From a virus: 42,860 nt of DNA. The notes beneath the pieces are model-generated. The model did no database searches. It was not told the origin of the DNA and saw nothing but the letters and a program-made list of their open reading frames with translations. Each line of letters begins with the position of its first letter. The first letter of the stretch is position 1. Positions 1 through 42,860 of this stretch are shown here, in pieces. A program made the position numbers and the translations under genes. The stretch lies in IMG/VR virus record IMGVR_UViG_3300007509_000015, positions 1-42,860 of that record, one strand, 5' to 3'.

Positions 1-3000
1 GTCTGGTCAAAATCTGTCTTACCACCAAACTTTAAAAATCTATCATTACCAAGACTTTGTAATACAATTGGATTGGTTTGTGATGGCCCAACACTCATAC
101 TTGCTTGGGCAGATGATATCTGTATGTTGGAAGCACTTATTTCCATTTTTGTAGTTTTTAAATCAAGACCATCTGTAGAATCCCATTTTAGATAATCACT
201 ATTATCTTTTGACATTTCAATCTTTGGAACTCCAGAATCCATACCAAGAATAATACCAACAGTTGAAGTATCACTCGTAAATGAAGTCCCACCAGTATTC
301 TTGTCTCCCATAACAATAAAATTATCAGTTCCACCACCTTGAATAGAAACTTTATTAGCAGTACCAACATCTATTCTTCCACTTCCACCGAGTATTTTTA
401 CTTTACCTTCACCAAAAGATGCAGATGCTTGTGTAGATGATAATTCTATATTGGTTGCATCTAACTCAAATCCTTGTGAGAGTTTTATATCAAGATTAGT
501 TCCATCAAATGAGAAATAGTTAGTAGAACTACCAACCATTTCAAATTTAGGAACAGTTGAATCCATTCCAAGAATAATTCCTTGTGTAGATTGATCAAAA
601 TGTGTAAAACTTGATTTTGATCCCATAACAATATAATTATCTTCTATTCCACCTTGAATTATTACTTTATTTGCTGAACCAACTTCTATTTTTGAATTTC
701 CACCATCTAATAGTATATTTGCTGATGATCCTGGAACTCCACCCAAACTCATAGACGCGTTTGTAGATGAAAGTTGTATATTTGACGCTGCAACTTCTAA
801 TGTTCCAGTTTTTATATCAAGGTCTGTTCCTGTAAACTTAAAGTGTCCAGTTGAGCCTACGAATGAAACTTGTGGTTTACTTAATGAACTATTATATCCT
901 AAAAATAATCCAGTATTACCATAGACTCCTGTTCCACCTTGACCAATACTCATATATGGATTAGCATTTCCACCATAAACTTTCCATTGTTCGTTTGTTC
1001 CTAATGACATTGATGCGTTATTAGAAGATAATTGGAAACCATTTGCAGAAACATTTATATCAGTAACATTAATTGCTACGTCTGATCCCGTTATACTAAA
1101 CGAACCATTATTAAAAGCTATATTACCATCATCATCACCAAACTTGAAATTTCCATCTCCATCCATATAAATACCACTACCAGTAGTCATGGAAATTATA
1201 TCTACATCAGTTCCCATCTTAAATGTTGGAGTTCCACTTCCTTCCATAATCAACCTACCCTGTGGATAAGTTGAACTATGACCTAAACTCATTGAAGCTT
1301 GAGTTGTAGAAACTTGTAATGTTGATGCTGATATTTCAAGTTTTTGTGATTGTATATCTAATTCACCACCATTAAACTTTATATAATCAGTAACAGAACC
1401 AACATTAAACTCCGGATCACTATTATTATTGGCCAACCAAAATCCTGCTGTAGTATCGGTTACTGAACTTTTGCCTGTGTGAATATATCCTTGTGTAGAA
1501 CTACCAACTATTTGTACATTATTAGACGCATGAGCACCAACTCTAATTTTGTTGTTTGCTCCGTCAAGTAATATATTACCTTCACCTAAACTCATTGAAG
1601 CATTTGTGGATGATATTTCTATGTTGGAAGCATCTAACTCTAATGAACCAACTTGAACAGTAAATGCACTTCCATTATATTGTATTCTATCTCCACTACT
1701 ACTTCCAAATAAAAACTTACCTGTTCCATCTAAATAAATACCATCACCACTATTGTATGCAGTCGGTGGAGTTGATCCAAGTGCTACTTTTCCACTATTC
1801 GTTGCACTATCTACTATTATTGTTGAAGCATCTAAATCAAATACTTGTGTTTTTATATCTATTCCACCAGCAGCACTTACTTTAAGATAATCATTTCCAC
1901 TAACATTACCTTTAATAAGAACATTACCATTACTATCAGCAAAAAATCCACTATTGGTTGTGGCTACGGTTGTGGCATCTGCTAATCCACCAACTTCTAT
2001 TGAACCTGCCGAATCTAATGTTACTACTCCTCCACTTAAAGTAGTATCGGTTAGAGTCCACCCACCAACTTTACCACCAGTGAATAATACTTGTGATCCA
2101 CTAATATCTCCACTTGCTTTTACATTAAAATTAGATGATGATATAAAATATTGATTTCCTGATGCTGAACCACTTAAAAAGAAATTATTGGAATAAATGG
2201 CATCATTACTAATACTAAATCCACCGATTTCACCAGCAGTTGCAGTAATTGTTCCTTGCATTGTAACATTACCAGTATTATCTAAATAAAAGTTTGATGA
2301 ACTTATTTCTATATTACCATCACTACCACTAATATATTGGTAAGCTCCACCAAGATAAAATTTAGATGAACTAATAAGTAAATTTGAACCGTTCCATCTA
2401 ACCCTTGATCCATCAGCATCTCCAAATCTAAAATATCCACTATTTCCAATCCACACACCATCTCCACTATTAAGTGAAGTTGCAGATCCCATCTCAATAG
2501 CGTCACCGGCTCGTAATGCCATATTAGTTGCAGTTAAATCGTTTCCGTCAATAGACCATCCAGCAATTTGTCCAGAAGTTGCTGTAATTTTACCACTTAA
2601 ATCTACACTTGAAGCTGTAATATCACCACTTGATTTTACATTAAACGGAGCACTTCCAGTAGTGGTAAGTGAAGTTGCCCCGGCGAAAAATCGTGTATCT
2701 CCTGTGGAAGATAATCCAGTATACTTTGTATCTGTTATTTTATGTATTGTGTTTGGAGCAATAGTCCATTCTGCTATATAACCTTCACTTGAAGTTAAAA
2801 CACCTTCAATTTTGGCACCACTTGCAATAAGTTGTCCACTTGATGAAACAGCGAAATCTGTTCCAAATCTTACATAATATCCACCTGGAGTAAAGTCAAT
2901 ATAATATCCATCTGTAGGATTTGTATCTGGTCCCTGGTCTGATTTATATAGTGCAGAACCAAGTGCATCTAAAGTTGCATTTGAACCACTTAATTTTCCA

Positions 3001-5351
3001 TTTACTATTTGCCAATCACCGATATTACCAGCTTCAGCAGTGATTGTTCCTTGCATAGTAACATCACCACTACTTGATAAATGGAAATTACTTGAACTAA
3101 TTTCTATATTTCCACCACTACCACTTATGTATTGACTATTTGAATTTCCTACATAAAATGCATCTGCTCTAATATCTAATTCACTTGGATTACTTCTATA
3201 TCTTAAATAACTTTCACTATTTGCTACTAATTCTAAACCAACTCCAGTATAAGAATCACCACTATCAGGTAATACTGAACCAGACCACATTAAGAATCCA
3301 CCCTGACCAGTTCCATCTGACGCACTTGTAAAACCTTCATACCCAATTGAACGGATAAATCCAGAACTAACACCTGCCATTTCAATACCACTACCAATGG
3401 CATTTCCAATATACATAGAACCACTAAGGATATTATCAGTTCCACCTATTGAAGTGTTTTCTCCTTGGAAAGTATAATAATCACTAAAAATTACAGTATC
3501 TGCTATGTTATTATTTACATCATAAAACTCTACTAAAAATCTTACTTTATCTGGTCGTGTATATAGTTGTGGAATTGGAGCAACTACCTTTACATAGTCT
3601 GGATTAAATGCAGTATCTGAAGCTGCCTTTACTGAAATATCTGAAATATACCATTCACCAGCTGGAACTTTGAATTGTAATTTTCCTGTTCCAGTATTAT
3701 CTGCATTAAAACTTCCTTCTATTGTTCCAAAATCATAATTATTAACCTCCATTGGAAAATCTGGAACTTCTAATTTTTGAACTCCCCAATGAGATGCCTC
3801 GGTGGTGTCTTTGTTAAATGCATCTCCAACTACATATACTTGAAAATTACCATCTTTAGACACACTTCCATTTACATCTTTTTTATCCGTTTTTATTCCA
3901 TGTAATTTTGCACGAAAAGTATAAAGTCCATTTGCAACAAAGTTTAAATCATTCTTTACTTGAACTCGTAATTCATCTTCATATTCTAAATTGGATCCTG
4001 ATATTTTCATTGAATCTACTTTTACAGTAGAATCAAATGTTAAAGTTCCAGTTCCACCATTTCCATCATTACCCTCATAAGATTCCCAATACTTTGTTAT
4101 TCTTGATTGGTCAATCCAATATCCCATATTAGACATCGTAGTATCTTCATTGGAATCAAATAATATCTCGGAACTTTCTATTGGAGAGTCAAATATCTTT
4201 TCAAAATCACCAAGTGATCCTTCTGCTTTTGAATATATCTTTACTTTATGAACATCACCAGAAAATGTTTTTAGATTAGATATTTCCATATCTGCAAATG
4301 AAACATAGTTGATAGAAGAAGTAGTTGGTGTTGAAATATCTTTGTAACTTGCATTTATAGTTTGAGATGCTAATGGTGCGGGAACGAGAGTAACTGGAGA
4401 AGTCCTATTGTCATGAACATAAAACACGTCTGAAGTTACGAATGAACTTTCATTCAATACTTTCATTACAGAAGAGCTAAAGTATGTTGGAACTTCGTGA
4501 TATGATTCTAAAGAAAATCTTGAAGTATCTACTTCTGGACTACTTATTGTAATTTCTTGACCAACATATAAACTTGAAACTAATGTTGAAGAATCTGTTG
4601 TTATTACATAATCATTTGGAGCAGGAGAATCAGTTTTTAATAATTTTCCTTGTGATCCAATATGACCACCCTTACCAGTCAACTTAACAAGTGGTTTATT
4701 TTCTTCTATAACAGATTGATTAGCTTTTTGTTGAAAGTCAAGTTTTGGATAATCACCAGCTACCGAATTTGCAGTTGGAACTATACTCTGTAATCCATCT
4801 CTTGGCTGACCACTACCAATTAATGAAGATGTTACTGCAGTTACATTTGGAACATCTAAATATCCCTTAAAAATTTCCGAAACATTTATTGTTGGTTGTT
4901 TGTAGAAATATATAGGTTCAGTATTTACACCTGCAGCATTTATTGTAATTTGTTTAGACCATCTTACATTATATATTCCTTGCCATTCTGGTGGTATATT
5001 TACATCAGAAGTTTCTGGGTTTAGCTCACTAACTACATAGAGAGTTGCTGGACCTGGTTCAATATCATCATAAACTTCAATTGAAACTCTACGGGAACCC
5101 GCTTCTAAATGACCACTTACGGCTTGTGTGTATATTACTTTACCAGTTCCGTTATGTATTAATTCAAACTTTAATTCAACTCCTGGTTTTAGATATGATG
5201 AACCACCAATTAGGAAACTACTTTTACCTTGAGTTAGTATAGTTGGGCATTCTAATACTCTAAAATACTTTGAATCAAATAAAGTATCTTCAATTAGTAT
5301 ATCTATATCTTTTAAGTTTAATAACTCATTTTGTCGTTTTAGTACGCCCAA
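1..5351 (-). CDS. giant tail-fibre-like virion protein (3' end cut by window edge)
   Basis: One minus-strand frame stays open from 5351 to the window edge (1783 codons, no stop reached). I place the start at the TTG at 5349-5351: AGGAG lies 7 nt upstream, an in-frame TAA lies a little further upstream, and no ATG is as well placed. The N-terminal ~700 residues look like beta-rich domains. Residues ~760-1110 carry repeated fibre-like units with the pattern GTITA.AG.I..W and stretches rich in Ser, Gly and Asn (ISSSNF). Residues ~1240-1760 carry six degenerate repeats centred on ASMSLG. This composition is typical of long phage tail or side fibres and of no enzyme. A TATAAATA box sits about 60 nt upstream on the same strand. 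The receptor-binding C-terminus lies outside the window, so host-recognition function is inferred. Confidence 0.8.
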   Translation of the reverse strand, partial: MGVLKRQNELLNLKDIDILIEDTLFDSKYFRVLECPTILTQGKSSFLIGGSSYLKPGVELKFELIHNGTGKVIYTQAVSGHLEAGSRRVSIEVYDDIEPGPATLYVVSELNPETSDVNIPPEWQGIYNVRWSKQITINAAGVNTEPIYFYKQPTINVSEIFKGYLDVPNVTAVTSSLIGSGQPRDGLQSIVPTANSVAGDYPKLDFQQKANQSVIEENKPLVKLTGKGGHIGSQGKLLKTDSPAPNDYVITTDSSTLVSSLYVGQEITISSPEVDTSRFSLESYHEVPTYFSSSVMKVLNESSFVTSDVFYVHDNRTSPVTLVPAPLASQTINASYKDISTPTTSSINYVSFADMEISNLKTFSGDVHKVKIYSKAEGSLGDFEKIFDSPIESSEILFDSNEDTTMSNMGYWIDQSRITKYWESYEGNDGNGGTGTLTFDSTVKVDSMKISGSNLEYEDELRVQVKNDLNFVANGLYTFRAKLHGIKTDKKDVNGSVSKDGNFQVYVVGDAFNKDTTEASHWGVQKLEVPDFPMEVNNYDFGTIEGSFNADNTGTGKLQFKVPAGEWYISDISVKAASDTAFNPDYVKVVAPIPQLYTRPDKVRFLVEFYDVNNNIADTVIFSDYYTFQGENTSIGGTDNILSGSMYIGNAIGSGIEMAGVSSGFIRSIGYEGFTSASDGTGQGGFLMWSGSVLPDSGDSYTGVGLELVANSESYLRYRSNPSELDIRADAFYVGNSNSQYISGSGGNIEISSSNFHLSSSGDVTMQGTITAEAGNIGDWQIVNGKLSGSNATLDALGSALYKSDQGPDTNPTDGYYIDFTPGGYYVRFGTDFAVSSSGQLIASGAKIEGVLTSSEGYIAEWTIAPNTIHKITDTKYTGLSSTGDTRFFAGATSLTTTGSAPFNVKSSGDITASSVDLSGKITATSGQIAGWSIDGNDLTATNMALRAGDAIEMGSATSLNSGDGVWIGNSGYFRFGDADGSRVRWNGSNLLISSSKFYLGGAYQYISGSDGNIEISSSNFYLDNTGNVTMQGTITATAGEIGGFSISNDAIYSNNFFLSGSASGNQYFISSSNFNVKASGDISGSQVLFTGGKVGGWTLTDTTLSGGVVTLDSAGSIEVGGLADATTVATTNSGFFADSNGNVLIKGNVSGNDYLKVSAAGGIDIKTQVFDLDASTIIVDSATNSGKVALGSTPPTAYNSGDGIYLDGTGKFLFGSSSGDRIQYNGSAFTVQVGSLELDASNIEISSTNASMSLGEGNILLDGANNKIRVGAHASNNVQIVGSSTQGYIHTGKSSVTDTTAGFWLANNNSDPEFNVGSVTDYIKFNGGELDIQSQKLEISASTLQVSTTQASMSLGHSSTYPQGRLIMEGSGTPTFKMGTDVDIISMTTGSGIYMDGDGNFKFGDDDGNIAFNNGSFSITGSDVAINVTDINVSANGFQLSSNNASMSLGTNEQWKVYGGNANPYMSIGQGGTGVYGNTGLFLGYNSSLSKPQVSFVGSTGHFKFTGTDLDIKTGTLEVAASNIQLSSTNASMSLGGVPGSSANILLDGGNSKIEVGSANKVIIQGGIEDNYIVMGSKSSFTHFDQSTQGIILGMDSTVPKFEMVGSSTNYFSFDGTNLDIKLSQGFELDATNIELSSTQASASFGEGKVKILGGSGRIDVGTANKVSIQGGGTDNFIVMGDKNTGGTSFTSDTSTVGIILGMDSGVPKIEMSKDNSDYLKWDSTDGLDLKTTKMEISASNIQISSAQASMSVGPSQTNPIVLQSLGNDRFLKFGGKTDFDQ
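88..1640 (-). repeat. six degenerate ~85-110-residue fibre repeats
   Basis: Inside the giant fibre gene the peptide motif ASMSLG recurs with the variants ASASFG and ASMSVG, near 1595, 1290, 1010, 755, 420 and 98. The spacing is about 255-335 nt. Each unit reads roughly (I/L/V)S(S/T)(T/N/A).ASMSLG, then a Gly/Asp-rich strand, .I.(L/M)G..S, a Lys-Phe or Tyr-Ile-Lys-Phe strand, and LDI(K/Q). This looks like a modular beta-structured shaft. Copies are divergent at both DNA and protein level, so they are old duplications. Confidence 0.75.
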
Positions 5352-5405
5352 GTGGATTCTCCTGAATATGGTTTATTCAGTAATAAATATAAGAAAGATA
5401 AATTC

Positions 5406-5434
5406 TTGATATTTATAGTAGGACAATATAGTAT
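5406..5434 (+). promoter_or_regulatory. possible sigma70-type promoter for the plus-strand RHH gene
   Basis: TTGATA (5406-5411), a 17-nt spacer and TAGTAT (5429-5434) match a sigma70 layout (5/6 and 4/6). The predicted RNA start would be only about 7 nt before the ATG and would clip the Shine-Dalgarno, so this is tentative. It overlaps the opposing late box at 5410-5417. Confidence 0.3.
5410..5417 (-). promoter_or_regulatory. T4-type late promoter box TATAAATA
   Basis: The minus strand reads TATAAATA here, an exact match to the T4 gp55-dependent late box. It lies about 59 nt upstream of the TTG start of the giant fibre gene, and the window encodes a gp55-like sigma factor. In AT-rich DNA such an octamer can occur by chance; the position is what supports it. 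Confidence 0.55.
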
Positions 5435-5447
5435 AAAGGTAGGATAT

Positions 5448-5624
5448 ATGAAAAAGAAAATATCAATAACAATAGATGTAGATATTCACGAGTGGGCAAT
5501 AAAAAACGCCAATAAAGAACGAATAACTCTATCAGCGTTTATAAATCGTTTAGCTTCTTATTACAAAATAAATGAAGAACAAAGCACTAAACCTCATAAT
5601 GTATTATTATCATCTAAATCATAA
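5448..5624 (+). CDS. small ribbon-helix-helix-like DNA-binding protein
   Basis: A 58-residue protein, one of only two plus-strand genes. The frame is open further upstream, but I choose the ATG at 5448 because GGTAGG lies just before it and the protein then begins MKKKISITID, the short basic beta-strand typical of RHH (CopG/Arc-like) regulators. This is followed by two helices (DIHEWAIKNANKE and LSAFINRLASYY). RHH proteins of this size bind operators as dimers. It diverges from the giant fibre gene and converges on the recombination nuclease gene, with stop codons directly abutting (5624/5625). It could be a phage transcriptional regulator; its target is unknown. Confidence 0.6.
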   Translation: MKKKISITIDVDIHEWAIKNANKERITLSAFINRLASYYKINEEQSTKPHNVLLSSKS

Positions 5625-8600
5625 TCACTTAAATTTAGAAGGTAATTTCAATTGACTGAACCCATTAACTTTAGATATTTCTAATAATGAATCTACTGTA
5701 TCTCTCATTGATTCAATATGAGAAACAATAAATACAAATTGAAATTGAGATTTAAGATATTGAAACAACATATAAACAGAATTTAAATTATCTGCGTCCA
5801 TATTTCCAAATCCTTCATCTATAGCCAAGAAATTAGACCTTGGTAAGTTACATACATTTATAAGTCCAACTCGTATTGCAAGTGATGAAACAAACCTTTC
5901 CATTCCACTACTCAATTCAAGTGGCCAAACATTATCTTCATCATAAGCAAGATATGTATTAATATTCTTTCCATCCATTTCTAATACAATACCAAATTCA
6001 ACCATCTGTGAAAGTATGTCATTTACTTCACCTTCAATAACTGGTAGTGCCTTTTCAATAAGTTCATATGGAACACCATCTCGTTTTACAGCGTCCATGT
6101 AGAAACCGTATGCCTCATATTCAATTTCTAAATTTTCAACCTTATTCATAGTTTCAAGAATAGTTTTTTTCTTCGTTTGGTTTATCTTAATTTCACCATG
6201 AATAGTTTGAATTTTCTTATCTATTGTTTCTATTTGATAATCTAAATCATCAACTGTATTTCTTGTGGTTTCAATTTCATCATCAAGTTGTTTATTATAT
6301 GTAATATCATTTTTACTTTCATGATATTTTTGAATTTTTTCTTCTAAATGAGAAATTTGAATAAGTGTATTCTTTTTTCTCTCTACTAAAAGAGTTTCCT
6401 CTGATTCTAACTTATGCTGGGATATTTCAACTTCTTTTAGTGATTCCATTGTTCTATCAAAATCTACCTTTTCACTATGAATGTCACCCATTTTACGAAT
6501 TTTTTCTTCTATATCATCTAACCGTGATATACATTCACTTGCAAGCTTCTTATCTTCATTTAACCTTTCTTTAGTTTCCATGGCGTCTAATGTAAATGGA
6601 TTATTCATACAATAATCACAATTTTCATCCCAACCTAAATTACCAAGTTTTTCAATCTTATCCAACTTATTACGAACTTCAATTTTTAACTTATCAATTT
6701 CAATTCTACTTTCCTTTCTTCTATCTTCTAATTCTGAAAGTTCATGATATCGCTCGTTTACATTTTTAGAAATATAATCATCTATCCTATTCTTAAATTC
6801 AGATATTTTACTTTTATTTTCTTCTACTATTGTTTTTACTGAACCTAACCTATTATCCATTGAATCTAATTGATTTTCTGAATCTTCTTTACCATCAGTT
6901 AATTTATCTATATCCATAATAGATTCATCAATAGGTCTTAATTTTTTAGTTAAACCTAATATTTGCTCATTTAATTCTTTTCTTCTATTAGTTAAAGTTT
7001 TCTTTTGACTTTTCAGGTCCTTTCTAACGTCTTTATATTGTATATCACTCTTTTCTATATCTGATAATTCTACATCATAATCGGTTTTATTAAAATCTTT
7101 TAATATTGCTGATATATCCGATACATTTTCATTTGCTACAGTATATAACTGATCAAAAATTCCCATACCCATAAATTGAGCAAGTAAATCTTTTCGTTCT
7201 TTTTGTGTTTTGTCTATGAATACAGTTGAATTATTTTGTAGTGATAAAGCTGTCAATACAAAATCATCATAAGAACCAATTACCCTACGAATATTTGCAT
7301 TAGTTGTTCTTCGTTGGTCTCCATTTAGAGAAACTTTCTCTCCACTCTCATCAATCATCCAAAACTCTACATTGACTTTTACATGACCATTTTTTAGTCG
7401 TTTTCCTTTTCGTTCTATGAAATATTCAGTATCGTTTATATCAAATCCAACCTTACATACAAAACTACCCTTTTTATTATTTAATACTCTGTCTGCTTTG
7501 AACGCCCTTGAAGAAGTATCAAATAAGCAGAATGAAACAGCATCTAATAAAGCTGACTTTCCGCTTGCGTTTGGAGCGAACAATCCAATAATACCATTAA
7601 GTTTAGTAAAGTCCACTACATTATCTTCACCATAACTAAACATATTAGAAAACTCAAACCTCTTTAATTGCCAAAATACATTTCTGGATATTTCTTCAGC
7701 CGGTAATTGTCCATTTAAATCATCATTTATGTCTTTAATTTTCAATAATGTTTCTTCACTAACAATATTATTTCTATCCAGATAATCAGATATTAATTCA
7801 AACTGATAATCTGGGTTTGTTATGTCCCCAACATCTACCATTTGACCATCTCTAACTCTCTCTGTCAATCTATCAGTTCTATTTACAGCTATTTCCTTTA
7901 TACCATATTTCGTCTGTATTATGGTCAAAGCCTTCTTTAATTGAACCGAGTCGGTATTTGATACCCTTACTCTTAATCTTGCCTTTATAGGCATATCTGG
8001 AGCATCAGGAACTATACCATTATCAATATCCATTGTGTAATATCCATAATCATTTGGTATTTGGATATATTCTGACTTTCGTTTTGGAACATCCCATAGT
8101 AAATAGCCGTGGTCTAATCCTTCTCCATGATTCTGTTGAACTAATGAACCACAATAACCTATAGTTTCTTCTTTATTTAAGAATTGCCGTTTATGAATAT
8201 CTCCTAGCAGTCCCATATCATAACCTTTGAACTTGTGGATTTTTACATCCGACGGTAATCTAAATCCTAAATCAGTTTCACATTTATCTACTGTTCCATG
8301 AAATAATACAATTTTAGTATCACCGTCCACGTCTTTTGATTTAATGAAATTATCTGAATCATCCCATACATCCCACACTACAAATCGAACATCTGCACAT
8401 TTATATATTCCTGTATACTTTAGATAATGTAAGTTTGGATGATTAAGATTATCTACTATTGGAGTTAGAACATCCATCCTTGACCTATTATTAAGATTAC
8501 AGTCATGGTTTCCTGCAATAATAATAGTTGGACAAATATCTGATAGATTCTTAAATAACCGTGAAAGTTGATCTACCAATTCCGGAGACATTTCTGTTTT

Positions 8601-8786
8601 GGAATGAGCTATATCACCACCGATATAAGCTACTGCATTTTCTGAATTTTTTCTTATTTCTTCGTAGGTTCTCTCAAATACTTCTTCGTATTCACGATGG
8701 CGCTTTAAATTACGGATCTGTATGTCTGATATATGATGAATTTTTTTGAGTTTGCGAAATGGAACTTTTATAACTTGTTCTTTCAA
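5625..8786 (-). CDS. fused gp47-gp46 (Mre11-Rad50/SbcDC-like) recombination nuclease
   Basis: A 1053-residue protein joining two T4 proteins that are normally separate. Residues 1-~340 form a calcineurin-like phosphoesterase: GGD 56-58, GNHD 92-95, H163 in LFHG, GDIH 195-198. The first metal motif reads D21-I-Q23 where the family has D-x-H. Residues ~370-1053 form a Rad50/SbcC-type ATPase: Walker A 404-411 (K410), long coiled coil ~560-890, zinc hook C723-x-x-C726, signature LSSGM 958-962, Walker B D990-E991, H-loop H1023. The complex resects DNA ends for recombination-dependent replication. The start is TTG at 8784-8786, with an in-frame stop three codons upstream and AAGGAG 12 nt away at the end of the preceding gene. 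It lies downstream of the primase and nuclease genes. Confidence 0.92.
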   Translation of the reverse strand: MKEQVIKVPFRKLKKIHHISDIQIRNLKRHREYEEVFERTYEEIRKNSENAVAYIGGDIAHSKTEMSPELVDQLSRLFKNLSDICPTIIIAGNHDCNLNNRSRMDVLTPIVDNLNHPNLHYLKYTGIYKCADVRFVVWDVWDDSDNFIKSKDVDGDTKIVLFHGTVDKCETDLGFRLPSDVKIHKFKGYDMGLLGDIHKRQFLNKEETIGYCGSLVQQNHGEGLDHGYLLWDVPKRKSEYIQIPNDYGYYTMDIDNGIVPDAPDMPIKARLRVRVSNTDSVQLKKALTIIQTKYGIKEIAVNRTDRLTERVRDGQMVDVGDITNPDYQFELISDYLDRNNIVSEETLLKIKDINDDLNGQLPAEEISRNVFWQLKRFEFSNMFSYGEDNVVDFTKLNGIIGLFAPNASGKSALLDAVSFCLFDTSSRAFKADRVLNNKKGSFVCKVGFDINDTEYFIERKGKRLKNGHVKVNVEFWMIDESGEKVSLNGDQRRTTNANIRRVIGSYDDFVLTALSLQNNSTVFIDKTQKERKDLLAQFMGMGIFDQLYTVANENVSDISAILKDFNKTDYDVELSDIEKSDIQYKDVRKDLKSQKKTLTNRRKELNEQILGLTKKLRPIDESIMDIDKLTDGKEDSENQLDSMDNRLGSVKTIVEENKSKISEFKNRIDDYISKNVNERYHELSELEDRRKESRIEIDKLKIEVRNKLDKIEKLGNLGWDENCDYCMNNPFTLDAMETKERLNEDKKLASECISRLDDIEEKIRKMGDIHSEKVDFDRTMESLKEVEISQHKLESEETLLVERKKNTLIQISHLEEKIQKYHESKNDITYNKQLDDEIETTRNTVDDLDYQIETIDKKIQTIHGEIKINQTKKKTILETMNKVENLEIEYEAYGFYMDAVKRDGVPYELIEKALPVIEGEVNDILSQMVEFGIVLEMDGKNINTYLAYDEDNVWPLELSSGMERFVSSLAIRVGLINVCNLPRSNFLAIDEGFGNMDADNLNSVYMLFQYLKSQFQFVFIVSHIESMRDTVDSLLEISKVNGFSQLKLPSKFK

Positions 8787-8792
8787 ACTATT

Positions 8793-8999
8793 TTATTTCT
8801 CCTTGAGTATTTTACGGGCGATTTTTATATTTTCAGATGGCACTGATACATCCCAAGCAAATACTTTATTTTTTTTAAAGTATTCACAACATATATGACC
8901 ATTTGTTTCTTTGACTATTTTGTTAACCTTACGTTTTTTTTCTGAATGGACTCTGTATTCATCGTCGTAAAGTTTCCAAATGTCTGGATTTCTTGCCAT
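8793..8999 (-). CDS. small basic hypothetical protein
   Basis: A 68-residue, Lys-rich protein starting MARNPDIWKLYDDE. It starts inside the 3' end of the primase gene (41-nt overlap) and ends 6 nt before the gp47-46 start, with the AAGGAG for that gene contained in its last codons. Two adjacent cysteines (ICCEYF) are present but no recognisable metal-binding pattern. I do not recognise the family. The location between primase and recombination nuclease suggests a replication accessory role, which is inference only. Confidence 0.6.
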   Translation of the reverse strand: MARNPDIWKLYDDEYRVHSEKKRKVNKIVKETNGHICCEYFKKNKVFAWDVSVPSENIKIARKILKEK

Positions 9000-9918
9000 T
9001 TAATTTGTATCTCATCAAATCTGAAAATTTCATTTTATTAGTAGATTTTAATACCTCTACCATTTTAATAAATCCCAAATCTGATGGATCCTTCTCTGTG
9101 AGTTCTACAAAATAAACCTCAATACCACTTCTCATAAAATTCTCAACCATTTTTAATGAATCCGAAATAGCGTCGGTGTCTAATGATATATATATAGAAC
9201 TTACTTTTTTTTCAATAATTTTTTTATTTAGGTTTGATAGTATAGTTTTACCGAATAGTGGAATAGCATTTCTTTTGATTGCCATTGCATCAAGTGGACC
9301 TTCACATAATACTATTGGCTCATCCCAATTAATAAATAATTCAAATCCTATAATATCTTTATTTGTCGGTGAGTTTCTATACTTCATTTTACTACTGAAT
9401 ATATCTCTACCTACGAAAAAGTTTAATTGTCCATTTGCGTCATATGATGGAATAATAACTCTATTATTATATAATCCGTCGGTACAATAACCTATATTGT
9501 ATTTTAATAAATCTTCTTGAGTGATACCACGACGAAACATATACTTTTTTGCATTTTCAAATTGTGGACCTCTACCACCATTCCATAATGGCTGATATTC
9601 CGTTGGTAGTTCTACCTTCTCATTTGTTTTATCTGTTGATTGTTTAGAATATGATTTGGTTTCACCTACTATATCCCGCAATTCTCCGTATTGTTCTTTG
9701 GTTGCATTTAACTTTTTGAATAATTGGAATAGATTGTGACCACCCTGTGATGAAACCCAACAGTGCCACTTGCCTGTAACTATATTTATTTGGAGTTTGG
9801 GTTTGTGGTGAGAAATGAAAGGAGACCAATACATATACTCATTTTGTTTTTTAAGTTTCTGACCCTTTGAACCTATAACTCTGTCTAATAAATAAATTAT
9901 TTTACTTTGATTTTTCAC
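8959..9918 (-). CDS. DNA primase, T4 gp61-like with TOPRIM domain
   Basis: A 319-residue protein close in length to T4 gp61 (about 340). The TOPRIM catalytic core is clear: VLCEGPLDAMAI with E206, YISLDTDA with D247 and D249, and a later KDPSD at 276-280. The N-terminal ~65 residues resemble a DnaG CHC2 zinc-binding module (SPF..HH, TGKWHCW, SSQGGHNLF). However, two of the usual cysteine positions read Ser, so zinc binding may be lost or rearranged. Primase makes RNA primers on the lagging strand together with the gp41 helicase, which is not in this window. The gene overlaps its neighbours on both sides, as expected in a replication operon. Confidence 0.85.
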   Translation of the reverse strand: MKNQSKIIYLLDRVIGSKGQKLKKQNEYMYWSPFISHHKPKLQINIVTGKWHCWVSSQGGHNLFQLFKKLNATKEQYGELRDIVGETKSYSKQSTDKTNEKVELPTEYQPLWNGGRGPQFENAKKYMFRRGITQEDLLKYNIGYCTDGLYNNRVIIPSYDANGQLNFFVGRDIFSSKMKYRNSPTNKDIIGFELFINWDEPIVLCEGPLDAMAIKRNAIPLFGKTILSNLNKKIIEKKVSSIYISLDTDAISDSLKMVENFMRSGIEVYFVELTEKDPSDLGFIKMVEVLKSTNKMKFSDLMRYKLNGKKSRHLETLRR

Positions 9919-10270
9919 TTATTAACTTTATAAACTTATCTAATTCTATAACTGCATATGTTTTACTGTGATTTCGCTTGAATATGAGAGTTGGAGTCAT
10001 ATCATCAGGACAATTCTCTTCCGCTTGTTCTAATGAACTCCATATTGATAGTGCTTCTTGATTTTTACATTCTATAGCATACGGAATGAGTTTTTTAGCG
10101 AGTGGTGAGAACTTTATATCCATTCCACTTTCACCCATTATAGCACCACGAACATCATCTTCTTCTAATTCATCCTTAAATGCTTCTAATAATAAATCTC
10201 TTACTTTATTTTGTAATCTTCTACCTTTTGCCTTTCCGGCTCTGGGAGAAATTTTTCGTTTTTTTGACAT
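9902..10270 (-). CDS. PD-(D/E)XK nuclease, possibly Holliday-junction resolvase-like
   Basis: A 122-residue protein with a basic N-terminus (MSKKRKISPRAGKAKGRR). It has a PD-(D/E)XK-like core: GESGMD with D51, followed by IECKN with E67 and K69, then a helix (IWSSLEQAEEN) and a strand TPTLIFKRN. This order matches small archaeal/phage resolvase-like and VRR-type nucleases. It overlaps the primase start by 17 nt, placing it at the head of the replication/recombination operon ahead of primase and gp47-46. A role in branched-DNA cleavage, in place of T4 gp49, is plausible but not proven from motifs alone. Confidence 0.65.
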   Translation of the reverse strand: MSKKRKISPRAGKAKGRRLQNKVRDLLLEAFKDELEEDDVRGAIMGESGMDIKFSPLAKKLIPYAIECKNQEALSIWSSLEQAEENCPDDMTPTLIFKRNHSKTYAVIELDKFIKLISEKSK

Positions 10271-10313
10271 ATATAATAACCTTTAAATAACTATCAACTA
10301 ATTTCTCAAAACA

Positions 10314-10697
10314 CTATATTTTTTTTCTCCATACTTTCTTAAACTCGTTTTGAGCCCACTCTTCAGCCTTTTCTTCAAACCAATTATCATCGTGGTAATG
10401 ACCACCCCTTTCTATGGCATAAGCAGTTTCCATTTCATATTCTTGTTTATATTTTTTCTTTCCCATTTTATATGTATCTTTTGCATGGTCTATTTCATGC
10501 AAAACTGTAATATAAAAATCTTTTACAGTAGAATATGAAGAACGAATATTTATTGTATCTGTATCTACATTATAGTCTGCCTTATCTGGTCCATTGGTGA
10601 TTTTTACCTTTGACTTTAATTTGTAATGCTTTACTAAAAATTCAGCAGTATCCACGTAATCTATTCTCTCTAATAGTAAAGATTTTAGTTTAATCAT
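10314..10697 (-). CDS. zincin-like protein with HExxH motif
   Basis: A 127-residue protein with HEIDH at residues 67-71 in a helix (ITVLHEIDHAKD), the zinc-binding signature of many metallopeptidases. Acidic residues in later helices (EMETAYA, EEKAEEWA) could supply a third ligand. The N-terminus MIKLKSLLLER is a short amphipathic segment with an L-x-E-type element, resembling T4 capsid-targeting sequences, so the protein might be packaged in the head; this is speculative. The start overlaps the stop of the thioredoxin-fold gene upstream by 1 nt (TAATG), implying translational coupling. Whether it is an active peptidase, and its substrate, are unknown. Confidence 0.6.
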   Translation of the reverse strand: MIKLKSLLLERIDYVDTAEFLVKHYKLKSKVKITNGPDKADYNVDTDTINIRSSYSTVKDFYITVLHEIDHAKDTYKMGKKKYKQEYEMETAYAIERGGHYHDDNWFEEKAEEWAQNEFKKVWRKKI

Positions 10698-11113
10698 TAG
10701 AATACATCACCAGCTAATGTATCGTCTATTTCACCTTTTAAATCTTTAACCGACATATCTAATTTACCATCCATATCACCCTTCCATACTTTTTTCTTTG
10801 ATCCATTATGGAATAATGCTACTGATGGATAATTTCGTATTCTTAATTTTTTAACAACCTTACGAGTTTCTTTTGAAGATACTTCTATAATAATAGCATC
10901 TTGGTATCCCTTAACTTTTTTAAGAATACCATCCAATTCTTTGTTTTCACTCCAACTGGAAGTAAATTTAACTACGACAAATCCTTTAGATACATGACTT
11001 TTAAAATTTTTATCTGTAATTTCCACTTTTTTAGTTGGTGGTGTTGTTTGTGAAAGTGAATTACTTGTGAATAATCCTACTAATATAATTGATATAAACG
11101 TTTTTATCTTCAT
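10697..11113 (-). CDS. exported thioredoxin-fold protein lacking the CxxC site
   Basis: A 138-residue protein. Residues 1-~21 form a signal peptide (MKIKTF, hydrophobic IISIILVGLF-type core, SLS before Q22). The mature part is thioredoxin-like: FVVVKFTSSW leads into where the redox site should be, and the cis-Pro region RIRNYPSVALFHNG (P96) and the following KKVWKG strand match. The expected WCGPC reads WSENK (54-58), and the protein contains no cysteine. It therefore cannot act as a disulphide oxidoreductase and more likely has a binding or chaperone role in the periplasm. It is coupled to the HExxH gene downstream and lies 2 nt after the MshEN-like gene. Confidence 0.75.
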   Translation of the reverse strand: MKIKTFISIILVGLFTSNSLSQTTPPTKKVEITDKNFKSHVSKGFVVVKFTSSWSENKELDGILKKVKGYQDAIIIEVSSKETRKVVKKLRIRNYPSVALFHNGSKKKVWKGDMDGKLDMSVKDLKGEIDDTLAGDVF

Positions 11114-11115
11114 AA

Positions 11116-11691
11116 CTATTTTCCCACTTTAATTCTTAATTCAGTGACTTGTTTTTCTAAACTTTCTACTTCTTCTTGTAATTTTTCTAAATTTTCAAAT
11201 ACTTCATCCATATCTTCTTGAAGAGTTCCAACTTGGTCTTTATATTGTTCATAAGAACGTGGCCAGTTATATCCCTCTGGTCTGGATGGATATTCATTTT
11301 GATAAAGAGTTTCTAATGATGGTAATTCTTTTGCCTCTTGAATATCAGATTGTAATGCATACCACATTCCAATTAAAGATGCCAATCCAGTTCCTGCTGC
11401 TATAATTGTTTGAACTGATAATGTAAATTTAGTTCCTAATACTTTATCTTCACTTAATTCCACTGGTTCATTTTTCACTTCTATAACATCTTCCTTTTCT
11501 TCATGTGCAGTACCCAATACGGCATCTGTAATATCATCCAATGAGCAATAAGATAACTCTACAAGAATTTCCCCAAGTTTTCTTTTATCACCATCAAGTT
11601 GTATTTGGATTGCTTTTGATAGTTGACGTTTTGTAATGACATCCGCATCTAATAGTATATGACCTAATTTACCATTACCTTGAATTTGCAC
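11116..11691 (-). CDS. membrane coiled-coil protein with MshEN-like N-terminal domain
   Basis: A 191-residue protein. The start is GTG at 11689-11691 with GGGAG 7-8 nt upstream. Residues ~7-60 contain two tandem units, KLGHILLDADVITKRQL and KLGEILVELSYCSLDDI. They match the helical repeat of MshEN/GspE N-terminal domains (pattern [RK]LG..L(L/V)...), which bind c-di-GMP in some secretion ATPases. Key Gly and Gln positions of the binding motif are only partly kept. Residues ~91-112 form one membrane segment (TIIAAGTGLASLIGMWYAL), and residues ~153-190 are a heptad-like coiled coil. No ATPase domain follows. A TATAAATA box lies about 124 nt upstream. The function is unknown; a membrane-anchored sensor or spanin-like part are both possible. 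Confidence 0.6.
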   Translation of the reverse strand: MQIQGNGKLGHILLDADVITKRQLSKAIQIQLDGDKRKLGEILVELSYCSLDDITDAVLGTAHEEKEDVIEVKNEPVELSEDKVLGTKFTLSVQTIIAAGTGLASLIGMWYALQSDIQEAKELPSLETLYQNEYPSRPEGYNWPRSYEQYKDQVGTLQEDMDEVFENLEKLQEEVESLEKQVTELRIKVGK

Positions 11692-11760
11692 CTTGTTTCT
11701 CCCATTTATCCTTTTAATAATTCTTGATATAATTTTTTAATAATAAGTCCACTAAAAGTA

Positions 11761-11787
11761 TCATACTAACTTATTGTAGTTTTTCAT
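11761..11787 (-). CDS. possible 8-codon leader peptide
   Basis: ATG at 11785-11787 opens MKNYNKLV then TGA. It is preceded by AAGAGGTTACAAC, a strong ribosome-binding context, and lies 28 nt downstream of a late promoter box in the leader of the MshEN-like gene. The 12-mer AAGAGGTTACAA also precedes the HD-domain gene start near 36885. It could be a regulatory leader or a gene remnant. Confidence 0.25.
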   Translation of the reverse strand: MKNYNKLV

Positions 11788-11813
11788 TGTTGTAACCTCT
11801 TTGTTTTTTTTTG

Positions 11814-12122
11814 TTATTTATATTCTAATCCAGAAGATTGCATTCCACTTTTCCCTACAATACTATTCATTAAAGTGTCAATAGCATCTTCCGCCGCATC
11901 TTGTATATTGCTTTTTATTAGTTTGTCTATATCATCTCTTTCAGTTAATGGTGCTAATTGTTTTGCAATCTTTAACAATGGTGCTATATTGATTTTAACA
12001 TCTATGGGATGAAATTCATTACCTTTTATTTGTTTTGAGCCTCGTTTATGAACAGTTATTGAACCCTCATTCAACAATTCTTCTTTAATCATTTCTCTTA
12101 ATTGTGTTTTTGTTAGTTTCAT
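11814..12122 (-). CDS. small protein with capsid-targeting-like N-terminus
   Basis: A 102-residue protein from the ATG at 12120-12122, chosen because GGAG lies 8 nt upstream and the product then starts MKLTKTQLREMIKEELLNE. An upstream in-frame ATG at 12197 overlapping the previous stop (TAATG) would add 25 residues. The amphipathic leader of the [KR]LT...L(R)..I[KR]EEL type recurs, as I recall, on unrelated proteins of marine myoviruses. It resembles T4 capsid-targeting sequences, with L-x-E elements for protease cleavage. The rest (VDIKVNIAPLLKIAKQLAPL-like, then a C-terminal helix) has no fold I recognise. It sits between the outer-membrane-like protein gene and the MshEN-like gene. Confidence 0.55.
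   Translation of the reverse strand: MKLTKTQLREMIKEELLNEGSITVHKRGSKQIKGNEFHPIDVKINIAPLLKIAKQLAPLTERDDIDKLIKSNIQDAAEDAIDTLMNSIVGKSGMQSSGLEYK
11815..11822 (-). promoter_or_regulatory. T4-type late promoter box TATAAATA
   Basis: An exact minus-strand TATAAATA at the very 3' end of the preceding gene, facing the genes from 11691 to 10314. The following 120-nt leader contains the possible 8-codon ORF. The location suggests late transcription of the thioredoxin-fold/HExxH/MshEN group. Confidence 0.5.
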
Positions 12123-12196
12123 TTTGTTTTCTCCAACCGATTCAAATGCTGAATTAACCTCATCGTAATCATAACAATAAGGATAATCCAATTTCA

Positions 12197-13483
12197 TTAC
12201 TTAAACCCTAAAAATTGATAATTTGCACCAAACTTAATATCATAAGCAGGACGTTCCCAATAATATAAATATCTACCTTCAGTAAATATCCCGAAGTTGT
12301 CTTTAATCTTTATTCCAAATATAACACCGAAATCATAATCGTTCCAATCATGCCATAATGGTTCTTCAAACTCAAATTCGTTAGCCTCTTTATCAGTAGT
12401 CTCTATCATATCCAAGTAGAGTTGAGCATTGTTGAATGAGTATTTGTCGTGCCCGTAATGGTATGGTAACCAGTTTCCCCAAGTATGTAACCACCAATTA
12501 TCACTATAATGATAATAATCTAATCCCAATACTATTGAAGTTTCTCGTTGATATCCTAAATCCCTTTTTAAACCATCAATATAATCTTCAAGTAATTTTG
12601 GAAAGTGATATTGAAAAAATTCTCTGTCCGTCCATGCTTTAACTTCACCACTCTCATCTAACCAAAAATAATCATATCCGATAAATTCACCATTTCCATT
12701 AAAGAATGGTCCGTCACCCGGAACAGGCTTCCAGTCATTATCTGGTTCACTCCAGTATACTAATTGTCCGTCAATATAATATCCACTTCCATCTGATAAT
12801 ATCCATCTTTGGTCATCCCATCCGAAAGCATCTTCTGCAAAATCCCACCAAGAGCCACGATACCAAGAAGTATCTAACACCATAGCGTCAAATCCGTAAA
12901 CTGGGTGTTGTCTGTGCTTTACACCAATGGATAAATTTAAACCATTGATAAAATCTGGACTATACTTAAATCGTAAATCACCTTGTCCGTATTCTACTTC
13001 TTCTAATCCTAATTCTGTATATCCTGCTTTGATTAAAAACCAATCACCTGTATATCTCAACCAGTATTCTTGGTTTAAATAATCATCACCCCATTGCCTA
13101 CCTTGTGAAAATTTAATTAAATATTCCCAACCAGTAACTCTACCAAACGTAGCACTTTCGTTAGCCGATTGTTCTGAACCATCATACCAACTGCCACCAT
13201 TTCCAGCATTCTTTATACCTTTCTTTGACTCGTAATTAAATCTACCAATTTTACGAAGTCCAAATGAAGTTTGAAAATCTGGATTCAATTCCATTTCTGT
13301 TCGTTCAATTTCTAATTCACCGGTCGATAATCCACCTGTAATAGCAAATCTATCGTCTTGGTATCTTGGAGCGTGTAGACTAAATGATGCGTAGGCAGTT
13401 GAATACTTAAAAAAGTTTAATATTCCTTCTTGACTAAATAATGTTGTTGATAATATAAATCCTATAAGTAATTTCTTTATCAT
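12197..13483 (-). CDS. exported beta-barrel-like outer-membrane protein
   Basis: A 428-residue protein with a clear signal peptide (MIKKLLIGFILSTTLFSQ, cut probable before Q18). The mature part is very rich in Trp, Tyr, Phe and Asp, with repeated alternating strands such as GLNLSIGVKHR, ETSIVLGLDYYHY, FGVIFGIKIKDNFGIFTEGRYLYYW. It ends in a strand-like YDIKFGANYQFLGFK. This is the pattern of a Gram-negative outer-membrane barrel, rare in phage genomes. No OmpA-type or TonB-type domain is visible. Neighbours encode another exported protein and a membrane protein, suggesting envelope remodelling, receptor masking or superinfection exclusion. A virion surface protein is the alternative, though the signal peptide argues against it. 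Confidence 0.65.
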   Translation of the reverse strand: MIKKLLIGFILSTTLFSQEGILNFFKYSTAYASFSLHAPRYQDDRFAITGGLSTGELEIERTEMELNPDFQTSFGLRKIGRFNYESKKGIKNAGNGGSWYDGSEQSANESATFGRVTGWEYLIKFSQGRQWGDDYLNQEYWLRYTGDWFLIKAGYTELGLEEVEYGQGDLRFKYSPDFINGLNLSIGVKHRQHPVYGFDAMVLDTSWYRGSWWDFAEDAFGWDDQRWILSDGSGYYIDGQLVYWSEPDNDWKPVPGDGPFFNGNGEFIGYDYFWLDESGEVKAWTDREFFQYHFPKLLEDYIDGLKRDLGYQRETSIVLGLDYYHYSDNWWLHTWGNWLPYHYGHDKYSFNNAQLYLDMIETTDKEANEFEFEEPLWHDWNDYDFGVIFGIKIKDNFGIFTEGRYLYYWERPAYDIKFGANYQFLGFK

Positions 13484-13519
13484 TTTATTCTCCTATATAT
13501 CTAATAAATATCAAAATTG

Positions 13520-14653
13520 TCAGGAATCAAATCTAATTAAAAATGAAAGTGGTAAATCTTTATCATTCTTTATTGGATTTGATAATTTTGCTAGTACTAA
13601 TAATTCATTAGAATCATTATATAAGCCTATATTAGTAACATATGTTCCAAACTCTGAATGTGTTGTGAAATTTTGATAATGTGTTCCAGAGTCATAAGAT
13701 GATCCATACGAACTACTTGCTGGTGGCATTACTAAATCAATAGTACTTTCATATTGAGGATTTTGAATATTACCATTATAGATATATTTAGCCCCTTGTG
13801 GAACATAAATACTTCCACTTCTTCCAGCAACTACACTTGGATTAGTTGTACCGTTTAATTCATATTCTGGAATATGACAAGCATACTCATATTCATATGC
13901 AGTTTTAGTTGCTTGAAATGTTACAGAAAATCCATCAGTTCCATCATATTGCCCAGATGGTGATGAACCACTTCCTATACTTGCTGAAATATATAATGAG
14001 CCTGTATCTGTTATCGTAATAAGTCCGTGTTCATAAAATACATTTCCTACACAACTTCCAGTTAAAGGACTCCCACCAGGAGTTCCTGCTGCAAAACTTG
14101 AAGAATAATTCCAATCATATAATTGTCCGTTTCCATCATCCCTCAAATCTAATGTAGTATCTCCACTATCATCCAGTATTTTTACTGATCCAGGTTTTAT
14201 TTCTTCACCATAATATTCTTGTGGAATAGTAATAATATTAAATTTATTGTGAAGTTGTCTTGGGTTTATATTACCCCAATCTTCTCTACCATGTGGCCAT
14301 TTTCTACTCCAATCAGTAGCAGTGTAAATTGGAAATCTTGTAGTATTTGATTTTGGATTTGTTGTTTTATCATACTGATAATATAGATGATTTATAGAAT
14401 AATATAATGGAATTTTAAAGAAAGTACCATCACTATACCAAGTAGTCCAATTCTTACCTAAACTTTGAGAATTTTGATTAAACACTCCATAACTTTGTGA
14501 CGCTGCAGAACCTGTTTGGAAATTATGAAAACTTCCACTTACACCTTCAATTCCATAAACTCCACTTCCACTATCCGTTTGAGTAAAAGTAAATTGTTTA
14601 TAAGTCTTGAATTCCTTTATTGATCTATCATCTGGAGATATATCCTTAAACAT
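13520..14653 (-). CDS. virion structural protein with VGLYND-type C-terminal domain (paralogue 1)
   Basis: A 377-residue Ser/Gly/Thr/Tyr-rich protein. Its last ~50 residues (GTYVTNIGLYNDSNELLVLAKLSNPIKNDKDLPLSFLIRFDS in pattern) align by eye with the C-termini of the next two genes. The N-terminal ~300 residues are divergent and include an EYYGEEIKPGSVKILDDSG segment similar to the WELHL..G..KLIDDSG segment of the other two. It has no signal peptide and no enzymatic motif. It belongs to the structural block ahead of the baseplate genes. Likely a tail or fibre-attachment component; exact position in the virion unknown. Confidence 0.7.
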   Translation of the reverse strand: MFKDISPDDRSIKEFKTYKQFTFTQTDSGSGVYGIEGVSGSFHNFQTGSAASQSYGVFNQNSQSLGKNWTTWYSDGTFFKIPLYYSINHLYYQYDKTTNPKSNTTRFPIYTATDWSRKWPHGREDWGNINPRQLHNKFNIITIPQEYYGEEIKPGSVKILDDSGDTTLDLRDDGNGQLYDWNYSSSFAAGTPGGSPLTGSCVGNVFYEHGLITITDTGSLYISASIGSGSSPSGQYDGTDGFSVTFQATKTAYEYEYACHIPEYELNGTTNPSVVAGRSGSIYVPQGAKYIYNGNIQNPQYESTIDLVMPPASSSYGSSYDSGTHYQNFTTHSEFGTYVTNIGLYNDSNELLVLAKLSNPIKNDKDLPLSFLIRFDS

Positions 14654-14664
14654 GGGAATTCCTA

Positions 14665-15690
14665 TTAAAAATCAAGTCTTACTTTAATAAGTGCTTCTGT
14701 ATTTTGGCCTTTTTTGAAAGGTTGACTTAACTTTGCAACAGCAAGAAGTTCATTCTTATCATTGTAAAGACCAACAGTTGTAATGTATGAAGTTGGTTCA
14801 GTAATGAACGAACTCTTAACAAGTTCAGCATTTGATCCAGTAAAATATGAAGGATTTTGACTATGATTAAACTCCGTGTTTTGTGCCCTGCAAAAGTAAA
14901 AAGAACTTCGTTTACGCTCTTCTCGTCTCGCGGTAAAGTATGCACCACTTTTTATAGAATTAAACAACTTTCGGTGGTTATAATCATTTGTGGAAGCACT
15001 TGTTCCAAGTGTATGTATAACTCTATCACCAAGTCCAGAAGATAAAGAACTTGGATTTAATAAAATAACACCAGACTCTGGGTAAAATACACCATACGAA
15101 CCTGAAGTGGTAGTTGTTGCCGTTGAAGATGCCGTAGTATGAACTCCATTTGCAACTGAACCAGAAACTACCCAAAATTCTCTTTTGGCATCTCCCACGT
15201 TTGCATTTGAAGAAGCTCCACTATCGTCAATGAGTTTGATTGTATTACTTCCACTTGTTAAATGAAGTTCCCAATTACCTGGATCCATCTTTTCTCTATA
15301 TCTTGCTCTGTTAGCAACTACGGCAAAAACATCATTACTATAATAATTTGTACCAGAATCACCATGGAAATTGAAACGAGTAGTTTCTGCTGGGAGCAAT
15401 ACCTGTCTAAATTGTGAGTAAATTGCCTTAGTTGGATTTGTCTCTCCTGTTACAGTTCCACCTTCCGATCCAGAACCTAAAGTATGTCCATACGATACAG
15501 CAAACTGAACATCGGTTGTTTGATCATCCGATGCATGGACATCATAATAGTATTTTCCGGTATTGGAACTTTGTGTGGATCCTGTGAAAAATGTAGTTAA
15601 TGTTGAAGTTGCACTCGACCACATTGGTTCGGCAACAACATTAATTACATTTTCTAACTTATCTTTAGAATCGAAAACTTTAAATGACAT
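14665..15690 (-). CDS. virion structural protein with VGLYND-type C-terminal domain (paralogue 2)
   Basis: A 341-residue protein, AGGAG 8 nt before the ATG. It is closely related along its whole length to the 347-residue protein encoded just upstream. Shared landmarks in order are a P.W(S)..A.TLT(S/T)F(Y/F)TGSTQS segment, QFAVSYGH..GSGS, NP(T/S)KAIY.Q.R, FNF..GD/NG, NRARYREK(M/V)DPGNWELHLT, IDDSGA, and a C-terminal SYITTVGLYND.NELLAVAKLSQP. Tandem duplicates of structural proteins usually form alternative subunits of the same particle feature. No catalytic motif is seen. Confidence 0.75.
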   Translation of the reverse strand: MSFKVFDSKDKLENVINVVAEPMWSSATSTLTTFFTGSTQSSNTGKYYYDVHASDDQTTDVQFAVSYGHTLGSGSEGGTVTGETNPTKAIYSQFRQVLLPAETTRFNFHGDSGTNYYSNDVFAVVANRARYREKMDPGNWELHLTSGSNTIKLIDDSGASSNANVGDAKREFWVVSGSVANGVHTTASSTATTTTSGSYGVFYPESGVILLNPSSLSSGLGDRVIHTLGTSASTNDYNHRKLFNSIKSGAYFTARREERKRSSFYFCRAQNTEFNHSQNPSYFTGSNAELVKSSFITEPTSYITTVGLYNDKNELLAVAKLSQPFKKGQNTEALIKVRLDF

Positions 15691-15700
15691 TTAAGTTCTC

Positions 15701-16744
15701 CTAAAAATCGAGTCGCACTTTAATTACAGCTTCTCTATCTCTTGATTTTAGTAATGGTTGACTTAATTTAGCAACTGCTAATAATTCATTATTATCATTA
15801 TAAAGTCCAACCGTAGTGATATAAGATTTTGGATCTTGAATAAATGTAGCATTTCTCAATTCTGCATTTGACCCTGTGTAATAAGTTGGATTTTGACTCC
15901 AATTATATTCATCAGATCTAATTCTACAAAAATAATGAGAAGATTTAATTTGTTCCTCCCTACGACATTGAAAGTTTCCACCATCACTTATCGCAGACAC
16001 CAATTCATATGATGTATTATCATTTGTAGCTGTTGATCTTGTTAATGTAATTGCCAAAGCATCTTGATTAAGTGCATATGCGTTCAATACAATTAACCCA
16101 AGTTCAGGATAAAAATATCCAAACGAACCATTAGTTGCTGATTGATCAATTGCAGTTGTTTTAATTGTTGTAGTACCACCACTTATTGAACCACTAACAA
16201 TATTGAATACTCGTTGAGATGACTTAATGGAAGCATCTGCTGTTGCTCCACTATCGTCAATTAACTTTAAGGTATTTCCACCTTTAGTCAAATGTAATTC
16301 CCAATTACCTGGATCTACCTTTTCTCTATACCTTGCCCTATTCATACCAATTGCGAATATATCTGCTGCTTGATAAGCTGTTCCATCTCCATTTGCATTA
16401 AAATTAAATCGTGTTTCACTTGAAGCATTTTTAATACAAATGTTTCTAATTTGACGATAAATTGCTTTACTTGGGTTATTACCCGCAGATGTGGATAATG
16501 ATCCACTTCCCTCGATATGACCATAAGATACTGCAAATTGTACCTGTCGTGTAGAATCACTTCCAGCTTTATCATATACATCATAGTAATAATCACCACT
16601 ACTACCACTTTGAGTCGATCCGGTATAAAAAGATGTTAAAGTAGCAGCACCACCTGACCAAACTGGTGATGAAATAATACTCGGTATATTTGTTCTTTTA
16701 TCACTAGCTTCTAAAATAGTAAAAAAGTTACTCACTTCACTCAT
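15701..16744 (-). CDS. virion structural protein with VGLYND-type C-terminal domain (paralogue 3)
   Basis: A 347-residue protein beginning MSEVSNFFTIL, with AAGGAG ideally spaced before the ATG. It shares the full domain order of the 341-residue neighbour (TGSTQS, QFAVSYGH, RARYREKVDPGNWELHLT, YITTVGLYND) and is its tandem paralogue. Ten nucleotides separate the two genes. The upstream gap carries the AT motif TATATTTATAG about 20 nt before the start. Likely a tail-associated structural protein; assignment rests on composition, context and paralogy, not on a named family. Confidence 0.75.
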   Translation of the reverse strand: MSEVSNFFTILEASDKRTNIPSIISSPVWSGGAATLTSFYTGSTQSGSSGDYYYDVYDKAGSDSTRQVQFAVSYGHIEGSGSLSTSAGNNPSKAIYRQIRNICIKNASSETRFNFNANGDGTAYQAADIFAIGMNRARYREKVDPGNWELHLTKGGNTLKLIDDSGATADASIKSSQRVFNIVSGSISGGTTTIKTTAIDQSATNGSFGYFYPELGLIVLNAYALNQDALAITLTRSTATNDNTSYELVSAISDGGNFQCRREEQIKSSHYFCRIRSDEYNWSQNPTYYTGSNAELRNATFIQDPKSYITTVGLYNDNNELLAVAKLSQPLLKSRDREAVIKVRLDF

Positions 16745-16795
16745 TGTTTATCTCCTTAATATATCTATAAATATATTGTTGTTAAATTATTGAAA

Positions 16796-16918
16796 TTAAA
16801 ATCCACCTCGTCCAGTATTTCTTCCACTACCTCCCGTATTTCTATTCTCATTACGAGAACCTCCTGTATTTCCATTTCTATTACTACCATAATGGTGGTT
16901 CCCCTTCTCCTGTTCCAC
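16796..16918 (-). other. Gly/Asn/Arg-rich coding-like extension in +1 frame of the PKD gene
   Basis: Directly past the PKD protein's TAG, the +1 frame is open to a TAA at 16796-16798. It encodes a low-complexity tail with NTGGS repeats (GNTGGSRNENRNTGGSG) ending GRGGF. Removing one G from the GGGG run at 16901-16904 would fuse it to the PKD frame after SGGTGEG. It may be a homopolymer assembly error, a programmed +1 shift or a small separate ORF (GTG at 16916-16918). Confidence 0.45.
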
Positions 16919-17174
16919 CACTTTGTGATGGTAAAACTATTATAGGTGATGATTTTATATCACTACCATTTTCATTAGTAACGGTTAAAGAAACTGAATA
17001 TGTTCCTGGATTTTCAAAAGTATGTGTTGGGTTTTTATCAGATGATGATCCACCATCTCCAAAATCCCAAAAGTATGTTAGACCATCTCCTAAAGATGTA
17101 TCATTAAATCTAATAGTTAATGGAGCTGTTCCTTGTTGAGAAGATGTTCCTCCACTTTTTCCTGTTATTTCCAT
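16884..17174 (-). CDS. single PKD-domain protein
   Basis: A 96-residue protein whose residues ~16-82 form one PKD (Ig-like) domain. PLTIRFNDTS leads to the hallmark YFWDFGDGGSS, then PTHTFENPGTYSVSLTVTNENGS. PKD domains are surface interaction modules, common on virion decoration proteins. The annotated end (EPPLW then TAG) is abrupt and probably not the true one; see the +1 frame extension downstream. The gene lies among structural genes, with TTTAGGAG before its ATG and a TATAAATA box 17 nt upstream of it. It may decorate the tail or head; not proven. Confidence 0.8.
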   Translation of the reverse strand: MEITGKSGGTSSQQGTAPLTIRFNDTSLGDGLTYFWDFGDGGSSSDKNPTHTFENPGTYSVSLTVTNENGSDIKSSPIIVLPSQSGGTGEGEPPLW

Positions 17175-17190
17175 TATAAAACTCCTAAAT

Positions 17191-17198
17191 TATTTATA
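17191..17198 (-). promoter_or_regulatory. TATAAATA box upstream of the PKD gene
   Basis: An exact minus-strand TATAAATA overlapping the stop codon of the upstream gene and ending 17 nt before the PKD start. The leader would be only about 10 nt, leaving just enough room for the AGGAG. Could be chance in AT-rich sequence. Confidence 0.4.
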
Positions 17199-17727
17199 TT
17201 TCCAACCACGTAAATCCTGCTGTTGGTCGTGAATTATTAGACCTACCATCCGAAACTATAGAAAATATAAAATTTGATGTTGGTTTATTCCACGGAACAT
17301 ACATTTCAAATAAATTATTTTGTTCCAATGTAAATTTATATTCTTCCGTTCCATCATAATTCTCCGTATCTGGTAAAATATCAATAGTATCTCCAACACC
17401 AGTCAATTCAATTTGTTCCTGCAAATTTGATATCATTGAACCATATCCAGTTGGAGGTGGATCAACTACAAACGAATTCATATTCTCTTTTTGATTTAAA
17501 AATCCCTCTGGTACTGGCATATTTTCTATCACTCTTCCCTTCAAATTCGTAGATTGTGTTTCATCCCATAAACCATAATCAACTTCACAATCACCCAACG
17601 CAAATTTAGTGATAATATAAGATAAATCAACCTCACCATCACCAGAAATACAATCTGCCAAAACCTCTCTTCCACGTTTTGTAAAATTTGCTGTTACTGT
17701 TAAAGAAGTTTTATCTAAATATCCCAT
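17194..17727 (-). CDS. virion structural protein, MGYL-family paralogue A
   Basis: A 177-residue member of a four-gene tandem family. Shared N-terminal domain: MGYLDKTS, (F)TKRGREVL, ITKFALGD.EVDYGLWD, then .G..IE..P.PE. The central part is acidic and the C-terminus (FIFSIVSDGRSN.SRPTAGFTWLEI) differs from the longer paralogues. No catalytic residues or membrane segments are visible. A repeated gene of this kind next to tail and baseplate genes is likely a virion component, possibly giving alternative subunits. Confidence 0.7.
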   Translation of the reverse strand: MGYLDKTSLTVTANFTKRGREVLADCISGDGEVDLSYIITKFALGDCEVDYGLWDETQSTNLKGRVIENMPVPEGFLNQKENMNSFVVDPPPTGYGSMISNLQEQIELTGVGDTIDILPDTENYDGTEEYKFTLEQNNLFEMYVPWNKPTSNFIFSIVSDGRSNNSRPTAGFTWLEI

Positions 17728-17736
17728 TATTATTTC

Positions 17737-17991
17737 CTATACCATTACAAATGAAAAATTCGCTACTGGTAATGGTGGACTATATTCTTCAGCAGGTGGA
17801 GTGAAATATACTCTTCCACCGGGTCGTACCACTACATCCATTGTCCAAGTTGCTCCAGTATTCAATCCAGTTACCGTCAATTTGGTAGATTTTGTAGTAG
17901 AAATTTCCTTCGCCTTTAACCTAACCCCACTACCATTTATAATCTTTTCCTTTCCTTCCCCATCTTTTCCAGTTTGTTTTGCACTTAACAT
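17737..17991 (-). CDS. C-terminal half of a split MGYL-family structural protein
   Basis: An 84-residue protein with no counterpart to the family's N-terminal domain. It contains TKLTVTGLNTGATWTMDVVVRPGG, which parallels the C-terminal segment TSIIITG..SGA....V.V of the 234- and 275-residue paralogues. It starts on the stop codon of the preceding gene (TAATG at 17991), which encodes only the N-terminal domain. Together the two genes look like a split form of the two-domain paralogue, translated in coupled fashion. Confidence 0.55.
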   Translation of the reverse strand: MLSAKQTGKDGEGKEKIINGSGVRLKAKEISTTKSTKLTVTGLNTGATWTMDVVVRPGGRVYFTPPAEEYSPPLPVANFSFVMV

Positions 17992-18293
17992 TATTTATCA
18001 CTCTCTTCAATTCTATGTTTAAAAATAAAAGAATTCATAATTTCAGTATTTGTAATTATAGGTTCAAATACTGGCTGATTATCTATTACTTGACCATAAG
18101 GTTTTACAAAATTAGAACCACTCGGTGTAGTGTCCCATAAACCATAATCTATTTCATCATCACCGAGTGCAAACTTCGTAATAATATGTTCTCTATTTTG
18201 ATTTTCACCAAACACTGCAGAACGTAAATAATCTTTCCCCTTTTTAGTTAATACTGCATCTAATACCAATGAAGTCTTATTTATAAATCCCAT
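17991..18293 (-). CDS. N-terminal half of a split MGYL-family structural protein (paralogue B)
   Basis: A 100-residue protein with MGFINKTSLVLDAVLTKKG, ITKFALGDDEIDYGLWDTTPSG and a later GQVIDNQPVFEP, the complete conserved N-terminal domain of the family. It stops where longer paralogues continue into a second domain, and the next gene supplies a matching second domain. It is linked to its neighbours by 1-nt TAATG overlaps on both sides. Confidence 0.7.
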   Translation of the reverse strand: MGFINKTSLVLDAVLTKKGKDYLRSAVFGENQNREHIITKFALGDDEIDYGLWDTTPSGSNFVKPYGQVIDNQPVFEPIITNTEIMNSFIFKHRIEESDK

Positions 18294-18997
18294 TATACAC
18301 CACCAGACGTATTATCCACATAATTAACTTTTACAGGAAAAACATAAATTGCTCCTGACATTTGACCAGTTATAATAATTGATGTTTCTCTTGAAGTACC
18401 AACCGTACCAACTGTTGTTTGTATTTGTGCTACTCTACCTATTACTTTCTTACTTAACCTACCCGATTCTTCATTATAAACTGCACCAACTTCATAATTT
18501 GCAGTTCCATCATCACCTACAACCCCAACATCAACTACATTTTTGTTTAATACTAAAAAACTATACTTCTCATCAGAAAATGTCCCATCCGCACCAACTG
18601 TTGTTGGATTTAAAATATGATCATCAAATGACCAATTCGGTTGATTTGTAGAATTAAATTCAGTTTTTAATGCATTCGTTCCAGTTAATCCAGTAGGAGG
18701 AGTTATATTACTAATATATGGTAACGCAGTAGTTCCTTCTGGAAGAGTAATAAGTTTATATTTCATCGTTACTTCTGGATCCACACAAGGCTCTATCATC
18801 GGAGTACTTTCTAATGCAGCACCAAAATAATCCGTTCCTAACGGATGTGCCGTGTCCCATAATGTATAATCTATTTCATCGTCTGCTAAAGCAAACTTGG
18901 ATATATTAAACTTACCATCACTTTTAGATAGATATTCTCTACCTTTTTTTGTTAATACGGCATTTAATATATAAGAAGTATTATTTATAAATCCCAT
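18293..18997 (-). CDS. virion structural protein, MGYL-family paralogue C
   Basis: A 234-residue protein. The N-terminal domain has MGFINNTSYILNAVLTKKGREYL, ISKFALADDEIDYTLWDTAHPLG, and MKYKL. The C-terminal domain has ETSIIITGQMSGAIYVFPVKV. It is most similar to the 275-residue gene immediately upstream, with the same two-domain order, showing recent tandem duplication. No enzymatic motif; position in the virion is unknown. Confidence 0.75.
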   Translation of the reverse strand: MGFINNTSYILNAVLTKKGREYLSKSDGKFNISKFALADDEIDYTLWDTAHPLGTDYFGAALESTPMIEPCVDPEVTMKYKLITLPEGTTALPYISNITPPTGLTGTNALKTEFNSTNQPNWSFDDHILNPTTVGADGTFSDEKYSFLVLNKNVVDVGVVGDDGTANYEVGAVYNEESGRLSKKVIGRVAQIQTTVGTVGTSRETSIIITGQMSGAIYVFPVKVNYVDNTSGGV

Positions 18998-19017
18998 TTA
19001 TTTTCCTCTATGTAAAT

Positions 19018-19845
19018 TTACTGTACAGTTTGTACTACTCTACGTACCGTAACATCAAATTCTATTACCGCTCCGGATTTCTCCCCTGTAATTATTATTG
19101 AAGTTTTAGCTTGTTGGGCAATTCGTTTTGGATAAATCATTAAAGTATCACCAAATCCTGGTTTTCCTAAAAATCCACCATCTTCAACTGTAACTCCAGA
19201 TATTGTTTGGGAAATATGTTGAACATTATTAACGAAAGGAATCCATAATGAATCCATACTTTCATTGTTAGATTTAAGTACTGAAACTCCCATTGGTGTA
19301 GTAGTATAAGGTGGTGCAAGCAATGCAACACTAGCATCTAACAAAGTAACAGTATAACTCTCATTTTGATAAATAGATTGATCAATTGCACCGTAGTTAG
19401 AATTATCTTTATGTTGAATTCCTATTGGAGTTCCAGGTGCTCCAAACTTTTCTAATGTTGATTCACCAGGAACAACAGACCTATTATTATTGGTTTCTGT
19501 CACTTCCCAAACAATAGCACTGCTTGTTCCAGATAATTGGGTACTTGTGTTATTAGTTCCTACCAACCTTGCCATTGCACGAGTTCCTTCGGATCTCGAT
19601 ACAAGTTTATACTTCATAATTTCAGAAGGGTCATTGAATGGTTCTAATGCTGGAAGATTTTCAATTACTGCTCCATAATAATCTGTACCGTTTGTGTGAG
19701 TAGTATCCCATAAAGCATAATCTACTTCATCATCTCCGAGTGCAAATTTACTCACATTAAAATCTCCACCACTTGACAAAAGTTCTCTACCTTTTTTTGT
19801 CAAAATAGCATCTAATGTTCTTGTTGTATTATTTAAATATCCCAT
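19018..19845 (-). CDS. virion structural protein, MGYL-family paralogue D (longest copy)
   Basis: A 275-residue protein beginning MGYLNNTTRTLDAILTKKGRELL, with VSKFALGDDEVDYALWDTTHTNGTDYYG, then MKYKLVSR, a variable middle of ~120 residues and a C-terminal KTSIIITGEKSGAVIEFDVTV. AGGAG lies just before the ATG, in a 100-nt leader that also holds TTATATTTATAAG. It is the first gene of the four-copy series in transcription order and the fullest, so probably closest to the ancestral form. Confidence 0.75.
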   Translation of the reverse strand: MGYLNNTTRTLDAILTKKGRELLSSGGDFNVSKFALGDDEVDYALWDTTHTNGTDYYGAVIENLPALEPFNDPSEIMKYKLVSRSEGTRAMARLVGTNNTSTQLSGTSSAIVWEVTETNNNRSVVPGESTLEKFGAPGTPIGIQHKDNSNYGAIDQSIYQNESYTVTLLDASVALLAPPYTTTPMGVSVLKSNNESMDSLWIPFVNNVQHISQTISGVTVEDGGFLGKPGFGDTLMIYPKRIAQQAKTSIIITGEKSGAVIEFDVTVRRVVQTVQ

Positions 19846-19946
19846 TTTTCTTTTCTCCTGTTATAAAATAATTTGGATTTTTATAAGATGTAATAAAACT
19901 TGTTATTCTTCTCTTATAAATATAATTTTTTTTAATTTTCATCGAT

Positions 19947-22900
19947 TTATTTAACCGTAAGTGGTGTTGATGGTGAATCTGTCGTTACAAGTTTTGTTGG
20001 ACTTGTTATTGTTATTTCCACTGCCGGTGATTTATCATCATATCTACTTCCATTGTCAGAAACCGTAGTATCATTCGTTTGAATACACCCAAGGTAAAAT
20101 AATCTATCAGTTCCAAGATATTCATCCCATCTGTTATCTAAATCAGATAATACAAGACTTGACGAATAAGGTTTATGTAATGATGCACTTAATGAAGAAG
20201 AATAATGATATTCTGTTTCAGAATTAAAATCAGATGTAACATTAGTTTCTATTCGAGGCATTACCACTTCTTCAAAAATAGATACTTGACTTCCTAATTG
20301 AATTGTGGCATTATAATAATCACTACCATACCAACCACTTTCATCAATATCACCTATTCCATATAATGCAGGTCTTTCTAATATATCCTTTCCTACATAT
20401 GACCCAGTTCCAGATGCAACCTCTGAAAGTGTATAACTTGGCGCATTGTATGATACTAAATCTCCAGAAAATATAACTCCAGATCCAGTTTCTTGTGTTC
20501 TATTGTTTAACTTAAATGGACTATATAAATTTATATTAGAACTTAAATCTTCATATATTGCAGAAGAAGAAATATATGAACCAGTTTCATTTGTATGAAA
20601 ATTCACATCAAATGGATTTGTATAATTCATATTTGTTTCTAATGGAACATACTCTGCAGATTCTGAAATATATGAACCAGTTTCATTAGTTTTTGAAGAT
20701 ACTTTAAACGGATTGCTATAATTTATATTTGCATCATAGTTAGGATACTCTGAACTTTCTGAAATATGTGTCATATTATCAATAAATGTAGTGTAGTGTG
20801 CAGGTTCAAGTATAGGTTTTTTACCTATAATAATTTTATCTCTTTCCAATACAGTAGGTTCTATCATAATACCAACATTTGTATTTGAACGGGCGGGTAC
20901 TAAATCTTTAATTTGTTTATATAATGAACTATCGTAATATTTTAATAATCTCAAATAATCCCAGAAGTTATTTGGTCCACTATATTTTTGCCAATATAGA
21001 TTTCGAGCCTCTACAAGACCTGTATATTGTTCTTTATATTGGTCACGGGGATCACCTATGTACTGGTCAAAATCAAGGTCTGGCATAGACAATATAATAT
21101 CTTCATCAATGGGTGCGGAAGGTGAAAAGTATATTCCAAGTTTATTGGAATCTATTGGAGCATTATCATAAGCAGGTGTTGTAATACTTTCACCAAATTT
21201 CAATACAGGATTACCAACTTCATCTATTCGAGTATCATCTTCAATTCTAATTTTTGTAGATGACCTACGAGATGGACCAAGATTTGGAACTTTCATCTTT
21301 GTTTCATCCACTACTGATGAAAAATGGTCTCCAAGTCCACTTGTATAATTATATGGTGATGCTGATGAAGTAAATGATTGGTCTGCACTTACATCTTGAA
21401 ACCATTGATTTGTACTAACACTTAAATCTTTATCATCATCAAACGAATAACGAGTAATTAAATCTGTCCAAGATGCAGATGAATGATTACCATTAAACGA
21501 TATTGGAGCCGCTACGTGATTATCAAATGCAGATTCGAGTAATGGTGCAGTCCAATTTCTATATTCCATCATAGAACCACTTAACGATTCTCCAAAATCT
21601 GCACTTTCTGGTCCACCTATTGTTATTGTATTTCCACCACCATTATATGAAGTATTATATGATTGTGAAACTGCCCCCAATGAACCACTCACCACCATAG
21701 TACTTGTGGATTCTAAATATATTTTACTTCTACCAGCATCATATTTTTTTGTATATAGTGTATAAACCACATCTTGACTTGCAGTATCTCCACTTAGATG
21801 AGTTCCAGAGGCGGATGTTCGAGTTAGCATAACAGAATAGAACTCTCCATCATAAACTGGTAGTGCAGATGACGTTAGTTCATTGTACCCAAGGTCACCA
21901 TTCAATTTAAAATTAACATACCCATAGTTATCAGACGATCCATTATCTTTAAGTCCAATAGACCAATCAGTTCCTCGTCTAACTAATACTTGATTTGAAC
22001 CAGTTACAGCCTTAAATCTAAATTCTACGGTATCTGGTCGTCTATTTGTTGCACCATCTCCTTGTGTAACTGCTTGCCAAGTATCATTTTGAACATAAGT
22101 GTTATTTGATGCTCCAAAAAAGTTTAATGCCTTTGTAAATTTTCGTGTTAAGAATGATTCAGCAGATTGACCGGTTAATTTTGGTCCACCATATTCTACT
22201 ACTCGTAATATAGACGATGGAATACCATAACAACTAATCAACCCTTTAATAGCTCGTGATGTTCCTTTTGTTTTTAAAAAATATGGCATATTGTTTATTA
22301 TACGACTCCATATTTCTCTGGATATATCCCTATCTGAAGTTCCACTAAACTGCCATGGATTTTCAGAACCAGTTTGTTCCATTCCTAAAATATATCGTGG
22401 TATGGAAACTAAATCCTTGCCATCATAAACTTCCCAACCAAGTGATTGTGCAACTGGTTTTAATAAATCTCTTGCAAGTCCAGTATCAACACCATCACGT
22501 CTATCATGAACATCAGTCATTGATTTAATAAATGCCCAAATATCATCAAAATAATGTCCAATCATATCTGTAAAATTTAAGAATACATCATTTTCACTAT
22601 CGTCTTGAACAAATGTTGGAAGATTTACTCTCAATCTATTCATATTTTGTTTATCATATGCTGATGCAGATACTAATTGATTATCATACCAATTAACTGC
22701 TACGGATTGAGTTGTTCTGTAATTTACGTATGGGTCAGAATACGTTCCTGTTCCAGATAATTTTGGCCATGCATTGTCATGTTGAATTCCAATAGAACTA
22801 CTTGAATATGATGAACTTTTATTATACATATACTTTTCAAATTTATCAAAAGTATTTATTGTTTCACGACGGTTCTTTTCCCACCAAGCAATTTGAGTTG

Positions 22901-25900
22901 TTGAACCACTAATTGTAGATAGTGCTGGATTATTTAATGATGATCCAGACAACGGAAGATATCCACTTCCACTTAAAGTTCCTGCAAGAGAAGAACTTCG
23001 ATCCGAATACATCTCAATCAAATCTAATTTATATTTAAAATTACGAACTCGTTTTTCTGCAGAACCAAAATGTATAAAATTGTCAAATAAAGAATGATCT
23101 ATGTTAATATCTACACTTAAACTTCCACTTAAAAGTTCATTTTCTAAACTTTCCTTTATAGAATCATCATTTGTAGTTAATGAAGAATAGCCTTTAAATT
23201 CTGTCTTTCCAATACCAATAGGACTATTAACATTTCCAGGTTCTGGAGTACGTAAAACTATATCACTTATTTCTTCTTCTATGAATGGTATAAGAGTACA
23301 AGTTTCTTCTATTGGTGGGATCATTTCCTTTACTACACTACAAAAATCTTGTTCCTTTATTTCAGATGATAATGGTTCATATAATTTATATACTGTAGAA
23401 TGTGGGTACTCTGGATAAGTAACTGTATCTAATTTAAAGTTTGTTATTAGACTGAAATCATTATTTCCAAATTTTATAAGCTTACTTAAATCTTCTTGTG
23501 TATCTCTTGGAAAATTAATAAACCATTTTTCAAATCCAATTGGATTATCATCATTATTAAACTGCATATCATGCAATGAATATGAATCAAAATCATGTCC
23601 TACCTCATTTCCAAGTTCTTCATATGAATTTAATAAAGTAATTGTATTTCCAGATATTCCTGCTATATCACCCCTTAAAGTTCCAAATGTGGGTTCAACT
23701 GAATAAAGTGAAGATGTATAATCAACACTAAAACTTGTAAAATCATTCCAAGGACGAATGTTGGTAGAATTATTAGACACCGAACCATTTGGTGCTAAAT
23801 TTTCATACGTATCTTTTAAAATAATAGTATTTTTATCTACTACCGTTTCAATCTCTGCAATTAAATCTTCTGTTATTGGAGTTCTATCTATTGTAGTTGT
23901 TTCTACAGTTCGTTGAATTTGAACATTCTCTACCCAAAGTATTCCTTCTGGACCATAATGACCATATACATATAATGTTGTTGGTTTTGTTAAATCCCAA
24001 TCTCCTTCAACTGTTGCAGTATAACTTACCCGTTCCCATACATCTGTTTGTGAAATAGGAATATATCTTAAAAATTCTCTTTGTCCTGCAGATAAACTAC
24101 CATCATCTAAAGTTGATGGGTGATCCCCCAACCAACTTCCCCAATATGGACCATCTACACTTTTTCTGTAATGGTGCAGTCCAACCATTGCACCTTTATT
24201 TGAAGTGTCAGATTTTTGATTCCAAGTTATTGTTATGTTATCACCTGGACTTATCCCCTGTGATGCTAATGCATGTGGTAATGTTTGAGATATGCCCAAC
24301 CATCTATGTTCAAGAGTTGAAGGTTGATCATCATTTGTGTTGTGTCCGGTTTTAAATACTCCCTGATAACTTGCATGATTTGAAGCGTCAAATTGTGAAT
24401 TCTTATCAATAAATTTCATTGATGCCCCACCGATCTGACCTTCACCGTTAACCCATTTTGCATGATATCCTAACCAACCACTATGCCATCTTGACCTATC
24501 GTATCGTCTTTCTTCAATTCCACCCCAATTGAAAGAATTAAATCCATCACTCCATCCGGACGGTTTTACTGCATCTGAATATAAAATTGGATCTGGAAAT
24601 TGCCAAATCTTATCAGTAACAGAGAATTCTGGTGACCACTCCCACACCAATGTTTGATCATTAGATGTAGCAGTTGATCCTATCCAATTACAATCTTTTA
24701 ATTTAGAATGTACTTTCTTTTGCCATGTACTCTTATCCCATGTTCCCTTAAATTCCCAATTTAAATTGGATGCGTTAGATGAATTACTTGAAATTTCCCA
24801 CGGACCAGTAGATGTAATTACATCTGGAACATCTGACTGTGATGAATATCCTTCTCTAAAATAATCACTATATTCAACTCCACCATCACCTGTTTTATAA
24901 ACTGATCCGTTGTACCACACTTTACCAATCCATGCTCCTGGACCATTATCGTTGTAAGTTTCCAATCTAAGTTCATCTATATTATCTGGAAGTATCCATT
25001 CTCTTGATTCCATCCAATTATCATGTGAACCTATTTCTGATTGAGTCCCATTTATTACAGAATATAATGTATAAGAATTATCACATTGCAATATAATTTT
25101 ATTTTCAAATTCTGCACTATGCCATGGACTTTTTCTAAAACTTCCTGCTTCCTTTTCAATGTCCATTGCCACTGCATTTTTTATTGAGATATCATCTATG
25201 ACTTTAAGTTCTGTACTTTCGGTAAATGTTTCATCTGTAACAAATGCATCTTTTATTATAATTATACCACTTCCTCTATCTCCACCACTTTCCATAAGAG
25301 AAGTAAATCCATCATCTTCGGAAGATATTTCGGCGTATAATTTATTGTCATCAATGAAGGAAATTAAACCAGTACTTGGAGTTTCTAACTCCTCCTGTCG
25401 TGGTGAATCCATATAAAGACTTGGTGTTCCAGAAACGCTCCCAGGTTCTACTTGAACGTCTGTAATATACCTAATTCCATTCTCTGTAGATTCAGTTTTT
25501 CCTAAAAACCATTTTATAGTACCATCTGAATTTTCTGGGATAGTTATAGTTTTATATTGTCTTTTCCATTCGTTCCCGTCTACAAGCTTTGTTTCTGAAG
25601 TTCCACTTGAAACTTCAACGGAAGATATATTGACTTCTACTCCCCCACTATCTACTTTACCCAAAAATAATGATCTATTTGATGGCCAATCACTATCCCA
25701 ATGTACCCAACAACTTAATATATAAGTTTCATTTGAAATGCCATTAACTATAACTTCATAATTATTATCTGATCCATCAGATACAGTTTTTAGTGTCCAC
25801 GCACTATTTCCAGGATTTGAAAATTTTACTATTGAATGGTTATCTGATACTGAACTCTTTTCAAGAATATCATCTCCATTAAAGAAATGCCCGTTTGATA

Positions 25901-26705
25901 TTAAATTTTTAGAAATTGATATTGTTTCATTCTCTACAACTGGTGTGTATCTCGTAATAGTTTCATCACTCTCGTCTTTATCTATTACAAATGCATTTCT
26001 AATTTTAAGTGTTCCACCAATCATAGAATTATTTAACTGTATATCTTCGTCACTATGAATAGTTACCACCTTTCCACTCTCGTCAAAAGTTAAATAAGAA
26101 TTTCCATTAACGATAGAATATGCTAAACAAGTATAACATATTAGTCCAAACTGTTCATTAAATTCTGGGTCATCTATTCCAGGATTTGGCCTTAATCTAA
26201 TTTCAGTTCTTGATGGAGATATTTCTTGTACCCAAAACTTATCTTCTTGAATGAGAAGTTCTATAAAATCTCCATTTTCATCCTTTAAAGGATCATCAGA
26301 AGTACCTGCATATATTTTACCATTAGTGTCTACCCAATATGGATTATCTGACTGATAAATACTTCTATCACTTTTATAAACTAATACAAACTTATCACTT
26401 CCACCAAGTTCTCTTAAAAAATTATAAACAATTTTATAAGTTCCCCGTTCATAACCAAGACTTCTTACGTGGGCACCAACATCCAAAGTTGAAGGAAGTG
26501 GATATGGAAGTTTTCCAGACGCCATATAATTATCAGAAGTATCATATAAATGAAATTCTATAATATCTGCAGGTGAATCACCGAATGGTATTGGTTCATT
26601 CCCAACGTCTAATCCAGAAATACTTATTAAAGGAAGATTTTCAGGAGTTAATCTTGATAATTTTCCAGTTACATTATCTAATGTTAATTGTTTTTTCTTT
26701 GGCAT
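19947..26705 (-). CDS. giant multidomain baseplate/tail structural protein
   Basis: A 2252-residue protein starting MPKKKQLTLDNVTGKLSRL, its ATG overlapping the upstream stop (TAATG). Visible regions: an N-terminal domain ~1-230; jelly-roll/carbohydrate-binding-like segments at ~265-415 (NLISNGHFFNGDD, WVHWDSDW) and ~700-940 (GASMKFIDKN, LPHALASQGISPGD, VENVQIQRT); a helical region ~1330-1510 with IWSRIINNMPYFLKTKGTSR and YGIPSSILRVVEYGG, like phage tail-protein-I/wedge segments; a LamG/concanavalin-like region ~1530-1720; and short tandem repeats ~1975-2075. It follows the gp6-like wedge gene by two genes, where T4 has gp7 and gp8. A large wedge or fibre-bearing baseplate protein is likely. 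Confidence 0.75.
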   Translation of the reverse strand: MPKKKQLTLDNVTGKLSRLTPENLPLISISGLDVGNEPIPFGDSPADIIEFHLYDTSDNYMASGKLPYPLPSTLDVGAHVRSLGYERGTYKIVYNFLRELGGSDKFVLVYKSDRSIYQSDNPYWVDTNGKIYAGTSDDPLKDENGDFIELLIQEDKFWVQEISPSRTEIRLRPNPGIDDPEFNEQFGLICYTCLAYSIVNGNSYLTFDESGKVVTIHSDEDIQLNNSMIGGTLKIRNAFVIDKDESDETITRYTPVVENETISISKNLISNGHFFNGDDILEKSSVSDNHSIVKFSNPGNSAWTLKTVSDGSDNNYEVIVNGISNETYILSCWVHWDSDWPSNRSLFLGKVDSGGVEVNISSVEVSSGTSETKLVDGNEWKRQYKTITIPENSDGTIKWFLGKTESTENGIRYITDVQVEPGSVSGTPSLYMDSPRQEELETPSTGLISFIDDNKLYAEISSEDDGFTSLMESGGDRGSGIIIIKDAFVTDETFTESTELKVIDDISIKNAVAMDIEKEAGSFRKSPWHSAEFENKIILQCDNSYTLYSVINGTQSEIGSHDNWMESREWILPDNIDELRLETYNDNGPGAWIGKVWYNGSVYKTGDGGVEYSDYFREGYSSQSDVPDVITSTGPWEISSNSSNASNLNWEFKGTWDKSTWQKKVHSKLKDCNWIGSTATSNDQTLVWEWSPEFSVTDKIWQFPDPILYSDAVKPSGWSDGFNSFNWGGIEERRYDRSRWHSGWLGYHAKWVNGEGQIGGASMKFIDKNSQFDASNHASYQGVFKTGHNTNDDQPSTLEHRWLGISQTLPHALASQGISPGDNITITWNQKSDTSNKGAMVGLHHYRKSVDGPYWGSWLGDHPSTLDDGSLSAGQREFLRYIPISQTDVWERVSYTATVEGDWDLTKPTTLYVYGHYGPEGILWVENVQIQRTVETTTIDRTPITEDLIAEIETVVDKNTIILKDTYENLAPNGSVSNNSTNIRPWNDFTSFSVDYTSSLYSVEPTFGTLRGDIAGISGNTITLLNSYEELGNEVGHDFDSYSLHDMQFNNDDNPIGFEKWFINFPRDTQEDLSKLIKFGNNDFSLITNFKLDTVTYPEYPHSTVYKLYEPLSSEIKEQDFCSVVKEMIPPIEETCTLIPFIEEEISDIVLRTPEPGNVNSPIGIGKTEFKGYSSLTTNDDSIKESLENELLSGSLSVDINIDHSLFDNFIHFGSAEKRVRNFKYKLDLIEMYSDRSSSLAGTLSGSGYLPLSGSSLNNPALSTISGSTTQIAWWEKNRRETINTFDKFEKYMYNKSSSYSSSSIGIQHDNAWPKLSGTGTYSDPYVNYRTTQSVAVNWYDNQLVSASAYDKQNMNRLRVNLPTFVQDDSENDVFLNFTDMIGHYFDDIWAFIKSMTDVHDRRDGVDTGLARDLLKPVAQSLGWEVYDGKDLVSIPRYILGMEQTGSENPWQFSGTSDRDISREIWSRIINNMPYFLKTKGTSRAIKGLISCYGIPSSILRVVEYGGPKLTGQSAESFLTRKFTKALNFFGASNNTYVQNDTWQAVTQGDGATNRRPDTVEFRFKAVTGSNQVLVRRGTDWSIGLKDNGSSDNYGYVNFKLNGDLGYNELTSSALPVYDGEFYSVMLTRTSASGTHLSGDTASQDVVYTLYTKKYDAGRSKIYLESTSTMVVSGSLGAVSQSYNTSYNGGGNTITIGGPESADFGESLSGSMMEYRNWTAPLLESAFDNHVAAPISFNGNHSSASWTDLITRYSFDDDKDLSVSTNQWFQDVSADQSFTSSASPYNYTSGLGDHFSSVVDETKMKVPNLGPSRRSSTKIRIEDDTRIDEVGNPVLKFGESITTPAYDNAPIDSNKLGIYFSPSAPIDEDIILSMPDLDFDQYIGDPRDQYKEQYTGLVEARNLYWQKYSGPNNFWDYLRLLKYYDSSLYKQIKDLVPARSNTNVGIMIEPTVLERDKIIIGKKPILEPAHYTTFIDNMTHISESSEYPNYDANINYSNPFKVSSKTNETGSYISESAEYVPLETNMNYTNPFDVNFHTNETGSYISSSAIYEDLSSNINLYSPFKLNNRTQETGSGVIFSGDLVSYNAPSYTLSEVASGTGSYVGKDILERPALYGIGDIDESGWYGSDYYNATIQLGSQVSIFEEVVMPRIETNVTSDFNSETEYHYSSSLSASLHKPYSSSLVLSDLDNRWDEYLGTDRLFYLGCIQTNDTTVSDNGSRYDDKSPAVEITITSPTKLVTTDSPSTPLTVK
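20480..20785 (-). repeat. tandem ~33-residue repeats near the C-terminus of the 2252-residue protein
   Basis: The motif ETGS(Y/G)(I/V) recurs about every 98 nt (near 20481, 20578 and 20676 on the coding strand's complement). Each unit reads S.(S/A).EY..L..N(I/M)NY.(N/S)PF.(V/L)...TNETGSYIS. Copies differ at many third positions, so the repeat is maintained at protein level. Confidence 0.65.
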
Positions 26706-27007
26706 TATAGTTCCGTAAATTCTCTATCTATTATTTTATTTAAATCTTCATTTTCATCATAATCAAAATATCCTTGTTCCCAAGTAATAGTATGATTCTC
26801 TGGATAACTACTACCATCAGTACCTTCCCCAGAAATAATTTTTTCAAATAAAATTATATTACCAGATTTAGAATCCCTTAAAATTCCATTTGTAGTATTA
26901 CCAGAAGTTGTCCACCTTTGAATAATATCTGAATATTTAACCTCATCACGTTTCGCAATATCTTGATAAAATTCATTAACTTTTAATTCTTCTTTGTTAT
27001 ATGGCAT
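26705..27007 (-). CDS. small hypothetical structural-cluster protein
   Basis: A 100-residue acidic protein (MPYNKEELKVNEFYQDIAKRDEVKYSDII, later a Gly-rich turn and a C-terminal DYDENEDLNKIIDREF). No recognised domain, signal or membrane segment. It is sandwiched between the DNRLRE-like gene (1-nt gap) and the giant structural gene (TAATG overlap), so is translated as part of the baseplate operon. Possibly a small wedge or chaperone component. Confidence 0.6.
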   Translation of the reverse strand: MPYNKEELKVNEFYQDIAKRDEVKYSDIIQRWTTSGNTTNGILRDSKSGNIILFEKIISGEGTDGSSYPENHTITWEQGYFDYDENEDLNKIIDREFTEL

Positions 27008-27008
27008 T

Positions 27009-28127
27009 TTATCTCACCACTTTGAATGAATGTTTCTCATCAAAATATTGAATAGTTTCATCAGTAGTTCCACTTCCACTTACTATTTTATAGTTTATTC
27101 TGTAGAATCGTTCTGCTTGCAATCCATTCATCCATAAATTAAAATAGTTTCCAGTTGAATCACAACTAACTACTGACCCACTTCCAAATGGAACAATAAC
27201 ATCTTCTGTATATGCATCTTTTATTTGATAATATGTACTACCACTTGGAAGATATTTTACAGTGGTGTATCCAGTTGTATATTGATCTGATGAGTAACTT
27301 CTTTCTGGATACATTTCTCTTCCAACTACTCTAAATTTTACTTTCGAGTTTTCTTTATATTTTTCTCTAAATCCTCTCATATAAATTTGAACATCTTCTA
27401 AATCTGTACTTGAAAGTGCTGATAAGGAACCTGTTGTCCATTTTGAATCGTCCCAAACTACTTCTAACTTTGGTGGATATATAGTATGTGTTTCTCTGGA
27501 AAAGAAACTAAAATGACCATATTTTGTAGTATTCCCTTCTTCAACATTAGAATCAGTATTTCCAATACTACCACTTCTCTTTACCATAAATCCCTCATTT
27601 GGAATTGTACTGTGTAACCACTTCCAAACAATATCAGTTACATCCATTCTAACATCTGCTGGTTCATTTGTAAAAGATTGTGAGGCTTCATATCCACTTC
27701 CACTATACCAAGTTCCACCACTTCCAGAAACAGTATTCCATTGAGTTCTTGTGATCCCATTATCTTTCCATTTCCAACCTGCACCATCTTCAACTACTGG
27801 AAACAAATTATATCTACCAGATCCATTTACCCAAGATTGACTTACAGGATATACATATAATGTCTGGTCTACATTTAATGCAGAAGAATTAGCATCAAAT
27901 AGATTCAAATAAAATTTTGTATTTGACCCAGAAGTAATTAATCCAGATGAAACTGATTTGGAAACATAAGTTAAATCAAATTGAACTAATGCACGAGAAA
28001 CATAAATTACAGAACCATCATCATTCATATCTTTTCGTATTTCTAAAATTTCATCAAGTCCGGTATTCATACTTTGACCTTGTTCATAAAGTGTTGTGTC
28101 CTGTGTTGGAAAAATGAAGTGATGCAT
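27009..28127 (-). CDS. virion structural protein, DNRLRE-like N-terminal domain
   Basis: A 372-residue protein. The N-terminal ~180 residues read FPTQDTTLYEQGQSMNTGLDEILEIRKD, SRALVQFDLT and later WVNGSGRY and DVTDIVWKWL, the layout of a DNRLRE-type beta-sandwich (paired strands with conserved (A/P)TQDT.L and .ALV.FDL). The C-terminal half is beta-rich with repeated SGS motifs. It starts on the stop of the gp6-like gene (GATATATAATG), a strong sign of coupling. It is close in length to T4 gp8 (334) and occupies a similar place after gp6, but I see no sequence proof of homology. Confidence 0.65.
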   Translation of the reverse strand: MHHFIFPTQDTTLYEQGQSMNTGLDEILEIRKDMNDDGSVIYVSRALVQFDLTYVSKSVSSGLITSGSNTKFYLNLFDANSSALNVDQTLYVYPVSQSWVNGSGRYNLFPVVEDGAGWKWKDNGITRTQWNTVSGSGGTWYSGSGYEASQSFTNEPADVRMDVTDIVWKWLHSTIPNEGFMVKRSGSIGNTDSNVEEGNTTKYGHFSFFSRETHTIYPPKLEVVWDDSKWTTGSLSALSSTDLEDVQIYMRGFREKYKENSKVKFRVVGREMYPERSYSSDQYTTGYTTVKYLPSGSTYYQIKDAYTEDVIVPFGSGSVVSCDSTGNYFNLWMNGLQAERFYRINYKIVSGSGTTDETIQYFDEKHSFKVVR

Positions 28128-30055
28128 TATATATCTCCTAATACCCTTCCCCTAATATCTGTATCGGGAAATTTAATTTCAAAAATTGCAGGATCAACTG
28201 ATGGATAAACTGTTCCATTAAATGTTGCACTTTGAATATCATAAATATTTTCTGAATATCCTGATGATGAACCCCACTTATTTTCCACTATAACTAATTC
28301 ATTTCTGTTTTCGAGAGGTTTTACTACAGTTGCAACCCCTTCAACTTTCAACAATTCAGATGCCAATTGTGATAAAATAATTGGTTGATTGATTTGCCAT
28401 TTATCTATTTGAAAATATGTTTTCAAAGAATCAACACATTTCAATAAAACTTCATTTTTGTTGAATCCCTTCTTAGTATAAATTGCAAACTGTATTCCTA
28501 TGTTTATTACCCATGCATCTTTAAGTTGAACAGCATCAGTCATAATTCTATATTGACTAAGATATGTTTTTACATTCTCTTTTACTGCATCATTCACATT
28601 GACCAGTTTTTTATTATTATCATATCCTAAAATATACATATTTAATGCCAATGGATTAGATTGAAACGTAGGGTCTGCATCATTTTGTCCTGTTGCAGCA
28701 ACTTGTTCGTCCTGTATCATATAAACCTTTGCTATATTGCCATATTTTGGTGGAAGTGAATATACACGAGTTATATAATCATCCTTTGTCACTGCCCTAC
28801 CTTGTGCCTGAAAATATGCAAGTGCGTTAGTTCTTACATTTTCAATACTCTCGCCACTACTACCTCCTGTTGCCGGTTTGGGATTAGTAACTGCTACAGA
28901 GTTTTGAGCACTTGTCTGTAATGTAGAATCTAATGATAAAGAATTATCAAATTCAGAACTTATTAAAGTTATATTATTTATATCGTCTGATGCAACATTG
29001 TCACTTATCCCACCACCATAACTATATTTTATTGTTAAAGTAGTGTTAGTTGGAACTTGTCCATATGTATCGGTGTTTAAAAAGTTTGCTGGGTCAAAGG
29101 AAGTATCAAGAAAGCTTGGAGTTCCAGGAAGATTTGAACCGACATTGTTTGGGTTTGGTATAATTTCTTCATCTGCTCCTGATGCAACACCTGATCCAAA
29201 TCTTAATTCAGTTTTACCATCAGTTCTAATATAAGTTTTAAATCTTTTAGAAGTCTTTATTAACTTTAACAGAAATGGGGCAAAATTTCTACCACTCACC
29301 AAATCAGGAGAATTCTTTGAAGTATTTTCAAAATCTGCATATACTGTGTCTTGTGCTAAAAACGGGACTTCATACCAAGTATTATTAGCACTATCCGTTA
29401 CTGAAATAATTTCTAAAATTGGAGAGTTTTGTAAAACTATTCTTTTATATTTCTCAGCAGAACCAAATGTAATATATTCAGTAGTTACTGTTCCACTAAC
29501 TGCTTTTGCAGATTTTTTAAATAACCATTTTGTTATATTACCATCATCATCAACTTCAAATATATCTTCCTGTCGTGGACTCATTGAACTTGAATCTCTA
29601 AAAACCACATCATCTACGGTTCTAAATACTGTTCCAGTTGTTGAAGTTGCTTGTAAGCCACTTGGTACAGAAAGACAATAATCTTCATTTGGTTGTCGTT
29701 TTTCATCAACTACATTATTTGGATCCGATGGAACTGTTTGGAATACATCAAGAGTTACTGTGGATGGTGATGATAAGTTTGGTTTATATCCATATCCTTG
29801 AACTATTTCATAAATTGTTTTCTTTTCTTCTGCAAACGATAATAAACTTTCTTTAAATTGTTCGTCAATATAATATGAAAGAACATCACCTACATATGAA
29901 GCCATTTCAATAAACATCATTCCTGGATCCGCTTCGTTAAAATCATTATATGTATTTGGAAAATATGTTTGAGCGTATTCTATAAGACCATCTCTAAAAC
30001 TACTAAAGTCTTTATTTACATATTTTACGTCTCTGCCAAGTCCTTGTTTAGCCAT
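28127..30055 (-). CDS. baseplate wedge protein, gp6-like (Baseplate J family)
   Basis: A 642-residue protein, very near T4 gp6 (660). The N-terminus carries the characteristic run DVKYVNKDFSSFRDGLIEYAQTYFPNTYNDFNEADPGMMFIEMASYVGDVLSYYIDEQ (in parts), followed by a beta-rich middle. Its later half has the Baseplate_J-type TKDDYITRVYSLPPKYGNIAKVYMI and FQIDKWQINQPIILSQLASELLKVEGV elements. gp6 dimers form the wedge ring that ties wedges together and contacts gp25 and gp53. The gp25-like gene lies 12 nt upstream, as expected for a functional pair. Confidence 0.92.
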   Translation of the reverse strand: MAKQGLGRDVKYVNKDFSSFRDGLIEYAQTYFPNTYNDFNEADPGMMFIEMASYVGDVLSYYIDEQFKESLLSFAEEKKTIYEIVQGYGYKPNLSSPSTVTLDVFQTVPSDPNNVVDEKRQPNEDYCLSVPSGLQATSTTGTVFRTVDDVVFRDSSSMSPRQEDIFEVDDDGNITKWLFKKSAKAVSGTVTTEYITFGSAEKYKRIVLQNSPILEIISVTDSANNTWYEVPFLAQDTVYADFENTSKNSPDLVSGRNFAPFLLKLIKTSKRFKTYIRTDGKTELRFGSGVASGADEEIIPNPNNVGSNLPGTPSFLDTSFDPANFLNTDTYGQVPTNTTLTIKYSYGGGISDNVASDDINNITLISSEFDNSLSLDSTLQTSAQNSVAVTNPKPATGGSSGESIENVRTNALAYFQAQGRAVTKDDYITRVYSLPPKYGNIAKVYMIQDEQVAATGQNDADPTFQSNPLALNMYILGYDNNKKLVNVNDAVKENVKTYLSQYRIMTDAVQLKDAWVINIGIQFAIYTKKGFNKNEVLLKCVDSLKTYFQIDKWQINQPIILSQLASELLKVEGVATVVKPLENRNELVIVENKWGSSSGYSENIYDIQSATFNGTVYPSVDPAIFEIKFPDTDIRGRVLGDI

Positions 30056-30067
30056 TTAATTTCTCCA

Positions 30068-30496
30068 TTAAGTATTTACTATTGAATCAAATTGATTAAA
30101 ATCTACCGAAACATTTTCAGATTTATTTGGTTCAAAAGATATTCCAAAGTCAATAGATATATTTACAGTATTTCTATCATAATCTGGAAGTGATACATCA
30201 AGTTTTTTAATTGTTATATAAGGAAGCCATTGTTCCATGGCTCCTCTAATACCCTCTTCTATTTTATCATTTAAATTTTCATCCATTGGTTCAAATATAA
30301 CTTCGTGTAAACGGGATCCAAATTCTGGTTGACCAAGACGTTCACCTTTAATAGTTTTCAACAAATTTACTATATTATGTTTTGCCTGTTCAAGAGTTGT
30401 ATTTGTTTGACTAAAATGTCCGGTGTTAGAATATCCCAATGGTAATTGTAATCCTATTGACACATCTGGATTTAAATCTTTTTCTCGTGCTCCCAC
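30068..30496 (-). CDS. baseplate wedge protein, gp25-like
   Basis: A 142-residue protein (T4 gp25 is 132). The conserved gp25/gpW-family core is present: LKTIKGERLGQPEFGSRLHEVIFEP at about residues 47-70, containing the family's EPR-type segment, followed by an amphipathic helix (IEEGIRGAMEQWLPYI). I use the GTG at 30494-30496 because GGAG lies 7 nt upstream. In the contractile baseplate gp25 links the inner wedge to the sheath-initiation site. Directly followed by the gp6-like gene. Confidence 0.9.
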   Translation of the reverse strand: MGAREKDLNPDVSIGLQLPLGYSNTGHFSQTNTTLEQAKHNIVNLLKTIKGERLGQPEFGSRLHEVIFEPMDENLNDKIEEGIRGAMEQWLPYITIKKLDVSLPDYDRNTVNISIDFGISFEPNKSENVSVDFNQFDSIVNT

Positions 30497-30509
30497 TTAT
30501 ATTCTCCAA

Positions 30510-31103
30510 TTAATTATTTATTATTTCTTGGTCAACTATCAAACCATTTTTAACTATAATTCGTTTACGAATAAATATCTCATTTCCACCATCATCAACC
30601 GTTACATCGGATATTAAAAAATCTTCACTTAACCCAACACTACCATCTTTAGATTTATATTCATTGGATTGAATTTCTCCGTCTATCTTTATACCACGTA
30701 AACTAAAAACAATTCCTATTTTATTTAAGATTTTTTTAAACTTTAGTAACCCCTTTCCAAATTCTACATTTGCATTTGATATTGTTTTATGTTTTCTTAA
30801 CATTCTTGATAAACTCTTCTTTTTAATTTTTGGATCTAACTGAACTTCTACAATATCAAGTTGTCCATTTTTATCCAAAAATAAATTTCCTGGTAATTTA
30901 TTTTCTAAATAAGATTTATTATCAAGAGAATCTATTGGATCATCACCTGTCAAATAAGAATGTATTGCATCAGCCTCTTCCTGTGCCAGTTTTGAGTTTT
31001 CTCTTCTTATTCTACGTTTAGTTTCAGTATCTTGATCCTTAAAAATTCTATCATTTTTAATCTTTTCAAGTTTATATTTTAGAAACTGTTTATCTAATGC
31101 CAT
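30510..31103 (-). CDS. hypothetical protein of the baseplate operon
   Basis: A 197-residue, Lys-rich protein. The N-terminal ~45 residues are strongly helical and charged (FLKYKLEKIKNDRIFKDQDTETKRRIRRENSKLAQEEADAIHSYL). The rest appears to be alternating short strands and helices (DIVEVQLDPKIKKKSLSRMLRKHK, GIVFSLRGIKIDGE). No signal, membrane span or known motif. It lies between the gp25-like gene and a 172-residue unknown, so likely a minor baseplate or assembly factor; the function is open. Confidence 0.6.
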   Translation of the reverse strand: MALDKQFLKYKLEKIKNDRIFKDQDTETKRRIRRENSKLAQEEADAIHSYLTGDDPIDSLDNKSYLENKLPGNLFLDKNGQLDIVEVQLDPKIKKKSLSRMLRKHKTISNANVEFGKGLLKFKKILNKIGIVFSLRGIKIDGEIQSNEYKSKDGSVGLSEDFLISDVTVDDGGNEIFIRKRIIVKNGLIVDQEIINN

Positions 31104-31114
31104 TATCTATCTCA

Positions 31115-31633
31115 CTATGGACGGAAATGTTTACCACCCTTTTTTTCGTCTATTGCTTTCATTACTTTTGAGTAGTCTTTTGTTAGTGCATTTGTTACAT
31201 GGTCTGGAACTTGTTCTACATTTACTCCAGCTTTCTTAATAGAATCAACGGCCGCAATATCTCGTTTTTTCTGTTTAGTTCCTTCTGTATCTATACCATA
31301 AGAACCTGCTAATAAATCATTCATTTTACTTGTGTCGTAAGTTCCACCACCCATAGTTGGATATTCTTCATTACCACCACCTTGGATACCACCAACAGTT
31401 TCATTTAAAATATTATTAAGAACTTCATTTTCTGTATAGTTAATTTTCTCTTTTTTCTTAACTTTATATTGCTCTCTACTTGGTAATTTGAAATCCTTCT
31501 CTGTTTTTGGTTTTGAAACTAATTCGGTGAGTGAAGATGATTTATCTTCCTTAATAAATATCTCGTTTACCTGTTTTTTCACTTCTTTACGAACTACAGT
31601 TTCAATTATTTTTATTAACTCTTGTTTTTTCAT
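31115..31633 (-). CDS. hypothetical structural-cluster protein with basic helical N-terminus
   Basis: A 172-residue protein starting MKKQELIKIIETVVRKEVKKQVNEIF, an amphipathic helix like those on other putative head or tail proteins of marine myoviruses. A low-complexity Gly-rich middle (GGIQGGGNEEYPTMGGGTYD) and a charged C-terminus follow. No catalytic motif. It sits in the baseplate block with ordinary spacing and a GGAG-type site before its ATG (AAAGGAGATAATAAA). Role unknown. Confidence 0.6.
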   Translation of the reverse strand: MKKQELIKIIETVVRKEVKKQVNEIFIKEDKSSSLTELVSKPKTEKDFKLPSREQYKVKKKEKINYTENEVLNNILNETVGGIQGGGNEEYPTMGGGTYDTSKMNDLLAGSYGIDTEGTKQKKRDIAAVDSIKKAGVNVEQVPDHVTNALTKDYSKVMKAIDEKKGGKHFRP

Positions 31634-31646
31634 TTTATTATCTCCT

Positions 31647-32900
31647 TTATAAACCTCTTAAATAATCATTTAATTCTGGACTTGAAAAACATTTTTCAAG
31701 TTCTTCCATTTGTTTTGTTAATTCTTCAGATAATGCTGATGTATCTATATCATCAAAGTCTGTATCAGTATCCAAATCTGTCCAAGTTCCACCTGCATCT
31801 TCACAAGATTTCTTATCTAAATGTTCTGTTATAGAACAAAATCCAATTGATTCGTCTCCAACATCTAATTCAGTAGATGATAATTGATCATACATATCTT
31901 GTAACTCCTTTAATTCATCAGGATCAATCCAAGTTCCACCTTGTGCTTCACAATCTTCCTTATTATCTGGTGGTGGTTGTCCTGCTTCTACTGCACATTG
32001 TGCAAGTATACTCATTAATTGTGCCTGTAATATAGGAATAATCATTGTAAATCTACCTACGGCCTTTATTAAAGTAGCAACACACATATCAACTAATCCC
32101 ATAATGTTTAATACTTTCATTAATGCTTCAACAATGGGTACAATAAATGGTGGTGTCCATTTTAAAATTTTTCTCACTAACTTAATAACCTTTTGTATAA
32201 CCTTCACAATCTGAACTATTTGTTTGAGTACTGGCATTATTTTCATAAGTTCCGACATAATACTCAATAGTCTTGCAATAGTAGCTTTAACTGGTGGAGT
32301 ACAAACATCTTCAGGATTTAGAGTAGCACGTGACATTATTTTATCAACTTCTGCATTTAACTTTCCTAATGCGTGATTGAGTTTCCCCACCATTTCTTGT
32401 ATCTTGGCTGTAAATCCAGACAACATCCAGGCCTCTAAATCTGGAATTTCCATATTAGATAATTTTAATAGCCAATCCTTTTCGTCATCAGTTGGAACAT
32501 TTACATTTCCAGAACCTACACAAAATCCTTTTGTATCATCGTCACCACTCTCTTCTCCTGACGTTGGAGGTGGACCTTCTATCGCTGTTGATTCCTTTTC
32601 AGTAGTATATGGTGCACATTTCACTATTCCATCTTCAAGAACACACCCAACGTGAAGTGTAGTTCCTATTGGAACACTTTCCCCTGTACCATATTTCATT
32701 AAATCATTTCCCGTATCTGGCCATATAACAATTGCACCTTGATCACCAGCAACTCCACAAACTTCTACGAACTGAAATGGCCATTCTTCCTTTCCATTAA
32801 AAATACCACTTCCTTCAATCAATTCACATCCAGGTATTATTAGTTCTCCTGGACCAATCTCCATTCTCTGTCTTGCTATAGAGTTACATCTTTCTGGCAT
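31647..32900 (-). CDS. large hypothetical baseplate-region protein with CxxxGGTW repeats
   Basis: A 417-residue protein. Residues 1-100 are beta-like with several Cys. Residues ~140-300 are long helices with a strongly hydrophobic/basic amphipathic run (LKQIVQIVKVIQKVIKLVRKILKW at about 225-248). Residues ~317-324 and 366-373 each contain C-E-.-.-GGTW, a small Cys-Trp repeat. The start overlaps the end of the spike-like gene (TAATG at 32900). The hydrophobic helices could form a trimeric core or interact with membrane during injection. I do not recognise the family; a hub or tape-associated role is inference. Confidence 0.6.
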   Translation of the reverse strand: MPERCNSIARQRMEIGPGELIIPGCELIEGSGIFNGKEEWPFQFVEVCGVAGDQGAIVIWPDTGNDLMKYGTGESVPIGTTLHVGCVLEDGIVKCAPYTTEKESTAIEGPPPTSGEESGDDDTKGFCVGSGNVNVPTDDEKDWLLKLSNMEIPDLEAWMLSGFTAKIQEMVGKLNHALGKLNAEVDKIMSRATLNPEDVCTPPVKATIARLLSIMSELMKIMPVLKQIVQIVKVIQKVIKLVRKILKWTPPFIVPIVEALMKVLNIMGLVDMCVATLIKAVGRFTMIIPILQAQLMSILAQCAVEAGQPPPDNKEDCEAQGGTWIDPDELKELQDMYDQLSSTELDVGDESIGFCSITEHLDKKSCEDAGGTWTDLDTDTDFDDIDTSALSEELTKQMEELEKCFSSPELNDYLRGL

Positions 32901-34111
32901 TATTGTTGACCTCTCATATGACCTACTCTGACCGTTTTGCTTTTTGGTTCATCCATTCTTGTTTTTAATTCCGTCAAAGATGCCACCAATCCCATGGCTG
33001 ATGGTAAAATATCTGATATTGGAACTACAAAATCTACAACCGATCCCTTTGCACCTTTTATTCCATTGGCAAAATCCATTAAATATGTAATCAATTTTTC
33101 AAAAAGTTCCATAGTTAAATCTCCACCGAGTGCTGGTTGATTTGCATAATAATCTCCCAATTTTACCTTACCTGTTGGTGGAACAACAACACCTATTTCC
33201 ATATTTGCTGATATTCCAACACTACTATTAGATGAAAATATAATACCAGATTTTTCAGATTTTGCATTAAAAATAAGTCTATCTGAATTTATTATAATTT
33301 GTTTTCCTCCATCAACCTTTTTTGCTTCATGAGAATATATAGATACAAATTTTGAATTTATAGTAGACAATTGTAATCCAACTTTTTGATTAGTAGTCAT
33401 CCAAATTGAAGATCCATCTAAATTTATATTTTCTCTAACTGGTTTATTACTTTCTATTGGAATTTCACCTTGACCTGCACGTATAATAACATTTGGGGAT
33501 TGTGGTTCACCTGTATCTGGAACTAAATCACCATTTTCATCTATTAGTTCTTTTACATTACTTCCAAATTTAATAGATTGTCCAAATCTACCATTAAAAA
33601 CAATATCACCTTCTTCTGCTTTAATTTGTCTTATATCTGAATTTCCTATAACAGGTAAATTATCTTTATATGTTTCTCCAGTAAACATATCATATAATTT
33701 ACTTAATCCAGGAAATGAATTTAGATTTACAGAATTGTGCATATTTAATTTTTGAGTATAGTATAAATCTCCAAAATATTTTGCAACTATTACATATTCT
33801 CCAGGATGTGGATACTCTTTAATATTTGAATCGAGTGGGGCAATGAGAACAGTATCTTCCATTCCAGAATTACTAATTGACATTCTTGCACGTATCCAAC
33901 CATATTTTGACCAATCTGCATTTAATCCATCACTTAATAATATTCCTCCATTAACCAAATCTTCTTTATCAAGAAAAACTTCCAAAACTTCTGCTGGTTC
34001 TAATTCATAAAATTCAGGGGAATCTTTTACATATCGTTTAATATCCCTAACGGTTGCTGGACCATCTGGTAAAACTATATGTTCATCATTTCTATTGATT
34101 TTATATGCCAC
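32900..34111 (-). CDS. baseplate spike/hub-like structural protein
   Basis: A 403-residue protein starting with GTG at 34109-34111, on the stop of the upstream gene (TAGTG). Residues ~70-140 look like an OB-type domain (WIRARMSI, HPGEYVIVAKYFGDLYYTQ). A long repetitive beta region follows (GDIVFNGRFGQSIKFGS, NVIIRAGQG, SSIWMTTNQKVGLQLS, KQIIINSDRLIFNAKSEKSGIIFSSNSSVGISA), resembling the beta-helix/spike of gp5- or gpV-type proteins in marine T4-like phages. Residues ~320-400 are helical. No lysozyme domain is evident, unlike T4 gp5. Likely the central puncturing device, called by pattern rather than a proven family hit. Confidence 0.65.
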   Translation of the reverse strand: MAYKINRNDEHIVLPDGPATVRDIKRYVKDSPEFYELEPAEVLEVFLDKEDLVNGGILLSDGLNADWSKYGWIRARMSISNSGMEDTVLIAPLDSNIKEYPHPGEYVIVAKYFGDLYYTQKLNMHNSVNLNSFPGLSKLYDMFTGETYKDNLPVIGNSDIRQIKAEEGDIVFNGRFGQSIKFGSNVKELIDENGDLVPDTGEPQSPNVIIRAGQGEIPIESNKPVRENINLDGSSIWMTTNQKVGLQLSTINSKFVSIYSHEAKKVDGGKQIIINSDRLIFNAKSEKSGIIFSSNSSVGISANMEIGVVVPPTGKVKLGDYYANQPALGGDLTMELFEKLITYLMDFANGIKGAKGSVVDFVVPISDILPSAMGLVASLTELKTRMDEPKSKTVRVGHMRGQQ

Positions 34112-34506
34112 TAATTTTCCTTAACTTTTGCAATATCACCTGAAATATCATCTGTCTTTTTTTGTATATCACCAACTACATCATCTATACTTTTTAATAG
34201 TTGTTCTTTTTCTTTATCAGATAATCCAAATTCTGATTCAGAGTTACTACCTTTTTGTTCAGCAGCAATTAATCTCTGAACTATTGTTGCTAATTTAACA
34301 AGTTGCTCATCATTTTTAACATTGATTTCCAAATATTCTTTTATCATTGGAACAATTTGTATTGCCATATCACCACTATTGATAAATGCGGCAAGCTCTT
34401 TCACCAATAATTCAAGTTGTGTTTTATTATGTTTAGCGTTGTCGTAAATATCCCTGAATAATGAAGATAGTGATTTACCCTCAAATAATTCGTAATCTTG
34501 ACTCAT
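34111..34506 (-). CDS. helical hypothetical protein at head of baseplate operon
   Basis: A 131-residue, almost entirely helical acidic protein (MSQDYELFEGKSLSSLFRDIYDNAKHNKTQLELLVKELAAFI), with a C-terminal coiled-coil-like stretch (LLKSIDDVVGDIQKKTDDISGDIAKVKEN). The start has AGGAAA nearby and is followed without gap by the spike-like gene. Similar small helical proteins accompany the spike gene in marine T4-like phages, as I recall. An assembly or hub-accessory role is suggested by position only. Confidence 0.6.
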   Translation of the reverse strand: MSQDYELFEGKSLSSLFRDIYDNAKHNKTQLELLVKELAAFINSGDMAIQIVPMIKEYLEINVKNDEQLVKLATIVQRLIAAEQKGSNSESEFGLSDKEKEQLLKSIDDVVGDIQKKTDDISGDIAKVKEN

Positions 34507-34551
34507 GTTGATTTCCTCATGTTGTATTAAAAATAGATATTATAACTCATA

Positions 34552-34559
34552 TATAAATA
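34552..34559 (+). promoter_or_regulatory. TATAAATA box in the divergent region
   Basis: An exact plus-strand TATAAATA, oriented toward the 73-residue plus-strand gene (ATG 163 nt downstream). Because TATAAATATA is nearly self-complementary, the minus strand here shows TATATTTATA, 46 nt before the baseplate operon start. Either or both directions may use it. Confidence 0.4.
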
Positions 34560-34575
34560 TAAAATAACCTAAAAA

Positions 34576-34604
34576 TTGACATTCTCTACTCTATATATAT
34601 CAAA
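34576..34604 (+). promoter_or_regulatory. possible sigma70-type promoter for the 73-residue gene
   Basis: A perfect TTGACA (34576-34581) is followed by a TATATATAT tract and TATCAA (34598-34603, 16-nt spacing, 4/6). The -35 is strong and the -10 weak. The RNA would carry a structured leader of about 115 nt. Confidence 0.35.
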
Positions 34605-34637
34605 ATAAGAAATAATGTATATATTATATTTATTTAT

Positions 34638-34687
34638 GTCGGGGGATTAACCGACAACAGAAAACGGAAGTTAAAAATCCCTTTTTT
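34638..34687 (+). promoter_or_regulatory. leader with two mutually exclusive hairpins, attenuator-like
   Basis: GTCGG (34638-34642) can pair with CCGAC (34651-34655). Alternatively GGGATT (34643-34648) can pair with AATCCC (34676-34681), extended by AAC/GTT across a bulge, and is followed directly by TTTTTT (34682-34687), an intrinsic-terminator layout. The two helices compete for the same bases. The structure ends 34 nt before the ATG of the 73-residue gene, so it could control read-through. Confidence 0.45.
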
Positions 34688-34721
34688 GTTAAATGATAAG
34701 AATAATAAACGGGAGAAAACA

Positions 34722-34943
34722 ATGAAGGAAGTCATATCATTAGTTAAAGGCTGGGTAGATGACATTGCTCATCTATTAATGTCTTTTGTCGCTATTGGTG
34801 CTGTTTCTGAAATAATATTCGGAACTGGTGTCTTTGGTGTAAATGTAATCGGTAACCTGACATCAATCATAAATAAATTTGGCGAATCCGGATTCGCTGG
34901 ATTAGTCGCTTTATTGGTGCTTGTGGGTTTATTCCGTAAATAG
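34722..34943 (+). CDS. small membrane protein, isolated plus-strand gene
   Basis: A 73-residue protein. I choose the ATG at 34722 with GGGAG 7 nt upstream; the frame is open further but lacks a better site. It has an N-terminal amphipathic helix (MKEVISLVKGWVDDI), one hydrophobic segment (AHLLMSFVAIGAVSEIIFGTGVFG), a polar loop (NLTSIINKFGESG) and a second span (FAGLVALLVLVGLF) ending in RK. The two-span topology and size are compatible with a holin or a small membrane regulator; no family is recognised with confidence. It is surrounded by opposite-strand genes, has its own leader, and is closed by a strong terminator 21 nt after the stop, so is expressed on its own, probably abundantly. Confidence 0.75.
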   Translation: MKEVISLVKGWVDDIAHLLMSFVAIGAVSEIIFGTGVFGVNVIGNLTSIINKFGESGFAGLVALLVLVGLFRK

Positions 34944-34964
34944 CTATTATCGGATAATGAAAAG

Positions 34965-34988
34965 GGGGTCGAAAGACCCCTTTTTTTT
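34965..34988 (+). terminator. intrinsic terminator of the plus-strand gene
   Basis: GGGGTC-GAAA-GACCCC (34965-34980), a 6-bp GC-rich stem closed by a stable GAAA tetraloop, followed by eight T. This is the strongest terminator in the window and directly follows the 73-residue gene. Confidence 0.9.
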
Positions 34989-35020
34989 GCTATATATTAT
35001 TTAGTTTATAGAGGGGCAAT

Positions 35021-35045
35021 AAAAAAGTGGACTTTCATCCACTTT
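35021..35045 (-). terminator. intrinsic terminator of the gp55 operon
   Basis: On the minus strand AAAGTGGA-TGAAAG-TCCACTTT forms an 8-bp stem with a 6-nt loop, followed by a T run (TTTTTTATT overall). It lies 60 nt past the sigma gene stop and faces the plus-strand terminator, insulating two converging transcripts. Confidence 0.8.
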
Positions 35046-35071
35046 CTTAATTTATGTTATGTGTATCGTAA

Positions 35072-35093
35072 TGTAACACCCCAAAATGTTACA
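35072..35093. repeat. inverted repeat TGTAACA / TGTTACA
   Basis: TGTAACA (35072-35078) and TGTTACA (35087-35093) form a perfect 7-bp inverted repeat with an 8-nt CCCCAAAA loop, between the sigma gene stop and its terminator. It might be an RNA 3'-end stabiliser or a protein-binding site. Confidence 0.5.
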
Positions 35094-35106
35094 GTGTATT
35101 GTTTTG

Positions 35107-35841
35107 TTACTCTAATAATGACCCAGTATTTGAAGTGTCTATTTGACCAAATTTCTGAAATTCTTTTAGTAAATGTGCATTACATTTCTTCATTATATTT
35201 ACAATTCTGGTAATATGTTGAGTTTTAGAACCTGTCATTTCTCTTACGAGAAGATAGAGTGCCTTTTTATTGAAATTCTCTATATTATCTCTACGGCGGA
35301 ATATTTCTAATACAGCATCTGCTACAAGAATATCCTTTTGTCGTTTAAAAATGTTAGTGAGGTTATTTTCCCAGTACATAAGCATTTCTTCTACATATGC
35401 TTTATTGAATTCGTTTATCTTTTCAACTTCATTTTTATTTTTAATATTGTCACCATAATCAAGAACTTCCAATTTATTATGAATTTTATAATTTTTATAA
35501 TTCTTATTATTATGAAGAATGAGATAATTTTTTGCAACAATACTAAAATAAGAAAATGCCTTTCCCTTCCCTTCTTTAAATTTATGCATATTCATTACAA
35601 GAAATGATACTACTTCATGTTTCACTTGTTCAGATGGAACATCAAAATAATAAAATTTAAAAGTGTGAATAACATTTTCTGCTAATTTATCAAATGGATA
35701 TGCTATATGATCATTATAAATTTTATTTTTTAATGCAGCATCATCTGTTTTATTATATCTAATAATAGCCTGTTCTGTGTCTTGATTAAAATAATAATTT
35801 TTAGGTTGTTTCTTTTTCTTCTTTTGTGTGGTCTTACTCAC
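35107..35841 (-). CDS. 55: late-transcription sigma factor, gp55-like
   Basis: A 244-residue protein (T4 gp55 is 185). A basic N-terminus (MSKTTQKKKKKQPKN) precedes a helical sigma-region-2-like core: YYFNQDTEQAIIRYNKTDD, FDKLAENVIHTFKFYYFD, EVVSFLVMNMHKFKEGKGKAFSYFSIVAKNYLI, where the Tyr/Phe-rich FSYFSIVAKNYL matches the promoter-melting segment of T4-type gp55. Such sigma factors direct host RNA polymerase to TATAAATA late promoters with the sliding clamp, and exact boxes occur in this window. It overlaps the upstream 86-residue gene by 8 nt and ends its operon before a strong terminator. Confidence 0.85.
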   Translation of the reverse strand: MSKTTQKKKKKQPKNYYFNQDTEQAIIRYNKTDDAALKNKIYNDHIAYPFDKLAENVIHTFKFYYFDVPSEQVKHEVVSFLVMNMHKFKEGKGKAFSYFSIVAKNYLILHNNKNYKNYKIHNKLEVLDYGDNIKNKNEVEKINEFNKAYVEEMLMYWENNLTNIFKRQKDILVADAVLEIFRRRDNIENFNKKALYLLVREMTGSKTQHITRIVNIMKKCNAHLLKEFQKFGQIDTSNTGSLLE

Positions 35842-36094
35842 TATCTATTTCTCCTGTCGTGAATGTATTAAGGTCTGTTATTATATCTTTTATTCCATCA
35901 AATATTGAACCTACTTCATCGTCTGCTTCAAAATGTCCGGTAGAATCTATTTGTTTTAATTCTGAATATACTGTATCTACTCTGGTAGTAAAATTTTCAA
36001 TCCAAGTTTCAAGTATTTCAGATTTTTTTGTTAAATTCCAAATTATATATCCCTCTATGAGAATAAATAATCCTAAAACTATTTCTATAATCAT
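35834..36094 (-). CDS. small N-terminally anchored membrane protein
   Basis: An 86-residue protein with one hydrophobic N-terminal span (MIIEIVLGLFILIEGYIIWNL) then a charged helix (TKKSEILETWIENFTTRVDTVYSELKQID) and an acidic tail. It overlaps the HD-domain gene by 4 nt (ATGA) and the sigma gene by 8 nt, so the three are translationally coupled. Association with gp55 in an operon suggests conserved context, but I cannot assign a role. Confidence 0.65.
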   Translation of the reverse strand: MIIEIVLGLFILIEGYIIWNLTKKSEILETWIENFTTRVDTVYSELKQIDSTGHFEADDEVGSIFDGIKDIITDLNTFTTGEIDSE

Positions 36095-36879
36095 GATTTG
36101 TCTCCAAATAATTCGTCAAATAAATCAGCATGTTTACTTTCCATAACTGGGTCTTTGTGTTCTTGTGGTTCTTTAGAAACACTTATATTTTTTATTTTTT
36201 CAACACTCTCACTTACCTTTTCACTAACTTTGCTCTCACCACGTTTCCATTCATCATATTCTACTAAAGATGCCATGTGGTCTGAAAAATGTAAAATAAA
36301 TGGTAGATGACTTTTCAATGAACGTTTGGCATCAAACACTTTCATATAATGTGTATTTGCTTCGTCATATAAACCATCTGCCAATTTAATTCCAAGAGTT
36401 TCATTCAAACTAACTTTCACTCCAAAGTGTTGCAATAACCAAAGGGCTCTATCTGGAACTCTCATATTTTGCATTTCCGTATTATGAGTATAAACTTCTC
36501 CAAGAGTTTTTCGTCTCCAATCATTAGTTTGTGGAACATAATACTCATCAGTTAAATCACCCACTTTACCTAAATCATGGTGAAGTGCCGCAAATACCAA
36601 TTCTTCATTAGTCCAAGTAATATCACCACCAAATTTTTCATATGTCTTTGACATTTCCTGTGCTGTTTCTACTACGTGAATTACATGATCTACATAACCA
36701 CCTACATAACAATTATGGTATTCTTCTTTACTAGAAGCTGGTGCCATAATCATTCTATCTTCAAGGTCGTGATACATTTTTAGAAGGTTTACTTTTCGCT
36801 CACCATCAAATGTATCTTCTATAATCTGTAGTAACCTATCCCAATTTTCTTGTAGTTGTGTTTCTGTTAATTGTTTCAT
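36091..36879 (-). CDS. HD-domain phosphohydrolase
   Basis: A 262-residue protein with the HD metal site in order: H65 (YVDHVIHVV), H101-D102 (AALHHDLGKVGD), and D200 (LHFSDHMAS). HD proteins hydrolyse nucleotides or nucleotide signals; the substrate here cannot be told from sequence. The C-terminal ~50 residues are a charged, disordered-like tail ending DLFDELFGD, which resembles short acidic clamp- or polymerase-binding tails (speculative). The leader AAGAGGTTACAA before its ATG is shared with the micro-ORF near 11790. It is coupled to the small membrane gene and gp55 downstream. Confidence 0.8.
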   Translation of the reverse strand: MKQLTETQLQENWDRLLQIIEDTFDGERKVNLLKMYHDLEDRMIMAPASSKEEYHNCYVGGYVDHVIHVVETAQEMSKTYEKFGGDITWTNEELVFAALHHDLGKVGDLTDEYYVPQTNDWRRKTLGEVYTHNTEMQNMRVPDRALWLLQHFGVKVSLNETLGIKLADGLYDEANTHYMKVFDAKRSLKSHLPFILHFSDHMASLVEYDEWKRGESKVSEKVSESVEKIKNISVSKEPQEHKDPVMESKHADLFDELFGDKS

Positions 36880-36919
36880 TTTGTAACCTCTTACTATTTT
36901 TTATAACTTTATCTGTCAT

Positions 36920-37423
36920 TTAATTCATCCAATTCATTTTATAAAGTTGAACTCCTGTAAATTTATATGGTTTAACATTCTTTGATTCTAAAATATCAAC
37001 TACATTAACCCATTTCTTATTCATTGTATCCCTAACTTGATATACACCGTCTTTATGATCTGTTCCACGGATTAAAATAAAATCACCATAATCAAATGGA
37101 CCACCCCATCTTTTTAACAAATTACGAGAAAGTGCTACAAACTTATATTCACTCGCCTTACTTATTCTAATACGAGTTCCATCTGCAGTAATGTCGGGTG
37201 TTTTATCCGTTTGTGGATATACAGGTTGATACATTGTTACATCAACTTCTATACCGTATTTATAAAACTCTTTTAATTCATCTTGTAATTCAAAATTCTT
37301 TTCTAATACTTTATCTATTTCACCAGAATAAAATAGTTTGTTTGATTCTAATACGTTAATAGAAAAAAATCCATTTACTAATACCACCAATATAACAAAT
37401 GCTATTGCGGTTGTTTTATTCAT
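36920..37423 (-). CDS. membrane-anchored 3D-domain (double-psi barrel-like) protein
   Basis: A 167-residue protein. Residues 1-~22 form a signal anchor (MNKTTAIAFVILVVLVNGFF) and residues ~25-55 a short helix. Residues ~58-160 resemble the 3D domain of MltA/YuiC-type proteins: EVDVTMYQP, D.TADGTRI, YKFVALSRNLL, and the Asp-rich end GVYQVRDTMNKKWVNVVDIL, which carries the conserved aspartates. These domains act in cell-wall remodelling. Periplasmic exposure is likely from the anchor. First gene after a sigma70-like promoter; could assist lysis or wall penetration. The catalytic role is inferred. Confidence 0.65.
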   Translation of the reverse strand: MNKTTAIAFVILVVLVNGFFSINVLESNKLFYSGEIDKVLEKNFELQDELKEFYKYGIEVDVTMYQPVYPQTDKTPDITADGTRIRISKASEYKFVALSRNLLKRWGGPFDYGDFILIRGTDHKDGVYQVRDTMNKKWVNVVDILESKNVKPYKFTGVQLYKMNWMN

Positions 37424-37449
37424 TAAATTCTCCCAATTTATTACACTTG

Positions 37450-37478
37450 ATCTTACGACATTTTTTAGTAAAAGTCAA
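37450..37478 (-). promoter_or_regulatory. sigma70-type promoter for the gp55 operon
   Basis: On the minus strand TTGACT (37473-37478), a 17-nt spacer and TAAGAT (37450-37455). The -35 matches 5/6 and the -10 4/6 at ideal spacing, located between the methyltransferase stop and the 3D-domain gene. It would give an early/middle transcript covering the 3D, HD, small membrane and gp55 genes to the terminator at 35021-35045. Confidence 0.5.
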
Positions 37479-38977
37479 GCTTTATTTTTATAGAAAACGA
37501 AAATGGGTTCATATTTCCTATAACTACCATCCACTTTTACACAATTTTTAACATTTTCCGGATTCAATCCAGTCATAGTAGTCATTAGCATTTTTAATTT
37601 GCCCTTGTATTCACCACCTAATGATTCTATAATGTCTATACTATCGTCTTCTAATGGATGATATTTATTTGACCCTATCTTTATACTTGCTATATTCCAT
37701 AATAAATATCTATCTTCTCTTAAACTATCAAATGCATTTGTCAAAGTAGGCTTAAGAAAATTATCTCTCCAATCTTCATAAGCTGGGTAAGCTCTGAATG
37801 ACTGCTCACTATCATCACTATATTGTTCTCGGTCAAAGTATGGTGGACTGGTGAAAACTAAATCAAGAGTTCCCTTATACGATTGAAACTCTGGATTGTT
37901 CCCAATTACTTCTGATCCGTCCTGAAAAATGTGGTGTGTGTTTTTATGTTCTTCCCAAAATGCATTGGTTTCTAATATTTCATTATTGAAGAAATCTGCT
38001 ACATATTCATAACGAGTAATGCCAAGTTCATCTATAAAATTATCTGTATTAGGGTCTGTTCCTATATAATGGATCTTCTTGTGTGATGACATTGCCCCAA
38101 GAATACGACCACCCCATCCACTTGATGGGTCATAAATGTTTAATGGTTCATCGTGGTCAATGTGGTCTGTATAATACTCATAAATCCACCTTGCTGTAAG
38201 TGCTGGGAAATTAACTGCTGGTTGGCCAAGTCCTAATCTAAATGCTTGAATGCCAGCTGGGAATATCTTTTGTCCTAACTCAAACTCTCTAATAAAATAT
38301 GTATATTTTTCATCATCAAGTTTATCAAAAGACGGTAAATTAGTAATATGACTTTCATCTATTAAATCAACATTAAACAATTCTATAATTTCTTTTGAAC
38401 TTAATGTTAAATGTATTGGATTCTTTTCTCTTAATTGTTGAACTATAAAAAAGTTTTTAGATTGGTTTTTCTGTATCCATCTTAATCCATCTGTTCCCTC
38501 AATACATTTAGACCAAGAATACATACTATCTCGTTTAAATGTTCTTCTAATTATTTTATGAAAACTATCTCTATATTTGTCTGTAAAATAATCATAGATA
38601 GAAGTGGCATTCTTTTTAGTCCCAATTTTAGTTTTCAACATAGTAGGAAAGAATTGATTAACTCCACTTGCGAATTTATTGTAATTTTGTATTACGTCAA
38701 ATTTACCGGTATCTTCATCTTTTGTTAGAAATTGTTTTTTACCGTGGTGTAATGGATAATCTCTTAATTTACGAAAGTTCTTTTTTATCGTATCAGTATT
38801 TTGGCCGATAGTTGGAGGCACTCCCATAATGTCCCATTCATATATTACGAACTCTCGTAATTCATCTATCCATTTTGTAGTTTGATCATCGTCTTTCCAT
38901 AAGAGCTCTTCAAAAGCTATATTAACCTCTGATTCTAATAGACGACTTCTTTCGTAGTAGTATTTTTTCATAACCAT
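37475..38977 (-). CDS. DNA methyltransferase (amino-MTase type)
   Basis: About 500 residues from the ATG at 38975-38977 (or MKKYYY six nt later). A longer open frame to 39037 exists, but those first residues are encoded by the tmRNA 3' end and are not real. Numbered from MKKYYY, the SAM-binding motif is IYDPSSGWGGRILGA near 279-293, followed by IGTDPN, and the catalytic motif is TSPPYF at 374-379. The order (SAM motif before the catalytic motif) fits gamma/beta-type N4/N6 amino-MTases. No restriction partner is near, so it may protect phage DNA or mark it. The 270-residue N-terminal part has no recognised domain and may read the target sequence. Confidence 0.85.
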   Translation of the reverse strand: MVMKKYYYERSRLLESEVNIAFEELLWKDDDQTTKWIDELREFVIYEWDIMGVPPTIGQNTDTIKKNFRKLRDYPLHHGKKQFLTKDEDTGKFDVIQNYNKFASGVNQFFPTMLKTKIGTKKNATSIYDYFTDKYRDSFHKIIRRTFKRDSMYSWSKCIEGTDGLRWIQKNQSKNFFIVQQLREKNPIHLTLSSKEIIELFNVDLIDESHITNLPSFDKLDDEKYTYFIREFELGQKIFPAGIQAFRLGLGQPAVNFPALTARWIYEYYTDHIDHDEPLNIYDPSSGWGGRILGAMSSHKKIHYIGTDPNTDNFIDELGITRYEYVADFFNNEILETNAFWEEHKNTHHIFQDGSEVIGNNPEFQSYKGTLDLVFTSPPYFDREQYSDDSEQSFRAYPAYEDWRDNFLKPTLTNAFDSLREDRYLLWNIASIKIGSNKYHPLEDDSIDIIESLGGEYKGKLKMLMTTMTGLNPENVKNCVKVDGSYRKYEPIFVFYKNKA

Positions 38978-38984
38978 TTTATAG

Positions 38985-39405
38985 TGGACCCGGGGAGAAT
39001 CGAACTCCCGTCCGGTATGTCTAAAACAACAAGTCATTTACAGCTTAGTCAATTTCCATTAGTAGTTATTGACAAACAACTATGTGGATTCCTTTTACAC
39101 AGAACATATCCTGTAACTGACAGATTTGTTTATTCTCTAATCTATGAACGAGTTACGTTTAACTTATTTTATGCTCGGGTGTTAAACAACCCAAGAACCT
39201 ACGCTGATGCGTATGTTGGTTGGTAATCTGAAGTAGGTTCAACGAAGTTGTCGAATCCCATTTCTGAATTAGCTAGATGCCAATCCACTACCAACCCGTC
39301 AAGCGAATTATCGCCATTTGAGTTTGTGAGTATTTTGTAACGAGACCTACTCAATCTCTGCTGCACTTTATTGTCAAATAACACCCGTCGAAACCAGTCG
39401 GGCCC
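38985..39405 (-). ncRNA. ssrA: tmRNA (ssrA), phage-encoded
   Basis: A 421-nt RNA with a tRNA-like end. The 5' GGGCCCG pairs with 3' CGGGTCC (7-bp acceptor, one G-U), followed by discriminator A with CCA not encoded (ACT). The T-arm is GGGAG-TTCGATT-CTCCC (38993-39009), abutting the acceptor exactly. The 5' side reads GACTGGTTTCGACGGG, the tmRNA hallmark. Long-range helix H2 can form: ACAATAAAGT (39365-39374) with ACTTGTTGT (39026-39034). A tag frame lies in between (39199-39273), its end inside a perfect TACGC-ATCA-GCGTA hairpin. tmRNA with SmpB rescues stalled ribosomes and tags products for proteolysis. It starts 5 nt after a small gene stop and ends 7 nt before the methyltransferase start, so is cut from a longer transcript. 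Confidence 0.92.
39199..39273 (-). other. tmRNA tag-peptide reading frame
   Basis: A resume codon GCT at 39271-39273 follows CATCTA. The frame encodes 24 residues beginning ANSEMG, containing an acidic middle (DNFVEPTSD), and ending YASA before TAG. Most bacterial tags are 8-15 residues and end in (A)LAA; the small/hydrophobic YASA end is still a plausible protease degron, and longer tags are known (for example in mycoplasmas). The exact resume codon is inferred. Confidence 0.7.
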
Positions 39406-39410
39406 TAATT

Positions 39411-39569
39411 TTACCATAAATCTTCTTCTTCTAAATCTTCATCTTTTCTGTATGCTTCGAGTGGATCATCATTTTCATATAATAAATCTTCAATCAATTC
39501 TTTAACTATTTCCCAATCCTTCTCTTCTATAGCATTTCGTAATATCTCTATTACCTTACCTATATCCAT
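39411..39569 (-). CDS. small acidic hypothetical protein
   Basis: A 52-residue protein, MDIGKVIEILRNAIEEKDWEIVKELIEDLLYE, then an acidic tail DEDLEEEDLW. AGGAG lies 6 nt before its ATG at 39567-39569. Two amphipathic helices with the pattern of a small helical-bundle adaptor. It ends 5 nt before the tmRNA 5' end, so the two share a transcript. No family recognised; the tight linkage to the tmRNA is notable. Confidence 0.7.
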   Translation of the reverse strand: MDIGKVIEILRNAIEEKDWEIVKELIEDLLYENDDPLEAYRKDEDLEEEDLW

Positions 39570-39620
39570 AAATATCTCCTGATTTGAGATAAATATAGTT
39601 TTTTTTATTTTTGTTGTTTT

Positions 39621-39938
39621 TTAAGCTCTATACTTTTTCTGTATTTCACCTAACCACTGGTTAAATGATAAATCTGAAAATGATGTTTTTTCTGTTCCAT
39701 CTGTATAACTATTATTTTGAGTAAAAGTTTTACTATAATCGAAATTACTTGACCTAACTAATACTAAAAATGTCCACAATCCAAGTGCTTGTAACCAAGT
39801 TATTTCTGGTAATCCAAATATAACTGGCATTAACCAATTCCACATTAACCAAAATGGTAAACTGACTATTGCACAGAATGTAAATACTCCACTAAAAATA
39901 ACAATAGATTCCATTAAATACGATATAATTTTATTCAT
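39621..39938 (-). CDS. small two-span membrane protein
   Basis: A 105-residue protein with two hydrophobic segments: IVIFSGVFTFCAIVSLPFWLMWNWLMPVIFGL and ITWLQALGLWTFLVLVRSS (in parts). They are joined by the LPEITWLQA turn, a pattern I have seen in small phage membrane proteins of aquatic myoviruses. The C-terminal ~40 residues are polar (NFDYSKTFTQNNSYTDG). Directly downstream of the IMPDH-like gene (6 nt). Function unknown. Confidence 0.7.
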   Translation of the reverse strand: MNKIISYLMESIVIFSGVFTFCAIVSLPFWLMWNWLMPVIFGLPEITWLQALGLWTFLVLVRSSNFDYSKTFTQNNSYTDGTEKTSFSDLSFNQWLGEIQKKYRA

Positions 39939-39944
39939 TTTTTC

Positions 39945-41138
39945 CTAATTCATTAAGTGTGGTGACGCTTCAATTTTTCCAGCGTTTGTTACTTGAATAA
40001 ATTCACATTTGATTTGAAATTCTTCTATGTTATTTGCCCCCACATAAGACATAGAAGAACGTAATCCATCAGAAATATCATTAAGTATTCTCTTGGTTTT
40101 ACCTTTATATTCTACTCTAAAACTATAACCCTCTATGTTTTTCTTATCATCTCTTTTTATCTTACTTTCGTGTGATGCTGACCCAGCATATCTTTTATAT
40201 AATCTTTCGTTTGGCCAGAATCCGTCTTTGTGAATTTCTCCAGGAGTTTCTTTTGTACCCGATAACAACGATCCCAACATAACACTATCAGAGCCAATGC
40301 CAATAGATTTACAAATATCAGCAACATACCTAATCCCACCGTCAGCAATAACGGGAACGTCATAATCATCAGCAGCAATGCAACAATCTTGAATGGAAGT
40401 GATATTAGGAACTCCAACGCCCGTTTGAATTCTGGTGGAACAGCTGCTCCCTCCCCCAATTCCACATCGCAATCCATCCGCTCCCCATTCACATAAATCT
40501 CTTGTTGCTTCTTTTGTTGCAATACTGCCCCCGATGATTTCAACATTGTGTCCAAGTCCATTTTTTAATCTCCTAAATGCATCTTTTACTAATTTATGGT
40601 GACCATGTGCTACATCAATGAGTAACACATTACATCCATTATTTACTAATTCTTGGGCTCGTTCTAAATAATCTCCTGTAACTCCTATTGCAGCACACAA
40701 TGGTTTCTTTAGCCACTGTTTATTCATCTTTATCATTTCATCTGTAAATGATAATTCATCTTTTAGATCATCCCAATCATCTTTATCTGGTGGATTATTA
40801 ATACTATAACTATTTCTCCACCGTTCCCAAGTATCTTCTAATGTTCTATCCATTCCACCTATCTTGAAAAAACTTTCCCATTCTCTATAAAGTCGTTTCA
40901 TCATAAGTGATTGTTCTTCTATTGTATTAAATCTATGTATTACTCCAACACCTCCCCACTCCATCATTTCTTTTGCCATTTCATATTCTGTTACAGTGTC
41001 CATTGGTGATGAAACTATTGGAATAGTTATTTCAGTATTTTTTGTAAACTTTGTCGTGATATTTATATTATTTCTGGATAGAATATCACTGTAAGCTGGG
41101 ATGAGATTTATATCATCATATGTTAATGCTTTTCTCAA
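39945..41138 (-). CDS. IMP dehydrogenase / GMP reductase family enzyme
   Basis: A 397-residue TIM-barrel enzyme. Landmarks: LTYDDINLIPAYS at the N-terminus, IVSSPMDTVTE (40-51), catalytic loop GGGSSCSTR with Cys233, GVP after it, IADGGIRYVADICK (D266-G-G), MLGSLLSG, the flap-like RYAGSASHESK (316-326), and a C-terminal GLRSSMSYVGA and VTNAG...ASPH stretch. IMPDH oxidises IMP to XMP for GTP synthesis, while GMP reductase runs GMP to IMP; the C-terminus looks closer to IMPDH. The usual CBS pair is absent, replaced by ~65 residues rich in Trp and Lys/Asp. The start is TTG at 41136-41138 with GGAAGG 8 nt upstream. A host-derived nucleotide-metabolism gene. Confidence 0.88.
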   Translation of the reverse strand: MRKALTYDDINLIPAYSDILSRNNINITTKFTKNTEITIPIVSSPMDTVTEYEMAKEMMEWGGVGVIHRFNTIEEQSLMMKRLYREWESFFKIGGMDRTLEDTWERWRNSYSINNPPDKDDWDDLKDELSFTDEMIKMNKQWLKKPLCAAIGVTGDYLERAQELVNNGCNVLLIDVAHGHHKLVKDAFRRLKNGLGHNVEIIGGSIATKEATRDLCEWGADGLRCGIGGGSSCSTRIQTGVGVPNITSIQDCCIAADDYDVPVIADGGIRYVADICKSIGIGSDSVMLGSLLSGTKETPGEIHKDGFWPNERLYKRYAGSASHESKIKRDDKKNIEGYSFRVEYKGKTKRILNDISDGLRSSMSYVGANNIEEFQIKCEFIQVTNAGKIEASPHLMN

Positions 41139-41296
41139 TCTAAAAACCTTCCTGTAAATTTTCTGTTAAAGAAATATAAACAGGTTGATGCAAATACATC
41201 ATCAAACGAAGTTGCTTCTGGCCAATTATAGTTCCAAATTACTATGAATATGAACCAAGGCATCATTAGTAAAAGTTGTTTATAACATTTTTTCAT
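41135..41296 (-). CDS. small single-span membrane protein
   Basis: A 53-residue protein (MKKCYKQLLLMMPWFIFIVIW, then polar NYNWPEATSFDD and a C-terminal CLYFFNRKFTGRFLD). One hydrophobic segment follows a basic N-terminus. It overlaps the 47-residue gene by 4 nt (ATGA) and the IMPDH-like gene start by 4 nt, forming a chain of coupled genes. Not recognised. Confidence 0.65.
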   Translation of the reverse strand: MKKCYKQLLLMMPWFIFIVIWNYNWPEATSFDDVFASTCLYFFNRKFTGRFLD

Positions 41297-41436
41297 TTCC
41301 ATTTTCCCGTTCTTCTATTATATTTTGGTTTACTTTTAATACCAAAAAACCCATCTATAAATTTAGAATCAAAAAATAGTAATATTATTATTAATCCTAA
41401 TCCAGATAAAATTATTTTTGTAAAAATATCTAACAT
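41293..41436 (-). CDS. small single-span membrane protein
   Basis: A 47-residue protein: MLDIFTKIILSGLGLIIILLFF forms a membrane segment, followed by a very basic tail (DGFFGIKSKPKYNRRTGKWK). It starts on the stop codon of the AAA+ gene (TAATG at 41436) and ends in an ATGA overlap with the 53-residue gene. Positive-inside topology would put the tail in the cytoplasm. Function unknown. Confidence 0.65.
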   Translation of the reverse strand: MLDIFTKIILSGLGLIIILLFFDSKFIDGFFGIKSKPKYNRRTGKWK

Positions 41437-42428
41437 TAAAATCCGGTACTTTTCTTTCCACGAAACTCCTTTTCATAATTTTCAGAGTGTTCTTGTTTAG
41501 CTCTCATAGTATTTATTCGTTTAATAGTTTCATCATAATCTAAATCAAATACTTCTACTGCTATAATCAACTCTTTAAGGTGTGCAAGAGTCCAAGCGTC
41601 TGTTTCTTTTGCCCAACCTTTAATTTGTGGTTTGGATAATGATTTTGATTTCTTTGTTAAATAAAGTATTCTATCGTTATATGATGGAACACCAACATAA
41701 GAAACTCTGTCAAAACGAGATGGCCTGTTAATTATTCTATCGGGTAAATCTTCTGGATAGTTAGTTGTGGCTATTACTATTGTATTAGAATGTTGAATAG
41801 ACCCATCCAAAAACTCTAATACTGCTTGCTCTTCGTGTCTATCTTTAATCAAACTATCAATATCTTCCATTACTACCAATACTTTTCTATTTGGTTCTAT
41901 ATTTTTGAATGAGCTAAGTGCTCCCATTAGATTATAATTGAATACAAATACAATGTTTCCTTGTGCTATGAAATCCTTGATGATAAATGAAACAGTACAG
42001 GTTTTACCGCCGCCTGGAGGTCCCCAAAGTAAAAACCCTCGTTTGTGTGGTTCTCCACGATCTAAATATCTACCTTTCATTTTCCAAAAAATTTCAAATT
42101 CATCTATAACTGTATCTGCAATTGAATCTGGAAATCGTATTAGTTCAGACATATCTAAATGTTCTTTACTGAAAAAAGTTCCGTATTGATCTTCACTTGC
42201 TTTATACAATCCAGGTGGTAATGTTTCAATAGTTTTACTTGAAGGTCTATAATTAGAACCATGTTCTATATTATATTGACAGAAATACCGTTCTCGTAGT
42301 TTTGCTGCTTCATATTCTCCTACAGGCATTTCTTCATCATAAACAGTATCAAAATCTAATGCTATATTTGGAACATCACGAGATGATCTAACTGTTTCTA
42401 ATACTTTTTCTAATCCTTTTCTTGCCAT
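41436..42428 (-). CDS. AAA+ family ATPase
   Basis: A 330-residue protein with a full AAA+ core: Walker A GPPGGGKT (136-143), Walker B VLVVMEDID (183-191, E188/D189), sensor-1 ATTNYPE with N223, and arginine-finger-like RPSRFDR (235-241). The ~120-residue N-terminal part has no recognised domain. It resembles classic single-ring AAA proteins (BCS1/FtsH-like ATPase core) rather than a clamp loader or T4 gp41/44. Lies in the auxiliary region with metabolic and membrane genes; GGAG precedes the ATG by 9 nt. Likely a remodelling ATPase with an unknown target, perhaps membrane-linked given its small membrane-protein neighbours. Confidence 0.85.
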   Translation of the reverse strand: MARKGLEKVLETVRSSRDVPNIALDFDTVYDEEMPVGEYEAAKLRERYFCQYNIEHGSNYRPSSKTIETLPPGLYKASEDQYGTFFSKEHLDMSELIRFPDSIADTVIDEFEIFWKMKGRYLDRGEPHKRGFLLWGPPGGGKTCTVSFIIKDFIAQGNIVFVFNYNLMGALSSFKNIEPNRKVLVVMEDIDSLIKDRHEEQAVLEFLDGSIQHSNTIVIATTNYPEDLPDRIINRPSRFDRVSYVGVPSYNDRILYLTKKSKSLSKPQIKGWAKETDAWTLAHLKELIIAVEVFDLDYDETIKRINTMRAKQEHSENYEKEFRGKKSTGF

Positions 42429-42446
42429 TTTTTACTTCTCCATTTT

Positions 42447-42557
42447 TTAAATTAAATTCTTTAATAAATATATCAATCCATACCAAAACACAAAAGAAAA
42501 TGTTGGCACAAGAATTAACCATACGAATACGTTTAACCAATCTATTTTAATTTTCAT
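42447..42557 (-). CDS. tiny single-span membrane protein
   Basis: A 36-residue protein (MKIKIDWLNVFVWLILVPTF, then SFVFWYGLIYLLKNLI), almost entirely hydrophobic with basic ends. It overlaps the 3' end of the 101-residue gene by 11 nt in another frame, has AAAGAAG before its ATG, and is followed by the AAA+ gene. A real small gene is supported by placement in an otherwise uncoding 118-nt gap and by coupling; a holin-like or regulatory micro-protein are equally possible. Confidence 0.5.
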   Translation of the reverse strand: MKIKIDWLNVFVWLILVPTFSFVFWYGLIYLLKNLI

Positions 42558-42852
42558 CTTTTTCTTCTTTCAAAAACAACAAAAATAAAAGTTGTAACTC
42601 ACCTTCGGTTTTCCAAGTTTTATAATCTTCTGTAAGGTTGAATATATTTACTCCATTAAAATCTTCAGTTGACATTAAAACTGGGTCATACGAAGTTCCA
42701 AAATTATATGTGTAATAATGACTTGGAGCATCTTCACCACTCTCTTCCATTGAGACATCAGTCCGTTTAAACTCACAATCTATGAAAGTTTGTTCTGTTA
42801 TTGGAGTTTCATCGAGCCACGGCATTAGTTCTGTAATATCAACTGTTTTCAT
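42547..42852 (-). CDS. acidic hypothetical protein
   Basis: A 101-residue acidic protein (MKTVDITELMPWLDETPITEQTFIDCEF, beta-like middle YYTYNFGTSYDPVLMS, C-terminal helix GELQLLFLLFLKEEKDE). The ATG lies 8 nt from the window edge, so upstream signals cannot be judged. No motif recognised. It begins the coupled chain of small genes leading into the AAA+ ATPase. Confidence 0.6.
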   Translation of the reverse strand: MKTVDITELMPWLDETPITEQTFIDCEFKRTDVSMEESGEDAPSHYYTYNFGTSYDPVLMSTEDFNGVNIFNLTEDYKTWKTEGELQLLFLLFLKEEKDEN

Positions 42853-42860
42853 TTTATTCT

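What the first reader, a model, noticed from the sequence alone, without database searches (positions are those of the whole stretch)
38985..39405. Phage-encoded tmRNA with an unusually long, atypical tag
The sequence shows a perfect tRNA-like end (7-bp acceptor, 5-bp T-stem with TTCGATT loop), the GGTTTCGACGGG hallmark, a matching H2 long-range helix, and a hairpin around the tag stop. The tag is 24 residues and ends YASA rather than ALAA. A phage-supplied tmRNA could rescue ribosomes during host mRNA decay, or divert tagged products to or away from host proteases by changing the degron. tmRNAs are known in a few phages but are rare.
Basis: partly seen in the sequence, partly recalled or inferred. 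Interest (0 to 1): 0.88.

Follow-up and report, generated by a model that had tools for sequence, protein, structure and literature searches.

The report
Phage tmRNAs with long two-part tags
A marine virus of bacteria carries its own ribosome-rescue RNA, and this RNA would add an unusually long, two-part, conserved peptide label (38 amino acids, against about 10 normally) to the proteins of stalled ribosomes; the same label recurs in dozens of related viruses and was not found in any bacterium searched.

Summary
The tmRNA is real: Rfam tmRNA, 90.8 bits, window 38982-39405, MINUS strand. ARAGORN misses it. The tag is misread in the finding: it starts at GGC and has 38 residues, GDNSLDGLVVDWHLANSEMGFDNFVEPTSDYQPTYASA, not 24. 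Seventy IMG/VR loci encode this tag; 56 complete, distinct tmRNAs have tags of 34-43 residues made of a near-invariant N-module (GDNSL[DE]GLVIDWHLA), a variable linker and a C-module (QPTYAYAA). Codons outside the search pattern show protein-level selection (pN/pS 0.20). The reading frame is also under RNA-level selection: it folds far better than synonymous recodings (mean z -4.5) and has a covarying helix joining codons 7-10 to the Gln-Pro-Thr codons. Relatives at the same locus have ordinary 7-9-residue tags starting at the aligned place. The only candidate host found, and its family, has 9-residue tags. Best explanation: a working tmRNA using host SmpB, whose tag combines a C-terminal degron with a second recognition module, by analogy with the long Lon-read tags of Mollicutes. 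The partner of the N-module is unknown. New variant of a known kind.

The parts
38982..39405 (-). one-piece tmRNA gene (424 nt)
   Evidence: cmscan RF00023 90.8 bits, E 3.7e-34, model 1-374; identical in L002, relatives in L004-L009
39399..39405 (-). acceptor stem 5' strand GGGCCCG
   Evidence: pairs 7/7 with 38986-38992; G3-U70 in 56/56 family members, 8 acceptor pair types
38986..38992 (-). acceptor stem 3' strand CGGGTCC, followed by ACTA (CCA not encoded)
   Evidence: 2 of 56 relatives encode CCA
38993..39009 (-). T-arm GGGAG-TTCGATT-CTCCC
   Evidence: 5/5 pairs; 14 T-stem types in the family
39327..39358 (-). pseudoknot PK1: H3 GAGA/TCTC (39355-39358 with 39342-39345), H4 TGAGTA/TACTCA (39348-39353 with 39327-39332)
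   Evidence: pseudoknot at this place in 56/56, H4 changed in compensating ways (TGAGT/ACTCA, TGAAC/GTTCA, TAGGTC/GACCTA)
39202..39315 (-). tag reading frame, 38 codons: GDNSLDGLVVDWHLANSEMGFDNFVEPTSDYQPTYASA; stop TAG at 39199-39201
   Evidence: protein-level selection
39262..39315 (-). N-module, codons 1-18 (GDNSLDGLVVDWHLANSE)
   Evidence: S4 L5 G7 L8 D11 W12 H13 A15 invariant in 43 distinct sequences
39302..39315 (-). 5-bp hairpin holding the resume codon (GGCGA/TCGCT)
   Evidence: 98.4% of cells paired, C-G to U-A change on both sides in 4 sequences
39286..39296 (-). 5' strand of the helix inside the tag ORF (GGTTGGTAGTG, codons 7-10)
39218..39228 (-). 3' strand of that helix (GATTACCAACC, codons of D-Y-Q-P)
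   Evidence: columns 27/103 show A-U 22, C-G 11, G-C 5, G-U 5, U-G 3
39200..39213 (-). hairpin at the tag stop (H5-like)
   Evidence: TACGC-ATCA-GCGTA
39414..39569 (-). small acidic ORF (52 aa) ending 5 nt before the tmRNA; linked to tmRNA in the family
   Evidence: also before the short-tag tmRNAs L077 and L078; no Pfam or PHROG family

Best explanation
It is a functional phage-encoded one-piece tmRNA. It is probably transcribed together with a small acidic ORF and a DNA methyltransferase gene, processed, charged with alanine (G3-U70) and used with the host's SmpB. A ribosome stalled on a broken message switches to the GGC codon and adds Ala plus 38 residues. The tag is bipartite. Its C-terminal module (Q-P-T-Y-A-[YSL]-A-(A)) is the ordinary hydrophobic-Ala-Ala type of degron. 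The conserved N-module (S-L-x-G-L-[VD]-I-D-W-H-[LM]-A) is a second, specific recognition element that brings the tagged protein to a protease, adaptor or other partner, across a flexible linker of variable length. A stem inside the reading frame folds the extra 75-100 nt into one hairpin, so that the long insert fits in the mRNA-like loop. SHOWN by sequence: tmRNA structure; tag frame and start; selection on peptide and on RNA; restriction to phages within the collections searched. INFERRED: expression, charging, use of host SmpB, protease targeting, and what the N-module binds.
For: RF00023 match and matches over the cut-off in all 20 relatives tested. Fifty-six distinct complete genes, with 14 T-stem types and 8 acceptor types that keep pairing, and G3-U70 in all. 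PK1 with compensatory changes. Tag frame: pN/pS 0.27 in frame against 1.27 and 1.01 in the other frames, which hold stops; 0.20 for codons that were no part of the search pattern. Members found through a sigma-like gene, not through the tag, also carry the module: L203, L237, L244, L273 and the divergent L212 GEIELAGLVIDWHIFDNDRV...YQPTYAYA. Short-tag relatives at the same locus keep the GGC start and the -YA end (L077 GNTANFAYA, L245 GTQFNYAYA), so the long part is an insert between two ordinary tag ends. Internal helix: mean z -4.5 against synonymous recodings; 31 cells with changes on both sides against 8.0 in shuffles, 0/500. Mollicutes have a longer ssrA tag ending NYAFA that is read by Lon (PMC9382460): a precedent for lengthening a tag to engage another protease.
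Against: No transcript, charging or tagging data. The host is unknown: the only lead is one 7.5-kb phage contig binned with the MAG TMED198. No SmpB, ClpP or Lon C-domain was found in 16 phage records, all of which may be fragments, so the partner must come from the host or is unrecognised. AlphaFold gives the tag little structure (mean pLDDT 60.5), which neither supports nor excludes a docking peptide. The window's -YASA lacks the final Ala-Ala.
Confidence: 0.58

Rival explanations
1. The N-module is not for degradation: it diverts tagged proteins to another partner (a phage protein, the sliding clamp, the membrane) or shields them from host proteases until another factor acts.
For: The module is phage-specific within the collections searched and is as strongly conserved as a docking motif. 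SL[DE]GL loosely resembles clamp-binding peptides (recalled from memory, not tested).
Against: The C-terminal end keeps the degron pattern (last residue Ala in 55 of 56, YAYAA commonest), which points to proteolysis. No phage partner was identified.
Confidence: 0.2
2. The insert is mainly an RNA element: a stable hairpin in the mRNA-like domain, for example to resist nucleases or to shape the tmRNA, which happens to be open in frame.
For: Strong excess of folding over synonymous recodings and covariation across the internal helix.
Against: In unpaired columns too, third codon positions vary most (mean entropy 0.92 bits against 0.46 and 0.17 at positions 1 and 2). Leu14 uses TTA, TTG, CTA and CTT. 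pN/pS is 0.20 in unascertained codons.
Confidence: 0.1
3. Ribosomes skip the hairpin (translational bypassing as in T4 gene 60), so the real tag is about 11 residues (GDNSL...TYAYAA).
For: The helix joins codons 7-10 to the Q-P-T codons, so that the two ends of a normal short tag are brought together.
Against: The supposedly skipped codons are conserved as amino acids. No matching take-off and landing codon pair was seen on inspection of the alignment.
Confidence: 0.05
4. A decaying host tmRNA captured by the phage, without function.
For: tmRNA genes are common integration and capture sites (established knowledge).
Against: Dozens of diverged copies keep all tRNA-like pairs, PK1 and the open tag frame. 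The tag differs from the 9-residue tags of the one candidate host family.
Confidence: 0.02

Closest known systems
Standard one-piece bacterial tmRNA (Rfam RF00023)
   Same: tRNA-like domain, GG-UUCGA hallmark, G3-U70, PK1, resume codon at the aligned place, stop in an H5-like hairpin
   Different: tag 34-43 residues instead of the most frequent 10 (PMC11915505); an extra helix inside the tag ORF; weak or absent matches in the later pseudoknot region of the model
Mollicutes ssrA tag read by Lon (Mesoplasma florum)
   Same: longer tag, aromatic-Ala C-terminal end (NYAFA there, -PTYAYAA here) (PMC9382460)
   Different: different internal sequence; chromosomal gene in bacteria lacking ClpXP, not a phage gene; the Lon link is untested here
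E. coli AANDENYALAA tag with an SspB-binding N-part and a ClpX-binding C-part
   Same: two recognition parts in one tag (PMC9382460)
   Different: 11 residues without a spacer; SspB or ClpX recognition is not shown for this tag
Previously known phage tmRNAs (mycobacteriophages, phage G, Melnitz two-piece tmRNA)
   Same: phage-encoded tmRNA genes (PMC4131195, PMC9004378)
   Different: a different phage group; Melnitz is two-piece and has a glutamine riboswitch; the DWH tag has no match among 50,697 phage records except one chance-level alignment

Membership tests
tmRNA (RF00023) | covariance model score above gathering threshold | tested here: met
   90.8 against 47 bits; 20 of 20 relatives over the cut-off
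tmRNA (RF00023) | alanine acceptor: 7-bp acceptor with G3-U70, T-arm | tested here: met
   56/56 family members have G3-U70; 7/7 acceptor pairs in all but one
tmRNA (RF00023) | pseudoknot PK1 upstream of the resume codon | tested here: met
   56/56, with compensatory changes; 35/56 with H4 of 6 bp or more against 3-8/56 in shuffles
tmRNA (RF00023) | pseudoknots PK2-PK4 | tested here: inconclusive
   model aligns there with low posterior; no separate test made
tmRNA (RF00023) | open tag frame from the resume codon to a stop, ending in hydrophobic/Ala residues | tested here: met
tmRNA (RF00023) | SmpB partner | tested here: inconclusive
   no SmpB in 16 phage records; must be supplied by the unknown host
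tmRNA (RF00023) | transcribed, alanylated, tags nascent chains | not testable with these tools
   needs infected cells
Mollicutes-type Lon tag | recognition by Lon through internal and C-terminal residues | not testable with these tools
   analogy only; no Lon C-domain in 16 phage records
two-piece (permuted) tmRNA | permuted order of domains | tested here: not met
   one-piece order, full-length match to RF00023

The most novel reading that the evidence does not exclude
Phages have repeatedly evolved tmRNAs whose tags are long, conserved, dual-coded peptides (DWH family 34-43 residues; FTF-DAMAF family 23-29 residues in 36 loci) that reprogram the fate of every rescued nascent chain, by sending it to a phage-chosen partner rather than by simply adding a host-like degron.
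Probability: 0.3. Interest if true: 0.85.

Novelty: new variant of a known kind. Interest (0 to 1): 0.64.

Why it matters
The 2025 tmRNA database holds 79 phage sequences (PMC11915505). This scan adds 56 distinct complete genes of one tag family, plus a second tag family in 36 loci. A conserved peptide module unique to phage tmRNAs makes the old question of why phages carry tmRNA directly testable: find what binds GLVIDWHLA. The reading frame is also a clear case of one stretch selected both as peptide and as RNA fold. In the records checked, ARAGORN either misses these genes or calls the tag short, so they are probably under-annotated.

Tried and rejected
Tag of 24 residues: rejected, wrong start. 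ARAGORN tag for L008/L009 (VNDYQPTYAYA) and L194 (EYDYSP...): rejected, since conservation and the aligned start lie at GGC. Bypassing and decay: rejected (see rivals). Search for the tags in 50,697 phage records: no match, or one chance-level alignment. Search in about 85,000 bacterial and archaeal species: one real hit, a phage contig in MAG TMED198; two Pedobacter hits are short partial matches (16 and 14 residues), taken as chance and not followed. Phage SmpB, ClpP, Lon C-domain: none found. Small upstream ORF as the module's partner: unlikely, because it also precedes short-tag tmRNAs; no known family; AlphaFold gives a helical hairpin, pLDDT 75. Whole-tmRNA consensus fold over the full alignment: too variable, only part of H2 and the T-arm recovered. 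Codons 1-8 in tags lacking the first search pattern: pN/pS 0.81 with low divergence, so protein selection there is not shown apart from RNA selection.

Full report
What was checked. The window is an IMG/VR virus record of 42,860 bases, linear, and the genes around the locus are T4-like in type (baseplate wedge, SbcC-like nuclease, primase). Where relatives carry a capsid gene, it is a T4-type gp23 nearest to an uncultured 484-kb phage (53%), Microcystis phage Mel-JY01 (51%) and Flavobacterium phage immuto (49%). The tmRNA stands at 38982-39405 on the minus strand, with 90.8 bits for RF00023 against a gathering score of 47. ARAGORN reports nothing in the window.

The tag. The Rfam alignment puts GGC (39313-39315) on the resume codon of the model. 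Read from there, the frame gives 38 residues, GDNSLDGLVVDWHLANSEMGFDNFVEPTSDYQPTYASA, then TAG. The start is supported by distance (75-80 nt from TCGA across the family), by the short-tag relatives that use the same GGC (L077 GNTANFAYA, L245 GTQFNYAYA), and by in-frame conservation that begins exactly there.

A family. Relatives of the downstream methyltransferase gene led to tmRNAs at the same place. A search with three tags gave 70 viral loci. In 56 of them the whole tmRNA is present and distinct (this count includes the copy in the MAG TMED198 contig): tags of 34-43 residues (median 37), acceptor stem and T-stem paired in all (one acceptor with 6 of 7 pairs), 14 T-stem types, 8 acceptor types, G3-U70 in all 56, and a PK1-type pseudoknot in all 56 with compensatory changes. 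The tag has three parts: an N-module with S4, L5, G7, L8, D11, W12, H13 and A15 invariant; a linker variable in length and sequence; and a C-module that mostly reads QPTYAYAA.

Selection on the peptide. In the N-module, pN/pS is 0.27 in frame and 1.27 and 1.01 in the other two frames, which hold stops in nearly all sequences. Because the search used peptide patterns, the test was repeated on codons 9-16 of tags that do not contain the second pattern: 0.20. The same test for codons 1-8 gave 0.81 at low divergence, so the first eight codons cannot be credited to protein selection alone. Loci found through a sigma-like gene instead of the tag also carry the module, in forms that match neither pattern (L203, L212, L237, L244, L273).

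Selection on the RNA. Fifty tag frames fold with a mean z of -4.5 against synonymous recodings. The resume codon sits in a 5-bp hairpin. Codons 7-10 pair with the codons around Q-P-T, and the third base of codon 9 covaries with the codon before Gln: GUA with UAC, GUC with GAC, GUG with CAC, GAU or GAC with GUU (read from the alignment). For the whole structure, 31 cells change on both sides against 8.0 (sd 2.1) in shuffles, 0 of 500, and slid partners do worse. The shuffle control does not correct for relatedness, but the slid control does. So the same bases carry a peptide and a fold.

Where it came from. Short tags at the same locus share both ends with the long ones (G-[DN].. and ..YA), which suggests that the long part is an insert into an ordinary tag; the direction of change was not tested on a tree. 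Among about 85,000 bacterial and archaeal species only one real hit was found, a 7.5-kb phage contig binned with MAG TMED198. That MAG's own tmRNA, and those of its family, encode 9-residue tags such as ADYGYAAAA. It is a host lead, not a host assignment.

Mechanism. The most likely reading is an ordinary trans-translation RNA that borrows host SmpB, with a tag that has two recognition parts. The C-part looks like a degron. The N-part behaves in evolution like a docking motif, separated from the C-part by a linker whose length does not matter. The nearest precedent is the longer Mollicutes tag read by Lon (PMC9382460). Which protein binds the N-module is not known; SmpB, ClpP and Lon C-domains were not found in 16 phage records.

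A second tag family. Loci near the sigma-like gene also led to a different long tag, AEE[KL]SSFTF[ED]DAMAFVGADYAVAA (23-29 residues), in 36 viral loci with intact acceptor and T-arm wherever the contig is long enough. A 484-kb phage has a third kind, GVNNADYESAGFTAEDFAQMDGESLYHGSERKPAAV. Long tags in phage tmRNAs may therefore be recurrent.

Limits. All records are metagenomic and may be fragments. PK2-PK4 were not tested separately. That 43 residues is longer than any tag described before could not be checked against the tmRNA database; 10 is the most frequent length (PMC11915505).

Noticed in passing
L299-L334 (for example L301:2501-2572): A second family of phage tmRNAs with 23-29-residue tags AEE[KL]SSFTF[ED]DAMAFVGADYAVAA; 36 loci, no match in isolated phages.
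   Followed up: partly
window 39414-39569 (minus strand) and equivalents: A small acidic ORF (about 45-55 aa, helical hairpin predicted) ends -8 to +14 nt from the tmRNA 5' end in most family members and also before short-tag tmRNAs; in the loci searched it was found only near tmRNAs.
   Followed up: partly
L292:1501-1612 (LR756508 414804-414915) and L293:1501-1637 (LR756511 2250-2386): Short RNAs of 112 and 137 nt that score as tmRNA (58.2 and 50.4 bits) but have no room for a tag: tRNA-like domain only, as reported for phage DS6A; both megaphages also have a full-length tmRNA.
   Followed up: no
L290:1501-1947 (LR756508, 484-kb phage): Full-length tmRNA with another long tag, GVNNADYESAGFTAEDFAQMDGESLYHGSERKPAAV (36 residues), ending PAAV.
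   Followed up: no
window 39945-41138 (minus strand): IMP dehydrogenase / GMP reductase-like gene (Pfam PF00478, 346 bits) about 540 nt upstream of the tmRNA.
   Followed up: no
window 41436-42428 (minus strand): AAA+ ATPase (PF00004) about 2 kb upstream of the tmRNA; function unknown.
   Followed up: no
window 12197-13483 (minus strand): Protein with a signal-peptide-like N-terminus and beta-barrel-like C-terminus by eye, no Pfam family; possibly an outer-membrane-type protein in a phage.
   Followed up: no
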